From Accumulibacter sp. (GTDB lineage Bacteria > Pseudomonadota > Gammaproteobacteria > Burkholderiales > Rhodocyclaceae), in NCBI GenBank assembly GCA_024235715.1, contig JACKLW010000005.1, positions 930,001-994,000 on the forward strand: 64,000 bases of DNA, given 5' to 3'. Shown here one piece after another: positions 1 through 64,000 of this stretch. Both the position numbers and the translations under genes were made by a program. Every line of letters begins with the position of its first letter. The stretch's first letter is position 1. The notes under the pieces are model-generated. The model did not search any database and had not been told where the DNA came from. It saw only the letters and a program-made list of their open reading frames with translations.

Positions 1-117
1 GAGAACGATTCCCGTCGCATCGAGCACGACGATGCCGTCCGGCATTGCCGCGACCAGGCTTAGAAGCGCCTCCGTGTCGAAGGAGGGACCTTTTTGATTT
101 TTTGGACCCAGTCTCAT
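1..117 (-). CDS. PAS-domain protein, N-terminal fragment (runs off the window edge)
   Basis: Only the first 39 codons are present. The N-terminus contains LLSLVAAMPDGIVVLDATG, which reads as the first strand of a PAS sensory domain (the usual pattern is 'hxxhPDGIhhhD'). The ATG overlaps the stop of the kinase remnant in a TGATG arrangement, and no clear Shine-Dalgarno is visible, so translation is probably coupled. The output domain lies outside the window. A second histidine kinase or a sigma-54 activator would both fit, but this cannot be decided here. Confidence 0.6.
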   Translation of the reverse strand, partial: MRLGPKNQKGPSFDTEALLSLVAAMPDGIVVLDATGIVL

Positions 118-375
118 CAGGCAGTCAAAGGATTATCTGTCGTCGCCTCCGTGGCCTGCAGGCGGCGCAAGGTTTCGACGCCGTCGGGCCGCTTGGCCAG
201 CGTCAATTTTCCGCCAGCATTTTCCATCAACTGACGAGAAACCGCCAGTCCCGTCCCAGTCCCGTGCGGCTGCCGCCAACACTGCTGGCGAAAAACGGAT
301 CGAAGGCCCGGGCCATGGCGGTTTCCGGCGTGCCAGGACCATGCCGGGCGATACGCGAATTGTCGCACGGCTCAA
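117..375 (-). pseudogene. Frameshifted C-terminal remnant of a sensor histidine kinase
   Basis: Two reading frames together spell the end of a HATPase_c domain. One frame gives HGPGTPETAMARAFDPFFAS followed by SVGGSRTG. The other continues with GTGLAVSRQLMENAGGKLTL and runs to a stop overlapping the next gene. Joining them restores the N2, F and G2 boxes, with the frame change near position 255. There is no dimerisation domain or start. The upstream end abuts the stop codon of the DctB-like kinase, and the second part is in the same frame as that gene after its TGA. Sequence differs from the neighbouring kinase's own HATPase, so it is a remnant of another kinase and not a fresh duplication. 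Confidence 0.6.
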
Positions 376-2210
376 GCGTTGGGTCGTGCAGCCAGGGCAC
401 TGTTTTCAGATGCGGCAGGCAGCGTCACGACAAAGATTGCCCCGCCGTCGAGCGCGTTGTGCGCAGCAAGAGTGCCGCCGTAGCTTTCAACGATGGCCAG
501 TGAAATCACCAGTCCGATGCCCAGTCCCTCGCCGGCCGGCTTGGTGGTGTAGAAGGCCTCGAACAGGTGCTCGAGTACTTCCTCGGGCAAGCCGGCACCG
601 TGATCGCGCACCTGGATGATTACCTTGTTGCGGTCTTTCCAGGCCGCCAGCTCAAGGACTGCTTCGGTCTGCCCGGCGACGGCGTCGAGGCCATTGCGCA
701 GCAGGTTCACCAGCACCTGCTCGAGTCGCCCGGCTTCAGCGATCAGCCGCAGCGTGCCGTCCATAGGCGCGACGTCGATGCGGGCCGCCGTTTCGCGACG
801 ACGTGGCTCGACGATCATCAGGGCGTTTTCGATGGCGCTGACCACCAGCACCGGCTGTGGCGTCGGCGCATCCTTGCGCGAAAAGATCTTGAGCTGGCGG
901 ACGATGCGGCCGGTACGATCGACGAGTTCGCTGATCATCTGCAGGTTCTCGGCGACCTCGCTGTGTCGCCCGCGCGCCAGCAGTGCGCGGGCGTTGTCGG
1001 CGAAGGTCTGCAGCGCGGCCAGTGGCTGGTTCAGTTCGTGGCTGACGCCGGCCGACATCTGGCCAAGGACGGTGAGCTTGCCGGCTTGCACGGCGGCGTC
1101 ACGCGTTTCGCGCAGAATGGCCTTGGTGCTTTCAAGGGCAGCGATCTGCGCCGTGAGGTCGAGCGTACGTTCGGCAATGCGTCCTTCGAGTTCGGTATAC
1201 ACGCGGCGCAACTCCTCGCGGCGCCGGGAACGATGGCGGAAGTGAGCGGCCAGGCCAAGAGCGAAAGCGGCGCAGAAGGCAACGGCAAGGGCGGCGCTCA
1301 GGGCAGCGCCACGCGCCTCGCCAGGATCGCCAAGCTGCACGACATGCCAGCCCAGTTGGCCCACCGGACGCGTGGTGATCAGATATTCGCGCGCAGCGCG
1401 TTCGGGCAAAGCCAGGCGGATGAGTACGTCACCGGCGATCGGAATTGCCTGCCTTGCCAGTGGTGCGAGGGTGTGACTTCCGTACTTGCGCGTATCGCGC
1501 AGCCGTGCTGCGACCGGGTCGGTGAGCGCTGCCAGGGTACGGTAACGCAAACGGACCTCGGAAGACAGAAAGGCAACGCCGTCGGCATCGGCCAGCAACA
1601 GGGTGTCGCCAGCCCCGGCCATGGCCTGCTCGATACTCTCGAGGCCGACCTTGACGGCGATGACGCCCAGCACCTGATCCTTTCCCCCGATTGGCGCGGC
1701 GAGGAAGTAGCCAGGTTCGCCGGTGGTGACGCCGATCGCGTAGAAGCGCCCGAGACCATCCTTCAGCGCGTCGAGAAAATATGGACGAAAAGCGTAGTTG
1801 TGACCGACAAAGCTGCCTGGCAGGCGCCAGTTGCTGGCAGCCAGCGTTTTCCCGCGGTCGTCCATCAGGTAGGTCACAGCCACCTCGGCACGCTGCCTGG
1901 CGGCCTCCAGGTAGGCGTTGGCAGCGGCGACGCGTTGACGATTGTCGGGTTCCCGCAGCAGTTCGGTCAGGGAGGAGTCGAGGGCCAGCAGACCGGGCAG
2001 CGATTCGTGGCGCGAGAGCGTCGCCTCGAGCGACAGCGCGAAAGCTTCCAGCCGCCGTGCCGCAAGGTGTCGCTCGTCCTCCACGTATACTGAAAAGGAC
2101 AGCAGGTACACCAGCCAGCCGAGCAGCACGCAGAAAGCGCCAGCCCCCGCCAGAAGCAGCAGGGAGCGGCGTAACATCGGGAGGGAAGGCGTCGCCAGCG
2201 TAGTGTTCAC
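372..2210 (-). CDS. DctB-like membrane sensor histidine kinase
   Basis: 612 residues. A first membrane helix lies at about 17-40, a large periplasmic sensing region (double Cache type) at 41-302 and a second helix at 303-324. A short coiled coil leads to the HisKA domain, with the phospho-accepting His391 in GVSHELNQPLAAL. The HATPase_c domain carries NLLRNGLDA, RDHGAGLPEE and GLGIGLVIS. The order matches DctB, the sensor for C4-dicarboxylates that acts with a sigma-54 activator (DctD). No DctD or dicarboxylate transporter is next to it, so ligand and partner are unproven. rpoN is 7 kb away. All catalytic boxes are intact, unlike the remnant just downstream. Confidence 0.85.
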   Translation of the reverse strand: MNTTLATPSLPMLRRSLLLLAGAGAFCVLLGWLVYLLSFSVYVEDERHLAARRLEAFALSLEATLSRHESLPGLLALDSSLTELLREPDNRQRVAAANAYLEAARQRAEVAVTYLMDDRGKTLAASNWRLPGSFVGHNYAFRPYFLDALKDGLGRFYAIGVTTGEPGYFLAAPIGGKDQVLGVIAVKVGLESIEQAMAGAGDTLLLADADGVAFLSSEVRLRYRTLAALTDPVAARLRDTRKYGSHTLAPLARQAIPIAGDVLIRLALPERAAREYLITTRPVGQLGWHVVQLGDPGEARGAALSAALAVAFCAAFALGLAAHFRHRSRRREELRRVYTELEGRIAERTLDLTAQIAALESTKAILRETRDAAVQAGKLTVLGQMSAGVSHELNQPLAALQTFADNARALLARGRHSEVAENLQMISELVDRTGRIVRQLKIFSRKDAPTPQPVLVVSAIENALMIVEPRRRETAARIDVAPMDGTLRLIAEAGRLEQVLVNLLRNGLDAVAGQTEAVLELAAWKDRNKVIIQVRDHGAGLPEEVLEHLFEAFYTTKPAGEGLGIGLVISLAIVESYGGTLAAHNALDGGAIFVVTLPAASENSALAARPNA

Positions 2211-2686
2211 ACCGCCATCCTAGCGCGTCTCGCCGCTGGAACCGGTGACGACAGGGCGCCGCCACGGTCGATAGTCGATTCCTCGGCGCCCCAGGCGTTC
2301 CGCTTTCCCGGGCGATCGTCGAGGGCAGGAAGGGCGCCGGTCCGAGCCAGCCCAGCCCTGAAAATCGACGCTGAATCCACCGAAAACGGTACTTTCCGCA
2401 CACCCGGCACAGCACCTCATCGGCTATGATCGGGCTCGCAACGTCAGCGTCGTGATTGGCGACGAAGCATGCCAGCACGTCTGCACGAGCGATCGCCAGG
2501 AGCGCCGGGCGATCATGATTGCAAAGCCGGCGACCCAAATGGCGTTTTGGCCGTTGATCAGGGAGATCGTCGTTCAGGAACCGAAGCCACCGATTGGACG
2601 AGCACCGCGCGCACCCGTTCCCGTGTAGAAGCAAGGTGAACGGAGAGATGGTTGCCGGACAGACTTGATAGCGAAGAGACAAACTA
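2211..2686. other. Non-coding or degraded 476-bp interval
   Basis: This lies between the divergent kinase and deacetylase genes. I see no convincing gene. A plus-strand open frame from about 2360 to 2626 has a fairly protein-like composition (it includes REIVVQEPKPPIG), but it lacks a plausible start with ribosome site and I recognise no family. It may be a fragment of a lost gene. Promoters for both flanking genes must lie here, but no clear -35/-10 pair stands out. Confidence 0.4.
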
Positions 2687-3217
2687 ATGCTGGATGTATT
2701 TTTTACGGTCGATGTCGAGATCTGGTGCGACGGCTGGCAACGGCTTGACGAACGTTTCCCGCATGCTTTCCGGCAATACGTGTATGGCCCGACCTCGAAA
2801 GGCAACTACGGCTTGCCGTATCAAATCGAAGTGCTGAACGCCCACGGGCTCACCGCAACCTTCTTCGTGGAACCGCTGTTTGCTACCCGCTTCGGAAACG
2901 AACCCCTGGCGGAGATCGTCGGTCTCCTCAAGGAAGGTGCCCAGGAGAGCCAGCTGCATCTGCACACCGAATGGGTCGACGAGGCGCGCGAACCCCTTCT
3001 GCCCAACATTCGCGGAAAAATGCAGCACCTTCGCCAGTTTTCCCTTGACGAACAGATGAGCCTGATCACCGTGGGCGCTCAGTTGATCAAGAACGCGGGC
3101 GGCGGCAACATGAGCGCCTTCCGCGCTGTCCGCGCCGGGGTGAAACCGGCGTCGATGAGCCGACATAAGACTGGTGCGATCGAGGCGGGCGCTGGGGGCT
3201 TGGAAGCTTTGGTTTGA
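2687..3217 (+). pseudogene. Truncated polysaccharide deacetylase (WalW-like)
   Basis: The N-terminal ~147 residues look like a NodB-fold polysaccharide deacetylase of the WalW type. They open with MLDVFFTVDVEIW, whose Asp-x-Glu sits where the catalytic/metal acid lies, and continue with QLHLHTEW and NMSAFRA. In complete members the 'SAFRAG' strand is followed by well over 100 further residues of the barrel. Here homology stops near position 3128 and is replaced by about 29 unrelated residues before a stop. The C-terminal half of the active site is therefore missing and the product is unlikely to be functional. The start ATG has a weak purine-rich site (AAGAGA) upstream. Confidence 0.6.
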
Positions 3218-3473
3218 GCGCGCAAAGTGAGGGCCGAGCCGCGGGAGGGAAGGCGGTCCAATGGCGTTCTCGGCAGATCGCCATCCGGGCATTGCCTACC
3301 TCAACTCCGGAGCTTGCATGTTCGGGGTGTTTCCCCGAGGCGATTGTGCGCAGCAGAGCCCCTCGCGGGAACAGCGAAGCCCCGGCCCCACATGGCAACC
3401 TGGTGTGTCCGCGAAGGAGCGGCGCATGAACCGCGCAGCCTGACGACCCCGCTCCGCAGAAGGCAAACTGACA
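3218..3473. other. Unassigned DNA replacing the deacetylase 3' half
   Basis: About 350 bp from the deacetylase breakpoint (near 3128) to the next start match nothing I recognise. Several short frames exist on both strands, none with a credible start or domain. No terminal inverted repeats or target duplication could be made out, so calling it an insertion sequence remnant would be a guess. Confidence 0.35.
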
Positions 3474-4205
3474 ATGATCGAATCCATCCTGCTTGCCGCT
3501 ACACGTGTCTCGACCTTCCATCAGCAGCAGGCGCTGACCAACGCCAGCGGCTTCTTCTTCGAACGCGATGAGCGACTGTTCCTGGTCACCAGCCGGCACG
3601 TGCTGTTCGACGAACCCAGCCGGCACTTCCCGGATCGGATCGAGATCGAACTGCATGTCAACCCGGACAACATCGCCGAATCGACTGCTTTCTCGATGCC
3701 TCTCTACGGCCACGGCCAGAAACTCTGGCGTCAGGGCGCCGATACGGCAGGCGAAATCGACGTCGCGGTTATCGAAGTTGACCGCTATGCCCTGCCGAGA
3801 AGCCTGGTCTACCGCGCCTTCACACCCAGGCACCTGCCGGCCCGCTTTGATCAGGTGGAGGTCGGCAGCTCCCTGCTCGTCGTCGGCTTCCCGCTCGGCT
3901 TCCAGGACAGCCTGCACCACATGCCGGTGGTACGCCAGGCGATAGTCGCTTCGTCGTTCGGACTGCGCTTTCAGGGCGAGGGCTACTTCCTCACCGACGC
4001 ACGCACGCACCGCGGGACCAGCGGTGCACCGGTGGTCATGCGCGCCGCCACGCAGGATTTCGGGCACGGCGACCTGCCGTGGCTGCTGCTCGGCGTGCAC
4101 TCGGCACGCCTCGACGTCGGCGCACGCGACCCCAATCAGGACGAAGCCCTTGGCCTCAACTGCGCCTGGTATGCCGACATCCTGTTGCCCTTGACCGGGC
4201 ACTGA
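3474..4205 (+). CDS. Trypsin-like serine peptidase, cytosolic
   Basis: 243 residues with the chymotrypsin-fold triad in order: His42 in VTSRHVLF, Asp96 in GEIDVAVIEV and Ser183 in HRGTSGAPVV. The serine context GTSGAP is typical of the trypsin_2/DegP-like superfamily. There is no signal peptide, transmembrane segment or PDZ domain, so it appears to be a soluble cytoplasmic enzyme, in contrast to the periplasmic Deg proteases. Substrate is unknown. It stands alone, downstream of broken DNA and convergent with dsbC. The annotated ATG is preceded by a GCAGAAGGC stretch that may serve as ribosome site. Confidence 0.75.
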   Translation: MIESILLAATRVSTFHQQQALTNASGFFFERDERLFLVTSRHVLFDEPSRHFPDRIEIELHVNPDNIAESTAFSMPLYGHGQKLWRQGADTAGEIDVAVIEVDRYALPRSLVYRAFTPRHLPARFDQVEVGSSLLVVGFPLGFQDSLHHMPVVRQAIVASSFGLRFQGEGYFLTDARTHRGTSGAPVVMRAATQDFGHGDLPWLLLGVHSARLDVGARDPNQDEALGLNCAWYADILLPLTGH

Positions 4206-4277
4206 GCAAACCTGCCACAAGCGGCCCGGTCTGCGGCAAGCCCGGCGCCCGTCGTCCGTACGGGAGCAACCCGGTGA

Positions 4278-4997
4278 CTACTTGCCGGCTGCAGGCGCCT
4301 CGGCGAGCTTCTGCTCGATCTTGGCCAGTGGAATGGCGCCCGGAATGCGTTCACCATCGGCGAAGAAGATTGTCGGCGTGCCGTTGATGGCCAATGCGCG
4401 GCCGGTTTCGAGGCTTTTCTTTACCGCTGTGGTGTCGCAATCGCCCTTGCCTCCCGGCGCCTTGCCGTTGACCATCCACGCGCGCCAGGCTTTTGCCCGA
4501 TCCGCCGAGCACCAGATCTGATTCGACTTCTCCAGCGAGTCCGGCGAGAGAATCGGGTAGAGGAAGGTGTAGATGGTCACGTTGTCCAGCGTGGCCATCT
4601 CCTTTGCCAGTTTCTTGCAGTAGCCACAGTTGGGATCCTCGAAAGTCGCGAAGACACGTTTGCCGTCGCCACGCACCTGCTTGACGGCCAGCGCCAGCGG
4701 CAGCTCCGAAAACTTGATCGCGGTGAGTTTCTGCATCCGCTCGCTGGTCACGTTTTTCATTGTCTTGCCGTCGATAAGCGAGCCGACGAGCACGGCCGAC
4801 ACCTCCTCGTCGGTGTAGACGATCTGCCCATCGATGTAGACTTCATAGAGTCCGAGATAGGGGGTTTTGCTGACACTGCTGACCGGAGCGCCGAGTTTGC
4901 CTTCAACGGCTTTCTTGACGCTCGCCTCATCGGCCAGGGCGGGCAAGCTGAAGGTGGCGGCGATGGCGACCGCGAGGGGCACGAATTTCCTGTACAT
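4278..4997 (-). CDS. dsbC: Periplasmic thiol:disulfide isomerase DsbC
   Basis: 239 residues, the usual DsbC size. A cleavable signal peptide (FVPLAVAIAATFSLPALA) leads to an N-terminal dimerisation domain and a thioredoxin-fold catalytic domain. The active site CGYC is at Cys124-Cys127, the cis-proline loop is GTPTIFF, and a second cysteine pair lies in IWCSAD and KGDCDTT. DsbC reshuffles wrong disulfides in the periplasm and is kept reduced by DsbD. It starts 33 bp after the UbiH-family gene on the same strand and is probably cotranscribed with it. Confidence 0.93.
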   Translation of the reverse strand: MYRKFVPLAVAIAATFSLPALADEASVKKAVEGKLGAPVSSVSKTPYLGLYEVYIDGQIVYTDEEVSAVLVGSLIDGKTMKNVTSERMQKLTAIKFSELPLALAVKQVRGDGKRVFATFEDPNCGYCKKLAKEMATLDNVTIYTFLYPILSPDSLEKSNQIWCSADRAKAWRAWMVNGKAPGGKGDCDTTAVKKSLETGRALAINGTPTIFFADGERIPGAIPLAKIEQKLAEAPAAGK

Positions 4998-5030
4998 CTG
5001 GTATCTCTCCGGGTTGGGGGTGTTGGTGTT

Positions 5031-6200
5031 TCAGAGGGCGCCGATAGCGTAGCGCACAAGGGCGTTCTTTAGGACCGGCAAAGCGTTCGTCAGGTTCATT
5101 CCCAAGTTGCGCAAGGTTTTGAGGCCGGGGAGATCGTGGCGGAAAAGCTTGTGCAGGGCATGCGTGGTGGTTTGCATGAGCACCGTTTCTTCGCGCCGTT
5201 CCCGCTGGTAGCCCAGGAGCAGGCGCTCGCTGCCAATGTCCTGCCAGTCCGGTGCGGCGGCCAGCAGCCCGGCCAGCGCCCGGGCATCCTGGAAACCGAG
5301 GTTTATGCCATGGCCGGAGAGCGGATGAATGCCATGTGCCGCGTCGCCGACCAGGGCCAGACGAGGGGCGACTGTCCGTGGCACCTGCATCAGGCGAAGC
5401 GGAAATGCTGCCGGAGGTGTGAGCAGGTCGAATGCGCCCAACTGGTGATTGCCGGCAGCGGCGATCCTGGCGCACAGTTCGTCCGCCGGCGCGGCAAGCA
5501 GCGTCCTGGCATTTTCTTCGCGCGTGGACCAGACGACCGAAATGCGATCGCCCGCCATCGGCAGCCAGGCCAGCACGCCATCAGGGCGAAACCATTGCCG
5601 CGCAACCCCGCGGTGCGGACGCTGGCACTGGAAGTTGGCCACCAGGCCCATTTCGCCATACGGGGTATTGATCGACGGCAGGCCCGACACCTCACGCACC
5701 CAGGAGTCACGTCCGTCAGCGCCCACCAACAACCGCGACGACAGCGTTCTGCCGTCGGCCAGTGTCAACACGGCTGCGCCCGTGCCCACCGCCAGCGACT
5801 GCGGCGCGGCGGGACAGTACAAGCTGAGGTTCCCCTGCCGCTTGGCGTTTTCCCAGAGCTCGCAGGCCATCAACGACGATTCCAGAATCCAGCCGAGTTC
5901 CGCGAGGCCGGTCTCATAAGCCGAAAAAGAGAGCTGCGCGCCACCGTCACCGAGGATCTCCATGGCATGGATTGGCGCGATGCGCTCGGCTGCCATGTGC
6001 TGCCAGGCGCCGATGGCCTGCAGGAAGGCGGCATTGCCCGGTGAGACAGCATAGACTCGCGCATCCCAGCCTGGCGGGCGGAGGGGTGCGCGCTGCTCGA
6101 CCAGGGCGACCCTGAGGCGAGAGTCTCGCAGGGCGCAAGCCAGCGACAGTCCAGCCAGGCCACCACCCACGATAAGAACGTCGACTTCGGTCGCTTGCAT
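5031..6200 (-). CDS. UbiH/COQ6-family FAD-dependent hydroxylase
   Basis: 389 residues of the aromatic-ring hydroxylase family. The N-terminal Rossmann motif is DVLIVGGGLAGLSLA, the middle FAD/NADH motif is LLVGADGRDSWVRE, and the C-terminal FAD motif is LVGDAAHGIHPLSGHGINLG. These three motifs define the UbiH/UbiF/UbiI/UbiM group, which hydroxylates the ubiquinone ring, working at the inner membrane on lipid intermediates. Which ring position this one acts on cannot be read from the sequence, so no symbol is given. The gene lies directly upstream of dsbC. Confidence 0.87.
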   Translation of the reverse strand: MQATEVDVLIVGGGLAGLSLACALRDSRLRVALVEQRAPLRPPGWDARVYAVSPGNAAFLQAIGAWQHMAAERIAPIHAMEILGDGGAQLSFSAYETGLAELGWILESSLMACELWENAKRQGNLSLYCPAAPQSLAVGTGAAVLTLADGRTLSSRLLVGADGRDSWVREVSGLPSINTPYGEMGLVANFQCQRPHRGVARQWFRPDGVLAWLPMAGDRISVVWSTREENARTLLAAPADELCARIAAAGNHQLGAFDLLTPPAAFPLRLMQVPRTVAPRLALVGDAAHGIHPLSGHGINLGFQDARALAGLLAAAPDWQDIGSERLLLGYQRERREETVLMQTTTHALHKLFRHDLPGLKTLRNLGMNLTNALPVLKNALVRYAIGAL

Positions 6201-6283
6201 GCAAAGGAGCTCAGGGCAGAGAGAAGCGCTCGACGCACGACTCGGGTTGTACAGGGACGCCAGGGGTGTTAGAAGTCCGACGC

Positions 6284-6712
6284 ATGGACTCGCCCGCCCG
6301 ACAGCTTGCTCAAACCTACTTTCCTGCGATTGTCAGGACCGAGCATGACTCGCCGCTGGACGCACTGGTGGCCGCCTGCGTACCGCGACACGAAGCGATG
6401 GACCTGCTGACCGCTTCCTGGGCCGGCGCTGATCGGCATTGCCTTATCGCGGTTGTCGACGGCGGCCGGCCGGTCGCCGTGCTGCGCACGCCGGCGGGCC
6501 GCTGGGTCGCATGCAACGCCTACCTTGCCGATCTGTGTGCGACACCCGGGCAAGCTGCACAACGGCTGGAAAAGCTGCTCAAGTCCACGCGCCGGGGTTA
6601 TGTTGCCTGCCTCGCGATGGACCGCGCCAAGGCCCACGCTGCGGGTGTGCTTTCAGCGCAGCCGGCCGGCTGCAGAAATGCACAGCTCTCGCCTGGCCAG
6701 AAACGCCGCTGA
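6284..6712 (+). CDS. Hypothetical protein
   Basis: 142 residues from the ATG; a GTG 18 bp upstream would add six. I do not recognise a family. The protein is soluble, with no signal or membrane segment. The middle (HCLIAVVDGGRPVAVLRT, then AGRWVACNAYLADLCA) looks like two strands followed by a helix, and third-position GC is coding-like. It is divergent from the UbiH-family gene with an 83-bp gap. It may be real but could also be lineage-specific. Confidence 0.5.
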   Translation: MDSPARQLAQTYFPAIVRTEHDSPLDALVAACVPRHEAMDLLTASWAGADRHCLIAVVDGGRPVAVLRTPAGRWVACNAYLADLCATPGQAAQRLEKLLKSTRRGYVACLAMDRAKAHAAGVLSAQPAGCRNAQLSPGQKRR

Positions 6713-6748
6713 CCTGGCTCGCCACGACGCGCACCGGCAGCAAGGAAA

Positions 6749-6774
6749 CGCCGGCCCCCGGATAGGAGCCGGCG
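6749..6774. terminator. Possible bidirectional terminator hairpin
   Basis: A perfect 7-bp GC inverted repeat (CGCCGGC at 6749-6755, GCCGGCG at 6768-6774) lies between two convergent genes, the hypothetical and the PsiF-family gene. It has a 12-nt loop and no T-tract, so intrinsic termination is only a possibility. Confidence 0.35.
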
Positions 6775-6810
6775 CTGTCGGGCGGAAGTCGCTTGATGCC
6801 TGCTCGGCCC

Positions 6811-7140
6811 TCAACCCTTCAAACACTCGCTCATGAATTTCTTGCGCTCGTCACCCTTGAGCGCCTTGGTACCCGCTTCGGCGTTGCAGTCCTTCATCCT
6901 GTCCTGCTGAGTTGCCTTCGCTGCCGCGGCTGGCGCTGCCGGTGCGTCCTTCTTGAGGCAGGTACTCATGAACTGCTTGCGTTCGTCACCCTTCAAGGCC
7001 TTTTCCGAGGCCTCCGCATTGCACGTCTTCATCTTTTCCTGCTGAGCCTTCTGGGCCGGCGAGGGTTCCTTCTTTCCTTCGGCGGCAAAGGCACCACCGG
7101 TGGCGAAAGCAAGAGCGACAAGAGCAATCATGGCTTTCAT
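6811..7140 (-). CDS. PsiF-family secreted protein with two PsiF repeats
   Basis: 109 residues from the ATG at 7140, which has a good AGGAGA site. A longer upstream reading exists but is not protein-like. A signal peptide (MKAMIALVALAFATGGAFA) is followed by two PsiF repeats sharing the pattern (C/M)N-AEA--KALKGDERK-FM--CL, separated by an Ala/Pro/Lys linker. Each repeat has two cysteines, consistent with disulfides in the periplasm. In E. coli the family member psiF is induced by phosphate starvation; its biochemical role is unknown. No Pho box was recognised in the short 43-bp gap after hprK. Confidence 0.85.
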   Translation of the reverse strand: MKAMIALVALAFATGGAFAAEGKKEPSPAQKAQQEKMKTCNAEASEKALKGDERKQFMSTCLKKDAPAAPAAAAKATQQDRMKDCNAEAGTKALKGDERKKFMSECLKG

Positions 7141-7183
7141 CGGTTTTCTCCTAGGTTGAGGAAGTCCCGTGATTAGGCCACTG

Positions 7184-8128
7184 CTACAGGTCTTCGTCAA
7201 GCAGCGCCTGCTGCTGACGGTCGATGAAATCTCCCATGCTGTCGATACCGCGCAGCTGCAGAATGCTGTTGCGTACTGCAGCCTCAAGGAGAACCGCAAT
7301 ATTCCGTCCGGCAGCCACCGGTATGACGACCTTCCTTATCGGCAATCCGAGAATGTCCTGTGACTGCGCGTCGAGGGGCAAGCGCGGACCGTCCGTGCCA
7401 CTGAGAGGTCGTTGCAGATGGGCGATCAGCTTCAGCTTCATCTTCCGGCGCGATGCGGTTTCCCCGAAGATGGTGCGGATATTCAGCAGACCGAGGCCGC
7501 GCACTTCCAGATAATCACGCAACATGCTCGGGCAGCGCCCTTCAATCGTCGTCGGAGCGATGCATGCCAGCTCGACGACGTCGTCGGCCACCAGGCCATG
7601 GCCGCGCGAGATGAGTTCCAGCGCCAGTTCGCTCTTGCCGACGCCCGAGTCTCCCGTAATCAGCACACCCATCCCGAAAACGTCCATCAACACGCCATGC
7701 ATCGACGTCGATCCGGCCAGGCGGCGGGAAAGGTAGATGCGCAACAGGTCGATCACCGCCGAACAGGGTTTCGAACTGACAAATAGCGGCGTCTGCGTAG
7801 ACTCGCAGCCATCACGAATCGCCGGCAGAATATCGAGATTGTCGGCGATGATCAGCGCCGGGGGCCTCGCAGCCATCAGCTCCCGCACTTGCTGGCGCAG
7901 CCGCTCGGCAGTGACCCGCTGCGCCCAGGCGTGCTCGGCTCCGCCGATCACCTGCAGCCGTTCCGGGTGGATCAGGTTCAGGTGACCGACGACGTCGGCA
8001 CCGTAATTGCTCTGCTCTTTGAGCTCGATCTGGCGGTCAACGCCGACCGCGACGACCCACGACAGTTTCAGCTTTTCCCGGTGATCCTCGTAGAGCTGAA
8101 TCACGCTGAACTGACGTGCAGCGTTCAT
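7184..8128 (-). CDS. hprK: HPr kinase/phosphorylase
   Basis: 314 residues. The N-terminal domain is followed by the catalytic kinase/phosphorylase domain, with Walker A GDSGVGKS at about 159-166 and the family signature around LEVRGLGLLNIRTIFGET. In proteobacteria HprK phosphorylates HPr on a serine and tunes the nitrogen-type phosphotransferase system instead of classical carbon repression. The ATG overlaps the ptsN stop (ATGA), so the two are translationally coupled, matching the conserved rpoN-hpf-ptsN-hprK order of betaproteobacteria. Confidence 0.95.
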   Translation of the reverse strand: MNAARQFSVIQLYEDHREKLKLSWVVAVGVDRQIELKEQSNYGADVVGHLNLIHPERLQVIGGAEHAWAQRVTAERLRQQVRELMAARPPALIIADNLDILPAIRDGCESTQTPLFVSSKPCSAVIDLLRIYLSRRLAGSTSMHGVLMDVFGMGVLITGDSGVGKSELALELISRGHGLVADDVVELACIAPTTIEGRCPSMLRDYLEVRGLGLLNIRTIFGETASRRKMKLKLIAHLQRPLSGTDGPRLPLDAQSQDILGLPIRKVVIPVAAGRNIAVLLEAAVRNSILQLRGIDSMGDFIDRQQQALLDEDL

Positions 8129-8577
8129 GTTCCGCCGGCGAAGATCTGGCGGACAGCGCTCGAATCGACAGCACTGCAAAGGGCTTCGCGACAAGAGCGG
8201 TCGGAAAAGTGCTGCGCCAGCTCGGAGAGGATCTGCAGATGCTGTTCGGTCGCCACTTCCGGGACCAGCAGGACGAACAGCAGTGAAACCGGTTGTCCGT
8301 CCGGGGAATCGAAGGGAACCGGCGCAGCCAGCCGGAGAAAGGCACCGGTTGCGTCTTTCAGCCCCTTGATCCGGCCATGTGGAATGGCCACCCCCTGACC
8401 CAAACCCGTCGAACCAAGCTTCTCGCGAGCGAACAGACTATCGAACACGGTGCTGCGCGCAATCCCGAGGTAGTTTTCAAAAAGGAGCCCCACGTGCTCA
8501 AAGACGCGCTTCTTGCTGCTCGCGTCCAGATCAAGAATGATGTTTTCAAGGGGAAGTAACTCGGTAATCTGGCTCAT
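8125..8577 (-). CDS. ptsN: Nitrogen-regulatory phosphotransferase protein EIIA(Ntr)
   Basis: 150 residues of the PTS EIIA type-2 fold. The phosphorylated histidine is His67 in GQGVAIPHGR. Phosphate passes from PtsP to NPr/HPr to PtsN, and the state of PtsN controls potassium uptake, nitrogen metabolism and, in many proteobacteria, PHA accumulation. It overlaps hprK by four bases. Confidence 0.95.
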   Translation of the reverse strand: MSQITELLPLENIILDLDASSKKRVFEHVGLLFENYLGIARSTVFDSLFAREKLGSTGLGQGVAIPHGRIKGLKDATGAFLRLAAPVPFDSPDGQPVSLLFVLLVPEVATEQHLQILSELAQHFSDRSCREALCSAVDSSAVRQIFAGGT

Positions 8578-8682
8578 GCGACAAAAACCCGAAAAAGGCC
8601 GACGTTGATTGGTTCAAACCGGGATGCACACGGTCGGGCCGGCGATTTCTGCCAGCCGCGCCGTGCGCAGACTATACATCCA

Positions 8683-9009
8683 TTACTCGACGACGATGTG
8701 GTCGGTGATCTTGCGCCCGCGATGGTGATCCTGCAGCTTCTGCTTGTACTTCTGGACCTGGCGCTCAAGCTTGTCGACCAGGCCATCCACCGCCGCGTAG
8801 AGGTCCTCGTCGACGGTTTCGACATATACGTCCTTGCCTGCCAGGTGAACGGTCACTTCAGCTTTCTGCTTCAGCTTTTCCACTGACAGAATCACGTTCA
8901 CGTCTATCACGTTATCGAAATGACGAGTGATCCGCTCGAGCTTTCCGGTGACGTAATCGCGCAGCGCCGGGGTAATCTCGAGGTGGTGTCCACTGACTTG
9001 CAGGTTCAT
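8683..9009 (-). CDS. hpf: Ribosome hibernation promoting factor, short form
   Basis: 108 residues starting [20 protein letters not shown], the ribosomal subunit interface/Hpf beta-alpha fold without the long-form C-terminal dimerisation domain. It should bind the 30S decoding centre in stationary phase and help form 100S dimers. An AGAAGGAG ribosome site precedes the ATG. It lies 16 bp after rpoN, its classical neighbour. Confidence 0.93.
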
Positions 9010-9025
9010 GATGTGGCTCCTTCTT

Positions 9026-10450
9026 CTAAATTGACTTGCGTAGGTTGACCGGCGGGATGCTGAGCGCTTCACGGTATTTTGCAATCGTTCTGCGCGCAAC
9101 GACAATGCCCTGCTGGCCAAGAACTTCGGATATCTGGCTATCCGAAAGTGGCTTCTTCGGTTCTTCGGCGCTGATCATCTGCTTGATCAACGCACGAATT
9201 GCCGTTGCCGAACACGCCCCGCCGGCTTCCGTGCCGACGTGGCTGCCAAAGAAATACTTCAACTCAAAAATTCCGCGCGGTGTGGCCATGTACTTCTGCG
9301 TCGTCACCCGCGAGATGGTCGACTCGTGCAAGCCCAGGAGATCGGCGATTTCGCGCAAGACCAGCGGCCGCATGGCAACTTCACCGTGATCGAGAAACTG
9401 GCGCTGACGTTCGACGATAGCCTGCGCCACACGCAGGATCGTGTCAAACCGTTGTTGCACGTTGCGGATCAACCAGCGAGCCTCCTGCAGCTGACCCGCC
9501 AGGCCGGAACCACGCTGCCGCGAAAGGATCTGCGCGTAGAGGCTGTTGATCCGCAGACGCGGAAACGCGTCGGCGTTGACGCTCACCGACCACTGGCCGC
9601 GAATCTTGCGTACCACCACGTCAGGCGAGATGTAGCGCGTGTCGGAAGAGGCGTACTGTGCGCCCGGCCTGGGATTCAGGCTGCAGATCAGGAGATGTGC
9701 CGCACGCAGGGCGTCGTCGTCACAAGCGGTCAGCTTCTTGAGCTTGAGAAAGTCATGACTGGCCAGCAGTTCCAGACCACGGCGGACGATTTCCAGCGCC
9801 AGTGTTCGCGTTTGATCGACCGGCATGGCTTCCAGTTGCAGGACCAGACATTCCTGCGCACTGCGCGCTCCGACGCCGGTGGGATCGAGATGCTGCAGAT
9901 GATTGAGCGCGGTCTGCAATTCTTCCGGCTCGATCTCGAGTTCCGCCGGCATGGTCTCGGCGAGTTCCTCGAGCGACTGCGTCAGGTAGCCGTCGTCGTC
10001 CAGCGCATCCACCAGACAGCGCACCAGCACGCGATCACGATCAGACAGGATCATCAGGCCAATCTGCCACAGGAGATGGTCGCGCAGCGAAACGTTCGCC
10101 GCCTGGATGTCCTGATAGTCGCTCTCCTCGTCGTCGAAGGAGCCGGATGAGCTGTATTGGCTGTTGTCCTCGCTCGGCCAGTTTTCCTCGTCGGCGAACG
10201 ACTGCTCGGCGTGCTCCGACTGCTCGTCGGCCGCCACCGGTTCGGCAACCCCATCCACGTTCCCGCCAGCGTCCGGCGCCTCCGCCCGGGAGAACTCCTC
10301 CTCGCGCTCAAGCAGCGGGTTTTCCAGGAGGTACTTCTCGAGCTCCTGTTCGAGTTCGATCGTCGACAGTTGCAGCAGCCGGATCGACTGCTGGAGCTGA
10401 GGGGTCAGAGCAAGATGCTGGGAGGTTGTGAGTACGAGGGACGGTTTCAT
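9026..10450 (-). CDS. rpoN: RNA polymerase sigma-54 factor
   Basis: 474 residues with all three regions. The glutamine/leucine-rich activator-interacting region I lies within the first ~50 residues. An acidic stretch (about 55-115) follows, then the core-binding domain and HTH, and the RpoN box [10 protein letters not shown] near the C-terminus that reads the -24 element. Sigma-54 needs an ATP-driven enhancer-binding protein. It follows lptB on the same strand with an 82-bp gap. Confidence 0.96.
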
Positions 10451-10532
10451 TTACAGAACCGGGGAGGTCGCCGCATTGTCGTGTGGAAACGGCCCATATG
10501 GTTCTCGAATTGTGGCTGAAAAGCCGCCGGCC

Positions 10533-11267
10533 TCAGAGGCGAAAGTTCTCACCCAGGTAAACCTTACGGACGTTTTCATTATAAATGATTTCATCCGGCC
10601 GACCAGCGGCGAGGACCCCCCCCTCGTTGATGATGTAGGCGTGATCACAGATGTCGAGGGTCTCGCGCACGTTGTGGTCGGTAATCAGGACACCGATGCC
10701 ACGCTCCTTGAGAAAGCGGATGATCTTCTGGATATCCAGCACGGCGATTGGATCCACGCCGGCAAAAGGCTCGTCAAGCAGAATGAAACGTGGCCCGGTG
10801 GCCAGCGCGCGCGCGATCTCGACTCGCCGCCGTTCGCCACCGGAAAGCGAGGTCGCCGGGCTGCTGCGCAGGTGGCTGATATGCAGTTCCTCGAGGAGTT
10901 CTTCGCTGCGGCTGTCGACTTCGTCGCCCGACAACTTCTGCAGTTCGAGTACGGCCGCGATGTTTTCGCTGACCGTCAGCTTGCGAAAGACGGAAGCTTC
11001 CTGCGGCAGATAGGAAAGCCCGAGGTGGGCACGCTTGTGCATCGGCAAGTGCGTCAGCTTCACCCCATCGAGGTAGACATCGCCGCCATCGCAGGCGACC
11101 AGACCGACCACCATGTAGAAACAGGTGGTCTTGCCCGCACCATTCGGGCCGAGCAGGCCGACGACTTCACCACTGACGACTTCGAAGGAAACGTCATGCA
11201 CCACGGTGCGTGCCTTGTAGCGCTTCATGAGCTTGTGTGTGGACAGCGTGCTCTGCGAATCAGACAT
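10533..11267 (-). CDS. lptB: LPS export ABC transporter ATPase LptB
   Basis: 244 residues. Walker A is GPNGAGKTT, the ABC signature is [15 protein letters not shown] and Walker B is [15 protein letters not shown]. It is close to LptB, the cytoplasmic ATPase that powers LptFG extraction of LPS from the inner membrane. Normally lptC and lptA lie directly upstream. Here recX ends only 3 bp before it, so the usual partners are elsewhere. Confidence 0.94.
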
Positions 11268-11270
11268 CGT

Positions 11271-11729
11271 TCAATCGTTCTCAAGGTCGCCGCGCAGGAC
11301 GCGTCGGATGGTTTCACGGGAAAATCCTCGCCCGGCCAGGAAGCGCATCTGGCGATTGCGTGCCACAGTGCCTTCAAGGTCGTCAACGGCCGCCGGCTGA
11401 CGCGAGAACTTCCGCTCCCACACGCGCCGGGCCCTGAGCAATTCGTCTTCGCCGGTAGCCAGGGCAGCCTTTACCAGATCAGCTGCAACGCCTTTCGCGC
11501 GCAGTTCATGAGCCAGTTTCGCGTCTCCGATGCGGGCCCCGCGAGAATGGACCCGCCCTGCCGCGTAGCGTTCGTCCGACAGCAGGGCGCTCCTGCCCAG
11601 ATCGTCGAGCAAGGCGTCGAGCTGCGCCGCTGACCCGGCATGCACCGCCAGTTTGTGCGCGAGTTCCTGTCGCGCGTAGTCCCGGCGCCCGAGCATGCGC
11701 AAAGCTCGCTCGCGCAGAGCGTCACTCAT
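11271..11729 (-). CDS. recX: Regulatory protein RecX
   Basis: 152 residues made of the three-helix RecX repeats (ALRMLGRRDYARQELAHKL; SDERYAAGRVHSRGARIG; NRQMRFLAGRGFSRETIRRVL). RecX caps RecA filaments and blocks their extension. It begins 10 bp after recA, the standard SOS arrangement, and is followed after 3 bp by lptB. Confidence 0.92.
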   Translation of the reverse strand: MSDALRERALRMLGRRDYARQELAHKLAVHAGSAAQLDALLDDLGRSALLSDERYAAGRVHSRGARIGDAKLAHELRAKGVAADLVKAALATGEDELLRARRVWERKFSRQPAAVDDLEGTVARNRQMRFLAGRGFSRETIRRVLRGDLEND

Positions 11730-11739
11730 CCCGAGACCA

Positions 11740-12756
11740 CTAGGCGGGCGCTGTCGCCGGCGCCAGGGGGACGTTCACGGCCGCGCGAATTTTCGCTTCG
11801 ATCTCCTCGGCAATCTGCGGCTTGCTCTTCAGATACTCCCGGGCATTGTCCTTGCCCTGACCGATCTTCTCGCCGTTGTAGGCATACCAGGAGCCTGATT
11901 TGTCGACCAGCTTGTGAAGTACGCCGAGTTCGATGATCTCCCCTTCGCGCGAAGTCCCTTCGCCGTAGAGGATATCGAAAATGGCTTCGCGGAAAGGCGG
12001 CGCGACCTTGTTCTTGACGACCTTGACCCGTGTTTCGTTACCGATGACTTCGTCGCCTTTCTTGATGCTGCCGATCCGACGAATGTCGAGACGCACCGAC
12101 GCATAGAACTTGAGTGCATTGCCGCCAGTGGTGGTTTCCGGACTGCCGAACATGACGCCAATCTTCATCCGGATCTGGTTGATGAAGATCACCAGGGTGT
12201 TCGTGCGGTTGATATTGGCCGTCAGCTTGCGCAGGGCCTGGCTCATCAGGCGCGCTTGCAGGCCTGGCAGGGAATCGCCCATCTCGCCTTCAATTTCCGC
12301 CTTCGGCACGAGCGCAGCCACCGAGTCGATGACCACCACATCGACGCTCGCCGAACGCACCAGCATGTCGGCGATTTCCAGCGCCTGCTCGCCCGTATCC
12401 GGTTGCGAGATCAGGAGTTCGTCCAGGTTTACGCCAAGCTTCTGCGCATAGCCAGGATCAAGCGCGTGCTCGGCGTCGATAAAGGCGGCGGTGCCGCCCA
12501 GCTTCTGCATCTCGGCGATGACCTGCAGCGTCAGGGTCGTCTTGCCAGAGGATTCCGGACCATAGACCTCGACCACCCGACCACGGGGGAGACCACCGAT
12601 TCCCAGCGCGATGTCCAAACCCAGCGAGCCCGTGGAAACGACCGGCACATCGGTCACCACGCTGCCCTCACCCATCTTCATGATCGAGCCCTTGCCAAAC
12701 TGCTTTTCGATCTGGGCCAGCGCTGCAGCCAGCGCTTTCGCCTTGTTGTCGTCCAT
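11740..12756 (-). CDS. recA: Recombinase RecA
   Basis: 338 residues from the ATG at 12756 ([20 protein letters not shown]), preceded by an AAAGGGA site. An in-frame upstream extension is not RecA-like. Walker A is GPESSGKTT, and the L1/L2 DNA-binding loops and the C-terminal domain are present. It drives homologous recombination and LexA autocleavage. A perfect LexA box about 80 bp upstream shows SOS control, and recX follows at once. Confidence 0.97.
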
Positions 12757-12836
12757 TGCCGGTCCCTTTGCTTGATTGAATGGAATTATCCCATGTTCGC
12801 AGGTGCTGAAGACGCCATGATCAACAGCGTCAACAA

Positions 12837-12852
12837 CTGTAATTATATACAG
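12837..12852 (-). promoter_or_regulatory. LexA (SOS) box of recA
   Basis: CTGTAATTATATACAG is an exact CTGT-N8-ACAG LexA operator with an AT-rich centre. Read on the minus strand it contains TATAAT (plus-strand 12842-12847), a consensus -10 hexamer, so LexA binding would directly cover the recA promoter. Confidence 0.85.
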
Positions 12853-12969
12853 TTCCAGCAAAACGGGCAGGTCGCGGCAGCGGCTACGCAGGCGCAAGCG
12901 CCTTTCTCGTCGTTGACGGCGACGGACGACAGGTGGCGATCGTCGAGCGAAGGCGCCGGTGGAGCGCGC

Positions 12970-13479
12970 TCAGGCCAGGCGCCGGCCGGCGCGCTGCAGC
13001 ACCCCCTCGAGGGCGTGCGCCACCGATTGTGCACGTACCGCCGCGCGGTCGCCGGCGAAGCGACGGGTGTCGGTGTCGAGTTGCCCCGCCGGCCCGGCCC
13101 AGGCGAAGCATACGGTGCCCACGGGCCTGCCCGCAGACCCCCCGCCCGGACCGGCGATACCGGTGATCGCCAGAGCCCAGGCAGCACGGCTGCGACGCCG
13201 CGCCCCCAGGGCCATCGCTGCCGCGCTTGCTTCGCTCACCGCACCGTGTGCTGCCAGTGTCTCGGCGGCGACACCAAGGATTTCGGTCTTGGCTTCGTTC
13301 GAATAGCTGACGAAGCCACAGTCGAACCACTCCGAGCTACCGGCGATTGCCGTCACGCACTGTGCCACCCAGCCACCGGTGCAGGATTCGGCGGTCGCCA
13401 GGCACTCGCCATTGGCCAGCAACAGCTTCCCGACCCGGGCGGCGAGCGCTTCCAGGGCGCTCTGATCGCAGGCACTCAT
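12970..13479 (-). CDS. pncC: Nicotinamide-nucleotide amidohydrolase (CinA C-terminal family)
   Basis: 169 residues equal to the stand-alone CinA C-terminal domain. Signature stretches are TAESCTGGWVAQCVTAIAGSS, the catalytic-Ser region VSYSNEAK and AITGIAGPGGGS. It converts NMN to nicotinate mononucleotide in pyridine nucleotide recycling. The N-terminal molybdopterin-like domain of full CinA is absent, as is normal for PncC. It overlaps the end of pgpA by four bases. Confidence 0.92.
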   Translation of the reverse strand: MSACDQSALEALAARVGKLLLANGECLATAESCTGGWVAQCVTAIAGSSEWFDCGFVSYSNEAKTEILGVAAETLAAHGAVSEASAAAMALGARRRSRAAWALAITGIAGPGGGSAGRPVGTVCFAWAGPAGQLDTDTRRFAGDRAAVRAQSVAHALEGVLQRAGRRLA

Positions 13480-13961
13480 GCGAGCACGATGCGCAGGACC
13501 GCCAGCACCAGCAGGGTGTAAGCGGCGGCAACCAGATCGTCACTCATCACCCCGAAACCATTTTTCACCTGCTCGTCGAAGTAGCGCGCTGGCTGCGGCT
13601 TGCTGATGTCGAAAAAACGGAACAGGCAGAAGGCGGTGGTCTGCCACAACCAGTGCGCCGGGCACAGCAGCAGCACCAGCCAGAAGGGAACGATCTCGTC
13701 CCAGACAATGCTGCCATGATCGATGACCCCCAGGTCGGCGCCCGTCTTGTGAACCGCCAGTACGCCGCCAAGGAAACAGAAAAGGAGGAAGGCGAGCAGC
13801 TCGAAGTCACCCATCCAGGCGCGCAGGAGCGGGAAGGACAGCCACGCGAAGAGAGTGCCGAAAGTCCCCGGCGCACGCGGCGACAGCCCGCTACCGAAGC
13901 CACAGGCGATCAGATGTGCCGGATGCGACATGAGAAATCGCAGCGAAGGCGTGCTAGCCAA
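13476..13961 (-). CDS. pgpA: Phosphatidylglycerophosphatase A
   Basis: Inner-membrane enzyme removing the phosphate from phosphatidylglycerol phosphate. The N-terminal motif SHPAHLIACGFGSGLSPRAP is followed by GTFGTL, three or four hydrophobic helices, the acidic motif IVWDEIVPFW and a C-terminal FDISKPQPARYFD. The start is uncertain. A TTG at 13961 overlaps the thiL stop and keeps the PSLRFL lead seen in relatives, while ATGs at 13931 and 14000 are alternatives. Confidence 0.92.
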   Translation of the reverse strand: MASTPSLRFLMSHPAHLIACGFGSGLSPRAPGTFGTLFAWLSFPLLRAWMGDFELLAFLLFCFLGGVLAVHKTGADLGVIDHGSIVWDEIVPFWLVLLLCPAHWLWQTTAFCLFRFFDISKPQPARYFDEQVKNGFGVMSDDLVAAAYTLLVLAVLRIVLA

Positions 13962-14919
13962 AGTGATCGTATCCTCGGCTGTCGACCGCCATTTCATCAC
14001 CGTTTTCGTCGAGCAGCGTCAAGCGCGACTCCGCCGCGCCGACCATGCGGCCGATGCGCCATAGTGGCAGGTCGAGTTCGGCCGCGAGCGCGGCCAGCTC
14101 GACTCGTCTGGCCGGCAGCGCCGAAAAGACCAGTTCGTAGTCGTCGCCGCCGGCCAGCTGACACTGGCGCGCGAGCAGCGGGTCCGCTCCAGCCGAGCGT
14201 AGCGGCAACCGGCCGGCAAAGACCTCGGCGGCGACGGCCGATCGCTCCAGGACATGGCCGAGGTCGGCGAGCAAGCCATCCGAGACGTCGATGGCCGCGT
14301 TCGCCAGGCCACGCCGGCGCAGTTCGAGCCCCAGCTCGACGCGTGGGATGGGGCGCTGCAGGGCCGCCAGGCAGCGTTTGGCGAGCGCCTCCGGAAGCCG
14401 TGTTCGACCCTGTAGTTCCGCGAGCCCCAGCGCCGCCAGGCCGGGCCATCCGGAAACCCAGATATCGTCGCCGGACAGCGCCCGGTCACGGCGAAGTGCC
14501 GTGCCGACGGGTACTTCGCCGAGTACCGTGAAACAGAGATTGAGCGGACCGCGCGTCGTATCGCCACCGACCAGGTCGACAGCGTAGCGACTGGCACATG
14601 CGAAAACCCCTTCCGCAAAGGACGCCAGCCAGGCTGCACGCACCTCGGGCAGACTGCCGGCAAGCAAGGCCCAGCGCGGCTTGGCGCCCATCGCGGCGAG
14701 ATCGGAGAGGTTGACGGCCAAGGCCTTCCAACCCAGCTGCCAGGGGTCGGTATCGGCCAGAAAGTGGGTGCCTTCGACCAGCATGTCGGTGGTAATCGCC
14801 AGTTCGCTGCCCGCGGACGGTGCGAGCAGGGCACAATCGTCACCGGGACCGAGGACCGCCTGCGGCGTCGGTCTCGAAAAGTAGGTCCGGATCAGTTCGA
14901 ACTCGCTGGGCATTGCCAT
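13954..14919 (-). CDS. thiL: Thiamine-monophosphate kinase
   Basis: 321 residues of the PurM/ThiL fold. The glycine/acid loop GPGDDCALLAPS near residue 26, the metal-binding VNLSDLAAMGAKP and VGGDTTRG motifs, and AIDVSDGLLADLGH are all present. It phosphorylates ThMP to the active coenzyme ThDP. It sits in the conserved ribBX-ribH-nusB-thiL-pgpA order. Confidence 0.95.
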   Translation of the reverse strand: MAMPSEFELIRTYFSRPTPQAVLGPGDDCALLAPSAGSELAITTDMLVEGTHFLADTDPWQLGWKALAVNLSDLAAMGAKPRWALLAGSLPEVRAAWLASFAEGVFACASRYAVDLVGGDTTRGPLNLCFTVLGEVPVGTALRRDRALSGDDIWVSGWPGLAALGLAELQGRTRLPEALAKRCLAALQRPIPRVELGLELRRRGLANAAIDVSDGLLADLGHVLERSAVAAEVFAGRLPLRSAGADPLLARQCQLAGGDDYELVFSALPARRVELAALAAELDLPLWRIGRMVGAAESRLTLLDENGDEMAVDSRGYDHFG

Positions 14920-14964
14920 TTCCTTGCACCGGCACGCTTCGCCGAGAGCGCTGCGCGCCGCCGC

Positions 14965-15459
14965 TCAGCGTGCCTTGGCGCGCGCCGCACGCTTGGCCTC
15001 CACCTCGGCCGGACGCAGGCGGCCAGCGAGCTTGTCGAGTACGCCATTGACGTATTTGTGGCCATCCGTGCCACCATAGGCCTTGGCCAGTTCGATCGAC
15101 TCGTTGATGATCACCCGATACGGCGTCTGCGGATAGTTGCTCAACTCGAAAGCACCGGCCAGCAGGACGCTGGCTTCGATCGGTGACAATTCTGCAAAAG
15201 GACGGTCGAGATAGGCCTGCAGCTGCTCCAGCAGTGTCTGGCGCTGCACGAGAACCCCGCGCAGCAGCTTGACGAAGAACTCCCGGTCGGCCTTGTCGAA
15301 ACCTTCGACGTCACTCAGATGCGCTTCGATGGCCGCTTCGTCATTGCCACTCAACTGCCACTGGTAGAGTCCCTGCAGAGCGAACTCGCGGGCCCGACGG
15401 CGCGGCGTCCTGACGCTGGCGGACTTACCGCCCGGCTTCGTCGGCGACGGCCCGGCCAT
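14965..15459 (-). CDS. nusB: Transcription antitermination factor NusB
   Basis: 164 residues from the ATG at 15459, whose start overlaps the ribH stop (TGATG). The all-helical NusB core is clear: RRRAREFALQGLYQWQLSG, DREFFVKLLRGV, SPIEASVLLAGAFEL and RVIINESIELAKAYGGTDG. It pairs with NusE (S10) on boxA to antiterminate rRNA operons. A short basic tail rich in Ala/Lys/Arg extends the C-terminus. Confidence 0.95.
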   Translation of the reverse strand: MAGPSPTKPGGKSASVRTPRRRAREFALQGLYQWQLSGNDEAAIEAHLSDVEGFDKADREFFVKLLRGVLVQRQTLLEQLQAYLDRPFAELSPIEASVLLAGAFELSNYPQTPYRVIINESIELAKAYGGTDGHKYVNGVLDKLAGRLRPAEVEAKRAARAKAR

Positions 15460-15974
15460 CACGAGCGCTCGCCGAACGCATGCAGCAGATTGGCCATTTC
15501 CACCGCCACCTGCGCGCAATCGGAACCTTTCTGCTGCATGCGGGCCAGCGCCTGATCGTCATCTTCGCAGGTCAGAATGCCGTTGGCGATCGGCACGCCG
15601 CAATCGAGCTGCACTTCCATCAGCCCCCGGCTCGAATCGTTGGCGACGATCTCGAAGTGATAGGTTTCGCCGCGGATGACGGCACCGAGCGCGACCAGGG
15701 CATCGAAACGCCCACTTTGCGCCATCGTCTGCAAGGTCAGCGGTATTTCCAGAGCCCCGGGGACGGTGGCCAGGGAAATGTCGCTTTCATCGACGCCAAG
15801 GCGCCGCAACTCGCTTGTGCAGGCACTGAGCAAGCCTTCGCCGATTTCCGGGCTGAAGCGGCTCATGACGATGCCGATCACCAGGCCTTCGCCGTCCAGC
15901 GAAACATCGTACTCATGGACATCTTCGCAGCGGGCCACGGAGGAACTATCTCTATGCGTTGTCTGGGTGCTCAT
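15459..15974 (-). CDS. ribH: 6,7-dimethyl-8-ribityllumazine synthase
   Basis: 171 residues. Lumazine synthase motifs include [27 protein letters not shown], the catalytic [16 protein letters not shown] and [10 protein letters not shown]. It condenses the ribityl-pyrimidine with the 4-carbon product of ribBX. An N-terminal ~25-residue extension precedes the core. It overlaps ribBX and nusB by 1-4 bases, so the three are coupled. Confidence 0.95.
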
Positions 15975-17107
15975 CAGAGTCTCTCAAGGTCAGTCAGGTT
16001 TGCAATGTGACCGGTGATTTCCAGGTCGAAGCCGGTCATGCTCGGCATCCGCCGCGGACTCGCAAGCAGCCTCATCTTGCCCACTCCGAGGTCGCGGAGG
16101 ATTTGCGCACCGATACCGTAGATGCGCGGATCCCAGCGGGCGGCCGGCCGCTTGGTGGCGACCGGCTCGCGCAGCATGGCCAGAATATCCTGACCGCTCT
16201 CTGGTCGGTGCAGCAAGACGATCACGCCGGCCTTGACCCGCGCCAGCGCTGCCTGTGCCACATCGAGTGAAAAAGTATGTCGATCACCGCCCGGGTCCAG
16301 GAAATCCACCACGGAAAGCGGCTCATGGACGCGCACCAGAGTCTCCTGATCCGGACAGATATCGCCCCTGGTGAGCACCAGATGCACTTCATTCGAGGTG
16401 CAATCGGTGTAGGCATGCAGCATGAACTCGCCGTGTGCCGAGCGTACCGGTTTCGAAAGCGTACGCTCAATCAGCGTCTCGTGCCGGCTGCGGTAATGAA
16501 TCAGGTCGGCGATGCTGCCGATCTTCAGACCGTGCTGCCGGGCAAAATCGACCAGGTCGCACAGGCGGGCCATGCTGCCGTCCTCGTTGAGGATTTCGCA
16601 AATCACCGCTGCCGGCTCAAGCCCGGCCAGCAGCGCCAGATCACAGCCGGCTTCGGTATGACCGGCACGCACCAGGACCCCGCCCGGGCGAGCCATGATC
16701 GGAAACACGTGGCCCGGCTGCACGATGTCGTCGGGCCCGGCGTTACGTGCCACCGCCGCCTGGATGGTCAGGGCGCGGTCTTGCGCCGAAATGCCGGTGG
16801 TTACTCCCCTGGCGGCCTCGATCGAGACCGTGAATGCGGTGCTGTACGGGCTCTTGTTGTCACGCGCCATCTGCGCCAGGCCCAACTGCGCACAGCGCGC
16901 CTCGGTCAAGGTCAGGCAAATCAGGCCGCGACCGAAACGGGCCATGAAGTTGATCGCCTCCGGCGTGACGTGCTCGGCCGCGAGGATCAGATCGCCCTCA
17001 TTCTCACGGTCTTCCTCGTCGACCAGGACGACCATGCGTCCCGCACGCATTTCGACGATGACTTCTTCGATCGGTGAAACATCGGCAGAAGTGCTTTGTG
17101 GTGCCAT
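15974..17107 (-). CDS. ribB: 3,4-dihydroxy-2-butanone-4-phosphate synthase with degenerate GTP cyclohydrolase II domain (RibBX type)
   Basis: 377 residues. The N-terminal domain (about 10-210) is an intact DHBP synthase: [19 protein letters not shown], the [15 protein letters not shown] loop and the glutamate/histidine metal ligands. The C-terminal ~165 residues have the fold and end motif of GTP cyclohydrolase II ([19 protein letters not shown]). However, the zinc-binding cysteine cluster (C-x10-C-x-C) is gone: the matching segment reads [22 protein letters not shown] cyclohydrolase activity is therefore unlikely, and a separate RibA should exist elsewhere. A GGAGGAT site precedes the ATG. 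I found no FMN riboswitch upstream. Confidence 0.92.
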
Positions 17108-17619
17108 TCTCTACATCCTCCGCGCCGGACTTCCGCGCATTTTGACTGGCGCCAGATGGCGACAGCTCACACCCCTGTTTCCGGGTTGCGCAAGCGCCTG
17201 CCTGCCGCAGCGCGACCTTTTCGGGGACCATCGCCGGCCAGGCTCGCCAGGAAATTCCCCACGCGCACGGCCCGCATCGTCCTCGAACCCGGCATTCTCG
17301 CAGTTTCCGTGCCTAACCGCCATGCGCGGATGCGGCGGTCGGATGCGACACACCTTCGCTGCCGACAAGTGATCGGCCACCTGCCCGGTGTGCATGTGCG
17401 CACCGGCGAGCGCAGCCGCTCGGTGACACAATGGCGGGCTCTGGGCGGTGTATCCGGCCTCCCGATCACGGCCAATCGATCGCCCAACGAGGCAATTATT
17501 CGTTTTATCATGCTCGACGGTGACCGCATGGCGCCATCGCGCTGCCTGATTCGACGGTGAGCAGCTGTGCGTCGGCACATTCCGACGAGTGTGAACGCCA
17601 AGGGCGAAGGATCAGTTCA
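17108..17619. other. 512-bp intergenic interval between divergent genes
   Basis: I see no credible gene. I looked for an FMN (RFN) element because riboflavin genes lie downstream, but its conserved helices are not recognisable. An AT-richer patch at about 17490-17515 may contain the promoter of the response-regulator gene. Confidence 0.4.
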
Positions 17620-18486
17620 ATGTCAATCAATGAAAGCTGGCTGTGGGTCGCGGCTGCTGCGGTCGCGGCGTTTTTCCTGTGGCGCTTCGTCAAAGCTCGT
17701 CGTTCCGCAGACGAGCAGGCACAGAGAGAAGCGAGCGCGGACGCCAGCGCTGCGAAAGTCGAGCACTCCGCCGCAGACACCGAAGGCGCCGAAGCCGAGC
17801 GCAAGGCCGCCGAGGACGCCGCGCGCGCCGAGGCCGAACGCAAGGCCGCCGAGGACGCCGCGCGCGCCGAAGCCGAGCGCAAGGCCGCCGAGGACGCCGC
17901 GCGCGCCGAAGCCGAACGCAAGGCCGCCGAGGACGCCGCGCGCGCCGAAGCCGACCGCAAGGCAGTCGAGGAAGCGCTGCGCCTTGAAGAGGAGGAGCGC
18001 CTGGCCGTTGACCGGGCCATTGCTCGCGAAACCGAGCGCCAGGCAGCGGAGGAAAGCGCCAGGGCCGCCCGCGCGCCGGCGGTAAAGGCAGTCACGGCCA
18101 AGACGCCGGAAGAAATAGTAGTGATGGTTGCTGACGACTCAAAAGTGGTACGGGTAAAGACAGGCCGCCTGCTCGGCGCCCACCGCTATCAGGTGGTGAT
18201 GGCCGAAGACGGATTGGACGCGGCGCGGCAAATCGAGAGCGCCCTCCCCGACGTGCTGGTTACCGACGTGGATATGCCGGGCATGAGCGGCCTGCAACTG
18301 ACCCGGCAGCTGCGCGGCAGCGCAACAACCGCGCCATTGCCGATCATCATGGTGACCTCGGATAGCGAACAGTTGCGCGAGGAAGCCAAGGCGGCCGGCG
18401 TGGACGTGCTGCTCGGAAAACCTTACCCCGAGGAACAGCTGATTGCCCATATCCAACGGCTGGTGAACGGTGAGGCCAGGCCTTGA
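17620..18486 (+). CDS. Membrane-anchored response regulator with Ala/Glu repeat stalk
   Basis: 288 residues from the ATG at 17620 (AGGGCGAAGG upstream). One N-terminal helix (LWVAAAAVAAFFLWRFV) is followed by a charged Ala/Glu/Arg/Lys region of about 130 residues. That region contains four copies of a 13-residue unit (AERKAAEDAARAE) and is strongly predicted to be helical or coiled coil. The C-terminal ~120 residues are a CheY-like receiver, with acidic pair ADDSKV, phospho-acceptor Asp in VLVTDVDMPGMSG and conserved Lys in LLGKPY. There is no output domain after the receiver. This could be a scaffold that presents a receiver to other proteins at the membrane. The partner kinase is unknown. 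Confidence 0.8.
   Translation: MSINESWLWVAAAAVAAFFLWRFVKARRSADEQAQREASADASAAKVEHSAADTEGAEAERKAAEDAARAEAERKAAEDAARAEAERKAAEDAARAEAERKAAEDAARAEADRKAVEEALRLEEEERLAVDRAIARETERQAAEESARAARAPAVKAVTAKTPEEIVVMVADDSKVVRVKTGRLLGAHRYQVVMAEDGLDAARQIESALPDVLVTDVDMPGMSGLQLTRQLRGSATTAPLPIIMVTSDSEQLREEAKAAGVDVLLGKPYPEEQLIAHIQRLVNGEARP
17791..17946 (+). repeat. Four tandem 39-bp coding repeats
   Basis: Units begin at 17791, 17830, 17869 and 17908 and differ at only one or two positions (gag/gaa and gagc/gaac alternations). A fifth, diverging copy starts at 17947. Each encodes AERKAAEDAARAE in frame, so copy-number change would lengthen or shorten the stalk by 13 residues without a frameshift. Confidence 0.9.
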
Positions 18487-18493
18487 GGCAGTG

Positions 18494-18925
18494 ATGAATG
18501 CGACCGATCAGCTGCGCTCTCGGGAGCCAGGGGACCGATTCCCCGCTCTTGGCGAGTTCGCGGTCGTCTGCCTGTGCGCCGACTGGTGCGGTGTCTGTCG
18601 TGAATACCGCGACGGCTTTGCGGAAATTGCCCGGCAGTTTCCCGCGGCCGAATTCCACTGGCTGGATATCGAGGAGCATGCCGAGGATGTGGGTGACCTC
18701 GATGTGGAAAACTTTCCGACGCTGCTCATCAAGCGTCGCGACCTGGTCCTGTTCTACGGCACCATGCTGCCGGCACCGAGTCACCTGAAGCGCACGCTCG
18801 AAGTCTTTCTCGAACAGAGCAGCGAGGAGAGCAGGGTGTACGCGTTCTCCAGCGTCGAGCGACACTGCTGGCAGAAAGACGAGGATCTGAGGCAGCTGGG
18901 CGCAAACCAGCAGAGCAGAATCTGA
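18494..18925 (+). CDS. Thioredoxin-like protein
   Basis: 143 residues from the ATG at 18494, eight bases after the response-regulator stop. The thioredoxin fold is shown by VVCLCADWCGVCREYRDGF, with active-site pair Cys-Gly-Val-Cys, then the strand FHWLDIEEH and a cis-Pro loop FPTLLIKRR. No signal peptide is present, so it is cytoplasmic. It probably reduces or senses disulfides in a partner. Cotranscription with the response regulator is likely, but the functional link is unknown. Confidence 0.8.
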   Translation: MNATDQLRSREPGDRFPALGEFAVVCLCADWCGVCREYRDGFAEIARQFPAAEFHWLDIEEHAEDVGDLDVENFPTLLIKRRDLVLFYGTMLPAPSHLKRTLEVFLEQSSEESRVYAFSSVERHCWQKDEDLRQLGANQQSRI

Positions 18926-18965
18926 CTCCCGTGCGGCCTGCACCGCGAATCGCTTGCGTCCGGGT

Positions 18966-19880
18966 CTAACTGGCGACCAGCACGCCTTGTTCGTCGCGTA
19001 GCGTGCCAACGCGGATCAGGTCTCGTGCCAGGTTGTGCGCCAGCGCCTCGTTGCTGAGGTTCAGATAGCGCGCGTTGACGCTCTGACAGAAACTCAGACC
19101 GGCAAGGAAATCGGGAAGATCGGCACGCGGCAAACGCCGCCTTTCGAGCAGGGCAAAGGCCACGATGACCTTGAGCGCATGCCAGACCAGCAAATCGATG
19201 TCATGCTCGAAAGCGGCCAGCCGCCGGTAGGCACGCTCGAAGGCGTCGTCGACCTCGACGAAAGGCGCGCCATGCCCGGGGATGACCACCTCGACCGGCA
19301 GGCGAGCCAGGACATCGAGTGTCTTGCGCGCCGCCTTGAGGCCGCCAGCATCCTCCGGATGCCCGAGGAGTTCCGAAAAGATGACGCCGAAACCATTGCG
19401 CCACAGGGCGTCGCCGGAGATCAGGATGCGCCGCTCGGGGTTGTGAAAGGCAAGCGCGTCCATGTCGTGGCCGGGAACCGCGATCGACTGCCAGTTGAGA
19501 CCGCCAAGTTCGCATTCATCGCCGGCAGCGATCGTCGCATCGTGACGAAAACGCGCACCCGACTGACCAAGCGGTGAAAGGAGCAGCGCCTCTTCATCCC
19601 ACTCGGCGATCGTCGCGTCTATCCCCTGCGGCACGATGACCTGGCAGCCGAAAGCCGCGGCAACGGCGGCGTTGCCGCCGATATGGTCGGAATGCGAATG
19701 CGTGTTCAGCAAGCGGGTGAGGCGGCGACCGGCAAGCGCGTGTTCGAGCAGGGCCACCGTCTGACCGGCGTGCGTGACGTAGCCGCTATCGATCAGGGCC
19801 GCCCTCTCGCCTTCGAGAAAGACGATGTTGTTCGACGAAAGCCAGCCGCGTTCGAGAACCAGCAGGTTCTCGGGCAGCAT
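18966..19880 (-). CDS. Metallo-beta-lactamase-fold hydrolase
   Basis: 304 residues starting MLPENLLVLERGWLSSNNIV. The zinc motif HSHSDHIGG lies at about residue 60. Further ligands are in VPGHDMDAL, LISGDALW and VIPGHGAPF, the set typical of glyoxalase II-like hydrolases. The C-terminal helical part probably shapes the substrate pocket. The substrate is unknown. It sits 31 bp after a DUF1289 gene on the same strand. Confidence 0.82.
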   Translation of the reverse strand: MLPENLLVLERGWLSSNNIVFLEGERAALIDSGYVTHAGQTVALLEHALAGRRLTRLLNTHSHSDHIGGNAAVAAAFGCQVIVPQGIDATIAEWDEEALLLSPLGQSGARFRHDATIAAGDECELGGLNWQSIAVPGHDMDALAFHNPERRILISGDALWRNGFGVIFSELLGHPEDAGGLKAARKTLDVLARLPVEVVIPGHGAPFVEVDDAFERAYRRLAAFEHDIDLLVWHALKVIVAFALLERRRLPRADLPDFLAGLSFCQSVNARYLNLSNEALAHNLARDLIRVGTLRDEQGVLVAS

Positions 19881-19911
19881 CAGGGCTCGCCCGTGGCGTC
19901 GTCGGGCAGCA

Positions 19912-20103
19912 TCAGGACTGGCCCGGAGAATCGCCGTCCAGCCCGGCATCGACGATGCGCAGCGCAGGCGCTTCCTCGACGACGATCCCCTGCGAGCCCT
20001 CGGATGCCGGCTCCGGCGGACGACCGCAGCCCAGGCAGTAACCGGAGTCCGGGTCGAACATGCAAACGCCGACGCAAAGATAATCGTCTTCCGTTTCGCT
20101 CAT
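19912..20103 (-). CDS. DUF1289-family cysteine-rich small protein
   Basis: 63 residues. The defining pattern is CVGVCMFDPDSGYCLGCGRP, four cysteines arranged as in DUF1289 (C-x3-C-x8-C-x2-C), which may bind a metal or iron-sulfur centre; this has not been established. The tail after residue 30 is acidic and low-complexity, and the usual 'EI..W' helix is not conserved. A second family member lies 80 bp upstream. Confidence 0.75.
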   Translation of the reverse strand: MSETEDDYLCVGVCMFDPDSGYCLGCGRPPEPASEGSQGIVVEEAPALRIVDAGLDGDSPGQS

Positions 20104-20183
20104 GCTCGACCACCATGCGGAAAGAACGCATTGCGGACCTGTCCTTGCTTCATTCGCTCACTCCTCGCCTCCGCTAGCGCCGC

Positions 20184-20420
20184 TCAGCGCTCACAGTCGC
20201 CACGGAAGTCGCCTCCCGACGCACAGCCGGCCGGATCATGCTCGACGCGGCGTCGCTCGACGGCAGCCAGAATCGTCAGGCGCCGCTCGTCGGGTGCGCG
20301 GCTCCAGACGGCAATTTCTTCAATCGTCCGGAAGCACCCGAGGCAGAAATCGCCTTCGTCGTCCATCCGGCAGACGTTGATGCACGGCGAAGCGACGGTT
20401 TGCGTCACGAATTGAGTCAC
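20184..20420 (-). CDS. DUF1289-family cysteine-rich small protein
   Basis: 78 residues with the complete DUF1289 signature: SPCINVCRMDDEGDFCLGC followed by FRTIEEIAVWSRAPDERR. It lies 33 bp downstream of the HMG-CoA lyase gene on the same strand, so it may be the last gene of the leucine operon. Function unknown. Confidence 0.82.
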   Translation of the reverse strand: MTQFVTQTVASPCINVCRMDDEGDFCLGCFRTIEEIAVWSRAPDERRLTILAAVERRRVEHDPAGCASGGDFRGDCER

Positions 20421-20453
20421 GACAGACTTCTCCAGATCATGGCCACGGCGTGT

Positions 20454-21377
20454 TCAGCCGCGGCACTGCCGGGCCAGTAGCGCGCGCGCCACCTTCGATG
20501 TCGGCGGCCGGCCCAGGTGGCTTGCTATGAACCCGCCGGCAGCGAGCAGGCCGTCGATCGCAATGCCGCTCTCGATCGCCAGTCCGTCAAGCAGATAGAC
20601 GACATCCTCGGTCGCCACGTTGCCACTGGCACCAGGCGCGTAAGGGCAGCCGCCCAGGCCGGCGATCGAGCTGTCGAAAACGGCCATGCCCAGTTGCAGC
20701 GAGGCGTAGATGTTGGCAATCGCCATCCCGTAGGTGTCATGGTAGTGGCCCGCCAGACGCTCGATCGGCACCACCGTCGCACACGCCTCGATCATCCGCT
20801 TCACCGAAGCCGGCGTCCCGGCGCCGATGGTATCGCCGAGCGAGACCTCGTAGCAACCCATATCGACCAGCTGCCTGGCGACCCAGGCAGCCTTTTGCGG
20901 ATCGACAGGGCCTTCGTACGGGCAGGCAACAACGCAGGAAACGTAGCCGCGTACGCGGACATCGAGAGCACTGGCGGCATCGACCACGGCAGCAAAGCGT
21001 TTCAGACTCTCGGCGATGCCGCAGTTGATGTTTTTCTGCGAGAACGTCTCCGACGCAGCGCCGAAGATCGCCACTTCCTGCGCGCCAGCTTCGATGGCCG
21101 CGTCAAAGCCCTTGAGGTTCGGCGTCAGCACCGGGTACGAGACCTCGGGCCGACGGCGCGAACTCGACAGTACGGCGCGCAGGACCTCGGCGTTGTCGGC
21201 CATCTGTGGCACCCACTTCGGTGATACAAAGGACGTCACCTCGATAGCCGGCAGCCCGGCGTCGACGAGACGTTCGATCAATTCGATCTTGATCGCCGCG
21301 GGAACGATCTGCGCTTCGTTCTGCAGGCCATCACGTGGTCCGACCTCGACCAGTCTGACGCGTTTCGGCTGGGCCAT
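20454..21377 (-). CDS. liuE: Hydroxymethylglutaryl-CoA lyase
   Basis: 307 residues from the ATG at 21377, directly after the liuD stop. The DRE-TIM metallolyase barrel shows [12 protein letters not shown] at the N-terminus, with the catalytic Arg/Asp and metal ligand. The HMG-CoA lyase signature loop is [20 protein letters not shown] with its active-site cysteine. It cleaves HMG-CoA to acetoacetate and acetyl-CoA, the last step of leucine degradation. Confidence 0.95.
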
Positions 21378-21378
21378 T

Positions 21379-23415
21379 TCACTGCTCCGCCGCGAAGTCG
21401 ACCAGTTCCGCGCCGTCGGCAACCTGATCGCCGGCAGCGTAACGGAAGGCTTTGACGGTACCGTTCTTGGGCGCGGTAATGGTGTGCTCCATCTTCATCG
21501 CTTCGAGAATGAGCAGCGGCGCGCCCTTATCCACCTGCTGACCGACCGCTGCCAGCAGGGCGACCACCTTGCCCGGCATCGGTGCCGTCAAGCCGCCACC
21601 TTGCCTACCACCGGCCTCGACCAGGTGCAGGGGATCGTCGCGCAGGATGAGGTAATTGGTACCATTGAGAAACACGTATCTCTTCTGTTCCTCCTTCTCA
21701 TTGACGGCAACGACGCTGGCCACCAGGCGGCGATCATCCAGTTCGACGGCCAGTTGCCCGGCGAAGCGTCCGCTCTCGAGAACCCGGCCACGGGCGAGGA
21801 CCGACTCGCCACGCAAGGTCAGGCGCCAACCGTCGGCCTCGTAGGCAACCGCCACTTCGTGCACGCTGTCGCCGCTGCGATAGGTCAGCGTGCGTTGCGA
21901 CTGGATGTTCAGACGCCAGCCATCATGGGAACTCCACGGCGACCAGGGTTCACCCGAGTGCCTGGCCCGGGTGACCGCCGCCGCCTGCTCGCGCAGCAGT
22001 CCGGCGACGGCGGCGACGAAGAAGACATTGCGCGGCGGCTCGCTGCCGGCGGGAAAAAGAAAATCGCGGCTGCGTTCGATCAGGCCGGTATCGAGATCGG
22101 CGTCGGTGAAGGCCGGGCAGACCACCAGGCGTGAAAGAAAAGCGACGTTGGTGCTGACGCCGACGATGCGATAGTCGGCCAGGGCCTGCCACATGCGCGC
22201 CAGAGCGGCATCACGGTCGACATCCCAGACGACCAGCTTGGCGATCATCGGATCGTAGAACGGCGAGATCTCGTCGCCCTGCTCGACCCCCGTGTCGACG
22301 CGCACGTTGAGGCTTTCCGCCGGCGGCGCGAGATGCACCAGGCGGCCCGTTGACGGCAGGAAATCCTGCTCGGGATTCTCGGCGTAGATGCGCGCTTCGA
22401 GCGCGTGCCCGCGGATTTCCAGTTGATCCTGCCGCAACGGCAGCGCTTCGCCGCTGGCCACACGCAACTGCCACTCGACGAGATCCTGCCCGGAGATCAT
22501 CTCTGTCACCGGATGCTCGACCTGCAGGCGGGTGTTCATCTCCATGAAATAGAAGCTGCCGTCGTGCGCAAAAGTGTCGCTGGCGATGAACTCGACTGTG
22601 CCGGCGCCGACGTAGCCGACCGCTCTGGCGGCATCGACGGCGGCCTGACCCATCGCCGCGCGGCGCGCTGCCGTCATCCCCGGTGCCGGGGCCTCTTCGA
22701 GGACTTTCTGATGGCGGCGCTGCACCGAGCAGTCGCGTTCGAAAAGGTGGACGCAATTGCCGTGCGTATCGGCAAAGACCTGGAACTCGATGTGCCGCGA
22801 GCGGCTGAGAAACCTCTCGATCAACACCTTGCCGTCGCCGAACGACGAGATCGCCTCGCGCTGGCACGAAGCCAGCGCAGCAGCGAAATCCTCGCTGCGC
22901 CCGACCTGACGCATGCCCTTGCCACCGCCACCCGCAGCCGCCTTGATCAACACCGGATAACCGATGGCGTCGGCCTCGTGCTGCAGCCGCGCCTGCTGCT
23001 GGTCGTCACCATGGTAGCCCGGCGTCACCGGCACGCCTGCCGCGCTCATGATTGCCTTGGCCGCGGACTTGGAACCCATGGCGCGGATGGCGTCTGCCGG
23101 CGGACCGATGAAAACGATTCCTGCGGCCAGGCAAGCGTCGGCAAAGACGTCATTCTCGGACAGGAATCCGTAGCCCGGATGGATGGCCTGGGCGCCGGTG
23201 CGACGGGCCGCATCGAGGATGCGCTCGCCGACCAGGTACGATTCGCGGGCGGCAGCTGGACCGATGCACACCGCCTCGTCGGCCATGCGCACGTGCCGGG
23301 CGTTGGCGTCGACTTCGGAATAGACAGCGACCGTACGCACGCCCATGCGACGCGCCGTCTTGATTACCCGACAAGCAATCTCACCGCGATTGGCAATCAG
23401 AATCTTTGTAAACAT
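21379..23415 (-). CDS. liuD: Methylcrotonyl-CoA carboxylase, biotin-carrying alpha subunit
   Basis: 678 residues from [20 protein letters not shown]. Domains in order are biotin carboxylase (ATP-grasp with GGGGKGMR, catalytic [15 protein letters not shown]), a linking BT-type domain at about 480-590, and a C-terminal biotinyl domain with the biotinylated lysine in [11 protein letters not shown]. With LiuB it carboxylates 3-methylcrotonyl-CoA using ATP and bicarbonate. Assignment to methylcrotonyl- over propionyl- or geranyl-CoA rests on the liu operon context. Confidence 0.94.
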
Positions 23416-23535
23416 CGAAGCACCTCTCAGCTCCACGCCGCCGCAGCGCCGTGCATGTACGTCTTTGGTCAGCAGTGACAAAGTGCAAGGCGACGGGTCG
23501 CCAAACCGCGCCACACGGCCCGGAGGACGAGCCTC

Positions 23536-24330
23536 TCACTCGGCAAGCCAGTGCGGCGGCCGCTTCTCGAGAAAAGCCGCCAGACCTTCCTGGCCTTCCG
23601 GACTGGCGCGCACGCGGGTGATGCGCTGCGCCGTCTCGGCAATCGTCTGCTCGTCGATCGGCTGCCCGGCGACGACGCGGATCAGTGCCTTGCACTCGGC
23701 CTGCGCGCAGGGGCCATTGGCCAGCAGGCTGTCGAGGATCTCGCCAATCGCCTCGTCGAGTTGCTCGTCACCGGGGACGATCTCGTGCAGCAAGCCGATG
23801 CGGTAGGCCTCGGCAGCCGAGAAAGGCTCGGCGGTCAGCATGTAGCGACGGCTGTAGCGCTCACCGATCGCTGCCAGCACGTACGGGCTGATGACCGCCG
23901 GAATGATGCCCAGCTTCACTTCACTGAGTGAAAAGAGGGCATCGTAGGTGCCGACGGCGATATCGCAGGCGGCTATCAAGCCGACGCCGCCGCCGTAGGC
24001 CGGCCCCTGGACGCGGGCAATCGTCGGCTTCGCCAGCTGGTTGAGGGTCGCCAGCAGCTCGGCGAGGCGATTGGCATCGCGCAGGTTTTCGTCCGCTGAA
24101 TAGCCGGCGGCGCTGCGCATCCAGTTCAGGTCGGCACCGGCGCAGAAGCTCTTGCCGGTCGAAGACAGGACCACCGCGCGAACGTCCGGATCGGCGTCGA
24201 GCTGGCGCAGGCCGGCGGTCATCTCGGCGATCAGCGCCTCGTCGAAGGCGTTGTGGCGGTGCGCCTTGTTCAGCGTCAGGATGCCGACCCCGCCGTCGAC
24301 TTCGGTAATTATTGATTGGTAATCGCTCAT
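23536..24330 (-). CDS. liuC: Methylglutaconyl-CoA hydratase
   Basis: 264 residues of the crotonase superfamily. The oxyanion-hole motifs are SFCAGADLNWM and GPAYGGGVGLIAACDIA, and the catalytic acid region is LSEVKLGIIPAVISPYV. It hydrates 3-methylglutaconyl-CoA to HMG-CoA. The ATG at 24330 has an AAGAGGG site. It sits between liuB and liuD. Confidence 0.92.
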   Translation of the reverse strand: MSDYQSIITEVDGGVGILTLNKAHRHNAFDEALIAEMTAGLRQLDADPDVRAVVLSSTGKSFCAGADLNWMRSAAGYSADENLRDANRLAELLATLNQLAKPTIARVQGPAYGGGVGLIAACDIAVGTYDALFSLSEVKLGIIPAVISPYVLAAIGERYSRRYMLTAEPFSAAEAYRIGLLHEIVPGDEQLDEAIGEILDSLLANGPCAQAECKALIRVVAGQPIDEQTIAETAQRITRVRASPEGQEGLAAFLEKRPPHWLAE

Positions 24331-24341
24331 CAAGCCCTCTT

Positions 24342-25966
<1,625 letters not shown>

Positions 25967-25967
<1 letters not shown>

Positions 25968-26569
25968 CAGAAGCCTCCAGAGGACAACCAGCGTTCTATC
26001 TGTGGCAGCCGGTCAACACCAAAGAATGGTTCGCCATCGACGATCATGTACGGCGAACCGAAAACGCCCTTGCCAAACGCCGCGTCGCATTCGGCTTTCA
26101 GACGCGCCTTGAGCACGGCACCTGCAAGTGCCGCAGAGAGCGCCTCACGGTCAGCGCCATTTCCCGCCGCCAGTTCGACGACCAAGTTGCGTTCCGAAAC
26201 GTCACGCCCCTCGACGTAGAGTGCGCGGAAAACCGAGTGCGCGAAGGCACGCGCCGTTTCGCGGTCCTGATCATGCAGCCAGTAGTATGTGCGCGCTGCG
26301 TCCTGGGTGGCGAGCGGGAAATTCTTCGGATGCGTGTAAGGCACGTCGAGGAAGCGTGCCGAGCGCGAGAAATCGTGTACCGAGTACTCGCCCTTCAGCG
26401 GTATCAGCGTCAGCGGCGCAGCACCGGTCTGCTTGAACACCACCCCCAGCAGAATCGGCCGCCACCGGACCTCGCGCTGGAAACGTGCGGCGAACTCGTC
26501 GATTAGTTCCGACGCCAGATAGCCGTACGGCGACGAGAAGTCAAAGTAGAAGTCGATGGGTTCCGGCAT
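25967..26569 (-). CDS. 2-hydroxychromene-2-carboxylate isomerase family (DsbA/kappa-GST fold)
   Basis: 200 residues. The N-terminal strand [20 protein letters not shown] carries the Ser of the kappa-class GST/HCCA isomerase family, and the C-terminal [21 protein letters not shown] is the conserved cis-Pro and 'FxGxDR' motif. Known members isomerise aromatic intermediates with glutathione. Here it is embedded in the leucine operon, where such genes are frequent passengers. The substrate is unknown. Confidence 0.85.
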
Positions 26570-26614
26570 GCTTTCGCTATCTCTGGTTTGCGGCGTCAGA
26601 CTCGGCCAACTGCC

Positions 26615-27070
26615 TCACCTGCCGGGCGCGGCGGAAGCGCTCTTCGGCCACAGCAGCATCTGCGTGCAACGAAACAATGCCAGGCGGCGGCCGTCTTCGC
26701 TGCCCACTTCCGCGTCCCAGACCTGCGTCGTGCGGCCGCAGTGGACAGCCGTGGCTTCGCAGAGCAGCACGCCTTCGGTCAACGTCCCGAAGAAATTGGT
26801 CTTCAGCTCTATGGTCGTGAACCCATCGGCGCCCTCCGGCAGGTGGGCGAACGTGGCATAGCCCGCTGCCGTATCGGCCAGCGCGACGATGGTCGCGGCG
26901 TGAAGATAGCCATTCGGCGCCAGCATCTCCGGGCGGATCCGCAGACGCGCACGCAACTTTCCCGTTTCGACGGCCAGCACTTCCATGCCCAGCCAGCCGG
27001 GCAGGTGGCCCGGCGATCGGGCATTGAGCCAGGCCGTGTCGGCCCCGGGGCGCAGCGCGTAGCGGCCCAT
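26615..27070 (-). CDS. PaaI-family hotdog thioesterase
   Basis: 151 residues from MGRYALRPG. The hotdog-fold signature LAPNGYLHAATIVALADTAAGYA, then TTIELKTNFFGTL and ATAVHCGRTTQVWDAEV, match PaaI/YdiI-type acyl-CoA thioesterases. In this operon it may release CoA from dead-end acyl-CoAs. It starts 1 bp after the acyl-CoA dehydrogenase stop. A second, different thioesterase opens the operon. Confidence 0.85.
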   Translation of the reverse strand: MGRYALRPGADTAWLNARSPGHLPGWLGMEVLAVETGKLRARLRIRPEMLAPNGYLHAATIVALADTAAGYATFAHLPEGADGFTTIELKTNFFGTLTEGVLLCEATAVHCGRTTQVWDAEVGSEDGRRLALFRCTQMLLWPKSASAAPGR

Positions 27071-27071
27071 G

Positions 27072-28208
27072 TCAGGCGTCGGCGACAGCGCGGCCGATGA
27101 CCAGGCGCTGGATGTCGTTGGCGCCCTCGTAGATCTGGCAGACGCGCACGTCGCGGTAGATACGTTCGACCGGGAAGTCGCTGACGTAGCCATAGCCGCC
27201 GAGAATCTGGATGGCGTCCGAACACACCTTCTCGGCCATTTCGGAGGCGAACATCTTGGCCATCGACGCTTCCTTCAGGCACGGCTTGCCAGCATCCTTG
27301 AACGTCGCGGCACGCCAGACCATCAGCCGCGCGGCGTCGATCTGGGTCGCCATGTCGGCAAGACGGAAGCTGACCGCCTGATGCTCGATGATCGGCTTGC
27401 CGAAAGTCGTGCGATCCCTGGCGTACTGCACCGCGACATCGAAAGCGGCACGCGCCATGCCCACCGACTGCGCGGCGATACCGATGCGGCCGGCTTCGAG
27501 GTTGGACAGGGCGATGCGGTAACCATCGCCTTCCTTGCCAAGCAGGTACGAAGCCGGGATGCGGCAGTCCTCGAAGAGGATCTGGGCGGTATCGGAAGCG
27601 CGCTGGCCCATTTTCTCCTCGATGCGGGCGACGATGTAGCCGGGCGTGTCGGTCGGCACCAGGAAGCACGAGATGCCTTTCTTGCCGGCCGCCTTGTCGG
27701 TAACCGCAAAGACGATCGCCACCTGGCCGTACTTGCCGGTGGTAATGAACTGCTTGACGCCGTTGAGCACGAAATGGTCGCCGTCGCGGTCGGCCCGGGT
27801 GGTGATCGCCGCGGCGTCTGAACCGGTGTGCGGTTCGGTAAGGCAGAAGCAGCCGAGCTTCTCGCCGCGCGCCAGCGGCTTCAGCCAGGTTTCCTTCTGC
27901 TCGTCGCTGCCGTACTTCATGGTAATGCCGCAGGCCAGCGAGTTCTGGACGCTGACGATGGTCGAGGTGGCGCCATCGCCAGCGGCAATCTCCTCGATCA
28001 CCAGCACCAGCGACATGTAGTCCATGCCGGCCCCGCCCCACTGTTCGGGAACGACCATGCCGAGCGCGCCGAGTTCGCCCAGTTCCCGCAGCGCGTCGGC
28101 CGGAAAGCTGTGGTTGCGGTCCCATTCGCCGGCGAAGGGGGCCAGGCGCTCCTGCGCGAAGGCGCGCAGGGACTCGCGGATCATTTCCTGTTCGGGGGTC
28201 AATATCAT
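27072..28208 (-). CDS. Acyl-CoA dehydrogenase (short/branched chain)
   Basis: 378 residues. FAD/substrate signatures are CFCLTEPHTGSDAAAI, QFITTGKYGQVAI and the C-terminal QILGGYGYVSDFPVERIYRD, with the catalytic-base region VCQIYEGANDIQ. It is distinct from LiuA in the same operon and probably serves another branched acyl-CoA (2-methylbutyryl or isobutyryl). Substrate preference cannot be fixed from sequence alone. It overlaps the EamA transporter gene by four bases (ATGA). Confidence 0.92.
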   Translation of the reverse strand: MILTPEQEMIRESLRAFAQERLAPFAGEWDRNHSFPADALRELGELGALGMVVPEQWGGAGMDYMSLVLVIEEIAAGDGATSTIVSVQNSLACGITMKYGSDEQKETWLKPLARGEKLGCFCLTEPHTGSDAAAITTRADRDGDHFVLNGVKQFITTGKYGQVAIVFAVTDKAAGKKGISCFLVPTDTPGYIVARIEEKMGQRASDTAQILFEDCRIPASYLLGKEGDGYRIALSNLEAGRIGIAAQSVGMARAAFDVAVQYARDRTTFGKPIIEHQAVSFRLADMATQIDAARLMVWRAATFKDAGKPCLKEASMAKMFASEMAEKVCSDAIQILGGYGYVSDFPVERIYRDVRVCQIYEGANDIQRLVIGRAVADA

Positions 28209-29146
28209 GCGGTTTTCTCCTTTGGAATGGCGCCGGCCACGCGCTTCGTGCCGGCACGATTGGTGATGTACACGCCGGCAATAACCAGCGCGCCACCGCC
28301 CAGCACTGCCAGGCCGAGCCGCTCGCCGAGAATGACGGCACCCAGGATGACGGCGCTGACCGGCACCAGGTTGATGAACGCCGCCGAACGCGTCGCGCCG
28401 ATGCGCTGTACGGCCTCCGCGTACCAGGTGAAGGCAAGCGCGGTACCGAAAAGGCCGAGGAAGGCGATCGCACTCCAGCCACGCCAGGTCGTTGCCGTCA
28501 TCGCGAACAGCGAACCCTGCAGCAGGGCAGCGCTGGTAAGCATCAGCCAGCCGGTGACGCTGGCGCCGAAAGTCATCGCCAGCGGCGACAGCGAACGCGT
28601 GCCGCGCCGACCAACAAAAGTATAAATCGCCCATAGCGCGGCACAGCCGATGATCAGCCATTCGCCCAGGCCAACCTCGCCGGCGAAGAGCCGGTAGGGA
28701 TCGCCGTTGGTGACCACCAGCAGGCAGCCGAAGGCCGCCAGGCAGATGCCGATCGCTTTCATCGGCGACATCGGCGCGCCGAACAGGAGCCAGTCGCAGG
28801 CGGCGACCAGCGCCGGCGTCAGCGCCACCACCAGCGCACCACGGCCAGCCTGAATCAGGGTCATGCCGTAGAGGAAGCAGACGTTGTAGAGGAAGATGCC
28901 GCTGGCGCCGAGGGCGAACAGCGTCAGCCACTCGTCGGACGACCAGCGCGGCCAGCCTTCACGCAGCACCAGCAAGGTGCCGAGGACCACGGCGGCGAGC
29001 AGAAAACGCCAGCTGGCGATGGCCAGCGGCGAGGCCTCGCTGACGGCGACGCGACCGGCGATCCAGGTCGCCCCCCATAGCGAGGCCGTGGCAACGAGTT
29101 TGCAATAGGTCGCCGGCGACGCAGCGGCTGACAGATTGGCCGCCAC
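28205..29146 (-). CDS. EamA/DMT-family membrane transporter
   Basis: 313 residues with about ten hydrophobic helices in two EamA halves (TASLWGATWIAGRVAVSEAS begins the first; WAIYTFVGRRGTRSLSPLAM the second). The family exports amino acids and other small metabolites. Its position inside the liu operon, overlapping the dehydrogenase gene, suggests export of a branched-chain amino acid or acid intermediate. That is inference. Confidence 0.85.
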   Translation of the reverse strand: MAANLSAAASPATYCKLVATASLWGATWIAGRVAVSEASPLAIASWRFLLAAVVLGTLLVLREGWPRWSSDEWLTLFALGASGIFLYNVCFLYGMTLIQAGRGALVVALTPALVAACDWLLFGAPMSPMKAIGICLAAFGCLLVVTNGDPYRLFAGEVGLGEWLIIGCAALWAIYTFVGRRGTRSLSPLAMTFGASVTGWLMLTSAALLQGSLFAMTATTWRGWSAIAFLGLFGTALAFTWYAEAVQRIGATRSAAFINLVPVSAVILGAVILGERLGLAVLGGGALVIAGVYITNRAGTKRVAGAIPKEKTA

Positions 29147-30289
29147 TCAGCCCTGCAGCGCTTCGAGCGCGGTCAGGTAACTGGGCAACAGGTCTTCCTT
29201 GCGATGCACGGTAAATCCGAGATCGCGCATCAGGCCATCCTTGAGGCCGTAGATCCAGCCATGCACGGTCAGCGGCTGCTCACGCTGCCAGGCATCCTGA
29301 ACGACGAAGGTCTGGCAGACATTGGCCACCTGTTCGAGAACATTCAGTTCGCACAGGCGATCATGTCGCTTCTCCGGCGGCAGGCTGTCCACCCGCGCCA
29401 GGTGCTTGTCGTGCACGTCACGAACGTGCCGCAGCCAGATATCGACCAGACCGACCCGATCGCGATTGAGCGCCGCCTTGACACCGCCGCAGCCGTAGTG
29501 GCCGACGACCATGACGTGCCGCACCTTGAGGGCATCGACGGCGAACTGGATCACTGACAGACAGTTGAGATCAGTATGTACGACGACGTTGGCGACGTTG
29601 CGATGCACGAAGATCTCACCGGGGAGCAGGCCGACTATCTCGTTGGCCGGCACCCGTGAATCGGAGCAGCCGATCCACAGATACTCGGGCGTCTGCAGTC
29701 GCGAAAGCCTGAGGAAATACTCCGAATCGCTCTCTTGCATGCGATTCGACCAGGCGCGGTTGAAGTCGAAGAGGTGGAACAGGTTCTCGTTGGCGATCTC
29801 ATCCTCCGACCAGTTCTGCAGGTCGAGAGCGAGAAACATCGTGCCTTCGATGGGCGTCTGGTAGTACGCGGGCGCTTCGTGGAAGCCCAGTTCGCGATAC
29901 AGGCGCACGGCGACACGCATTGCCGGCAGGGTGTCAAGCAGCAGTCGCTTGTAGCCGATCTCCTTGGCCGCCTTGATCGCCGCCAGGGCCAGTTCGCGGC
30001 CGACGCCGGCGCCGCGTTGACCGGGTTCGACGTACAGCCGCTTCATTTCGCAGAGACCCGCCGACAGCGGCCGGATACCCACGCAGCCGGCCGGCTGGCC
30101 ATTGCGTTCGGCATAGAAAAGGCGACCGGCGGGTGCCGCGTAGGCGCCCGGCAGCGAAGCCATTTCCTCTTCGAAGCCCTGGAACGACAGGTCGACGCCC
30201 AGCCAGGCGGCATAGTTTCGAAAGAACTGGCGGACGTGCTCGACAGCGGCGCCATCGTCAGCGGTGATGTTGCGCAGTGCGGTGCTCAT
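29147..30289 (-). CDS. Fusion of GNAT N-acetyltransferase and beta-class carbonic anhydrase
   Basis: 380 residues from the ATG at 30289, which has an AGGAAG site. Residues 1-155 are a GNAT domain with the acetyl-CoA loop QRGAGVGREL (91-100) and a typical end RLYRELGFHEAPAYYQ. Residues ~167-380 are a Can-type beta carbonic anhydrase. Zinc ligands are Cys208 (with Asp210 and Arg212 in CSDSR), His264 and Cys267 (GHYGCGG), and the HRNVANVVVHTDLNCLSV dimer strand is intact. The frame is open throughout. The anhydrase interconverts CO2 and bicarbonate. Methylcrotonyl-CoA carboxylase in the same operon consumes bicarbonate, which gives a plausible reason for the placement. The acetyltransferase substrate is unknown. 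Confidence 0.9.
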   Translation of the reverse strand: MSTALRNITADDGAAVEHVRQFFRNYAAWLGVDLSFQGFEEEMASLPGAYAAPAGRLFYAERNGQPAGCVGIRPLSAGLCEMKRLYVEPGQRGAGVGRELALAAIKAAKEIGYKRLLLDTLPAMRVAVRLYRELGFHEAPAYYQTPIEGTMFLALDLQNWSEDEIANENLFHLFDFNRAWSNRMQESDSEYFLRLSRLQTPEYLWIGCSDSRVPANEIVGLLPGEIFVHRNVANVVVHTDLNCLSVIQFAVDALKVRHVMVVGHYGCGGVKAALNRDRVGLVDIWLRHVRDVHDKHLARVDSLPPEKRHDRLCELNVLEQVANVCQTFVVQDAWQREQPLTVHGWIYGLKDGLMRDLGFTVHRKEDLLPSYLTALEALQG

Positions 30290-30374
30290 GATCTTCCTGA
30301 AAGTACGTGCCAAAAGTGGCGAGTGAAAAGCGAAGCGAGACGCGTCGCCTTCCGCAGCGGCTGTGCCTGGCGCC

Positions 30375-31538
30375 CTAAAGGGTGTCGTTAAACAGTTCGC
30401 GGCCTATCAGCATACGGCGGATTTCCGAGGTACCCGCACCGATTTCGTATAACTTCGCGTCGCGCCACAGCCTGCCGGCCGGGTATTCGTTGATGTAGCC
30501 GTTGCCGCCGAGCGTCTGGATCGCCTCGCCGGCCATCCAGGTTGCCTTTTCGGCTGCATAGAGAATCGCCCCGGCGGCGTCCTTGCGCGTCGTCTCGCCA
30601 CGATCACAAGCCTGGCCAACCGCATACACGTAGGCCCGGCAGACGTTGAAGGTGGTGTACATGTCGGCCACCTTGCCCTGCATCAGCTGGAATTCGCCGA
30701 TGGCCTGCCCGAACTGCTTGCGGTCATGCAGGTAGGGCAAGACCAGGTCGATTGCCGCCGCCATGATCCCCAGGGGGCCGCCGGCGAGCACCGCACGTTC
30801 GTAATCAAGGCCGCTCATCAGCACGCGCACGCCACCGTTGAGCTGGCCGAGAACGTTTTCGGCCGGCACTTCGCAATCGTCGAAGAACAGCGGATAGGTG
30901 TTCGATCCACGCATCCCGAGCTTGTCGAGCTTCGCGCCGCAGGAAAATCCGGGCATCCCCTTCTCGACGATCAGCGCGGTGATCCCCCTGGGGCCGGCGT
31001 TGATGTCGGTTTTCGCGTAGACCACCAGCGTGTCGGCATCCCCGCCGTTGGTGATCCACATCTTGCCGCCGTTGAGCACGAAGCGGTCGCCCCTGGGTTC
31101 GGCGCGCAGCTTCATGCCGACCACGTCCGATCCGGCATTGGCTTCGGACATGGCCAGCGCGCCGACATGCTCGCCGGAAATCAGCTTCGGCAGGTATTTC
31201 GCTTTCTGCGCCGCGCTGCCATTGCGGCCGATCTGATTGACGCAGAGGTTGGAGTGCGCCCCGTAGGAGAGGGCGACACTCGCCGAAGCGCGCGAGATCT
31301 CTTCCATGGCGACGATGTGCGCCAGATAGCCGAGCCCCGTCCCGCCGTACTCCTCGTCGGCGGTCATGCCCAGCAGTCCCATGTCGCCGAACTTGCGCCA
31401 CAGATCGGCCGGGAACAGATTGTCGCGATCGATAGCCTCGGCGCGCGGTGCGATTTCGGCAGCGGCAAAGCTGCGGACACTCGCCCTCAGCATGTCGATG
31501 GTCTCGCCGTGGGCAAAACTGAGGCTGGGATATTCCAT
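30375..31538 (-). CDS. liuA: Isovaleryl-CoA dehydrogenase
   Basis: 387 residues from [17 protein letters not shown] (ATG at 31538, GGAGCGAGAG upstream). Acyl-CoA dehydrogenase signatures are [35 protein letters not shown], and [20 protein letters not shown] followed by [14 protein letters not shown]. The operon context identifies it as the flavoenzyme oxidising isovaleryl-CoA to 3-methylcrotonyl-CoA, passing electrons to ETF. Confidence 0.93.
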
Positions 31539-31564
31539 GTCTCTCGCTCCTTGGGTGGATTTTC

Positions 31565-32023
31565 TTAGCGTGGATGTTCTTTCTTGCCGTGCGCGGTCAT
31601 GATCGTCTGCTGCATCGCCGCACACAAGCTCTTGCGCCCGTGCAGAATGGCAAACACTTCGGCGCGGGTGACGATCAGGGTGCGCCCGTAGCGCAGCACC
31701 GAACCCTCGGCGATCAGCAGATCACCTGCCGCTGGTGCCAGCAGGTTGAGCTTGTACTCGACGGTCAGCACGCCCGTTTCCGGCGCAGTGAGCGTACTGG
31801 CGGCGTAACCGGCCGCCGAATCGGCGATCATGCCGACCACTCCCCCATGAACATAGCCGTGCTGCTGCGTGATCTCCGCCTTGTGCGGCAGATGGATCTC
31901 GGTGTAACCGGCCTCGATCACCGGCATGCTCGCGCCAATCAGTGCCATTGCCCGCTGGCGATCGAAGCTGGCGCGGACGCGTTCGGCGAAATCTGGATCC
32001 TGGACCTTGTGCATGGGCGCCAT
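31565..32023 (-). CDS. PaaI-family hotdog thioesterase, first gene of the leucine operon
   Basis: 152 residues. The hotdog signature is [20 protein letters not shown], followed by [16 protein letters not shown] and [16 protein letters not shown]. There are two possible starts, ATG at 32023 and ATG at 32014 (MHKVQDPDF). The upstream -10-like TTAAAT overlaps the first ATG, so the second may be the true, leaderless start. It probably hydrolyses an acyl-CoA arising in branched-chain catabolism. Confidence 0.87.
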
Positions 32024-32033
32024 TTAAATTGAC

Positions 32034-32051
32034 GTTGACGTAAACGTCAAC
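32034..32051 (-). promoter_or_regulatory. LiuR operator and operon promoter
   Basis: GTTGACGTAAACGTCAAC is a perfect 8-2-8 palindrome of the TTGACGT..ACGTCAA type attributed to LiuR in proteobacteria. Read leftward it contains a consensus-like -35 (TTGACG, 32050-32045). Seventeen bases on there is TTAAAT (32027-32022), which could be the -10. The site lies between liuR and the first catabolic gene. Confidence 0.75.
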
Positions 32052-32069
32052 TACTTTTGCCGGACAGGT

Positions 32070-32501
32070 TCACGCGGGCCTGTCGGCTATCGCCGCCTTG
32101 CCTGCCGACTCGCTCGCCGCCCGGTCGAGCAGGAGCTGCCGGCACTGCTGCTCGAAATTGCAGACTTCCTGCAACACGGCCTCGATGTCTTCACGCTGCT
32201 GCAGCAAGGCTGCCTTGCGCTGTTGCAGGCCATTCAGGAACTCCGAAAGCTGCGTGTTCTTGTCGTGCGCCCGGTCGTACATGCCGATCAGGTAGGAAAT
32301 CTCGACCAGACTGAAGCCCAGCCTCTTGCCACGCAGGGCAAGCTTCAGGCGCGTGCGGTCGCGGCGCGTAAACACCCGCGTTCGCCCTTCGCGCCGGGGC
32401 GAGAGCAGGCCCTGGTCTTCGTAGAAACGGATCGTTCGCGGCGTGATGTGAAACTCGCGCGCCAGATCGGAAATGCTGAAGGTCGTTCTCTGCTGGTCCA
32501 C
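32070..32501 (-). CDS. liuR: MerR-family regulator LiuR
   Basis: About 143 residues from a GTG at 32501 (an ATG at 32582 is possible but adds a non-conserved lead). The winged-helix MerR domain is FSISDLAREFHITPRTIRFY followed by EDQGLLSPRREGRTRVF. A long dimerisation coiled coil (LQQRKAALLQQREDIEAVLQ) follows, and the C-terminus has one cysteine-containing segment (CNFEQQCRQ). It is best read as LiuR, the leucine/isovalerate catabolism regulator. It sits immediately upstream of its operator and the operon. Confidence 0.88.
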   Translation of the reverse strand: MDQQRTTFSISDLAREFHITPRTIRFYEDQGLLSPRREGRTRVFTRRDRTRLKLALRGKRLGFSLVEISYLIGMYDRAHDKNTQLSEFLNGLQQRKAALLQQREDIEAVLQEVCNFEQQCRQLLLDRAASESAGKAAIADRPA

Positions 32502-32620
32502 CGCCGGGATGCTCGAAGTCGGATCACGTGTAGAATGGGCTCGCTGCAGGAGCCACCAGAAGCCAGCCCCGTGAGCGGCCAAGTTTATAGACTTCAGACG
32601 TTTTTACAATCCATCGCCAA

Positions 32621-33688
32621 ATGCTCCCCGACTACCCTTTTGCCAAGCCACCGCTCGCCGGCGAAACCTTCGAGGTCGCTCCCGGAATCCACTGGTTAAG
32701 GATGCCGCTGCCCTTCGCGCTGAATCACATCAACCTCTGGCTGCTCGAGGAGGAGGATGGCTGGACAATCGTCGATACGGGTTTCGCCCTCGATGCGGTC
32801 AGGGAGTGCTGGCAAACCATCCTTGCCCGGCTGCGCACGACGGCGCGCGGCGGGCGCATCCTGCGGATCATCGTCACCCATTTTCACCCCGACCACCTCG
32901 GGCTCGCGGCCTGGCTGCAGGAACAGACCGGCGCGCCGGTGCACATGACACTCGGCGAGTACCTGACCGCACACGCCGTCTGGCACGAGGTCGGCGGTCA
33001 CGGCAATCAGCCGATGCTGCGCCAGTTTCGCGCGCACGGTCTCGACGCCGACCGCTGCGCGGCGCTGGAACGCCGCAGTGGCAACTACAACCGGGGCGTT
33101 CCCAGCCTGCCGAACGACTACCGCCGCCTGTTCGCCGGGGACGAATTGACGATCGGCAAGCATCGCTGGCAGGTTCGCGTCGGCTATGGACACTCCCCGG
33201 AACATGCAGCCCTGTACTGCGGCGAGCTCGGCGTCCTGATTTCGGGCGACATGCTGCTACCCAAGATTTCAACCAATATCAGCGTCTTCGCGGTCACTCC
33301 GATGGCCGACTCGCTGGCCGATTTTCTGCAATCGATCGACCGCTACCGCGAACTGCCGTCCGCAACGCTGGTACTGCCATCGCATGGCTTGCCTTTCCAC
33401 GGTATCGAGAACCGGGTCAATGCCCTGCACGCACACCATGAGGAGCGGCTGCAGGTTCTCGAGGAGCAATGTGCGAGTCCGCGCAGCGCCGCCGAGTTGC
33501 TGATGAGCCTCTTCTCGCGCGACCTCGACACCCACCAGACGATGTTTGCCATGGGCGAAGCCATCGCCCATCTCAATCGGCTCGAGCACGCCGGCCGACT
33601 GCGGCGTATCGAGGACGAGGACGGCCTGATTCGCTTCGTCCGCAAGCACGGAGCCGCGGGGCCGCCGGCCAGGCCGACGGGCCACTGA
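32621..33688 (+). CDS. Metallo-beta-lactamase-fold hydrolase
   Basis: 355 residues. The zinc motif THFHPDHLGLAAW is followed by GYGHSPEHAALY, LISGDMLLPKIS and VLPSHGLPFHG, with a C-terminal winged-helix-like segment (RSAAELLMSLFSRDLD...TMFAMGEAIAHLNRLEHAGRL) typical of LACTB2-type proteins. The stop is two bases before phaC, so the pair is probably one transcript. A role in thioester or PHA-related hydrolysis is conceivable but unproven. It is divergent from liuR with a 119-bp gap. Confidence 0.85.
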   Translation: MLPDYPFAKPPLAGETFEVAPGIHWLRMPLPFALNHINLWLLEEEDGWTIVDTGFALDAVRECWQTILARLRTTARGGRILRIIVTHFHPDHLGLAAWLQEQTGAPVHMTLGEYLTAHAVWHEVGGHGNQPMLRQFRAHGLDADRCAALERRSGNYNRGVPSLPNDYRRLFAGDELTIGKHRWQVRVGYGHSPEHAALYCGELGVLISGDMLLPKISTNISVFAVTPMADSLADFLQSIDRYRELPSATLVLPSHGLPFHGIENRVNALHAHHEERLQVLEEQCASPRSAAELLMSLFSRDLDTHQTMFAMGEAIAHLNRLEHAGRLRRIEDEDGLIRFVRKHGAAGPPARPTGH

Positions 33689-33690
33689 CC

Positions 33691-35526
33691 ATGACATTGC
33701 CGCCAGCGAGTGCCAGGGACCGCTCTCTGCCCGCTCCCGCAGAGGTCGCCAACACCTATATCGACGTTGCCCGGCGCGCGTCGCGCCTGCTTCGCCGCTA
33801 CGCCAGGAAGACAGCCAGGAAAGGCATCCGCTTTCCCAGCGAAGAATTCGAAGTCGCCAGGGCGTTCATGGATCTCTCGGCACGCCTGCTGGCCAGCCCC
33901 TACCGGATGGCGCAAACACAGATGGAAATGATGCGCGACCACATCAGCCTGTGGCAGCAGTCGACGCTGCGCACGATGGGCATGCCGTTCGAAGCGGTGG
34001 CGACGCCCGACGCGGACGACGCGCGCTTCGACGACCAGGCCTGGAAAGACGACTTCCTCTTCGACTTCATCAAGCAGTCGTACCTGATCACGGCTCGCCA
34101 CCTGCAGCAGACGGTGGCCATGGCGGAAGGACTCGACGACGCGACGCAGCGCGAGGTCAACACGCGCACCCGGCAATACATCGACGCGCTGTCGCCGACC
34201 AACTTCGCTTTCACCAATCCCGAAGTCCTCCGCGAAACCGTGGACAGCAAGGGCGAGAACCTCGTCAAGGGGCTGAAGCACCTGCTCAAGGATCTGATGG
34301 CGGGTGACGACGGACACTTGTGCCGCTTTCTCGCCGATGGCGACGCCCCTCGCCTCGGCGAGAGACTGGCCGCAACCCCGGGCAAGGTCGTTTTCCAGAA
34401 CGAGCTGATGCAGCTGATCCAGTACCAGCCGGCAGGCAGCCACCAGCGCCGGAAACCCTTGCTGATCGTCCCCCCCTGGACGGTCAGGTACTACATCCTC
34501 GACCTCCGTGAGAGCAATTCCTACGTCAGGTGGGCCACCGACCAGGGCTTCACGACCTTCATCATCAGCTGGGTGAACCCCGACCCGCAGCAAGCGCAGA
34601 AGAACTTCGAAGACTATCTGGTCGATGGCGCGATGGCGGCCATCGATGCGGTCGAACTGGCGACTGGCGAAAAGCAGATCGACCTTGTCGGCTATTGCCT
34701 TGGCGGTACGCTGCTGATGGCCACGCTCGCCTGCATGGCTGCCCGCCGCGACAAGCGCGCCGCTTCGGCGACCTTCCTGGCGACGCTGATCGACTTTTCG
34801 GAACCCGGCGAACTCGGGGCGTTTGCCGACAGCGAAGCGGTGCCCGGCGCCGCCCGGAAACCGGTCGACCGCCGCGAGTCGGCAGACCTGGCACCGGCGC
34901 TGGCGAGGAGCGCCTACAGCATGCTGCACGCCAACGACCTGATCTGGTCTTTCGTTATGAACAACTACCTGCCTGGCCGCCGTCGCTTCCCGACCGACCT
35001 GCAACACTGGAACGCCGACGCGGCGCGTGTGCCGGCGGCGCTGCACCGTTTCTGTGTGGACAACTTCTATCGCGCCAACCGATTGCTGCTGCCTGGCGGC
35101 ATTTCCCTGGCCGGCGTGGCCATCGACCTCGCCAGCGTTAAACTGCCGTGCTACTTCCTGGCGACCCTTGAAGACCACGTTTCCCCGTGGAAGAGCGTGT
35201 ATCGCGGCGCCCGGCTGGCGCAGGGACCGGTGAGGTTCGTCCTCGGCGGATCGGGCCATGTCGCCGGCACCGTCAATCCGCCGGCTGCCCGACGCTACGA
35301 CTACTGGACCAACGAGTCGCTGCCCGAGTTGGCAGACGAGTTCCTGAGCGGTGCCACGCGGCATCCCGGCTCATGGTGGACCGACTGGCTGCAGTGGCTG
35401 CTCGCACAGCCCGAGGGCAATACGCTGGTCGCCGCGCGTCAACCGGGAGACCACGCGCTGCAGGTGATCGAAGATGCGCCCGGCAGTTACGCCGCTCGCC
35501 GCGGCGAACAAGCAGGCGTTCGCTAG
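33691..35526 (+). CDS. phaC: Class I polyhydroxyalkanoate synthase
   Basis: 611 residues, the usual class I length. The N-terminal alpha region (MEMMRDHISLWQQSTL) precedes the alpha/beta-hydrolase core. The lipase-like box GYCLGGT carries nucleophile Cys336; the acid is in LEDHVSPWKS and the histidine in LGGSGHVAGTVNPP. The conserved PPW..YYILDL and IISWVNPDP segments are present. The enzyme polymerises (R)-hydroxyacyl-CoA into intracellular PHA granules. No phaA, phaB or phasin gene lies in the window; it is instead flanked by a hydrolase and a phosphatase-superfamily gene. Confidence 0.95.
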   Translation: MTLPPASARDRSLPAPAEVANTYIDVARRASRLLRRYARKTARKGIRFPSEEFEVARAFMDLSARLLASPYRMAQTQMEMMRDHISLWQQSTLRTMGMPFEAVATPDADDARFDDQAWKDDFLFDFIKQSYLITARHLQQTVAMAEGLDDATQREVNTRTRQYIDALSPTNFAFTNPEVLRETVDSKGENLVKGLKHLLKDLMAGDDGHLCRFLADGDAPRLGERLAATPGKVVFQNELMQLIQYQPAGSHQRRKPLLIVPPWTVRYYILDLRESNSYVRWATDQGFTTFIISWVNPDPQQAQKNFEDYLVDGAMAAIDAVELATGEKQIDLVGYCLGGTLLMATLACMAARRDKRAASATFLATLIDFSEPGELGAFADSEAVPGAARKPVDRRESADLAPALARSAYSMLHANDLIWSFVMNNYLPGRRRFPTDLQHWNADAARVPAALHRFCVDNFYRANRLLLPGGISLAGVAIDLASVKLPCYFLATLEDHVSPWKSVYRGARLAQGPVRFVLGGSGHVAGTVNPPAARRYDYWTNESLPELADEFLSGATRHPGSWWTDWLQWLLAQPEGNTLVAARQPGDHALQVIEDAPGSYAARRGEQAGVR

Positions 35527-35539
35527 GCGGCATGAGCTC

Positions 35540-36706
35540 ATGAGCTCGACGGGACTCCCCGACTATGGCGGCGGGAGCATCGTCAACCTGATGCAGAGCA
35601 TCGCCACCGCCTGCGGCAGCAGCCGCACCGACTACCCGCCGCTGGCCCTGTTGCCCGCCGCACAGCTTGCCAGGGCGCGGCATGTGGTGCTGATCGTCGT
35701 CGACGGTCTCGGCCAACGCACACTGGCCCGACACGCCGACAGCCTGCATCTGCAGCGCCACCAGCTCGGCAGCATGACTTCGGTCTTTCCATCGACGACG
35801 GCCAGCGCGATCACCACCTTCATGACCGGCCTCGCCCCGGCGCAGCATGGCCTGACCGGCTGGCACATGCACCTCGACGAGATCGACCAGACACTGGCCA
35901 TCCTGCCGCTGACTCCCCGCGATGGCCCACCCAGGGCGCTGCCCGAGCAGCTGCCGGAACGGCTTTTCGAACATCCCTCGCTGTTCCAGACACTGGATCG
36001 CGAATCCTGGGTCATCGCGCCGCAAAGCATTGCCGGCAGCCCCTTCAACGCCTGGCACGCACGCGGCGCACAGAGCATCGCCTATCGCACGCTGCCCGAG
36101 CTCTTTGCCAGCATCGCCGAGCTGACCCGGGAGAAGGTGAAGTCTCGCTATATCTATGCCTACTATCCCGACCTCGACACCAATTCACACCGCTACGGGA
36201 CAGACAGCCGGCAGGCGCAGCACACGCTGGCCGAGTTCGACGCCCATTTCGGACAGCTTCGGCGCCAGCTGTGCGGCAGCAACAGCTGGCTGCTGGTCAC
36301 CGCTGACCACGGCTTCATCGATTCACCACGGCGGCGAGTGATCGATCTCGACGACCATCCGCAACTTGCCGCGATGCTCGTGCGGCCGCTCTGCGGCGAG
36401 CGTCGCGTCGCCTATTGCTACGTGGCCGAGGCCAGGCGGCCAGCCTTCGAAACCTATGTGCGCCGCCATCTCGGGCGCGCCTGCCACCTCTACCGCAGCG
36501 AGCAGCTGATCGCCGCTGGCTGGTTCGGACCGCCCCCCTACCATCGCCGGCTTGCGTCGAGAGCCGGCGACTACACGCTCGTGATGAAGGACAACTGGAC
36601 GATCAAGGACTGGCTTGCGGGCGAAAAACGCTACACCATGATTGGCGTACACGGCGGCACGAGCGACAGCGAAATGCGCGTGCCGCTGATCGCCATGCGT
36701 GCCTGA
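35540..36706 (+). CDS. Alkaline phosphatase-superfamily phosphodiesterase/pyrophosphatase
   Basis: 388 residues. The NPP-type core is visible: metal-binding Asp in LIVVDGLGQRTL, the Thr nucleophile region in SVFPSTTASAITTFMTG, YPDLDTNSHRYG and the second metal site in VTADHGFID. A nucleotide pyrophosphatase/phosphodiesterase is likely. There is no signal peptide, so it is cytoplasmic. It starts 13 bp after phaC and is probably cotranscribed. A role in PHA or polyphosphate metabolism is only suggested by position. Confidence 0.82.
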   Translation: MSSTGLPDYGGGSIVNLMQSIATACGSSRTDYPPLALLPAAQLARARHVVLIVVDGLGQRTLARHADSLHLQRHQLGSMTSVFPSTTASAITTFMTGLAPAQHGLTGWHMHLDEIDQTLAILPLTPRDGPPRALPEQLPERLFEHPSLFQTLDRESWVIAPQSIAGSPFNAWHARGAQSIAYRTLPELFASIAELTREKVKSRYIYAYYPDLDTNSHRYGTDSRQAQHTLAEFDAHFGQLRRQLCGSNSWLLVTADHGFIDSPRRRVIDLDDHPQLAAMLVRPLCGERRVAYCYVAEARRPAFETYVRRHLGRACHLYRSEQLIAAGWFGPPPYHRRLASRAGDYTLVMKDNWTIKDWLAGEKRYTMIGVHGGTSDSEMRVPLIAMRA

Positions 36707-36798
36707 AACCACCGCAGGAGACGGCCCTCACGCGCATCGCCCGGCAACAAGCGTGCCGAGACCGATGCCTGCGGATGCCTCGAGATCACTGACCTCGT

Positions 36799-38394
36799 CT
36801 ATTGAATCAGGACATCCTGGAAGCGGTCGGCCAACGATTTTCGGTCGATCTTGCCGTTTGCGCTCAACTCGAGGACATCGCTGACGATCACTCGTTGCGG
36901 AACCATGAAGCTGGGCAGCTGTTCCCGGAAGTGACTCAACAACCTGGCTTCCAGATCATGTCCGCCGTCGGCTTCCTTGGGGACAGCCACGACGACGATC
37001 CCCTTTTCCAGAACCGGGTGCGCCACCCCGATCGCAGCCGCCTCGGCGACCAAACCAGACGCATAGGCCACTTCTTCCACCTCGGTCGGGCTGACCCGAT
37101 AACCCGACGTCTTGATCATCTCGTCTTTCCGGCTGATGAAGTACAAGTATCCTTCCTGGTCCAGGCGAACCTGGTCACCCGACCACACGGCCATTTCCGG
37201 ATTCGAGATTCCCTGCGGCTGTCCGGGGGCCGGCCGGAAATGTTCCGCCGTCCTTTCGCGGTCATTCCAGTACCCCAGCGACACCAGTGCGCCCCGATGA
37301 ACCAGTTCCCCCGGCTCACCGGGCGAGCATAGACTCCCGTCCGCACGCACCACCATGATCTCCACGTTCGGCAACGGCTTGCCCACGGAGTCCGGCCGGA
37401 TATCGACCTGATCTCCCCGCAGGCAGGTGGACCGGAATGCTTCGGTCAGACCGTAGTTCAGCACAATCTCGGTCTGCGGGAATTGTTCGCGCAGCGCCCT
37501 CAAGACAGCGAGCGGCATCGCGCCACCGGAATTCGTGATGTAGCGAAGACTGCGGCGTGCTTCTTCCGGCCATTGCATCTTGGACAGCTTGTTCCAGAGA
37601 GGTGGCACGGCTGCGAGCCCGGTGATCGAATGGCGCACCACCGCCTTGATGACGTCATTCGGAAAGAAGTATTCAATCAGGGCGACCGATGCGCCGACCG
37701 CGAAGGCCGAGGTGACCTGCACAAGACCGGCATCGAAACTCAGCGGAAGCACGGCCAGAATGCGGTCCGCCGAGCAGTTGTCCAGCGATTCTGCGGCACT
37801 TTGGGCCGCCGCGACCAGATTGCGGTGCGAAAGCACGACGCCCTTTGGATGTCCGCTGCTGCCGGAGGTATATAGAATTGCAGCCATGTCCGCGTCGATA
37901 CGCCGCGCAGCTGCGGAGGAAGCCTGGCCAATCTTCGCCAGCGACTCCCAGTCAACTTCGGGGACATGCGCCACCTGCCCTCGCCCACTCGGGCCGTCGA
38001 CGGTAACCACCTGCCTGAGGTCCGGGCAATGGCTCAGCTCGTCGGACAGCACGGAAGCCCGATCCGCAGAGGTCACGAGTATTCTGACGTTACAGTCGCG
38101 AAGGATGAAGGCAACTTGCGCCGGTTTCAGCAAGGGGTTGATGGGAACGAAGACCCCGCCAGCCGCCACCGCGCCATACAAGGCGATCACGGCCTCCGGT
38201 TGCTTGGGCAGGTAGACAGCCACGCGTTCTCCGGATGCGAGATCCAGACCACGATATCCGCGCGCCACCTGTTGCACACCAAGCCAGAGCTGTCGATAGG
38301 ACAGCGTGTCGGCTTTGCAGCTCAGCGCCGCGCTATCGGGCGCAACTTCAGACCAGTGCAGGATCGTCTCGTGAATCAGCTTGATATAGGTCAT
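36799..38394 (-). CDS. AMP-forming acyl-CoA ligase, exosortase-associated type
   Basis: 531 residues from MTYIKLIHETILHWSEVAPD. Adenylate-forming motifs are AILYTSGSSGHPKGVVLSHR (A3), YGLTEAF (A5), GDQVRLDQEGYLYF with RKDEMIKTSGYRVSPTEVEE (A7/A8), and the catalytic Lys in NGKIDRKSL (A10). It closely resembles ligases found with exosortase/PEP-CTERM systems. The acyl carrier protein at 44.3 kb is the natural partner. It is convergent with the phosphodiesterase gene. The rest of the exosortase cluster is not in this window. Confidence 0.83.
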   Translation of the reverse strand: MTYIKLIHETILHWSEVAPDSAALSCKADTLSYRQLWLGVQQVARGYRGLDLASGERVAVYLPKQPEAVIALYGAVAAGGVFVPINPLLKPAQVAFILRDCNVRILVTSADRASVLSDELSHCPDLRQVVTVDGPSGRGQVAHVPEVDWESLAKIGQASSAAARRIDADMAAILYTSGSSGHPKGVVLSHRNLVAAAQSAAESLDNCSADRILAVLPLSFDAGLVQVTSAFAVGASVALIEYFFPNDVIKAVVRHSITGLAAVPPLWNKLSKMQWPEEARRSLRYITNSGGAMPLAVLRALREQFPQTEIVLNYGLTEAFRSTCLRGDQVDIRPDSVGKPLPNVEIMVVRADGSLCSPGEPGELVHRGALVSLGYWNDRERTAEHFRPAPGQPQGISNPEMAVWSGDQVRLDQEGYLYFISRKDEMIKTSGYRVSPTEVEEVAYASGLVAEAAAIGVAHPVLEKGIVVVAVPKEADGGHDLEARLLSHFREQLPSFMVPQRVIVSDVLELSANGKIDRKSLADRFQDVLIQ

Positions 38395-38984
38395 GGTAGA
38401 AAATAGCGCCGATGGATAGAGCAGTTGTTCGGCATTGAACAACTTCTTGGCGTTGGCCAGATCGCATTGCGTCCACGATGGCGCAGCCGGCTTGAAGCGT
38501 TCCGCAAGGGCGAGCCGGATCCGCCCCACGAAGATGTCGGGCGTCTCGGGCGCGCCACAAATCTGCCACCGCGTGACTCGCCAGCGGACGGTGCGGACGC
38601 AGACCCCGGCAGATACGAGCTCGCGGACTGCATCCGGCGCTCTTGTTTCCGGGACGCCGCGGCCATGTCGTCGCAGTCGGGAAATTTTACAGCAAGCCAG
38701 CGCAGATGGTAACCTGCCTCACTCTGAACCGATAACGACATGTTTTCGCAGACAAACAGGCAGTGATGGCACGTTTTTTGCTTCGCCGTAGGCCTGCGGG
38801 GCGGCGGCCACACGCGACCCGTCGAGGCGCGGTTGGCGGAGCGGGCTTCCGCCGCCGGCGAGGGGGACAGGCAGCGGCAGCGTACTGCTCCGGCGGCGAG
38901 AGACCTGTTTGATCGTACGCCAGCATGGCCCGGACGCTGGCGGAGCTCGCTCGCGGCAATTCATCGGTAAATGCAGAGGAGAGA
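38395..38984. other. 590-bp divergent intergenic interval
   Basis: This lies between the ligase (leftward) and the KamA-type gene (rightward). Frames run through it on both strands but none has conserved-looking protein or a good start. The upstream extension of the ligase frame (to 38529) and of the KamA frame (to 38925) are both unlike the families. Both promoters should be here. Confidence 0.4.
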
Positions 38985-40349
38985 GTGGCTGTGCAATACA
39001 CACTGAACCGCGCGGGAAGGACGCCAACCGAGCACGATGTCGTGCCATTGCGCCCGTTCACCGTTTATACCGAGCGCCAGCTCGACCGTATCGAGGCTTT
39101 GCAGGGCTTGCCCGACGAACAGATCTTCGCCATGCGGGTCGTCGCGCACGTTCTGCCGTTTCGCGTCAATCGCTACGTGATCGACGAGCTGATAGACTGG
39201 AGCAACATACCCGACGACCCGGTCTTTCAGCTGACCTTTCCCCAACCGGGAATGCTGTCGCCCGAAGATTTCCAGCGCATGGCCCAAGCGCTGGGCAACA
39301 ATGCAAGCCGCGAGCAGATCAGGGATGTCGCGACATCCATTCGTGCCGGGCTCAATCCGCAGCCCGACGGCCAGCGACTGTTGAACATCCCGCGCATGGA
39401 CGGGGAGAACCTGGAGGGGATGCAGCACAAGTACGAACACACCGTGCTCTTCTTCCCCAGCCAGGGACAGACCTGCCACAGCTACTGCACCTTCTGTTTC
39501 CGCTGGGCGCAGTTCATTGGTTCGAAGGAGCTACGCTTCTCGTCGAGTGAAACCAGCAAGCTTTTCAGCTACCTGCGGCGCCACAGCGAAGTGACCGATC
39601 TGCTGGTCACCGGCGGCGATCCGATGGTCATGCGGACCAATCACCTCAAGGACTACCTGCAGCCCCTGCTGACGCCAGAACTGGCGCACATCACAAGCCT
39701 GCGTATCGGCACCAAGTCCCTGACCTTCTGGCCACACCGCTACGTTACCGACGACGACGCCGACGAACTCCTGAGGCTCTTCGAGCGTCTCGTGAAGGCC
39801 GGGAAACATGTCGCCCTCATGGCTCACATCAATCACTGGCAGGAACTCGACACGCCAATGGTGCGAGAGGCGGTTCGGCGGCTGCGCTCGGCCGGCGTGA
39901 TCATCCGCTCGCAGGCACCCGTGCTCGCCCACATCAACGACGATGCGGGGGTCTGGTCGCGGCTCTGGAAGACGCAGGTCGGCCTGGGGATCCAGCCCTA
40001 TTACATGTTCGTCGAGCGCGATACCGGCGCCAGGCGCTACTTTCAGATACCGCTGCTGCGGGCCTACGAGATCTACCGTGACGCAATCCGTCAGGTTTCC
40101 GGACTGGCGCGCACCGCTCGCGGACCTTCCATGAGCGCGGCACCCGGCAAGGTCGAGGTACAAGGCATTGCCGAGGTGGCCGGCGAAAAGGTCTTCGTAC
40201 TGCGCTTTCTCCAGGCACGCAACAACGAATGGACGCACCGGCCCTTCTTCGCACGCTTCGACCCCGAAGCAACCTGGCTGGATCAGCTGCGTCCGGCCTT
40301 CGGCGAGGAGCGCTTCTTCTTCCAGGACGAGCACGACCGAATGTCATGA
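38985..40349 (+). CDS. KamA-family radical SAM protein (lysine 2,3-aminomutase-like)
   Basis: 454 residues from a GTG at 38985, chosen because GAGGAGA lies just upstream; an ATG at 38925 would add 20 unconserved residues. The radical SAM cluster motif is CHSYCTFCF (C-x3-C-x2-C). It is followed by the SAM-binding TGGDPMVM and the KamA-like stretches LRIGTKSLTFWPHRY and QAPVLAHINDDAGVWSRL. True lysine 2,3-aminomutases also bind PLP; whether this subfamily does is unclear. It overlaps nothing but is followed closely by yajD. Confidence 0.82.
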   Translation: MAVQYTLNRAGRTPTEHDVVPLRPFTVYTERQLDRIEALQGLPDEQIFAMRVVAHVLPFRVNRYVIDELIDWSNIPDDPVFQLTFPQPGMLSPEDFQRMAQALGNNASREQIRDVATSIRAGLNPQPDGQRLLNIPRMDGENLEGMQHKYEHTVLFFPSQGQTCHSYCTFCFRWAQFIGSKELRFSSSETSKLFSYLRRHSEVTDLLVTGGDPMVMRTNHLKDYLQPLLTPELAHITSLRIGTKSLTFWPHRYVTDDDADELLRLFERLVKAGKHVALMAHINHWQELDTPMVREAVRRLRSAGVIIRSQAPVLAHINDDAGVWSRLWKTQVGLGIQPYYMFVERDTGARRYFQIPLLRAYEIYRDAIRQVSGLARTARGPSMSAAPGKVEVQGIAEVAGEKVFVLRFLQARNNEWTHRPFFARFDPEATWLDQLRPAFGEERFFFQDEHDRMS

Positions 40350-40405
40350 TCGTTCGGGCAATAGAGACGACTATTGCGGAACAATTTCACACAGGGGCCC
40401 AGAAA

Positions 40406-40789
40406 ATGGCCAGCGACAATGCCAAGAGCGCGCACACCGACCGGCTGATTGCCGACACCGTGCGCAAGCGCCAGACCCGCGAGGCGGGCTATCGTGAACA
40501 GGCGCTGAAGATCTATCCGTGGATCTGTGGGCGCTGCAGCCGCGAGTTCGACCACCACAACCTGCGCGAGCTGACGGTTCACCACCGTGACCACAACCAC
40601 GACAACAATCCGGCTGACGGCAGCAACTGGGAACTGCTCTGTCTCTATTGCCACGACAACGAACACTCGCGCCAGCTTGACGCCGAAGCCGCGCGACAGG
40701 CCGGGATCAACTCGACCGGCGCGCAATACAGAACGCTGGCGACAGCGCAACCCTTCGCCAATCTTAAGGATCTGCTGAGACGCAGCTGA
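40406..40789 (+). CDS. yajD: HNH-nuclease-domain protein YajD
   Basis: 127 residues from the ATG at 40406 (AGGGGC upstream; an ATG at 40346 overlapping the KamA stop would add 20). It matches E. coli YajD over YREQALKIYPWICGRCSREF and LTVHHRDHNHDNNPADGSNW, then CLYCHDNEHS. These hold two Cys-x2-Cys zinc pairs and the His-rich HNH active site. Function in vivo is unknown; it acts as a small soluble nuclease-fold protein. Confidence 0.88.
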   Translation: MASDNAKSAHTDRLIADTVRKRQTREAGYREQALKIYPWICGRCSREFDHHNLRELTVHHRDHNHDNNPADGSNWELLCLYCHDNEHSRQLDAEAARQAGINSTGAQYRTLATAQPFANLKDLLRRS

Positions 40790-40840
40790 CGGGAACGGCC
40801 CGGGCAAAGCTCGGCTGGCAGGGTCCTGGCACGGCGAGCG

Positions 40841-41350
40841 CTACAGGCGACGGATCTTTTCGAGCAGTGCAGTGGTCGAGGTCTGGTGGATGAATGGCAT
40901 GGAGACGACGCGGCCGCCCCAGCTGGTCACTTCGCCGTTGCCGACAATCCTATCGACTGGCCAGTCGCCGCCCTTGACGAGGACATCGGGCCGGCAATCG
41001 AGAATGCGCTGCAGTGGCGTGTCCTCGTCAAACCAGGTCACCAGAGTCACCGACTCCAGCGAGGCGATTACCGCCAGCCGGTCCGCCAGGCAGTTGACCG
41101 GGCGATCATCGCCCTTGCCAAGGCGCCTGACCGAGGCGTCGGCGTTGACCGCAACCAGCAGCGAGGCGCCGAGGGCACGCGCCTGGGCAAGCAGCGTCAC
41201 ATGGCCGCGATGTACGATGTCGAAGCAGCCGTTGGTGAATACCAGTGGCCGCGGCACGCCGGCGAGGCGCCCGGCGAGTTTGCCGGGGGCGATGATCTTG
41301 CTTTCAAAGGCAGGCAGGGCAGTCGCTGCCGGCGGGGTCGAGTCGACCAT
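40841..41350 (-). CDS. hldC: D-glycero-beta-D-manno-heptose 1-phosphate adenylyltransferase
   Basis: 169 residues of the nucleotidyltransferase fold. The HxGH motif is in TNGCFDIVHRGHVTLLAQAR, and GDWPVDRIVG plus a final STTALLEKIRR are family hallmarks (RfaE domain II). It makes ADP-heptose for the LPS inner core. The kinase half (HldA/RfaE1) is not present, so this is the split form. It is convergent with yajD. Confidence 0.94.
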   Translation of the reverse strand: MVDSTPPAATALPAFESKIIAPGKLAGRLAGVPRPLVFTNGCFDIVHRGHVTLLAQARALGASLLVAVNADASVRRLGKGDDRPVNCLADRLAVIASLESVTLVTWFDEDTPLQRILDCRPDVLVKGGDWPVDRIVGNGEVTSWGGRVVSMPFIHQTSTTALLEKIRRL

Positions 41351-41402
41351 CGTTCACTCCACGAGAGAGCCGTTGAAATCGGCCAGCGCAGCGCAGCCCT
41401 GA

Positions 41403-43016
41403 TCACTCGGCGATGCGCGCCAGTTTCTCATCCACCAGACCGACCAGCAAGGCCTCTCCGTCCGGCCGCAGGCGAAACTCCCCATAGCGGGCGGCGCGCC
41501 AACGCTTGCCGTCGCCCTCCTTGAAGAACCAGGCGTCGCTGGCCACGACCCAGCGGCGACCGTGGCGGGAAAGCACCATGCGCACTTCGTCGCCGCCGAG
41601 TGGCGTGGCGTCGGCGACGCGCAGCAAGCTGGCCACCCCACGTTCGTCGACGCGCGCGACGACCAGCGTGCGCGCCACTCGCGCCTGCCTGCCGAGTGCA
41701 GCCGACAAGTCCGGCGCCAGCACATAGTTGAGGGCCATATAGTCACCTTGCATCAGCGAGCGTGGATCGACCGGCGCAAGCGCCACGAAAACCGGCCTGC
41801 CATTGGCGATGATCTCTTCCTTCTGCCAGATGCCGACGTTGATCGTCGCCAGGGTGCCGACGACGGCCAGGGCGATGCCGATCAGCGCAGCCCGCGGCGG
41901 CGGCCTGTCCTCTCGCGTCGTGCCTCGCATCCCGGGTCGCTCGCCGGCGAAAAATGCCAGCAGGCCGAGAGCAAGGCCGGCAGCGACGAGCACTTGCGCC
42001 TTGCTCACCAGATCCCAGCATAGTGAGTAATAGAAGCTGCCGATCACCCAGGCGGCGGCGAATGCCGTCGCAGCGGCCTGTGCCCGGCGCCGGGTCAGCA
42101 GCGCCACGACGCCGAGCAATGCCAGCGGCCCGAGCGACGGCGCGAACAGCGACAGCCCCGCAACGACGATCGCCACTCCGCTTGCCAAGCGAGCGCGCAA
42201 CCCCGGCCAGCGCCGGCCAGCCCAGAACCAGCTGACGCCAACCAGGGATGGCGCAAGCAGGATTTGCGCGGTCGACGGACTCTGCCACCGGCAGGCACCG
42301 GGCCGAGCCAACTCGCTGGCCAGTCCGCTACCGCCGCCGACGCCAGTGGCCATGAAAGCCATCCCGGCCAACACGGCGTAGGCAATCAGCAGGGACGCCA
42401 GCCAGCCGGAGAGCGTCCACTCCAGGGCAACGGCCACGCCGGCGTGGCGGCCGTCGAAAAGGACCCGTTCCTGAAGATACAGCGCCAGCATCCACAGGGC
42501 ACTCAGCGCGAGCAGCAGGTACCAGGCGGCAATCCTGTCATGCCCGTCGAGCGAACTGGCCAGGCACGTCGCCGCTGCCAGCGCGCCGAGCAGCGAACGC
42601 AGCCAGTTGACCGGAACTGCCACGGCAAGGGCCAGCGAAAGCAGCGCACAGACGAAATATCCCGCACTCGGCAGGTCGCGCAGGATACCGAAGAAGAGAA
42701 GTGCGACACCGATCAGCAAGGCCACCAGCGCCAGGTTTTCGAGAAACAGCATCGGCCTGCTGCCGCGCAGCACGATGCAGGTGGCGACGATCAGCAGCGG
42801 TCCGAAGACGTAGGGCCCGACGTGACGTTCAAGTGCCGCGCCGAAAAGCAGCAGCACGAATGCCACCAGCGGGATCGCCGCCAACAGTGCGCCAAGAAAC
42901 GACAGCACCACCAGCGACCACGGGTGCCTGTTTGCAGTTGCCGGCGTCAGCAGTGCCGAACGCGGCAGAAGCCCGTGCTCGACGCCACGCTGCAGCAGTC
43001 CGCGCCATTCGCTCAT
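41403..43016 (-). CDS. Polytopic membrane protein, DUF4401 with C-terminal GDYXXLXY domain
   Basis: 537 residues. About ten hydrophobic helices (residues ~30-385) form the DUF4401 part. They are followed by a C-terminal soluble domain with the motif QGDYMALNYVL, characteristic of the GDYXXLXY family. The tail is probably periplasmic or surface-facing. Function unknown. It overlaps the DUF2157 gene by four bases, the usual pairing of these two families. Confidence 0.82.
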   Translation of the reverse strand: MSEWRGLLQRGVEHGLLPRSALLTPATANRHPWSLVVLSFLGALLAAIPLVAFVLLLFGAALERHVGPYVFGPLLIVATCIVLRGSRPMLFLENLALVALLIGVALLFFGILRDLPSAGYFVCALLSLALAVAVPVNWLRSLLGALAAATCLASSLDGHDRIAAWYLLLALSALWMLALYLQERVLFDGRHAGVAVALEWTLSGWLASLLIAYAVLAGMAFMATGVGGGSGLASELARPGACRWQSPSTAQILLAPSLVGVSWFWAGRRWPGLRARLASGVAIVVAGLSLFAPSLGPLALLGVVALLTRRRAQAAATAFAAAWVIGSFYYSLCWDLVSKAQVLVAAGLALGLLAFFAGERPGMRGTTREDRPPPRAALIGIALAVVGTLATINVGIWQKEEIIANGRPVFVALAPVDPRSLMQGDYMALNYVLAPDLSAALGRQARVARTLVVARVDERGVASLLRVADATPLGGDEVRMVLSRHGRRWVVASDAWFFKEGDGKRWRAARYGEFRLRPDGEALLVGLVDEKLARIAE

Positions 43017-43999
43017 CGTGCAGCGCCCCGATCACGAACGGCGCGCTCGGCAAGGCGCTTCACGACCAGTACCGTTACCGACACCAGTGCGGCGGCCAGC
43101 AAGCCGAGGACGAACAACAGGCCGAGTCCACCGCCGTGGCTTGTCTCGAACAAGCAGCGCGCCAGGCCGGCGATCAGCAGGACGTCGAGCGCCAGGGCGA
43201 CCACCCCGAGTGCGAGGATGTCCGCAGCAGCGAACGCAACGACGCCCCAGCCAGTACCCGCCAGGAGCAGTACCGCCGCCGGATAAGGGCTGAGCAGACG
43301 ACTCTGGAACAGCGCGCCAAGCGCGCCCAGGCAGATGCTGACCACCGCCAGCGTGAGTGCCAGACGAAACGACCAGAAGCCGGCGCCGGTGATTCGGCGA
43401 CAGCCGGGCAGCGGGCCAAGAAACGCGCTTAGCGCCAGTGCCAGGAGCCAGCCGGCAACGTACAGCCCGGCACTGGCTTCGTCGATTGCCCAGCGCCGTC
43501 CCGAAAACGCGTGCGTCCATAAAGCGATGGCGGTCATGGCCACCAGCGCCAGCGGCACCCAGAGGACATCGCTGCGCGCCGCCAGGGCCAGCGGCAGGCC
43601 GAGCACGGCCCACAGTGCGAAGAGTTGCCAGGGGTCTGCTCCGGTCTGGTAGGTCTGACCGAAGAAGGCCATCACCCCACCCTGCGCGAGGAAAGCCAGC
43701 AGCAGTAGTGGCGGCCGCGCCGCTGGCCGCAGAACGGCAGCAAGCGCGCTGGCAATGAGCAGCCCCTGCAGCAGGGCGAACTTGCTGATGCGCCCGAGTT
43801 CTCCCCAGTTGGCCGCCAGCCAGAAGATGACACCCAGGCCGAGCAGCGCCGCCGCCAGCACGGCGCAGGCAAGCGACAGCCAGTGGCGAAGGCCAGCGGG
43901 CTCTTCCTCGAGCCCGGCAAGCTCCCACAGTGCCCGCGACTGTGCTGGCGACAGGTGGTAGCGTGCAGTGAGTTCGTACAGCAGGATCCGCAGGTTCAC
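43013..43999 (-). CDS. DUF2157 membrane protein
   Basis: 328 residues from a GTG at 43999 with a strong GAGGAGG site. The N-terminal helical ELTARYHLSPAQSRALWELA segment is followed by eight to ten transmembrane helices, with FWLAANWGELGRISKFALLQ being the DUF2157 hallmark. Function unknown. It forms a translationally coupled pair with the DUF4401/GDYXXLXY gene. Confidence 0.83.
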   Translation of the reverse strand: MNLRILLYELTARYHLSPAQSRALWELAGLEEEPAGLRHWLSLACAVLAAALLGLGVIFWLAANWGELGRISKFALLQGLLIASALAAVLRPAARPPLLLLAFLAQGGVMAFFGQTYQTGADPWQLFALWAVLGLPLALAARSDVLWVPLALVAMTAIALWTHAFSGRRWAIDEASAGLYVAGWLLALALSAFLGPLPGCRRITGAGFWSFRLALTLAVVSICLGALGALFQSRLLSPYPAAVLLLAGTGWGVVAFAAADILALGVVALALDVLLIAGLARCLFETSHGGGLGLLFVLGLLAAALVSVTVLVVKRLAERAVRDRGAAR

Positions 44000-44241
44000 C
44001 CAACCCTCCTCGAAAGCCTGTGCCCGACGGCGGTAGAAAACGACTGCCAACCAGGACGGCCCGACACGCCGCCGGCATGCTGCCACGTTCCGGGCCGCTC
44101 ATCGTAGCGACCCCGTGCCGGATCGACAAGCAGCCGGCACGCGCGCTGCTGGCGGGTCGGGCGGTGACCGCGCAGCGCCCTGCCGATCCACATGGCAAAG
44201 GCCCTGTGCGCTATCTCACGAAGCCCTGGCGCCCGAATCGT

Positions 44242-44247
44242 TATAAT
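44242..44247 (+). promoter_or_regulatory. Possible -10 element of the acyl carrier protein gene
   Basis: A perfect TATAAT lies 69 bp before the acyl carrier protein ATG in GC-rich surroundings. No good -35 is visible at 16-18 bp, so assignment is tentative. Confidence 0.4.
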
Positions 44248-44315
44248 CGCGGCTCAATCCACCTGCGCCTGCCTTAAGGGCGCGACCCGGGAACATCCCA
44301 ACGACAGGAGACGAC

Positions 44316-44567
44316 ATGGACATCAGAAGCGAGGTGGTAGCGGTTCTTGACGAGGTTCTTTGCCTCAAGGGCCGGTCCAGGGTGTTCACCCTGGATACGC
44401 CACTGCTCGGCGCCCTCCCGGAACTCGATTCAATGGCGGTGGTGGCGCTGATCACGACGCTCGAAGAACGCTTCGGATTTGTCGTGGACGACGACGAAAT
44501 CGACGGTACGGTCTTTGCATCGCTGGGCACGCTGCTGGAGTTCGTACAAGGCAAACTGGGCAGCTGA
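44316..44567 (+). CDS. Acyl carrier protein, exosortase-associated type
   Basis: 83 residues. The phosphopantetheine attachment serine is Ser39 in ELDSMAVVALI, followed by TLEERFGFVVDDDEIDGTVF, typical of ACPs found with exosortase systems. A GACAGGAGAC site precedes the ATG. It probably carries an acyl or aminoacyl group loaded by the AMP-ligase located 6 kb away. It lies upstream of the lipocalin-like gene with a 98-bp gap. Confidence 0.85.
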   Translation: MDIRSEVVAVLDEVLCLKGRSRVFTLDTPLLGALPELDSMAVVALITTLEERFGFVVDDDEIDGTVFASLGTLLEFVQGKLGS

Positions 44568-44665
44568 GAATGCCGCGATGAGCGCTGAAGCTCTCTTCCT
44601 GCCGGCCGCTGCGGGCCGACGCCAGGCGCTGCCGCCTGCGCCCGGGACGGCTGTGGAGCCGCACG

Positions 44666-45844
44666 ATGGCTGACCTCTACCGCAACAGGCGCCACAGTCG
44701 TGGCAGAGCCCAGGCGGGCTCGGCACGCTGGTTCCGGCGCTATCGCTGGCTGGTGATCAGCGGCTGGCTGGCGGTACTGATACTCGCCGTCTGGGTGCTC
44801 CTGAACCGCTCGGAGCGCACGCCACCCAGCGCCAGGGCGACGGTCCTGAGCGCACGCTCGGCAGCCGACAGCACATCCGAAAACATGCCGGAGGTCAGTC
44901 TGCCGGCAGACGACGCGGTGCACGACGCGCTCACCGAATGGTGGTATTACAGCGGCCATCTGCAAAGCGACGCCGGAGACCACTACTCCTTCCATCTGGC
45001 GGTCTTCCTGCGACGCGGCACGCTGACGCATACCGTATTCCATGGCTCGCTGCTCGACCACCGGACAGGAAAGCGCTACACCGAGCAGTCGCGTACCGCG
45101 GGCAACCCCTCGGATGGCCGCGCGGATGGCTTCAGCTTCCGCTTCGGTGACTGGCAGTTGCAGGGGACGGGCGAGCGACACCTGGCGAGAATGGCCGGCA
45201 AGGACTTCGCGCTCGATCTGCAGCTCGGCGACAAACGGGCGCCACTACTGCACCGGGCGCCGGGAAGCCCGATAGCCGGTCTGCTCGACTTCGCCGCCGC
45301 CGGCAAGAGCTACTACACTTCGCGCCCACGCATGACCGCGCTGGGCACTCTGACCGTTGACGGCAGGCAGCAGGCAGTACGCGGGGAAGTGTGGTTCGAT
45401 CACCAGTGGGGCGACTTCGAGGCGGCGGACCTGCGCTGGAACTGGTTTGCCCTGCAGTTGACCGACGGCGCGGACCTCATGCTCTTCGAGCTCTTTGACC
45501 GTCGCGGTGGCCCGGTGCTGCGCATGGGCACCTACGCTCGTGATGGCACGATCAGCGCCCTGGGCGATGCGGACTTCACGGCCAAGGCGGGCGGTAGCTG
45601 GAAAAGCCCTTCGTCAGGAGTCGTCTATCCGATGGACTGGACGATCGCGGTACCTTCGAGAGGTCTGCGGTTAGTGGTGGATCCGGCGATCCGTGAGAGC
45701 GAGTTCGATGCGCTGACCACGACGCTGAACGTCTACTGGGAGGGCGCCATCAAGGTGAGCGGCTCGCACAAGGGTGTCGGCTTCATGGAATTGAGCGGCT
45801 ACGAGCCGGAGAAGCAGCCCGCAGGGAAAAAGCGCCAGCAGTAG
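44666..45844 (+). CDS. AttH/CrtC-like lipocalin-fold protein, membrane-anchored
   Basis: 392 residues. One N-terminal helix (WLVISGWLAVLILAVWVLL) anchors the protein. The rest matches the AttH/carotenoid 1,2-hydratase-like lipocalin family: EWWYYSGHL near residue 90, GEVWFDHQWGDFEAADLRWN and WFALQLTDGADLMLFEL around the middle, and a C-terminal YWEGAIKVSGS. These twin-lipocalin proteins are thought to bind or hydrate hydrophobic molecules at the periplasmic face. The substrate is unknown. Confidence 0.85.
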   Translation: MADLYRNRRHSRGRAQAGSARWFRRYRWLVISGWLAVLILAVWVLLNRSERTPPSARATVLSARSAADSTSENMPEVSLPADDAVHDALTEWWYYSGHLQSDAGDHYSFHLAVFLRRGTLTHTVFHGSLLDHRTGKRYTEQSRTAGNPSDGRADGFSFRFGDWQLQGTGERHLARMAGKDFALDLQLGDKRAPLLHRAPGSPIAGLLDFAAAGKSYYTSRPRMTALGTLTVDGRQQAVRGEVWFDHQWGDFEAADLRWNWFALQLTDGADLMLFELFDRRGGPVLRMGTYARDGTISALGDADFTAKAGGSWKSPSSGVVYPMDWTIAVPSRGLRLVVDPAIRESEFDALTTTLNVYWEGAIKVSGSHKGVGFMELSGYEPEKQPAGKKRQQ

Positions 45845-45874
45845 ATCCGGCCGCGCAAACGGGCAGCGGGCGCA

Positions 45875-46891
45875 TCACTCCTTCTCTGCCAGCCGCCTCA
45901 CCAGTTCGGCCTTGTTGTTTACCCCAAGCTTCCGGAAGCAGCGCGCGATATGATTGCGCACCGTTGCCGGGGCGAGCGACAAGGTGCGCGCAATTGCCGA
46001 ATAGGTCTCCCCAGTCGTATAGAGAGTCGCAACCTCGCGCTCACGCGGCGAAAGCTGGGCCAGCACGCCGTCCGCGCGCGGGCTGAGGTAGCGCAACTGA
46101 CCGAACGGGACGACGTCCAGACGCAGTTCGGGCGAGAGATACGCGCGCCCCGCTCGCACCGCGGGCAGCAGCGGACCGGGCAGGCCACTCCCCCGCCAGT
46201 GCGGCCACAACGTGCCGAGACGGGCAACGAACGCCGGAGAGACCTCGTGCAGGAAGCCGCGGGCGTCAGCTACCGCCCACTCCCGATTGATGACGCCGGG
46301 GAGTCTGAGGAAATGTCGCAGGCGAACGGCGCGATGCACCTCCACCAGATGCGGCATCAGCAGTTCCTTGCTCTGCCGCTCGGACTCGGAAAAAGGGTGC
46401 ATGCGGTCATGGCGCCAGACGGTCAGGAACTCGTATAGCGACGATGTGGGTTCGATGAGCAAGGTGCCGAGCGACCACTCGACCTTGAAGCGCCGTCCAA
46501 ATTCGCGATACAACGCCGTCCGCACATAGCGTGACCGCGTCGTCAGGTCGCTCAAATTCACCGCCACACCGGGCGAGGCGGCCAACGCGGCACGAAAGAA
46601 ATCCTCTTCGAGATACGGCGAGTATTCCCGCAGGATGCTTGCATCGCAGTTGTGCAGAAACACTTCGTGCAGCGCTGGCGGGTCCGCCGCCGCATTGCCC
46701 CACCACGCCGAATCGAAAGGCAGCAGCGACCGGATCTGTTCCAGCGCCCAGGCCTGAAAACTGGCCAGCGGCACCTCGCGACCCTCGCGGTAGAGACGCA
46801 GGACCACCGCGTTCAGAGGACCCGCGTCGGCTATCAGCATGGCGAGCATTGTGCACGAAGCAAATGCGCCCTGGCAACCGCTTCTCGCCAT
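45875..46891 (-). CDS. LuxR-family transcriptional regulator
   Basis: 338 residues (ATGs at 46849 and 46840 are alternative starts). The N-terminal ~260 residues show no receiver or autoinducer domain that I recognise. The C-terminal HTH is clear: LSPREREVATLYTTGETYSA followed by IARTLSLAPATVRNHIARCF. It is divergent from the giant PEP-CTERM gene with a 252-bp shared upstream region, so local control of that gene is plausible but not shown. Confidence 0.83.
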   Translation of the reverse strand: MARSGCQGAFASCTMLAMLIADAGPLNAVVLRLYREGREVPLASFQAWALEQIRSLLPFDSAWWGNAAADPPALHEVFLHNCDASILREYSPYLEEDFFRAALAASPGVAVNLSDLTTRSRYVRTALYREFGRRFKVEWSLGTLLIEPTSSLYEFLTVWRHDRMHPFSESERQSKELLMPHLVEVHRAVRLRHFLRLPGVINREWAVADARGFLHEVSPAFVARLGTLWPHWRGSGLPGPLLPAVRAGRAYLSPELRLDVVPFGQLRYLSPRADGVLAQLSPREREVATLYTTGETYSAIARTLSLAPATVRNHIARCFRKLGVNNKAELVRRLAEKE

Positions 46892-47143
46892 GGTGCAAAT
46901 GCATCATGTCGGCGCTTTACAGTCCGTCGCGGCACAGCGGCAGCGATGACCAGCAGGCCGCCGGCACTCACCGGCGCCTTTGCGGCAAGTGCTTGATATA
47001 AGTTCCGCCGGCCGCTGCGCGGATAGGCGCATCCGATTCCGGGCACAAGAATTGCTTTTGGGGAAACCATAAAGCAGTTTCATCTTGTTGGCCGGCGCCA
47101 AGCGCTGCTGTCGGCTTGCCCCACGTGCCCGGAGGAGAAATTC

Positions 47144-50100
47144 ATGCGCCCGCATCAACCTGCTTCCCTACTCAAGCCGACCCTGCTCGCCATCCTGCTC
47201 GCCTTCCCCGCCCAACAGGCGCTTGCCACCGCCTGCACCTGGGACCCGGCCACCGGCAACTGGAACCTGGCGGGCAACTGGAGCTGCAACGCGGTGCCGG
47301 GCGTCAACGACGACGCGACAATTGGCGTCGGCACGACGGTCACCGTAGACCTCGCCCAGTCGATCCGCAACATGACCAACGCCGGCGGCGTCGATATCGA
47401 CGCTTTCCTGCTCACGCTGTCGGGTGCCGGCGGCACGACCAACACCGGCACCATCAATGTCGGCGCCGGGCCAAATCCCGACAACGCCGCACTAAACGTC
47501 AATGCCGGCCACAACATCGACAATACCGGCGGAGTGATCAACGTCAGCCCCGACAGCGTTCTCAACCAGTTTGGCAGCACCATCACCGGCGGCACGATCA
47601 CGACCACGGGTACGGGCTCGATCGTGGCATTCAACAACGCCAGCAACCACCTCAGTGGCGTGACGCTCAACGGGACACTGGATCTGGCCTCCGGCGTCGG
47701 TCGCGAGCGGATCCTGAATGGTCTGACCCTCAACGGCGGGGTCACCGTCAACAGCAACAGCATCCTCAGCTTCGAGGGTACGCAGACCGTCGGCGGCAAT
47801 GGCAACATCGTCTTTGGCAACACCAGCGGCAGCAATCGCCTCGACCTCGATGGCGATGGCACCACCACCTTCGGCGCCGGCATCACCATCCGCGGCGAGA
47901 ACGGCACCATCGGGCAGCAGATCAACATCGGCGGCACGCAGACACTGGTAAACGAGGGGCTGATTTCGGCCGACGTCAGCGGCGGCGCGATCACCGTTAC
48001 CCAATCGGCCGTAAGCAATAACAACCTGATGGAGGCGCGCAACAGCGGCACCTTGATCCTGGCGAGCAATGTGACCAACTCAGGCTCTGGCATGATCCTG
48101 GCCGACAACGGCCTCGTCCTCCAGTCAGGCCAGCGGGTCACCGGTGGAGCGATCAATTCGGCCAACGGCGGGCTGTTCCGGGCCACCAACAACGCCAACA
48201 ACTATCTGGACGGCACGACGCTCAACGGTACGCTCGATCTGGCCACCGCCGTCGGCCGCGAGCGTGTGGTCAACGGACTGACCCTGAACGGCACGGCCGC
48301 GCTCAACAACAACAGCATACTCAGCTTCGAAGGCACACAGACAGTGGCCGGCGGCGGCTCGATCGTGCTCGGCGCTAGCGGGGCAAGCAACCGCATAGAC
48401 CTCGACGGCGACGGTACGACCACCATCGGCTCAGGCATTTCCATCCATGGACAAAACGGTACCATCGGCCAGCAGATCAATATCGGCGGTACGCAGACGC
48501 TGCTCAACAATGGCAAGATCTCGGCAGACGTTTCTGGAGGAACGATCAACATCACCCAATCGGCGGTGACCAACTCTGGCATTCTGGAAGCCCGGAACGG
48601 CGGCACATTGCAGCTTTCCAGCGCCGTGACCGGTGGTGCCGGCGGGCAGATCGTCGCGGCTACCGGCAGCACGGTGCTACAGAACGGGGTGACCATCAGC
48701 GGTGTGGTCAATACCAGCGGCACGGGATCTTTTCGCGCTTCCAACAGCGCGAACAACTTCCTCAGCAGCGTGGACTTCTCCGGCATGCTCGATCTGGCGA
48801 GCGCCATTGGCATCGAGCAGGTGACAGGCGGACTGACGCTCAACAGCGCGACGATCAACATCGCTCAGGCCAGCACCCTGGCGCCACGGGGCGACCAGAC
48901 CATCGGCGGCACCGGCACGATCGTCTTCGCCGACGGCAACGCCAGCAACCGGCTGAACGTCGAAGCCGGCAATCTGGTCCTCGACAGCGGCATTACGGTT
49001 CGCGGTGAAACCGGGCGGATCGGCAACCAGAGCTTCGTCGGCGGCGCCGCAACCCTGACCAACAACGGCACCATCCAGGCCGACGTAAACGCTGGCCAGA
49101 TCACCATCGCGGTCAACGGCCTGACGACCAATAACGGAACGCTCGCGGCGCTGAACGGCGGCACGCTCAACCTCAACTCCAGCGTGCAGGGCAACCTCGG
49201 CAGCCAGATCCTCGCTGGCGCTGGTAGCGTGGTGGCGCAGAACGGGGTGACCATCAGCGGTGTGGTCAACACCAGCGGCACGGGATCTTTTCGCGCTTCC
49301 AACAGCGCGAACAACTTCCTCAGCAGCGTGGACTTCTCCGGCATGCTTGATATGGCGAGCGCCATTGGCATCGAGCAGGTGACAGGCGGACTGACGCTCA
49401 ACAGCGCGACGATCAACATCGCTCAGGCCAGCACCCTGGCGCCACGGGGCGACCAGACCATCGGCGGCACCGGCATGATCGTCTTCGCCGACGGCAACGC
49501 CAGCAACCGGCTGAACGTCGAAGCCGGCAACCTGGTCCTCGACAGCGGCATTACGGTTCGCGGTGAAACCGGGCGGATCGGCAACCAGAGCTTCGTCGGC
49601 GGCGCCGCGACCCTGACCAACAACGGCACCATTCAGGCCGACGTAAACGCCGGCCAGATCACCATCGCGGTCAACGGTCTGACGACCAACAACGGCACGC
49701 TGGCGGCGCTCAACGGCGGCACCCTCAACCTGAACTCGGCGGTCACCGGCACCACCGGCAGCCAGATCCTCGCCGGCGCCGGCAGCGTCGTGGCGCAGAA
49801 CGGGGTGGCGATCAGCGGCGACATGAACCTCACCGGCCCGGGTTCGTTCCGCGCCAGCAACTCCGCCAGCAACTTCCTCAGCGGGGTCACTCTCGCGGGA
49901 ACGCTCGACCTTGCGTCGGCCATAGGCATCGAGCGTGTCGCCGGCGGCCTCACGCTCGACGGCGCGACGATCAACATTGGCAACAACAGCATCCTCGCAC
50001 CGCAGGGTGACCAGATCATCGGCGGTACCGGTAGCATCGTCTTCGCCGATGCCAGTTCCAGCAACCGATTGAATGTCGAGGCGGGCAACCTGATACTTGG

Positions 50101-53100
50101 TGCGGGCGTTTCCGTGCGTGGCGGCAACGGTTTCATCGGGCAGCAGGCTTTTGTCGGCGGCGGTGCAACGCTGACCAACCAGGGCCTGATCTCGGCCGAC
50201 GTTGCCGGGCGCAGTATCACGCTGGGAGTCAGCGGTCAGGTGATCAACGAGAACATCATGGAAGCCCGCAACGGCGGCCAGTTGACGCTGAATGCCGGCG
50301 GCGGCTACGACAATAGTGCCGGTACCATGCTCGCCGAGGGCGGCAGCACGGTGCTTTTCAACGGCACAGCGGTAACCGGCGGCGTGCTCAACAGCAACGG
50401 CAGCGGCAAGTTCGTCGCCAGCAACAGCAGCGTCAACTTTCTCAACGGCACGATACTTAACGGCGCACTCGACATGGCGTCGGCCGTCGGCATCGAGCGC
50501 ATCTCGGCGGGGGGAATGACGCTCAACGGCGCGATCAATATCGGCAGCGGCAGCATCCTGGCGCCGCAGGGCGATCAAACCATCGGCGGCAACGGCAGCA
50601 TCGTCTTCGCCGACGGCAACGCCAGCAACCGCTTGAACGTCGAGGCCGGCAACCTGACCATTGGCAACAACGTGACGGTACGCGGACAAACCGGATACAT
50701 CGGTCAGCAGGCTTTCGCCGGAGGCGCGGCAACGCTGACCAACAACGGCACCATCAACGCCGATAGCGGCGGCACGATCACCGTCAATGTCACCGGCGCA
50801 TTGACCAACAACGGCACGATGCGCGCCCAGAACGGAACACTCCTGATCCAGGACGGACTCGCCGGCACGGGCACGCTGCAGGTCGATTCGACCGGCGTAA
50901 CAAACCTCGCCAACACCCCCAATACGCAGGGCAAGCTGGTGATGGGCGCTGCCGGCTCGACGCTCAACATCGGCACGCAGAACCTGACGATCACCAATGA
51001 CTACACCAACGTTGCGTCAGGCAGCGGCAACAACTTTGACCGCCGCGCCGGGGTCAGCGGTGCCGGCCAGATCGTCGCCGGCGGCGACGCCGCGCAGGCG
51101 ATCACCGGCAGCAGCGTGACCGACGGCAACACGGCCAATGCCACGATGACCATCGGCAACGTTCGCGTCGGCACCAATAACCTGGCCTACCAGATCGCCA
51201 ATACCGGCAGCAGCGGACCGCAGTTGCGCGGCGCCGTCCAGACCAGCGTCAACGGTGCCAACCTGACCGACAGCCGCCTCGGCGGCGCCGGCGTCACCGC
51301 CGGCAACTACGATACCGGTGGGCCCGGCAACGATACCGGCGACCGGGCGGTGACCTTCACCGTCGCCACGGCCGGCAACCTCGCGCCGCTCACCGGCCAG
51401 GTGCTCAACCTGCGCAGCAACTTCGAGAACATCGCCGACCAGAAGCTGAACATCGTCGTCGGCAGCGGTGCGGCAGCCTACAATCCCGCCGTCGGCAGCG
51501 CCTCGCCATCGCCGCTGCAACTCGCCAACCAGCGCGTCGGCGGCAGCGGCAGCGCCGCATTGACGGTAAGCAACACCGCCGCGGCCGGCAGCTTCAGCGA
51601 GGACCTCATCGCCAACTTCGGCAACAACAGTGGCGCGGCAAGCAATAACGGCGGCAGCGTCGCCGGGCTGCTCGCCGGCAGCAGCAACGCCAGCGCCATG
51701 CGCGTCGGCGTAGACACCAGCAGCGCCGGCGCCAAGAGCGGCAGCGTCACGATCGACTACCAGACCGCAGGCGCGGTAAACGGGGTCAGCAACGGTCTCG
51801 GCGCCGCCAGCGCCGGCAGCCAGAACATTACCGTCAGCGGCGACGTCTATCGCCTGGCACAGGGCGCCGCGACGCCGACACCGGTCAGCTTCGGCAACCG
51901 CCACGTCGGCGATTCCGCCAGTCAGCTGCTGGCGGTCCAGAACACCGCCGCAGCCGACGGCTTCTCCGAAAAGCTCAATGCCAGCATCAGCTCCAATGGC
52001 GCGCAGGTCACCGCCAGCGGCAGCTTCAACCTGCTCGCCGCGCAAGCGACCGACAGCAGCAGCCTGCAGGTCGGCATCGACACCAGCAGCGCCGGCGCCA
52101 AGAGCGGCAGCGCGACGATCACCTATGCCTCCGACGGCACGGGCAGCAGCGGCTTGTCGGCCATTGGCGCCGGCAGCCAGACGATCAACGTCAGCGGCGA
52201 CGTCTACCGTCTGGCCGCGGCCAACACCCTCGGGGCTGTCGCTTTCGGCAACGTCCACGTCGGCGACTCCGTGCAACAGGCGCTGAGCATCACCAATACC
52301 GCTGCCAACGACGGCTTCTCGGAAAAGCTCACGGCCAGCTTCGGCGCCAGTTCGGACGCGCGCATCACCACCAGCGGTGGCGTCAGCCTGTTGGCGGCGG
52401 GTTCGACCGACAGCAGCAGCATGCTCGTCGGCCTGGACACCAGCGCCGCCGGCAACGTGAACGGCACACAGGTGATCAATTTCGTTTCCGACGGTAGCGG
52501 TACCAGCGGCCTGGGTGTCAGCGCACTGGCGTCGCAGACGATCGGCGTCAGTGGCGACATCGTCACCAACGGCAGCGTCTTCCGGCTGGCCAGCGCCAGT
52601 CCGGCGACCCCCAACCCGGTGGATTTCGGCAGCGTCCGCATCGGCAGCACCGCCGACCAGGCGCTGAGCATCACCAACACCGCTGCCAACGACGGCTTCT
52701 CCGAGAAGCTCAATGCGAGCATCAGTTCCAACGGCACGCCGGTCACTGCCAGCGGAGCGTTCGACCTGCTCGCCGCGCAGGGGACCGACAGCGGCAGCCT
52801 GCATGTCGGCATCGACACCGGCAGCGCCGGCGCCAAGAGCGGCAGCGCGACCATCGCCCTGGTCTCCGACGGCACCGGCACCAGCAACCTGGGGACGACC
52901 AATCTGACGCCACAGACGGTGAACGTCAGTGGCGACGTTTATCGCCTGGCCGATCCGACACTGAATACCAGCAGCGTCACGCTGGCGGCACGCCGGGGCG
53001 ACGCGGCGCCGACGGCTGCAATCAGCGTCAGCAACAGCAGCCCGGACAACTTCACCGAGGGTCTGAAAGCCGGTATCGGCGCAACGCCGGCCGGCTTCAC

Positions 53101-54136
53101 CGGCAGCGGCAGCATCGGCAACCTGGCTGCCCAGGGCACCGATGCCGGCAGCCTGCAGGTCGCTCTCGATACCGGCATTGCCGGCAGCTTCGGCGGCGAT
53201 GCGCGACTCGACTTCGAATCGACTGGCGCCGGCACCACTGGCGCGGCCGATATCTCGGTCGGCAGCCAGCTGGTCAGCCTGGCCGGCAAGGTCTACGAGA
53301 AGGCCATTGCCCAGGTCAATACGGCACTGGTCGACTTCGGCATAGTGCACAAGGGTGACGTGGTGACTGCGAAGAACGTGTCGGTGAGCAACGGCGCAGC
53401 AGTCGCCGGCCTCAACGACACACTGCAAGGCAGCTTCATCAACATGCCAAGCGGCCCCTTCGGCGGCAGCGGCAGCGTCGATGTGGCAGCCGGACAGAGC
53501 GACGCCAGCAGCCTGCTGGTCAGCCTCGACACCAGCAACGCCGGCGTCTTCAGCAGCAGCGGCGACAGGCTGCAGTTCGCCAGCCACAACCCTGACATGG
53601 CCGATCTGGCTCTCGCCAATGCCTCGCTGGCGCTGCAGGCACAGGTCAACAACTACGTTGACCCGACGTTCCTGAAAACCTCCGGCGCCGGCGTGCTGAG
53701 CGGTACCGGCCTTAACTTCATGCTCGACTTCGGCACTCTCACCCAGGGCAGCGGCATGGTCAGTGCCTTGCTGGCGCTGGCCAACGATGCCAGCGGTCCT
53801 GCCGACCTGCTCGACGGGGCTTACGCGCTGGCCGTCAGCGACTTCCTGAAGAGCGGTTTCGTCGATTTCACCGATCTCGCAGCGGGTCAGTCGCAAGGCG
53901 GGCTGCAGATCAGTCTGGAGACCCTGAACGTAGGCAACTTCAGCGACACCATCGTACTCTCGGCACTCGGTCACAACGCCAGCGGCTTCAGCGCCGCCTT
54001 CGGCGACGTGACGCTCACCGTCCAGGCCAGAGTCCAGGCGGGTGGTGGCCAGATTCCCGAGCCGGGGAGCCTGCTGTTGCTGACCATCGCGCTGGCGATC
54101 ATCGTTCTCCAGCGCCGCCGCGGAATGTTAGACTAG
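47144..54136 (+). CDS. Giant repetitive secreted protein with C-terminal PEP-CTERM sorting signal
   Basis: 2330 residues with a GGAGGAG site. The signal peptide is LLKPTLLAILLAFPAQQALA. Residues ~150-1255 form six tandem ~185-residue Gly/Asn/Thr-rich beta-strand repeats, each with an LNGTLDLAS.G.ER...GLTL core and a GGTGSIVFADGNASNRL-like core, suggesting a beta-helix. A linker to ~1430 leads to six choice-of-anchor-D-type domains (pattern FGNRHVGDSASQLLAVQNTA). The end is IPEPGS, a hydrophobic helix and RRR, a complete PEP-CTERM signal for exosortase processing. It is probably an extracellular matrix or surface adhesion protein. No exosortase gene is in the window. Confidence 0.9.
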   Translation: MRPHQPASLLKPTLLAILLAFPAQQALATACTWDPATGNWNLAGNWSCNAVPGVNDDATIGVGTTVTVDLAQSIRNMTNAGGVDIDAFLLTLSGAGGTTNTGTINVGAGPNPDNAALNVNAGHNIDNTGGVINVSPDSVLNQFGSTITGGTITTTGTGSIVAFNNASNHLSGVTLNGTLDLASGVGRERILNGLTLNGGVTVNSNSILSFEGTQTVGGNGNIVFGNTSGSNRLDLDGDGTTTFGAGITIRGENGTIGQQINIGGTQTLVNEGLISADVSGGAITVTQSAVSNNNLMEARNSGTLILASNVTNSGSGMILADNGLVLQSGQRVTGGAINSANGGLFRATNNANNYLDGTTLNGTLDLATAVGRERVVNGLTLNGTAALNNNSILSFEGTQTVAGGGSIVLGASGASNRIDLDGDGTTTIGSGISIHGQNGTIGQQINIGGTQTLLNNGKISADVSGGTINITQSAVTNSGILEARNGGTLQLSSAVTGGAGGQIVAATGSTVLQNGVTISGVVNTSGTGSFRASNSANNFLSSVDFSGMLDLASAIGIEQVTGGLTLNSATINIAQASTLAPRGDQTIGGTGTIVFADGNASNRLNVEAGNLVLDSGITVRGETGRIGNQSFVGGAATLTNNGTIQADVNAGQITIAVNGLTTNNGTLAALNGGTLNLNSSVQGNLGSQILAGAGSVVAQNGVTISGVVNTSGTGSFRASNSANNFLSSVDFSGMLDMASAIGIEQVTGGLTLNSATINIAQASTLAPRGDQTIGGTGMIVFADGNASNRLNVEAGNLVLDSGITVRGETGRIGNQSFVGGAATLTNNGTIQADVNAGQITIAVNGLTTNNGTLAALNGGTLNLNSAVTGTTGSQILAGAGSVVAQNGVAISGDMNLTGPGSFRASNSASNFLSGVTLAGTLDLASAIGIERVAGGLTLDGATINIGNNSILAPQGDQIIGGTGSIVFADASSSNRLNVEAGNLILGAGVSVRGGNGFIGQQAFVGGGATLTNQGLISADVAGRSITLGVSGQVINENIMEARNGGQLTLNAGGGYDNSAGTMLAEGGSTVLFNGTAVTGGVLNSNGSGKFVASNSSVNFLNGTILNGALDMASAVGIERISAGGMTLNGAINIGSGSILAPQGDQTIGGNGSIVFADGNASNRLNVEAGNLTIGNNVTVRGQTGYIGQQAFAGGAATLTNNGTINADSGGTITVNVTGALTNNGTMRAQNGTLLIQDGLAGTGTLQVDSTGVTNLANTPNTQGKLVMGAAGSTLNIGTQNLTITNDYTNVASGSGNNFDRRAGVSGAGQIVAGGDAAQAITGSSVTDGNTANATMTIGNVRVGTNNLAYQIANTGSSGPQLRGAVQTSVNGANLTDSRLGGAGVTAGNYDTGGPGNDTGDRAVTFTVATAGNLAPLTGQVLNLRSNFENIADQKLNIVVGSGAAAYNPAVGSASPSPLQLANQRVGGSGSAALTVSNTAAAGSFSEDLIANFGNNSGAASNNGGSVAGLLAGSSNASAMRVGVDTSSAGAKSGSVTIDYQTAGAVNGVSNGLGAASAGSQNITVSGDVYRLAQGAATPTPVSFGNRHVGDSASQLLAVQNTAAADGFSEKLNASISSNGAQVTASGSFNLLAAQATDSSSLQVGIDTSSAGAKSGSATITYASDGTGSSGLSAIGAGSQTINVSGDVYRLAAANTLGAVAFGNVHVGDSVQQALSITNTAANDGFSEKLTASFGASSDARITTSGGVSLLAAGSTDSSSMLVGLDTSAAGNVNGTQVINFVSDGSGTSGLGVSALASQTIGVSGDIVTNGSVFRLASASPATPNPVDFGSVRIGSTADQALSITNTAANDGFSEKLNASISSNGTPVTASGAFDLLAAQGTDSGSLHVGIDTGSAGAKSGSATIALVSDGTGTSNLGTTNLTPQTVNVSGDVYRLADPTLNTSSVTLAARRGDAAPTAAISVSNSSPDNFTEGLKAGIGATPAGFTGSGSIGNLAAQGTDAGSLQVALDTGIAGSFGGDARLDFESTGAGTTGAADISVGSQLVSLAGKVYEKAIAQVNTALVDFGIVHKGDVVTAKNVSVSNGAAVAGLNDTLQGSFINMPSGPFGGSGSVDVAAGQSDASSLLVSLDTSNAGVFSSSGDRLQFASHNPDMADLALANASLALQAQVNNYVDPTFLKTSGAGVLSGTGLNFMLDFGTLTQGSGMVSALLALANDASGPADLLDGAYALAVSDFLKSGFVDFTDLAAGQSQGGLQISLETLNVGNFSDTIVLSALGHNASGFSAAFGDVTLTVQARVQAGGGQIPEPGSLLLLTIALAIIVLQRRRGMLD
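48682..49740 (+). repeat. Near-identical 558-bp tandem duplication inside the PEP-CTERM gene
   Basis: The block starting near 48682 recurs with a fixed offset of 558 bp (for example, gaccatcagcgg at 48691 and 49249). Identity is very high for the first ~450 bp, with only a handful of mismatches, falling towards the end of each unit. Older copies of the same ~185-codon unit precede and follow it with much lower identity, so this pair is the most recent duplication. Confidence 0.88.
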
Positions 54137-54221
54137 CGCCGCAGGCGGGCCCCTCGAACGAGGATCCCGCCGCGCGCATTGGCCGCAAGGCCCGACGCCT
54201 GCATTTCCCGGGAGAACGCGA

Positions 54222-54521
54222 TTGTCCACTCTGCAATATCGTGCCCTGCTCACCCTTGGCGGATTGGCACTGTGCCTGGCGATTGTCAACGCAGTGATGT
54301 TCAGTGCCAATCGACAGGCGCAGAACGAGCTTGCCACGCGCGGCCAGTACATCCAGCAAAGTCTGCAGCTGGAGCCGCTCTACCAGTCGCTGATAAAGTC
54401 GCTCGCCGACCTTTCGGCGCGCGACAACGACACCGCCTTGCGCGACCTGTTGGCCGCACAGGGGATCACTTTCACTGCCAGCGCAGGGACTGCCGGCGCG
54501 GCAGCCACGCCCGCACGGTGA
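54222..54521 (+). CDS. Small single-pass membrane protein
   Basis: 99 residues from a TTG at 54222, chosen because GGGAGA lies just upstream. One N-terminal helix (LLTLGGLALCLAIVNAVMF) is followed by a polar, probably helical domain (ANRQAQNELATRGQYIQQSL). Family not recognised. It starts 85 bp after the PEP-CTERM gene and only 5 bp before the next small membrane protein. Confidence 0.68.
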   Translation: MSTLQYRALLTLGGLALCLAIVNAVMFSANRQAQNELATRGQYIQQSLQLEPLYQSLIKSLADLSARDNDTALRDLLAAQGITFTASAGTAGAAATPAR

Positions 54522-54526
54522 TCGGC

Positions 54527-54826
54527 ATGACCGAGAAGCAGCAAGACACGTTCTTCATTCCGGTGCTCCTGATCGCTCTGTCGCTGGTCGTCTGGTTCAC
54601 GTTCCAGGCCAGCCAGCTGAACCAGGAACGGGCCCAACTGGGACAACTGCGCAGCAACCAGGACGCCACATATCAGAACGCCCAGAAGATGCGTGCGCAG
54701 CTCGATGCGCTGGCCAGCGGCACGCAGAAGCTGGCCAGCGCCGGCAACAAGAATGCGCAGGCGGTGGTAAATGCACTGCAGCAGCGCGGCATCACGATCA
54801 ATAGCGAGGCCAGGCCGGCCCAGTAG
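54527..54826 (+). CDS. Small single-pass membrane protein with coiled coil
   Basis: 99 residues. An N-terminal helix (FFIPVLLIALSLVVWFTFQ) is followed by a Gln/Leu-rich coiled-coil-like segment (LNQERAQLGQLRSNQDATYQ). Its architecture mirrors that of the gene before it: both end in a short segment with an 'AQGITF'/'QRGITI' motif. The two may be diverged paralogues forming a hetero-oligomer. Family not recognised. Confidence 0.7.
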   Translation: MTEKQQDTFFIPVLLIALSLVVWFTFQASQLNQERAQLGQLRSNQDATYQNAQKMRAQLDALASGTQKLASAGNKNAQAVVNALQQRGITINSEARPAQ

Positions 54827-54951
54827 TGCCGACCGGGGTCGGCGCGCCAGCCCGACGATTCTGAAGCGGCGCTTCCGGCGTTTTGCCTGCCGCCGTGCTC
54901 AGGCGCTATGATGTCGGGCTTCGCGCCCGCAGGGCGCCGCCCGGACCCGCA

Positions 54952-56490
54952 ATGAACCTCCTGAAGACCCTCGCCACCGTCAGCAGCATGACCCTGCTGT
55001 CGCGTATTCTCGGGTTCGTCCGCGACTTCGTGATCGCGCGCACCTTCGGCGCCGGATTGCTGACCGACGCCTTTTTCGTTGCTTTCAGGCTGCCCAACCT
55101 GCTCCGCCGCCTGTTTGCGGAAGGCGCTTTCTCGCAAGCCTTTGTTCCGGTTCTCGGGGAATACAGGAACAGGCGCAGTGCCGATGAAACCCGGCAACTG
55201 ATGGACCGGGTGATGAGCCTCCTGTTCCTGATCGTGCTGGCGGTGACCTTGCTCGGCATGGCCGCTGCCTCGCTGCTCATCTATGTCTCCGCGCCGGGCT
55301 TTGCCGACGACCCCGAGAAGTTCGCCCTGACCGTCGCCCTGACACGCATCACCTTCCCCTACATTCTCTTCATGTCGCTGGTTGCGCTCGCCGGCGGCGT
55401 GCTCAACACCTGGAGCCGCTTTGCGGTACCTGCTTTCACGCCGGTGCTGCTCAACGTCTCTTTCATTGCCATGGCGCTCTTCGGCGCACGCTATTTCGAT
55501 CCACCGATCATGGCCCTTGGCTGGGCTGTCTTTATCGGCGGCGTCCTGCAACTGGCCTTCCAGATCCCGGCCCTGAAACGCATAGGCATGCTGCCCAGGT
55601 TCGCCCTGAACCTGCACGACGAGGGCGTGCGGCGCATCTTCCGGCTGATGGCACCGGCCTTGCTGGGGGTTTCAGTAGCCCAGATCAGCCTCCTGCTGAA
55701 CACTGTTTTCGCATCATTCCTGGCCACGGGCAGCGTCTCGTGGCTCTATTTCGCCGACCGCCTGATGGAGTTCCCCGCCGGCCTGCTCGGCGCCGCCCTG
55801 GGTACCATTCTGCTGCCCTCCCTGTCCCGCTACCACGCGGCCGAGCGACCCGACGATTACTCGCGGCTACTCGACTGGGGACTGCGCCTGACCTTCCTGC
55901 TCGCCGCGCCGGCAGCCCTGGCGCTGGCGCTGCTCGCCGTGCCCCTGATCTCGACGCTGTTCTACCATGGCGCGTTCTCCACGACCGACGTATTGATGAC
56001 CCGCGACGCATTGCTGGCCTACAGTATCGGTCTGCTCGCACTGATTCTGGTGAAAGTCCTCGCACCCGGCTTCTACGCCCGCCAGAACGTGCGCACCCCG
56101 GTAAGGATCGCAATCATCTCGCTATGTACCACGCAGCTCCTGAACCTGCTGCTCGTCGGCTGGCTGCAACACGCCGGCCTGGCGCTGGCCATCAGCCTGG
56201 CGGCGATGCTCAACGCCAGCCTGCTCTTCCACGGCCTGCGGCAGCGCGCGATCTACGTCCCGCAACCCGGTTGGTTTCTGTTCTGCGCGCGACTCGCGCT
56301 GGCCATGGCGGCCATGGCTGCAGCGCTCTGGTTCACCGCCGGCGAAACAAGCGCCTGGCTGAGCTGGACTGTCAGCGAGCGACTGCTGCGTCTTTCCATG
56401 GTCGTGGCTTTCGGTGCGGCAGTCTATTTCGCTACACTATGGCTTGCAGGTTTTCGCCTGCGCGACTTCAAACGCAGCGCGGCCGAATAA
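54952..56490 (+). CDS. murJ: Lipid II flippase MurJ
   Basis: 512 residues with 12-14 membrane helices of the MOP superfamily. The MurJ hallmarks are TLLSRILGFVRDFVIARTFG, DAFFVAFRLPNLLRRLFAEG followed by AFSQAFVPV, and RLMEFPAGLLGAALGTILLP. It flips lipid II to the periplasm for peptidoglycan synthesis. The next gene (YbhB family) follows after a short gap. Confidence 0.95.
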   Translation: MNLLKTLATVSSMTLLSRILGFVRDFVIARTFGAGLLTDAFFVAFRLPNLLRRLFAEGAFSQAFVPVLGEYRNRRSADETRQLMDRVMSLLFLIVLAVTLLGMAAASLLIYVSAPGFADDPEKFALTVALTRITFPYILFMSLVALAGGVLNTWSRFAVPAFTPVLLNVSFIAMALFGARYFDPPIMALGWAVFIGGVLQLAFQIPALKRIGMLPRFALNLHDEGVRRIFRLMAPALLGVSVAQISLLLNTVFASFLATGSVSWLYFADRLMEFPAGLLGAALGTILLPSLSRYHAAERPDDYSRLLDWGLRLTFLLAAPAALALALLAVPLISTLFYHGAFSTTDVLMTRDALLAYSIGLLALILVKVLAPGFYARQNVRTPVRIAIISLCTTQLLNLLLVGWLQHAGLALAISLAAMLNASLLFHGLRQRAIYVPQPGWFLFCARLALAMAAMAAALWFTAGETSAWLSWTVSERLLRLSMVVAFGAAVYFATLWLAGFRLRDFKRSAAE

Positions 56491-56509
56491 TCAACAAGGA
56501 GGACCAACG

Positions 56510-57139
56510 ATGAAATTGAGCAGCAGTAGTTTCAATGACGGGCAGCCCATTCCGGGTGACTTCGCTTTCTGTATCCCGGACCCCGCGCACCACGTCTGCC
56601 TGGGCAGAAACCTCAACCCGCAACTGGCCTGGAGCGATGCGCCGGCCGGCACGCAGTCCTTCGCCCTGATCTGTCACGACCCGGACGTTCCCAGCCAGGG
56701 CGACGACGTCAATCAGGAGGATCGCAGCGTGCCGGCGTCGCTGGCGCGCGTCGATTTCTTCCACTGGGTACTGCTCGATCTGCCGGCCACCGTGAATGAA
56801 ATCAAGGAAGGGGAGTTCTCCAGCGACGTCACGCCACGCGGCAAGCCCGGACCACACGCGCCGCACGACGCGCGCCAGGGTATCAATGACTACACGGGCT
56901 GGTTTGCCGCCGACAACGACATGCGCGGCGACTATTTTGGCTACGATGGCCCCTGCCCGCCGTGGAACGACGAAATCATCCACCACTACCTGTTTACCGT
57001 TTTTGCGCTCGACGTCGCGCGGCTCGATGTCGATGGCAAGCTGACCGGCCAGCAGCTGCGTGCCGCGATGCAGGGGCATATCCTGGCACAGGCAAGCCTG
57101 ACCGGCACCTACACGCTCAATCCATCACTCAAGCCGTAA
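56510..57139 (+). CDS. YbhB/YbcL family protein (Raf kinase inhibitor-like, PEBP fold)
   Basis: 209 residues with an AAGGAGG site. PEBP features are PQLAWSDAPAGTQSFALICH followed by DPD, FFHWVLLDLPATV, YDGPCPPWNDEIIHHYLFTV and a C-terminal GQILAQASLTGTY-like end. There is no signal peptide. The bacterial family binds phospholipid-like or small ligands, with no agreed function. A terminator follows 31 bp later. Confidence 0.9.
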   Translation: MKLSSSSFNDGQPIPGDFAFCIPDPAHHVCLGRNLNPQLAWSDAPAGTQSFALICHDPDVPSQGDDVNQEDRSVPASLARVDFFHWVLLDLPATVNEIKEGEFSSDVTPRGKPGPHAPHDARQGINDYTGWFAADNDMRGDYFGYDGPCPPWNDEIIHHYLFTVFALDVARLDVDGKLTGQQLRAAMQGHILAQASLTGTYTLNPSLKP

Positions 57140-57170
57140 CCGCCGGCAACAAAACGATCAGACAAGACAA

Positions 57171-57200
57171 ACGGGCCGCTTGCGCGGCCCGTCTTAATTT
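57171..57200. terminator. Rho-independent terminator
   Basis: The stem ACGGGCCGC/GCGGCCCGT with a four-base loop is followed by CTTAATTT. It ends the murJ-ybhB transcript and, being a near-perfect inverted repeat between convergent genes (ybhB-like and hppA), may act in both directions. Confidence 0.75.
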
Positions 57201-57245
57201 CCCGGACAGAGCGTAGCGGCGAGACGCCGCGACGCATGCCAACGA

Positions 57246-59669
57246 CTACATCACCGTGACCTCGACACGACGCGCCTCGGCGGGATCACCGCTGCCGGTC
57301 GTCAGCTCGGGCTTCCTGAGTTCGAAACGCTCTTCGCCAATACCGACGTTCTGCAGCGCATCACGCACGGCGAGCGCGCGATTCTTCGCGAGTTCGGCAT
57401 TCGCGTACTGGCTGCCACTCATGTCGTGGAACCCCGAAATGGCGAGCTTGGCGCCAGCGTTGGCCCTGGCATAGACGACGATGCCGTCGAGCGTCGTCGC
57501 CACGTCAGCCGGCAGTTCTGCCGAACCCACTTCGAAATAGACCGTGGCCATCGGCAGCGCGGCTGCCATAGCCACGGCTGGCACAGCCGGAGCCGGCACA
57601 GCTGCCGCCGGCTTGGCGCCCGCGGCGGGAACCATCAGCGGCACGATCATCAGGGCAACGATGTTGATGATCTTGATCAGCGGATTGACTGCCGGGCCCG
57701 CCGTGTCCTTGTACGGGTCGCCGACGGTATCGCCGGTCACCGATGCCTTGTGGGCTTCCGAGCCCTTGCCGCCAAAGTTGCCGTCCTCGATGTACTTCTT
57801 GGCGTTATCCCAGGCACCGCCACCAGTGGTCATCGAGATGGCGACAAACAGGCCTGTGATAATCGTTCCCATCAGCAGTCCACCGAGCGCTTTCGGACCG
57901 AGAAGCAGTCCGACGACCACCGGTACCAGAACCGGCAGCAGCGAGGGGATGATCATCTCGCGAATCGCGGCAGCGGTCAGCATGCCGACGGCGCGGGAGT
58001 AATCCGGCTTGGCCTTGCCTTCCATGATGCCCTTGATTTCCTTGAACTGCCGGCGCACTTCGACGACCACCGCGCCAGCCGCACGACCCACCGCCTCCAT
58101 CGCCATGGCAGCGAAGAGATAGGGGATCAGACCACCGAGGAAGAGGCCGATGATCACCATGTGATCGGAGAGGTCGAAGCGCAGAACACTGCCGAAGTTG
58201 GCTTCAAGCGCGTGCGTGTAGTCGGCGAAGAGGACCAGTGCCGCCAGACCGGCAGAACCGATGGCATAGCCCTTGGTCACCGCCTTGGTGGTGTTGCCGA
58301 CGGCGTCGAGCGGGTCGGTCACGTCGCGCACCGACGCCGGCAGACCGGACATCTCGGCGATGCCGCCAGCGTTGTCGGTGATCGGACCGTAGGCATCGAG
58401 GGCGACGATGATACCGGTCATCGAAAGCATTGACGTCGCGGCGATTGCGATGCCGTAGAGACCCGCCAGCGCGTGGGTGATGTAGATCGCCGCACACACT
58501 GACAGCACCGGCAGCGCACAGGCCTTCATCGAGACCGCCAGGCCGGCAATGATGTTCGTGCCGTGACCGGTGGTCGAGGCCTGTGCAACCTGTTTGACCG
58601 GCGCAAAGTCGGTGCCCGTGTAGTACTCGGTGATCCATACCAGCAGACCGGTCAGCACCAGGCCAATCGCCGCTGCTCCGAAGATGCTCCCCGAGGTGAT
58701 CAACCTGCCGTCGGCAAGCGTCACGCCGTCGCCGAGCAGCATGGTGGTCACCGGGTAGAAGGCGACGAGTGCCAGGGCACCAGCCACGGCCAGGCCGCGG
58801 TAGAGGGCGTTCATGATCTTGCCACCATCGTTGGCCTTGACGAAGAAGCAACCAATGATCGAGGCAACGATCGATACGCCACCCAGGACCAGCGGGTAGA
58901 TGATCAGATTGTCGTTGGCACCGGCAACGCCCTTGAGCATCATCGCGCCGAGAACCATCGTCGCCACCACGGTCACCGCGTAGGTCTCGAAGAGGTCGGC
59001 CGCCATGCCCGCGCAGTCGCCGACGTTGTCGCCAACGTTGTCGGCGATGACCGCCGGGTTGCGTGGGTCGTCTTCCGGAATTCCAGCCTCGACCTTGCCG
59101 ACCAGGTCGGCACCGACGTCGGCGCCCTTGGTGAAGATACCGCCACCGAGACGGGCAAAGATGGAGATCAGCGAACCGCCGAAGGCGAGACCGACCAGCG
59201 GTTCAACCGCGTGCTGAAAGTCATCGCCGCGGAGGGCTGCGTAGTATCCGGCAACCCCCAGCAGGCCCAGACCGACGACCAGCATGCCGGTAATGGCGCC
59301 ACCCTTGAAGGCGACGTCCAGCGCCGCGGCAATGCCATTTCGCGCGGCTTCGGCGGTGCGCACGTTGGCGCGCACCGAAACGTTCATGCCGATGAAGCCG
59401 GTGGCTCCCGACAGGACGGCGCCGATCAGAAAGCCGATGGCCATCAGTTTGCCGAGTGCCAGCCAGATGACGACGAAGAGAACGGCACCGACGATGCCGA
59501 TGGTTGTGTATTGCTTGGCGAGATACGCAGAAGCGCCTTCCTGAATGGCCTTGGCGATTTCCTGCATACGCGGATTTCCGGCAGGCAAGCCGAGAATCCA
59601 TTTGGTCATTGCCGCGCCATAGACAACGGCAATGACCGCGCATAACAGCGCGAACACGAGATAACCCAT
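57246..59669 (-). CDS. hppA: Membrane-bound H+-translocating pyrophosphatase fused to a C-terminal OmpA-like domain
   Basis: 807 residues from the ATG at 59669 (GGGAGG upstream). Residues 1-682 are a full M-PPase of about 16 helices. The pyrophosphate-binding acids are in [19 protein letters not shown] (200-218), [12 protein letters not shown] follows, and the K+-independence lysine is Lys462 in [14 protein letters not shown], so it should be a K+-independent proton pump. An Ala/Pro linker (683-707) leads to a ~100-residue OmpA domain (708-807) with [20 protein letters not shown], the peptidoglycan-type residues Asp749 and Arg764, and a final RRVEV. M-PPase C-termini face outward, so the domain would be periplasmic. 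The enzyme conserves pyrophosphate energy as proton motive force. Confidence 0.93.
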
Positions 59670-59671
59670 AT

Positions 59672-59968
59672 GCAACCTCCCTATCTAAAGTTCTCAGACC
59701 TCAGGGCAATTCCCCATTGGCCGAATTTACTCCATAAGCGACTCAAACGAAACAGACCTGACCTCACACGGCGTTGCAAACACCCGCAGCAAACCCGCGC
59801 AAGGCGGGCCGGCACGCGCCGCTGCCCTCCCCGCAAACGCAGCAAACGCCGCAATAGCGGCGCTTGCGGGGCTTCGGACGGCCCCTTGTGGAAGGTCGAG
59901 GATTGACGGCGTGACGGCTGGCACATCAGGGATTTTCTGCTCCTGATCCACCACCTTGGGCAGCCCCT
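59672..59968. other. Intergenic interval between adk and hppA
   Basis: 297 bp. A leftward frame of about 75 codons starts at GTG 59954 after an AGAGGGG site (LPQGAVRSPASAAIAAFAAF). Its Ala-rich middle is the translation of the inverted repeat, so I do not call it a gene with confidence. The hppA promoter probably lies near 59700-59740, where the sequence becomes AT-richer. Confidence 0.4.
59829..59871. repeat. Imperfect inverted repeat downstream of adk
   Basis: CCCCGCAA (59829-59836) pairs with TTGCGGGG (59864-59871), and inside it CGCCGC (59847-59852) pairs with GCGGCG (59857-59862) around an AATA loop. There is an unpaired ten-base bulge on one side only. It could be a transcript-stabilising or terminating hairpin. 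No T-tract follows. Confidence 0.55.
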
Positions 59969-60640
<672 letters not shown>

Positions 60641-60741
60641 TTAGAGTCGAGAAAATTGTCCAGAAGTTCAAACACTTGCACCACAGGCACGATCCCTCCG
60701 CAGCACGTTGTCGTGATTGATCAACACGCTGCAACTTACCC

Positions 60742-61521
60742 TCAAACGTGTGCCCGGTCAAACTTTTCGAACCACTCCTGAACACGCCGGGCATCCGCCG
60801 GCGTATCGACCCCCGCGGCCGGCAGTTGCTCGGCGATGGCCACGCTGATGCGAAAACCATGCCACAGGGCGCGCAGCTGTTCGAGGGCCTCGAGCCTTTC
60901 CGGCGGCGACGGTGAGAGGCTGGCATAGGTGCGCAGGAAGCGCGCACGATAGGCATAAAGTCCGACATGCCGATAGGCGAGCATCCCGGCTGGCAGCGTT
61001 TCGCCGCCGGCCTCGCACGCAAAATGGTCGCGCGCGTAGGGGATCGGCGCCCGCGAGAAATAGAGCGCATCGCCCGAACGGGCGAGCACCACCTTGACGA
61101 CGTTGGGATTGAAGAAATCGGCGGCGTCGGCCACCGCATGCGCGACGGTGGCGATGTCGGCACCGCTCCGGGCCAGCTGAACCGCCGTCTGTACGATTAG
61201 CGCCGGCTCGATCAACGGTTCGTCGCCCTGCACATTGACCACCATTGTCTCGTCGGACCAGCCAGCAGCCTCGACGACCTCGGCCAGTCGATCGGTGCCA
61301 CTGGCGTGATCGCTGCGGGTAAGCAAGGCGCGCAGACCATGACGCCGGGCAACGCTGAGCACTTCCGGATGGTCGGTGGCCACCAGCACCTCGTCAGCCC
61401 CCGACAGAATGGCACGTTCGGCGACGCGCACGACCATCGGTTTTCCGGCCAGATCGAGCAATGGTTTGCCCGGCAAACGGGTCGATGCGTAGCGCGCCGG
61501 GATGACCACCTTGAACTGCAT
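60742..61521 (-). CDS. kdsB: 3-deoxy-manno-octulosonate cytidylyltransferase
   Basis: 259 residues. CMP-KDO synthetase motifs are [53 protein letters not shown] and [12 protein letters not shown]. It activates KDO for the LPS inner core. It lies 15 bp after trm112, in the lpxK-trm112-kdsB order common in betaproteobacteria. Confidence 0.96.
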
Positions 61522-61536
61522 CACGAGGCCCGCCGC

Positions 61537-61713
61537 TCAGGCGTCGTCGGCGGTCAGCGGGCGCGCTTCGTCCTGCAGCATGATCGGAATGCCGTCGCGG
61601 ACCGGGAAGGCGAGTTTGCACGGTTTGCAGAGCAGTTCCGACTGTGCCTTGCGGTATTCCAGGTTCGCCTTGCAGATCGGGCAGACGAGAATATCAAGCA
61701 GGCGTGCGTCCAT
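61537..61713 (-). CDS. Trm112/YcaR family zinc-ribbon protein
   Basis: 58 residues from MDARLLDILVCPICKANLEY. Two Cys-x2-Cys pairs (CPIC and CKPC) form a zinc ribbon, and DGIPIMLQDEAR is the family end motif. Trm112 proteins act as small activators of methyltransferases in other organisms; the bacterial partner is uncertain. The gene starts inside the end of lpxK (20-bp overlap). Confidence 0.92.
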   Translation of the reverse strand: MDARLLDILVCPICKANLEYRKAQSELLCKPCKLAFPVRDGIPIMLQDEARPLTADDA

Positions 61714-62740
61714 GCAGTTTCTCCAGAATTGTCTCCAACAGACCGGCGCCACCCGGTGCGGTGCCGATGACCGCCTCGACCGGCAGACCCCAGGCTTCGC
61801 CGGTCACGATCGGCGCACATTTTACCGCATCTTTCTCGGTCATCAGCAGTACGCCGTCGGCGGCAAAAGCCAGATCGGCAGCCGTGTAGGGATGATGATC
61901 GGGAAAGGGGTGCGCCTCGAAATCGAGCCCAAGCGTCCTCAACTGCGCGAAGAAGCGACCCGGATCGCCGATACCGGCCAGCGCATACAGCTTGCGGCCG
62001 CGCAGCGCATCGGCGTCACAACTGCCTGCGCCACCCCCGGCAGAGACGAAGCGTCGGCCGAGCAGGCGCATCTCGAACTGTGGCACGCCGGTCGCCGCAG
62101 CCAACACCGACTGCTGCGGGCTGCCGTTCCAGACCACCGCGGCGACACCCGCGAGGCGCCGCACCGGCTCGCGCAGCGGACCGGCCGGCAACAGCCAGCC
62201 GTTGCCGATGCCGCGCCCGTCGAAGACGACCAGTTCGGCCGCGCGCTGCAAGCGATAGTGCTGCAGGCCGTCGTCGGAAACGATCACGTCACAGTCGGGA
62301 TGAGCGTCCAGCAACGCCAGTCCGGCGGCCGCGCGATCGCGACCGACAAAGACCGGTACGCCGCTGCGCCGGGCCAGCAGTACCGGCTCGTCACCAAGCA
62401 GTGACGGGCTTGAGTCGACCAGGACCGGACGAACCCCTTCGCCGCTGCCGCCGTAGCCACGGCTGATGATCCCGGGTCGCCAGCCGGCTGCACGAAGGCG
62501 GTGCACCAGCCACAGCACGAGCGGTGTCTTGCCACTCCCGCCGACGGTCAGATTTCCGACCACGATCACCGGCACAGGCAGTCGCCGCGCGCGTAGCACG
62601 CCGCGGCGGTATAGCCAGCGACGCAGCAATGCCAGCATGCCGAACAGCCAGGACAGTGGTGCCAGTGGCCAGAGGGCGGGCGTCAGCCGCCTTTCGTACC
62701 ACCGCCGGGGGAGACTCTGCGCGATGCCGCAAGCGGCCAT
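61694..62740 (-). CDS. lpxK: Tetraacyldisaccharide 4'-kinase
   Basis: 348 residues. One N-terminal membrane-associated helix (PLSWLFGMLALLRRWLYRRG) precedes the P-loop IVVGNLTVGGSGKTPLVLWL. IISRGYGG and DVIVSDDGLQHYRL are further signature motifs. It phosphorylates the lipid A precursor at the cytoplasmic face of the inner membrane. Its ATG overlaps the exbD stop (TGATG). Confidence 0.96.
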   Translation of the reverse strand: MAACGIAQSLPRRWYERRLTPALWPLAPLSWLFGMLALLRRWLYRRGVLRARRLPVPVIVVGNLTVGGSGKTPLVLWLVHRLRAAGWRPGIISRGYGGSGEGVRPVLVDSSPSLLGDEPVLLARRSGVPVFVGRDRAAAGLALLDAHPDCDVIVSDDGLQHYRLQRAAELVVFDGRGIGNGWLLPAGPLREPVRRLAGVAAVVWNGSPQQSVLAAATGVPQFEMRLLGRRFVSAGGGAGSCDADALRGRKLYALAGIGDPGRFFAQLRTLGLDFEAHPFPDHHPYTAADLAFAADGVLLMTEKDAVKCAPIVTGEAWGLPVEAVIGTAPGGAGLLETILEKLHGRTPA

Positions 62741-63156
62741 CAGCGCGGCGATTGCGTGGCGAAGGAAATGCGTGGGTAGCCCGCGAGTTGCGCCGCCTGC
62801 ATGACATCGATGACGCTCTGGTGTGTTGCCTTGGCGTCGGCATTGATGACCACCACCGGATCCTTGGCGTCGCCGACGGCTCGTCGCAGCGCTTGACTGA
62901 TGGCCTCGACGCTGACTTCAGCGAGCGGCGTCTTGTTGATCAGCACCTGACCGGCAGGCGTCACCGTCACACTGACCTCTTCCGGCTGCTCCTTCTGCTT
63001 GCTGGCATCGGCCGTCGGCAGGTTGATCTCGAGCCCGGAGAACTTGGCGTAGGTGGTGGTCAGCATCAGAAAGATGATGATCACCAGCAGCACGTCGATG
63101 AAAGGAATCAGGTTGATTTCGGGGACGTCACTGACGCGACCACGTCGGAAGTTCAT
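62740..63156 (-). CDS. exbD: Biopolymer transport protein ExbD/TolR family
   Basis: 138 residues. One N-terminal helix contains the proton-pathway aspartate (EINLIPFIDVLLVIIIFLML), followed by a periplasmic ~95-residue domain that ends GYPRISFATQSPR. It forms a proton channel with the ExbB/TolQ protein encoded 10 bp upstream. Position next to lpxK is typical of betaproteobacteria and does not decide between Ton and Tol roles. Confidence 0.92.
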   Translation of the reverse strand: MNFRRGRVSDVPEINLIPFIDVLLVIIIFLMLTTTYAKFSGLEINLPTADASKQKEQPEEVSVTVTPAGQVLINKTPLAEVSVEAISQALRRAVGDAKDPVVVINADAKATHQSVIDVMQAAQLAGYPRISFATQSPR

Positions 63157-63166
63157 TGCCGGCTCC

Positions 63167-63775
63167 TCAGGACTTGCGCTCGCCATGCAGAACCTCGACC
63201 AGACGCACCGCCTGTTGCTGCATCTCGATGACGAAGCTGGAGACCAGCGCACGAAAATGGCGCCAGAAGATCATGCTCGGAATGGCGATCAACAGTCCGA
63301 AGCCGGTGTTATAGAGGGCCACCGAAATCCCGTGTGCCAGCTGCATCGGGTTGCTGCCGCTGGGCGTCTGCGAACCGAAGATCTCGATCATGCCGACGAC
63401 GGTGCCGAAGAGACCCATCAGGGGGCTGATCGAGGCGATGGTGCCGAGCGTGGTGAGGTAGCGTTCGAGGTCGTGCGAAACGACGCTGCCGGCTTCCTCG
63501 ATCGACTCCTTCATGATCTCGCGCGAGCTGCCCTCGTTGCGCAAGCCGGCCGCCAGCACCCGACCGAGCGGCGAGTGCGCCTCGAGATCGGCAACCATTG
63601 CCGTGGTCGCACCCCTTTGCCGGAATTCCGCGACCACCCGCTGCAGCAGCCCGGGCGGAACGACTTTGCTGCTGCGCAGCGCCACCAGGCGCTCGATGAT
63701 CAGCGCGACGGCAAGAACCGACGCCAGCAGCAAGGGCCAGATCGGCCAACCAGCAGCCTGAACGATGGAAAGCAC
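63167..63775 (-). CDS. exbB: MotA/TolQ/ExbB proton-channel protein
   Basis: 202 residues with three membrane helices (WPIWPLLLASVLAVALIIER; ATIASISPLMGLFGTVVGMI-like; ISVALYNTGFGLLIAIPSMI). The conserved LGTIASISPLMGLFGTVVGM segment is the family signature. It energises an outer-membrane transport or envelope-maintenance machine with ExbD. It begins the leftward exbB-exbD-lpxK-trm112-kdsB block. Confidence 0.93.
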   Translation of the reverse strand: MLSIVQAAGWPIWPLLLASVLAVALIIERLVALRSSKVVPPGLLQRVVAEFRQRGATTAMVADLEAHSPLGRVLAAGLRNEGSSREIMKESIEEAGSVVSHDLERYLTTLGTIASISPLMGLFGTVVGMIEIFGSQTPSGSNPMQLAHGISVALYNTGFGLLIAIPSMIFWRHFRALVSSFVIEMQQQAVRLVEVLHGERKS

Positions 63776-64000
63776 GGTGCACCCCAGAAGATTTTCAAGG
63801 GGAGAACTTTAGCCTGCGCAAGCATTTGCGGCAAGTACCGCCGCGAACGCCGACGTGTTCGCGGCGCCGCCGGGAGGCGCTGCGGGAAACGCCGGAAGTG
63901 CACAGGATCTGTGGATAAAACAGCCTGCAAGCTGTTGGCAGAATGCCCAAGTCGATGGCCGGCCAGCGCTTTTCTGTGCTGCCTGCCGGGCAGGCAGCAA
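63776..64000. other. Unassigned window end
   Basis: 225 bp upstream of exbB. It should hold the exbB promoter. No convincing gene is seen. Short frames on both strands lack family features, and any neighbour must begin outside the window. Confidence 0.4.

Follow-up and report, generated by a model that had tools for sequence, protein, structure and literature searches.

In Candidatus Accumulibacter, a phosphorus-removing genus that we take, following GTDB, to belong to the Burkholderiales, the gene of the membrane pyrophosphatase HppA was found to run on in one open frame into an OmpA/Pal-type domain. Judging from the fold and from residue conservation, we lean towards reading this fusion as a pump tethered to the cell wall by a mobile periplasmic module. 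Within the window, that is, the whole stretch of 64,000 nucleotides that was analysed, the gene is encoded on the minus strand; the preliminary description had given no strand.

The fusion gene and its pump core

The features of the fusion gene are listed in Table 1. Pfam H_PPase (PF03030) matched residues 12-675 with 892.7 bits over 645 of 645 profile positions, indicating a full-length pump. The best NCBIfam model for the core, NF001951, is named sodium-translocating, a label common to most of the family. In the Foldseek search, the best PDB coverage of the core was given by the K+-independent pump 8b37_A (TM 0.90). In an alignment, K462 and T465 stand opposite A and G of the plant K+-dependent pump. 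The Lys in GNTTKA together with the Thr three residues on, which we take to be the mark of the K+-independent H+-pump subgroup, are both found in HppA as this pair. The core is probably a K+-independent proton pump, as far as its residues tell.

One H_PPase copy was found in the genome that carries the window. Some other Accumulibacter genomes (G001, G009, G011, G012, G013 (L067), G015 and G019) additionally encode a strongly diverged membrane pyrophosphatase (about 31-34% identity; frames mostly 779-875 aa), which is absent from the window's genome. Of the 19 Accumulibacter loci L032-L050, 18 have adk as the neighbour of hppA; the remaining one, L044, breaks off within hppA. A same-strand row of adk and genes that we presume to be kdsB-, lpxK- and exbD-like lies upstream of hppA (59969-63252, minus), an order kept in most Accumulibacter loci examined. 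Elsewhere in the window, a repetitive protein of 2330 residues (47144-54136, plus) has a C-terminus that, by eye, resembles a PEP-CTERM sorting signal.

Table 1. Features of the hppA-OmpA fusion gene and its upstream neighbour (positions are those of the window)
Feature	Position	Strand	Remarks
hppA-OmpA fusion gene	57246..59669	minus	807 codons and stop, single open frame
M-PPase core, residues 1-682, 16 hydrophobic segments	57624..59669	minus	PF03030, NF001951, Foldseek, hydropathy
Core catalytic motif, 19 residues	residues 200-218	minus	
Core catalytic motif, 10 residues	from residue 458	minus	
Core catalytic motif, 11 residues	from residue 646	minus	
Last membrane segment, residues 664-682	57624..57680	minus	directly after cytoplasmic catalytic loop
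Ala/Pro linker, residues 683-707	57549..57623	minus	disordered
OmpA/Pal-type domain, residues 708-807, shortened last loop	57249..57548	minus	PF00691, phmmer, fold model
D749, predicted diaminopimelate contact (= TagL Asp486)	57423..57425	minus	D in 53/54 fusions
N757 (= TagL Asn494)	57399..57401	minus	N in 50/54 fusions
R764 (= TagL Arg501)	57378..57380	minus	R in 54/54 fusions
adk, adenylate kinase	59969..60622	minus	upstream neighbour of hppA, outside fusion

Conservation of the fusion within the genus

In 27 of the 28 Accumulibacter genomes, including the single-contig genomes G010 and G016, a single frame holds the whole fusion; in the 28th (G006), hppA is cut at residue 560 by the contig end. 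In the preliminary description, the sign of a false junction was to be an OmpA segment that close relatives encode separately; what was found was the fusion in all 27 testable genomes. Rates of substitution were compared among the 27 Accumulibacter genes (351 pairs in all, those with 0.05<dS<0.7 being usable). The median dN/dS was 0.066 for the core (218 pairs), 0.18 for the domain (44 pairs) and 0.58 for the linker (59 pairs), indicating that the domain is kept by purifying selection which is weaker than that on the core and stronger than that on the linker.

Fold and predicted binding site of the domain

Pfam OmpA (PF00691) matched residues 711-784 with 44.2 bits (cut-off 27.2), covering just profile positions 1-76 of 98, and phmmer matched the domain to Pal 4g4v (2.3e-6). 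In the AlphaFold2 model of the fusion (18 aligned fusions, mean pLDDT 73), the pump is followed by a low-confidence stretch (677-704, pLDDT <50) and, from about residue 707, by a tail predicted to be a folded OmpA/Pal-type domain. The top Foldseek matches of this model were pyrophosphatases, followed by Pal 4g4w (TM 0.80 on target, rmsd 2.1). A model of the domain only, built from 14 sequences of mixed hosts, reached a pLDDT of 89.7 and matched the diaminopimelate-bound OmpA domain 3td4_B (TM 0.86, rmsd 1.9) as well as 4g4w (TM 0.83) and TagL 5m38 (TM 0.79). MotB (3cyp) and YfiB were also among its fold matches, and so were OmpA-type domains solved in protein complexes (Pal-TolB and YfiB-YfiR).

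According to the passages of PMC8253398 on the binding site, TagL contacts diaminopimelate through Asp486, Asn494, Leu497 and Arg501. D749, N757, L760 and R764 of HppA have a spacing of 0/8/11/15, identical to that of the TagL contacts. In an alignment of 54 fusions (27 from Accumulibacter and 27 others), position 760 was aliphatic in all 54 (Leu, Val or Ile), and the D, N and R columns were kept while many other columns of the domain vary freely. R800 and R801 are constant by construction, because it was by their RR motif that sequences received the OmpA label. Losses were also observed: the HppA of G310 has A at the D749 position, and N757 together with a nearby Gly is lost in 4 of the 27 Accumulibacter genes (L023, L025, L026 and L029). 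In one further HppA (L131 of G372), the OmpA domain is truncated and His replaces the conserved Asp, an apparent decay.

The last loop of the domain reads KP..G..ARRVEV where the canonical loop has GYG..NRRVE, and it is shortened in 53 of the 54 fusions. The canonical form (GYG..N..GR..NRR) is absent from the window's domain and is kept by L056 alone among the 54. Given that this loop varies within the family, its shortening is the mark of a subtype and does not exclude the domain from PF00691. In TagL, according to the relevant part of PMC8253398, the lining of the peptidoglycan crevice is made by three loops, the corresponding loop among them.

Predicted topology and linker

The hydropathy scan gave 16 segments, with the catalytic motifs only in odd loops and thus on one side of the membrane. 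The odd loops contain 31 K+R residues and the even loops 5. Because one segment follows the last catalytic loop, and in view of this charge pattern, the C-terminal tail is predicted to be periplasmic. The domain would thus sit in the periplasm, as in inner-membrane wall anchors of the TagL/MotB type. The preliminary description had proposed one frame joining a 16-helix M-PPase, an Ala/Pro linker and an OmpA domain, with a C-terminus facing away from the cytoplasm. The frame was borne out by Pfam, hydropathy and AlphaFold2, the order and boundaries of the domains by Pfam and AlphaFold2, and the predicted orientation agrees with the charge rule and the catalytic loops. Its Asp749/Arg764 pair, 15 residues apart, proved exact and conserved (Table 1).

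Counted from the end of the core, the linker has 21-106 residues across the 54 fusions. Within part of the genus, some linkers have merely 21-24 residues, so their reach to the wall may be tight; a literature search found no paper giving the distance from the inner membrane to the wall, and PMC6882861 gave no match to topology terms. The linker of 106 residues (L028/L049 of G011) is lengthened by repeated Ala/Pro/Thr/Val units.

Distribution and evolution of the HppA fusion

HppA homologues with a C-terminal OmpA domain, a search for which had been proposed in the preliminary description, were found in at least 25 of 399 genomes of the order, across at least 13 family codes; this count includes G372, with its truncated domain, and G119, where the gene lies at contig ends. 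In the sample of the class, the fusion was present in 1 of 369 genomes, which is the window's own. In that of the phylum, it was present in 5 of 398, four of the same order and one of another family (G1097, f63). On a tree of 119 pump cores made by a quick method, 15 changes are required to explain the fusion label, and well-supported branches force 14 of these; the 18 rows labelled as linker include G119 (cut at the contig end) and G372 (truncated domain). Several relatives have the Ala/Pro tail without the domain.

A tree of the domains was also made by a quick method (78 rows, 103 columns, poor resolution), with 17 of the 54 HppA rows, all from Accumulibacter, left out. On this tree, 9 changes are required to place the HppA domains, starred branches forcing at least 3 of these, and the HppA domains formed one group in 0% of bootstraps. 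The HppA domains of three families (f49, f46 and f38) fell among single-helix anchors (97/90), and those of CoxB, PufC, cytochrome c and RND proteins formed one group (97/96). The canonical OmpA domain of L056 (G067) grouped with an Accumulibacter lipoprotein domain (99/91), so that at least this capture was a separate one. The domain tree as a whole points to a mobile module that was captured repeatedly. One ancient fusion followed only by losses found no support in the 9 changes and the bootstraps.

The same short-loop domain on other hosts

Close relatives of the domain, with the same shortened loop, were found on other inner-membrane proteins of the order, a recurrence on energy-converting proteins that the preliminary description had overlooked. 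Among the matches listed for a model of the HppA tail, ranked by score, 58 have the domain outside a complete HppA frame. Electron-transport proteins account for 23 of these (the oxidase subunits CoxB, 11 with one in a broken frame, and CcoP, 3, the photosynthetic cytochrome PufC, 8, and 1 cytochrome c), transport proteins for 3 (2 RND adaptors and 1 AmtB) and BON and DUF937 proteins for 8 (4 each). The others are 23 proteins with one hydrophobic segment, whose single-helix status, like the identity of some hosts, was judged by eye or likeness, and 1 HppA cut by a contig end. Representatives were confirmed by family models for CoxB (TIGR02866), CcoP (TIGR00782), PufC (NF040706) and the RND adaptor (TIGR01730), and likewise for the ammonium transporter, cytochrome c, BON and DUF937 hosts. 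In each of these hosts, so far as they are known, the domain is presumably on the periplasmic side. In the ammonium transporter AmtB (L259:1820-2401, G353), a signal-like segment and the OmpA domain precede the first transporter helix, and the cbb3 oxidase subunit CcoP of L292, L295 and L296 (G376, G405 and G255) ends in the same OmpA subtype.

In 64 non-HppA domains, the Asp was present in 63 and the Asn in 64, the PufC of G349 having S for Asp; only these two counts are informative, because the extraction pattern required R764 and the RR pair. When a fused CoxB was used as the query, CoxB was found in 171 of 250 genomes of the order, at least 7 of which match through the domain. Since the list of hosts was made with the HppA-tail model and cut by score, a preference for energy converters cannot be shown from it. 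Clear-cut specificity for such hosts found no support either, given the 23 single-helix and 8 BON/DUF937 proteins among those listed.

Eight of the at least 25 genomes with the HppA fusion also belong to the at least 23 in which an electron-transport protein is fused to the domain (hypergeometric 2e-5 over 399 genomes), a value that counts relatives separately and to which four families only contribute, with a broken frame in the CoxB of G250 and no Asp in the PufC of G349. This co-occurrence is a hint. In the window's genome, the CoxB has no fused domain, and the matches listed contain no second strong member of the subtype from this genome, so in this case the module would tie only the pump. 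Because this CoxB lacks the fused domain, the idea that the module clusters it with the pump was rejected.

Interpretation and alternatives

In the reading that we favour, the C-terminus would leave the membrane on the periplasmic side and bear the OmpA/Pal-type domain on a flexible Ala/Pro tether. The domain is predicted to hold diaminopimelate-containing peptidoglycan via D749, N757, L760 and R764, and a pump dimer with two such domains would be tethered to the wall. What the analysis shows is the frame, the predicted fold and side, the residue conservation, the purifying selection and the recurrence of the subtype on several hosts; peptidoglycan binding, clustering and any functional gain for the pump are inferred. 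Given that close relatives of the domain occur on other energy converters and on single-helix anchors, the general job of the module would likely be to fix, space or cluster membrane machines and would not be specific to pyrophosphate chemistry. That TagL, a polytopic inner-membrane protein, holds the wall with a periplasmic C-terminal domain (in the part of PMC8253398 concerned) counts for the tether. The losses of Asp and Asn, the decay in G372, the patchy presence, the shortened crevice loop, the short linkers and the unfused CoxB of the window's genome count against it.

Alternatively, the domain might have a role in assembly, stability or clustering by binding a protein, be it another protein of the OmpA type, a partner complex or the second subunit of the dimer. 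The shortened last loop has its own conserved KP..G signature, the authors of the TagL study allow this loop to serve protein partners (PMC8253398, in the passage on the loop), and Pal-TolB and YfiB-YfiR complexes are among the fold matches. However, the columns that correspond to the diaminopimelate contacts of TagL are among those kept best, which would be needless for a protein interface, and we regard protein binding as unlikely. It is quite unlikely that the domain is a weakly selected passenger that recombination adds and removes and that hardly affects the pump. Its patchy presence in the order, the 15 changes on the core tree, the linker-only tails of several relatives, the decayed domain of G372 and a dN/dS roughly three times the core value would all fit a passenger, whereas its retention in every testable genome of the genus, a dN/dS well below 1, the selective retention of D, N and R and the repeated independent capture argue against one.

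By analogy with MotB, the domain might sense the state of the wall and gate the pump, given that the tether joins it to the last helix and that MotB and YfiB are among the fold matches. The length (21-106) and sequence of the linker are nearly unconstrained, an argument against a mechanical link between domain and core, and we regard gating as very improbable. The probability of an assembly or annotation artefact is negligible: nothing was found in its favour, and a mis-join was ruled out by the same frame in 27 of 28 independent genomes, two of them single-contig, with purifying selection on both sides of the junction.

Beyond the tethered pump, a wider reading can be offered tentatively, although we hold it to be doubtful: the short-loop OmpA module may link both the inner-membrane energy converters and the single-helix anchors of Burkholderiales to a common wall lattice. 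Its scope would possibly comprise the pyrophosphate pump, the aa3/caa3 and cbb3 oxidases and the photosynthetic reaction-centre cytochrome. If this is true, peptidoglycan immobilises or gathers bioenergetic complexes. For the placement and holding of respiratory and ion-pumping complexes in bacterial inner membranes, the domain offers a direct test, being a removable domain of the wall-binding type that is kept across the genus of the best-studied phosphorus remover and recurs on oxidases and a photosynthetic cytochrome.

Comparison with known systems

The preliminary description, right on architecture, residues and topology, went too far in calling a wall-anchor arrangement new. The bare fusion is already known from PMC11210485 (PeerJ 2024), which reports, in the sections concerned, an OmpA-like C-terminal domain on an m-PPase of 810 residues from Paucibacter sp. 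KCTC 42545, together with four more such m-PPases from Burkholderiaceae/Betaproteobacteria (Table 2 and the legend of Fig. S4 there). These proteins share with the fusion described here the architecture, a length of about 810-818 aa, the bacterial group and a K+-insensitive pump. In those sections, the domain is said to resemble OmpA remotely (TM 0.052 when compared with E. coli OmpA as a whole) and its role is left for future finding; they do not name Accumulibacter, nor do they treat the binding residues, topology, a count of the distribution or other host proteins, all of which are given here. What goes beyond the known fusion is the same short-loop domain on other inner-membrane hosts, which was not found in print: among the matches listed in searches of open-access full texts, no report of such domains on CoxB, PufC or CcoP was found, and PMC8552683 and PMC6769254 contain no fused OmpA domains.

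TagL and the specialised TssL of type VI secretion have the same arrangement of inner-membrane part, linker and periplasmic C-terminal OmpA/Pal/MotB domain, and TagL has the same contact residues and spacing as the HppA domain (PMC8253398, in the passages on these proteins). TagL differs, according to the same passages, in being a secretion-machine anchor with a longer last loop and tested wall binding, whereas HppA is an ion pump whose wall binding is predicted. The MotB stator, like the fusion, is an inner-membrane energy converter tied to peptidoglycan via an OmpA-type domain. MotB couples wall binding to ion flow, and the stator is fixed to the wall to produce torque; unlike it, a pyrophosphatase has, to our knowledge, no need for fixation. 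The Pal and YiaD lipoproteins share the fold and the residues of the diaminopimelate site. Pal is an outer-membrane lipoprotein, whereas the HppA domain, whose last loop is shorter, is predicted to be attached to a pump of the inner membrane.
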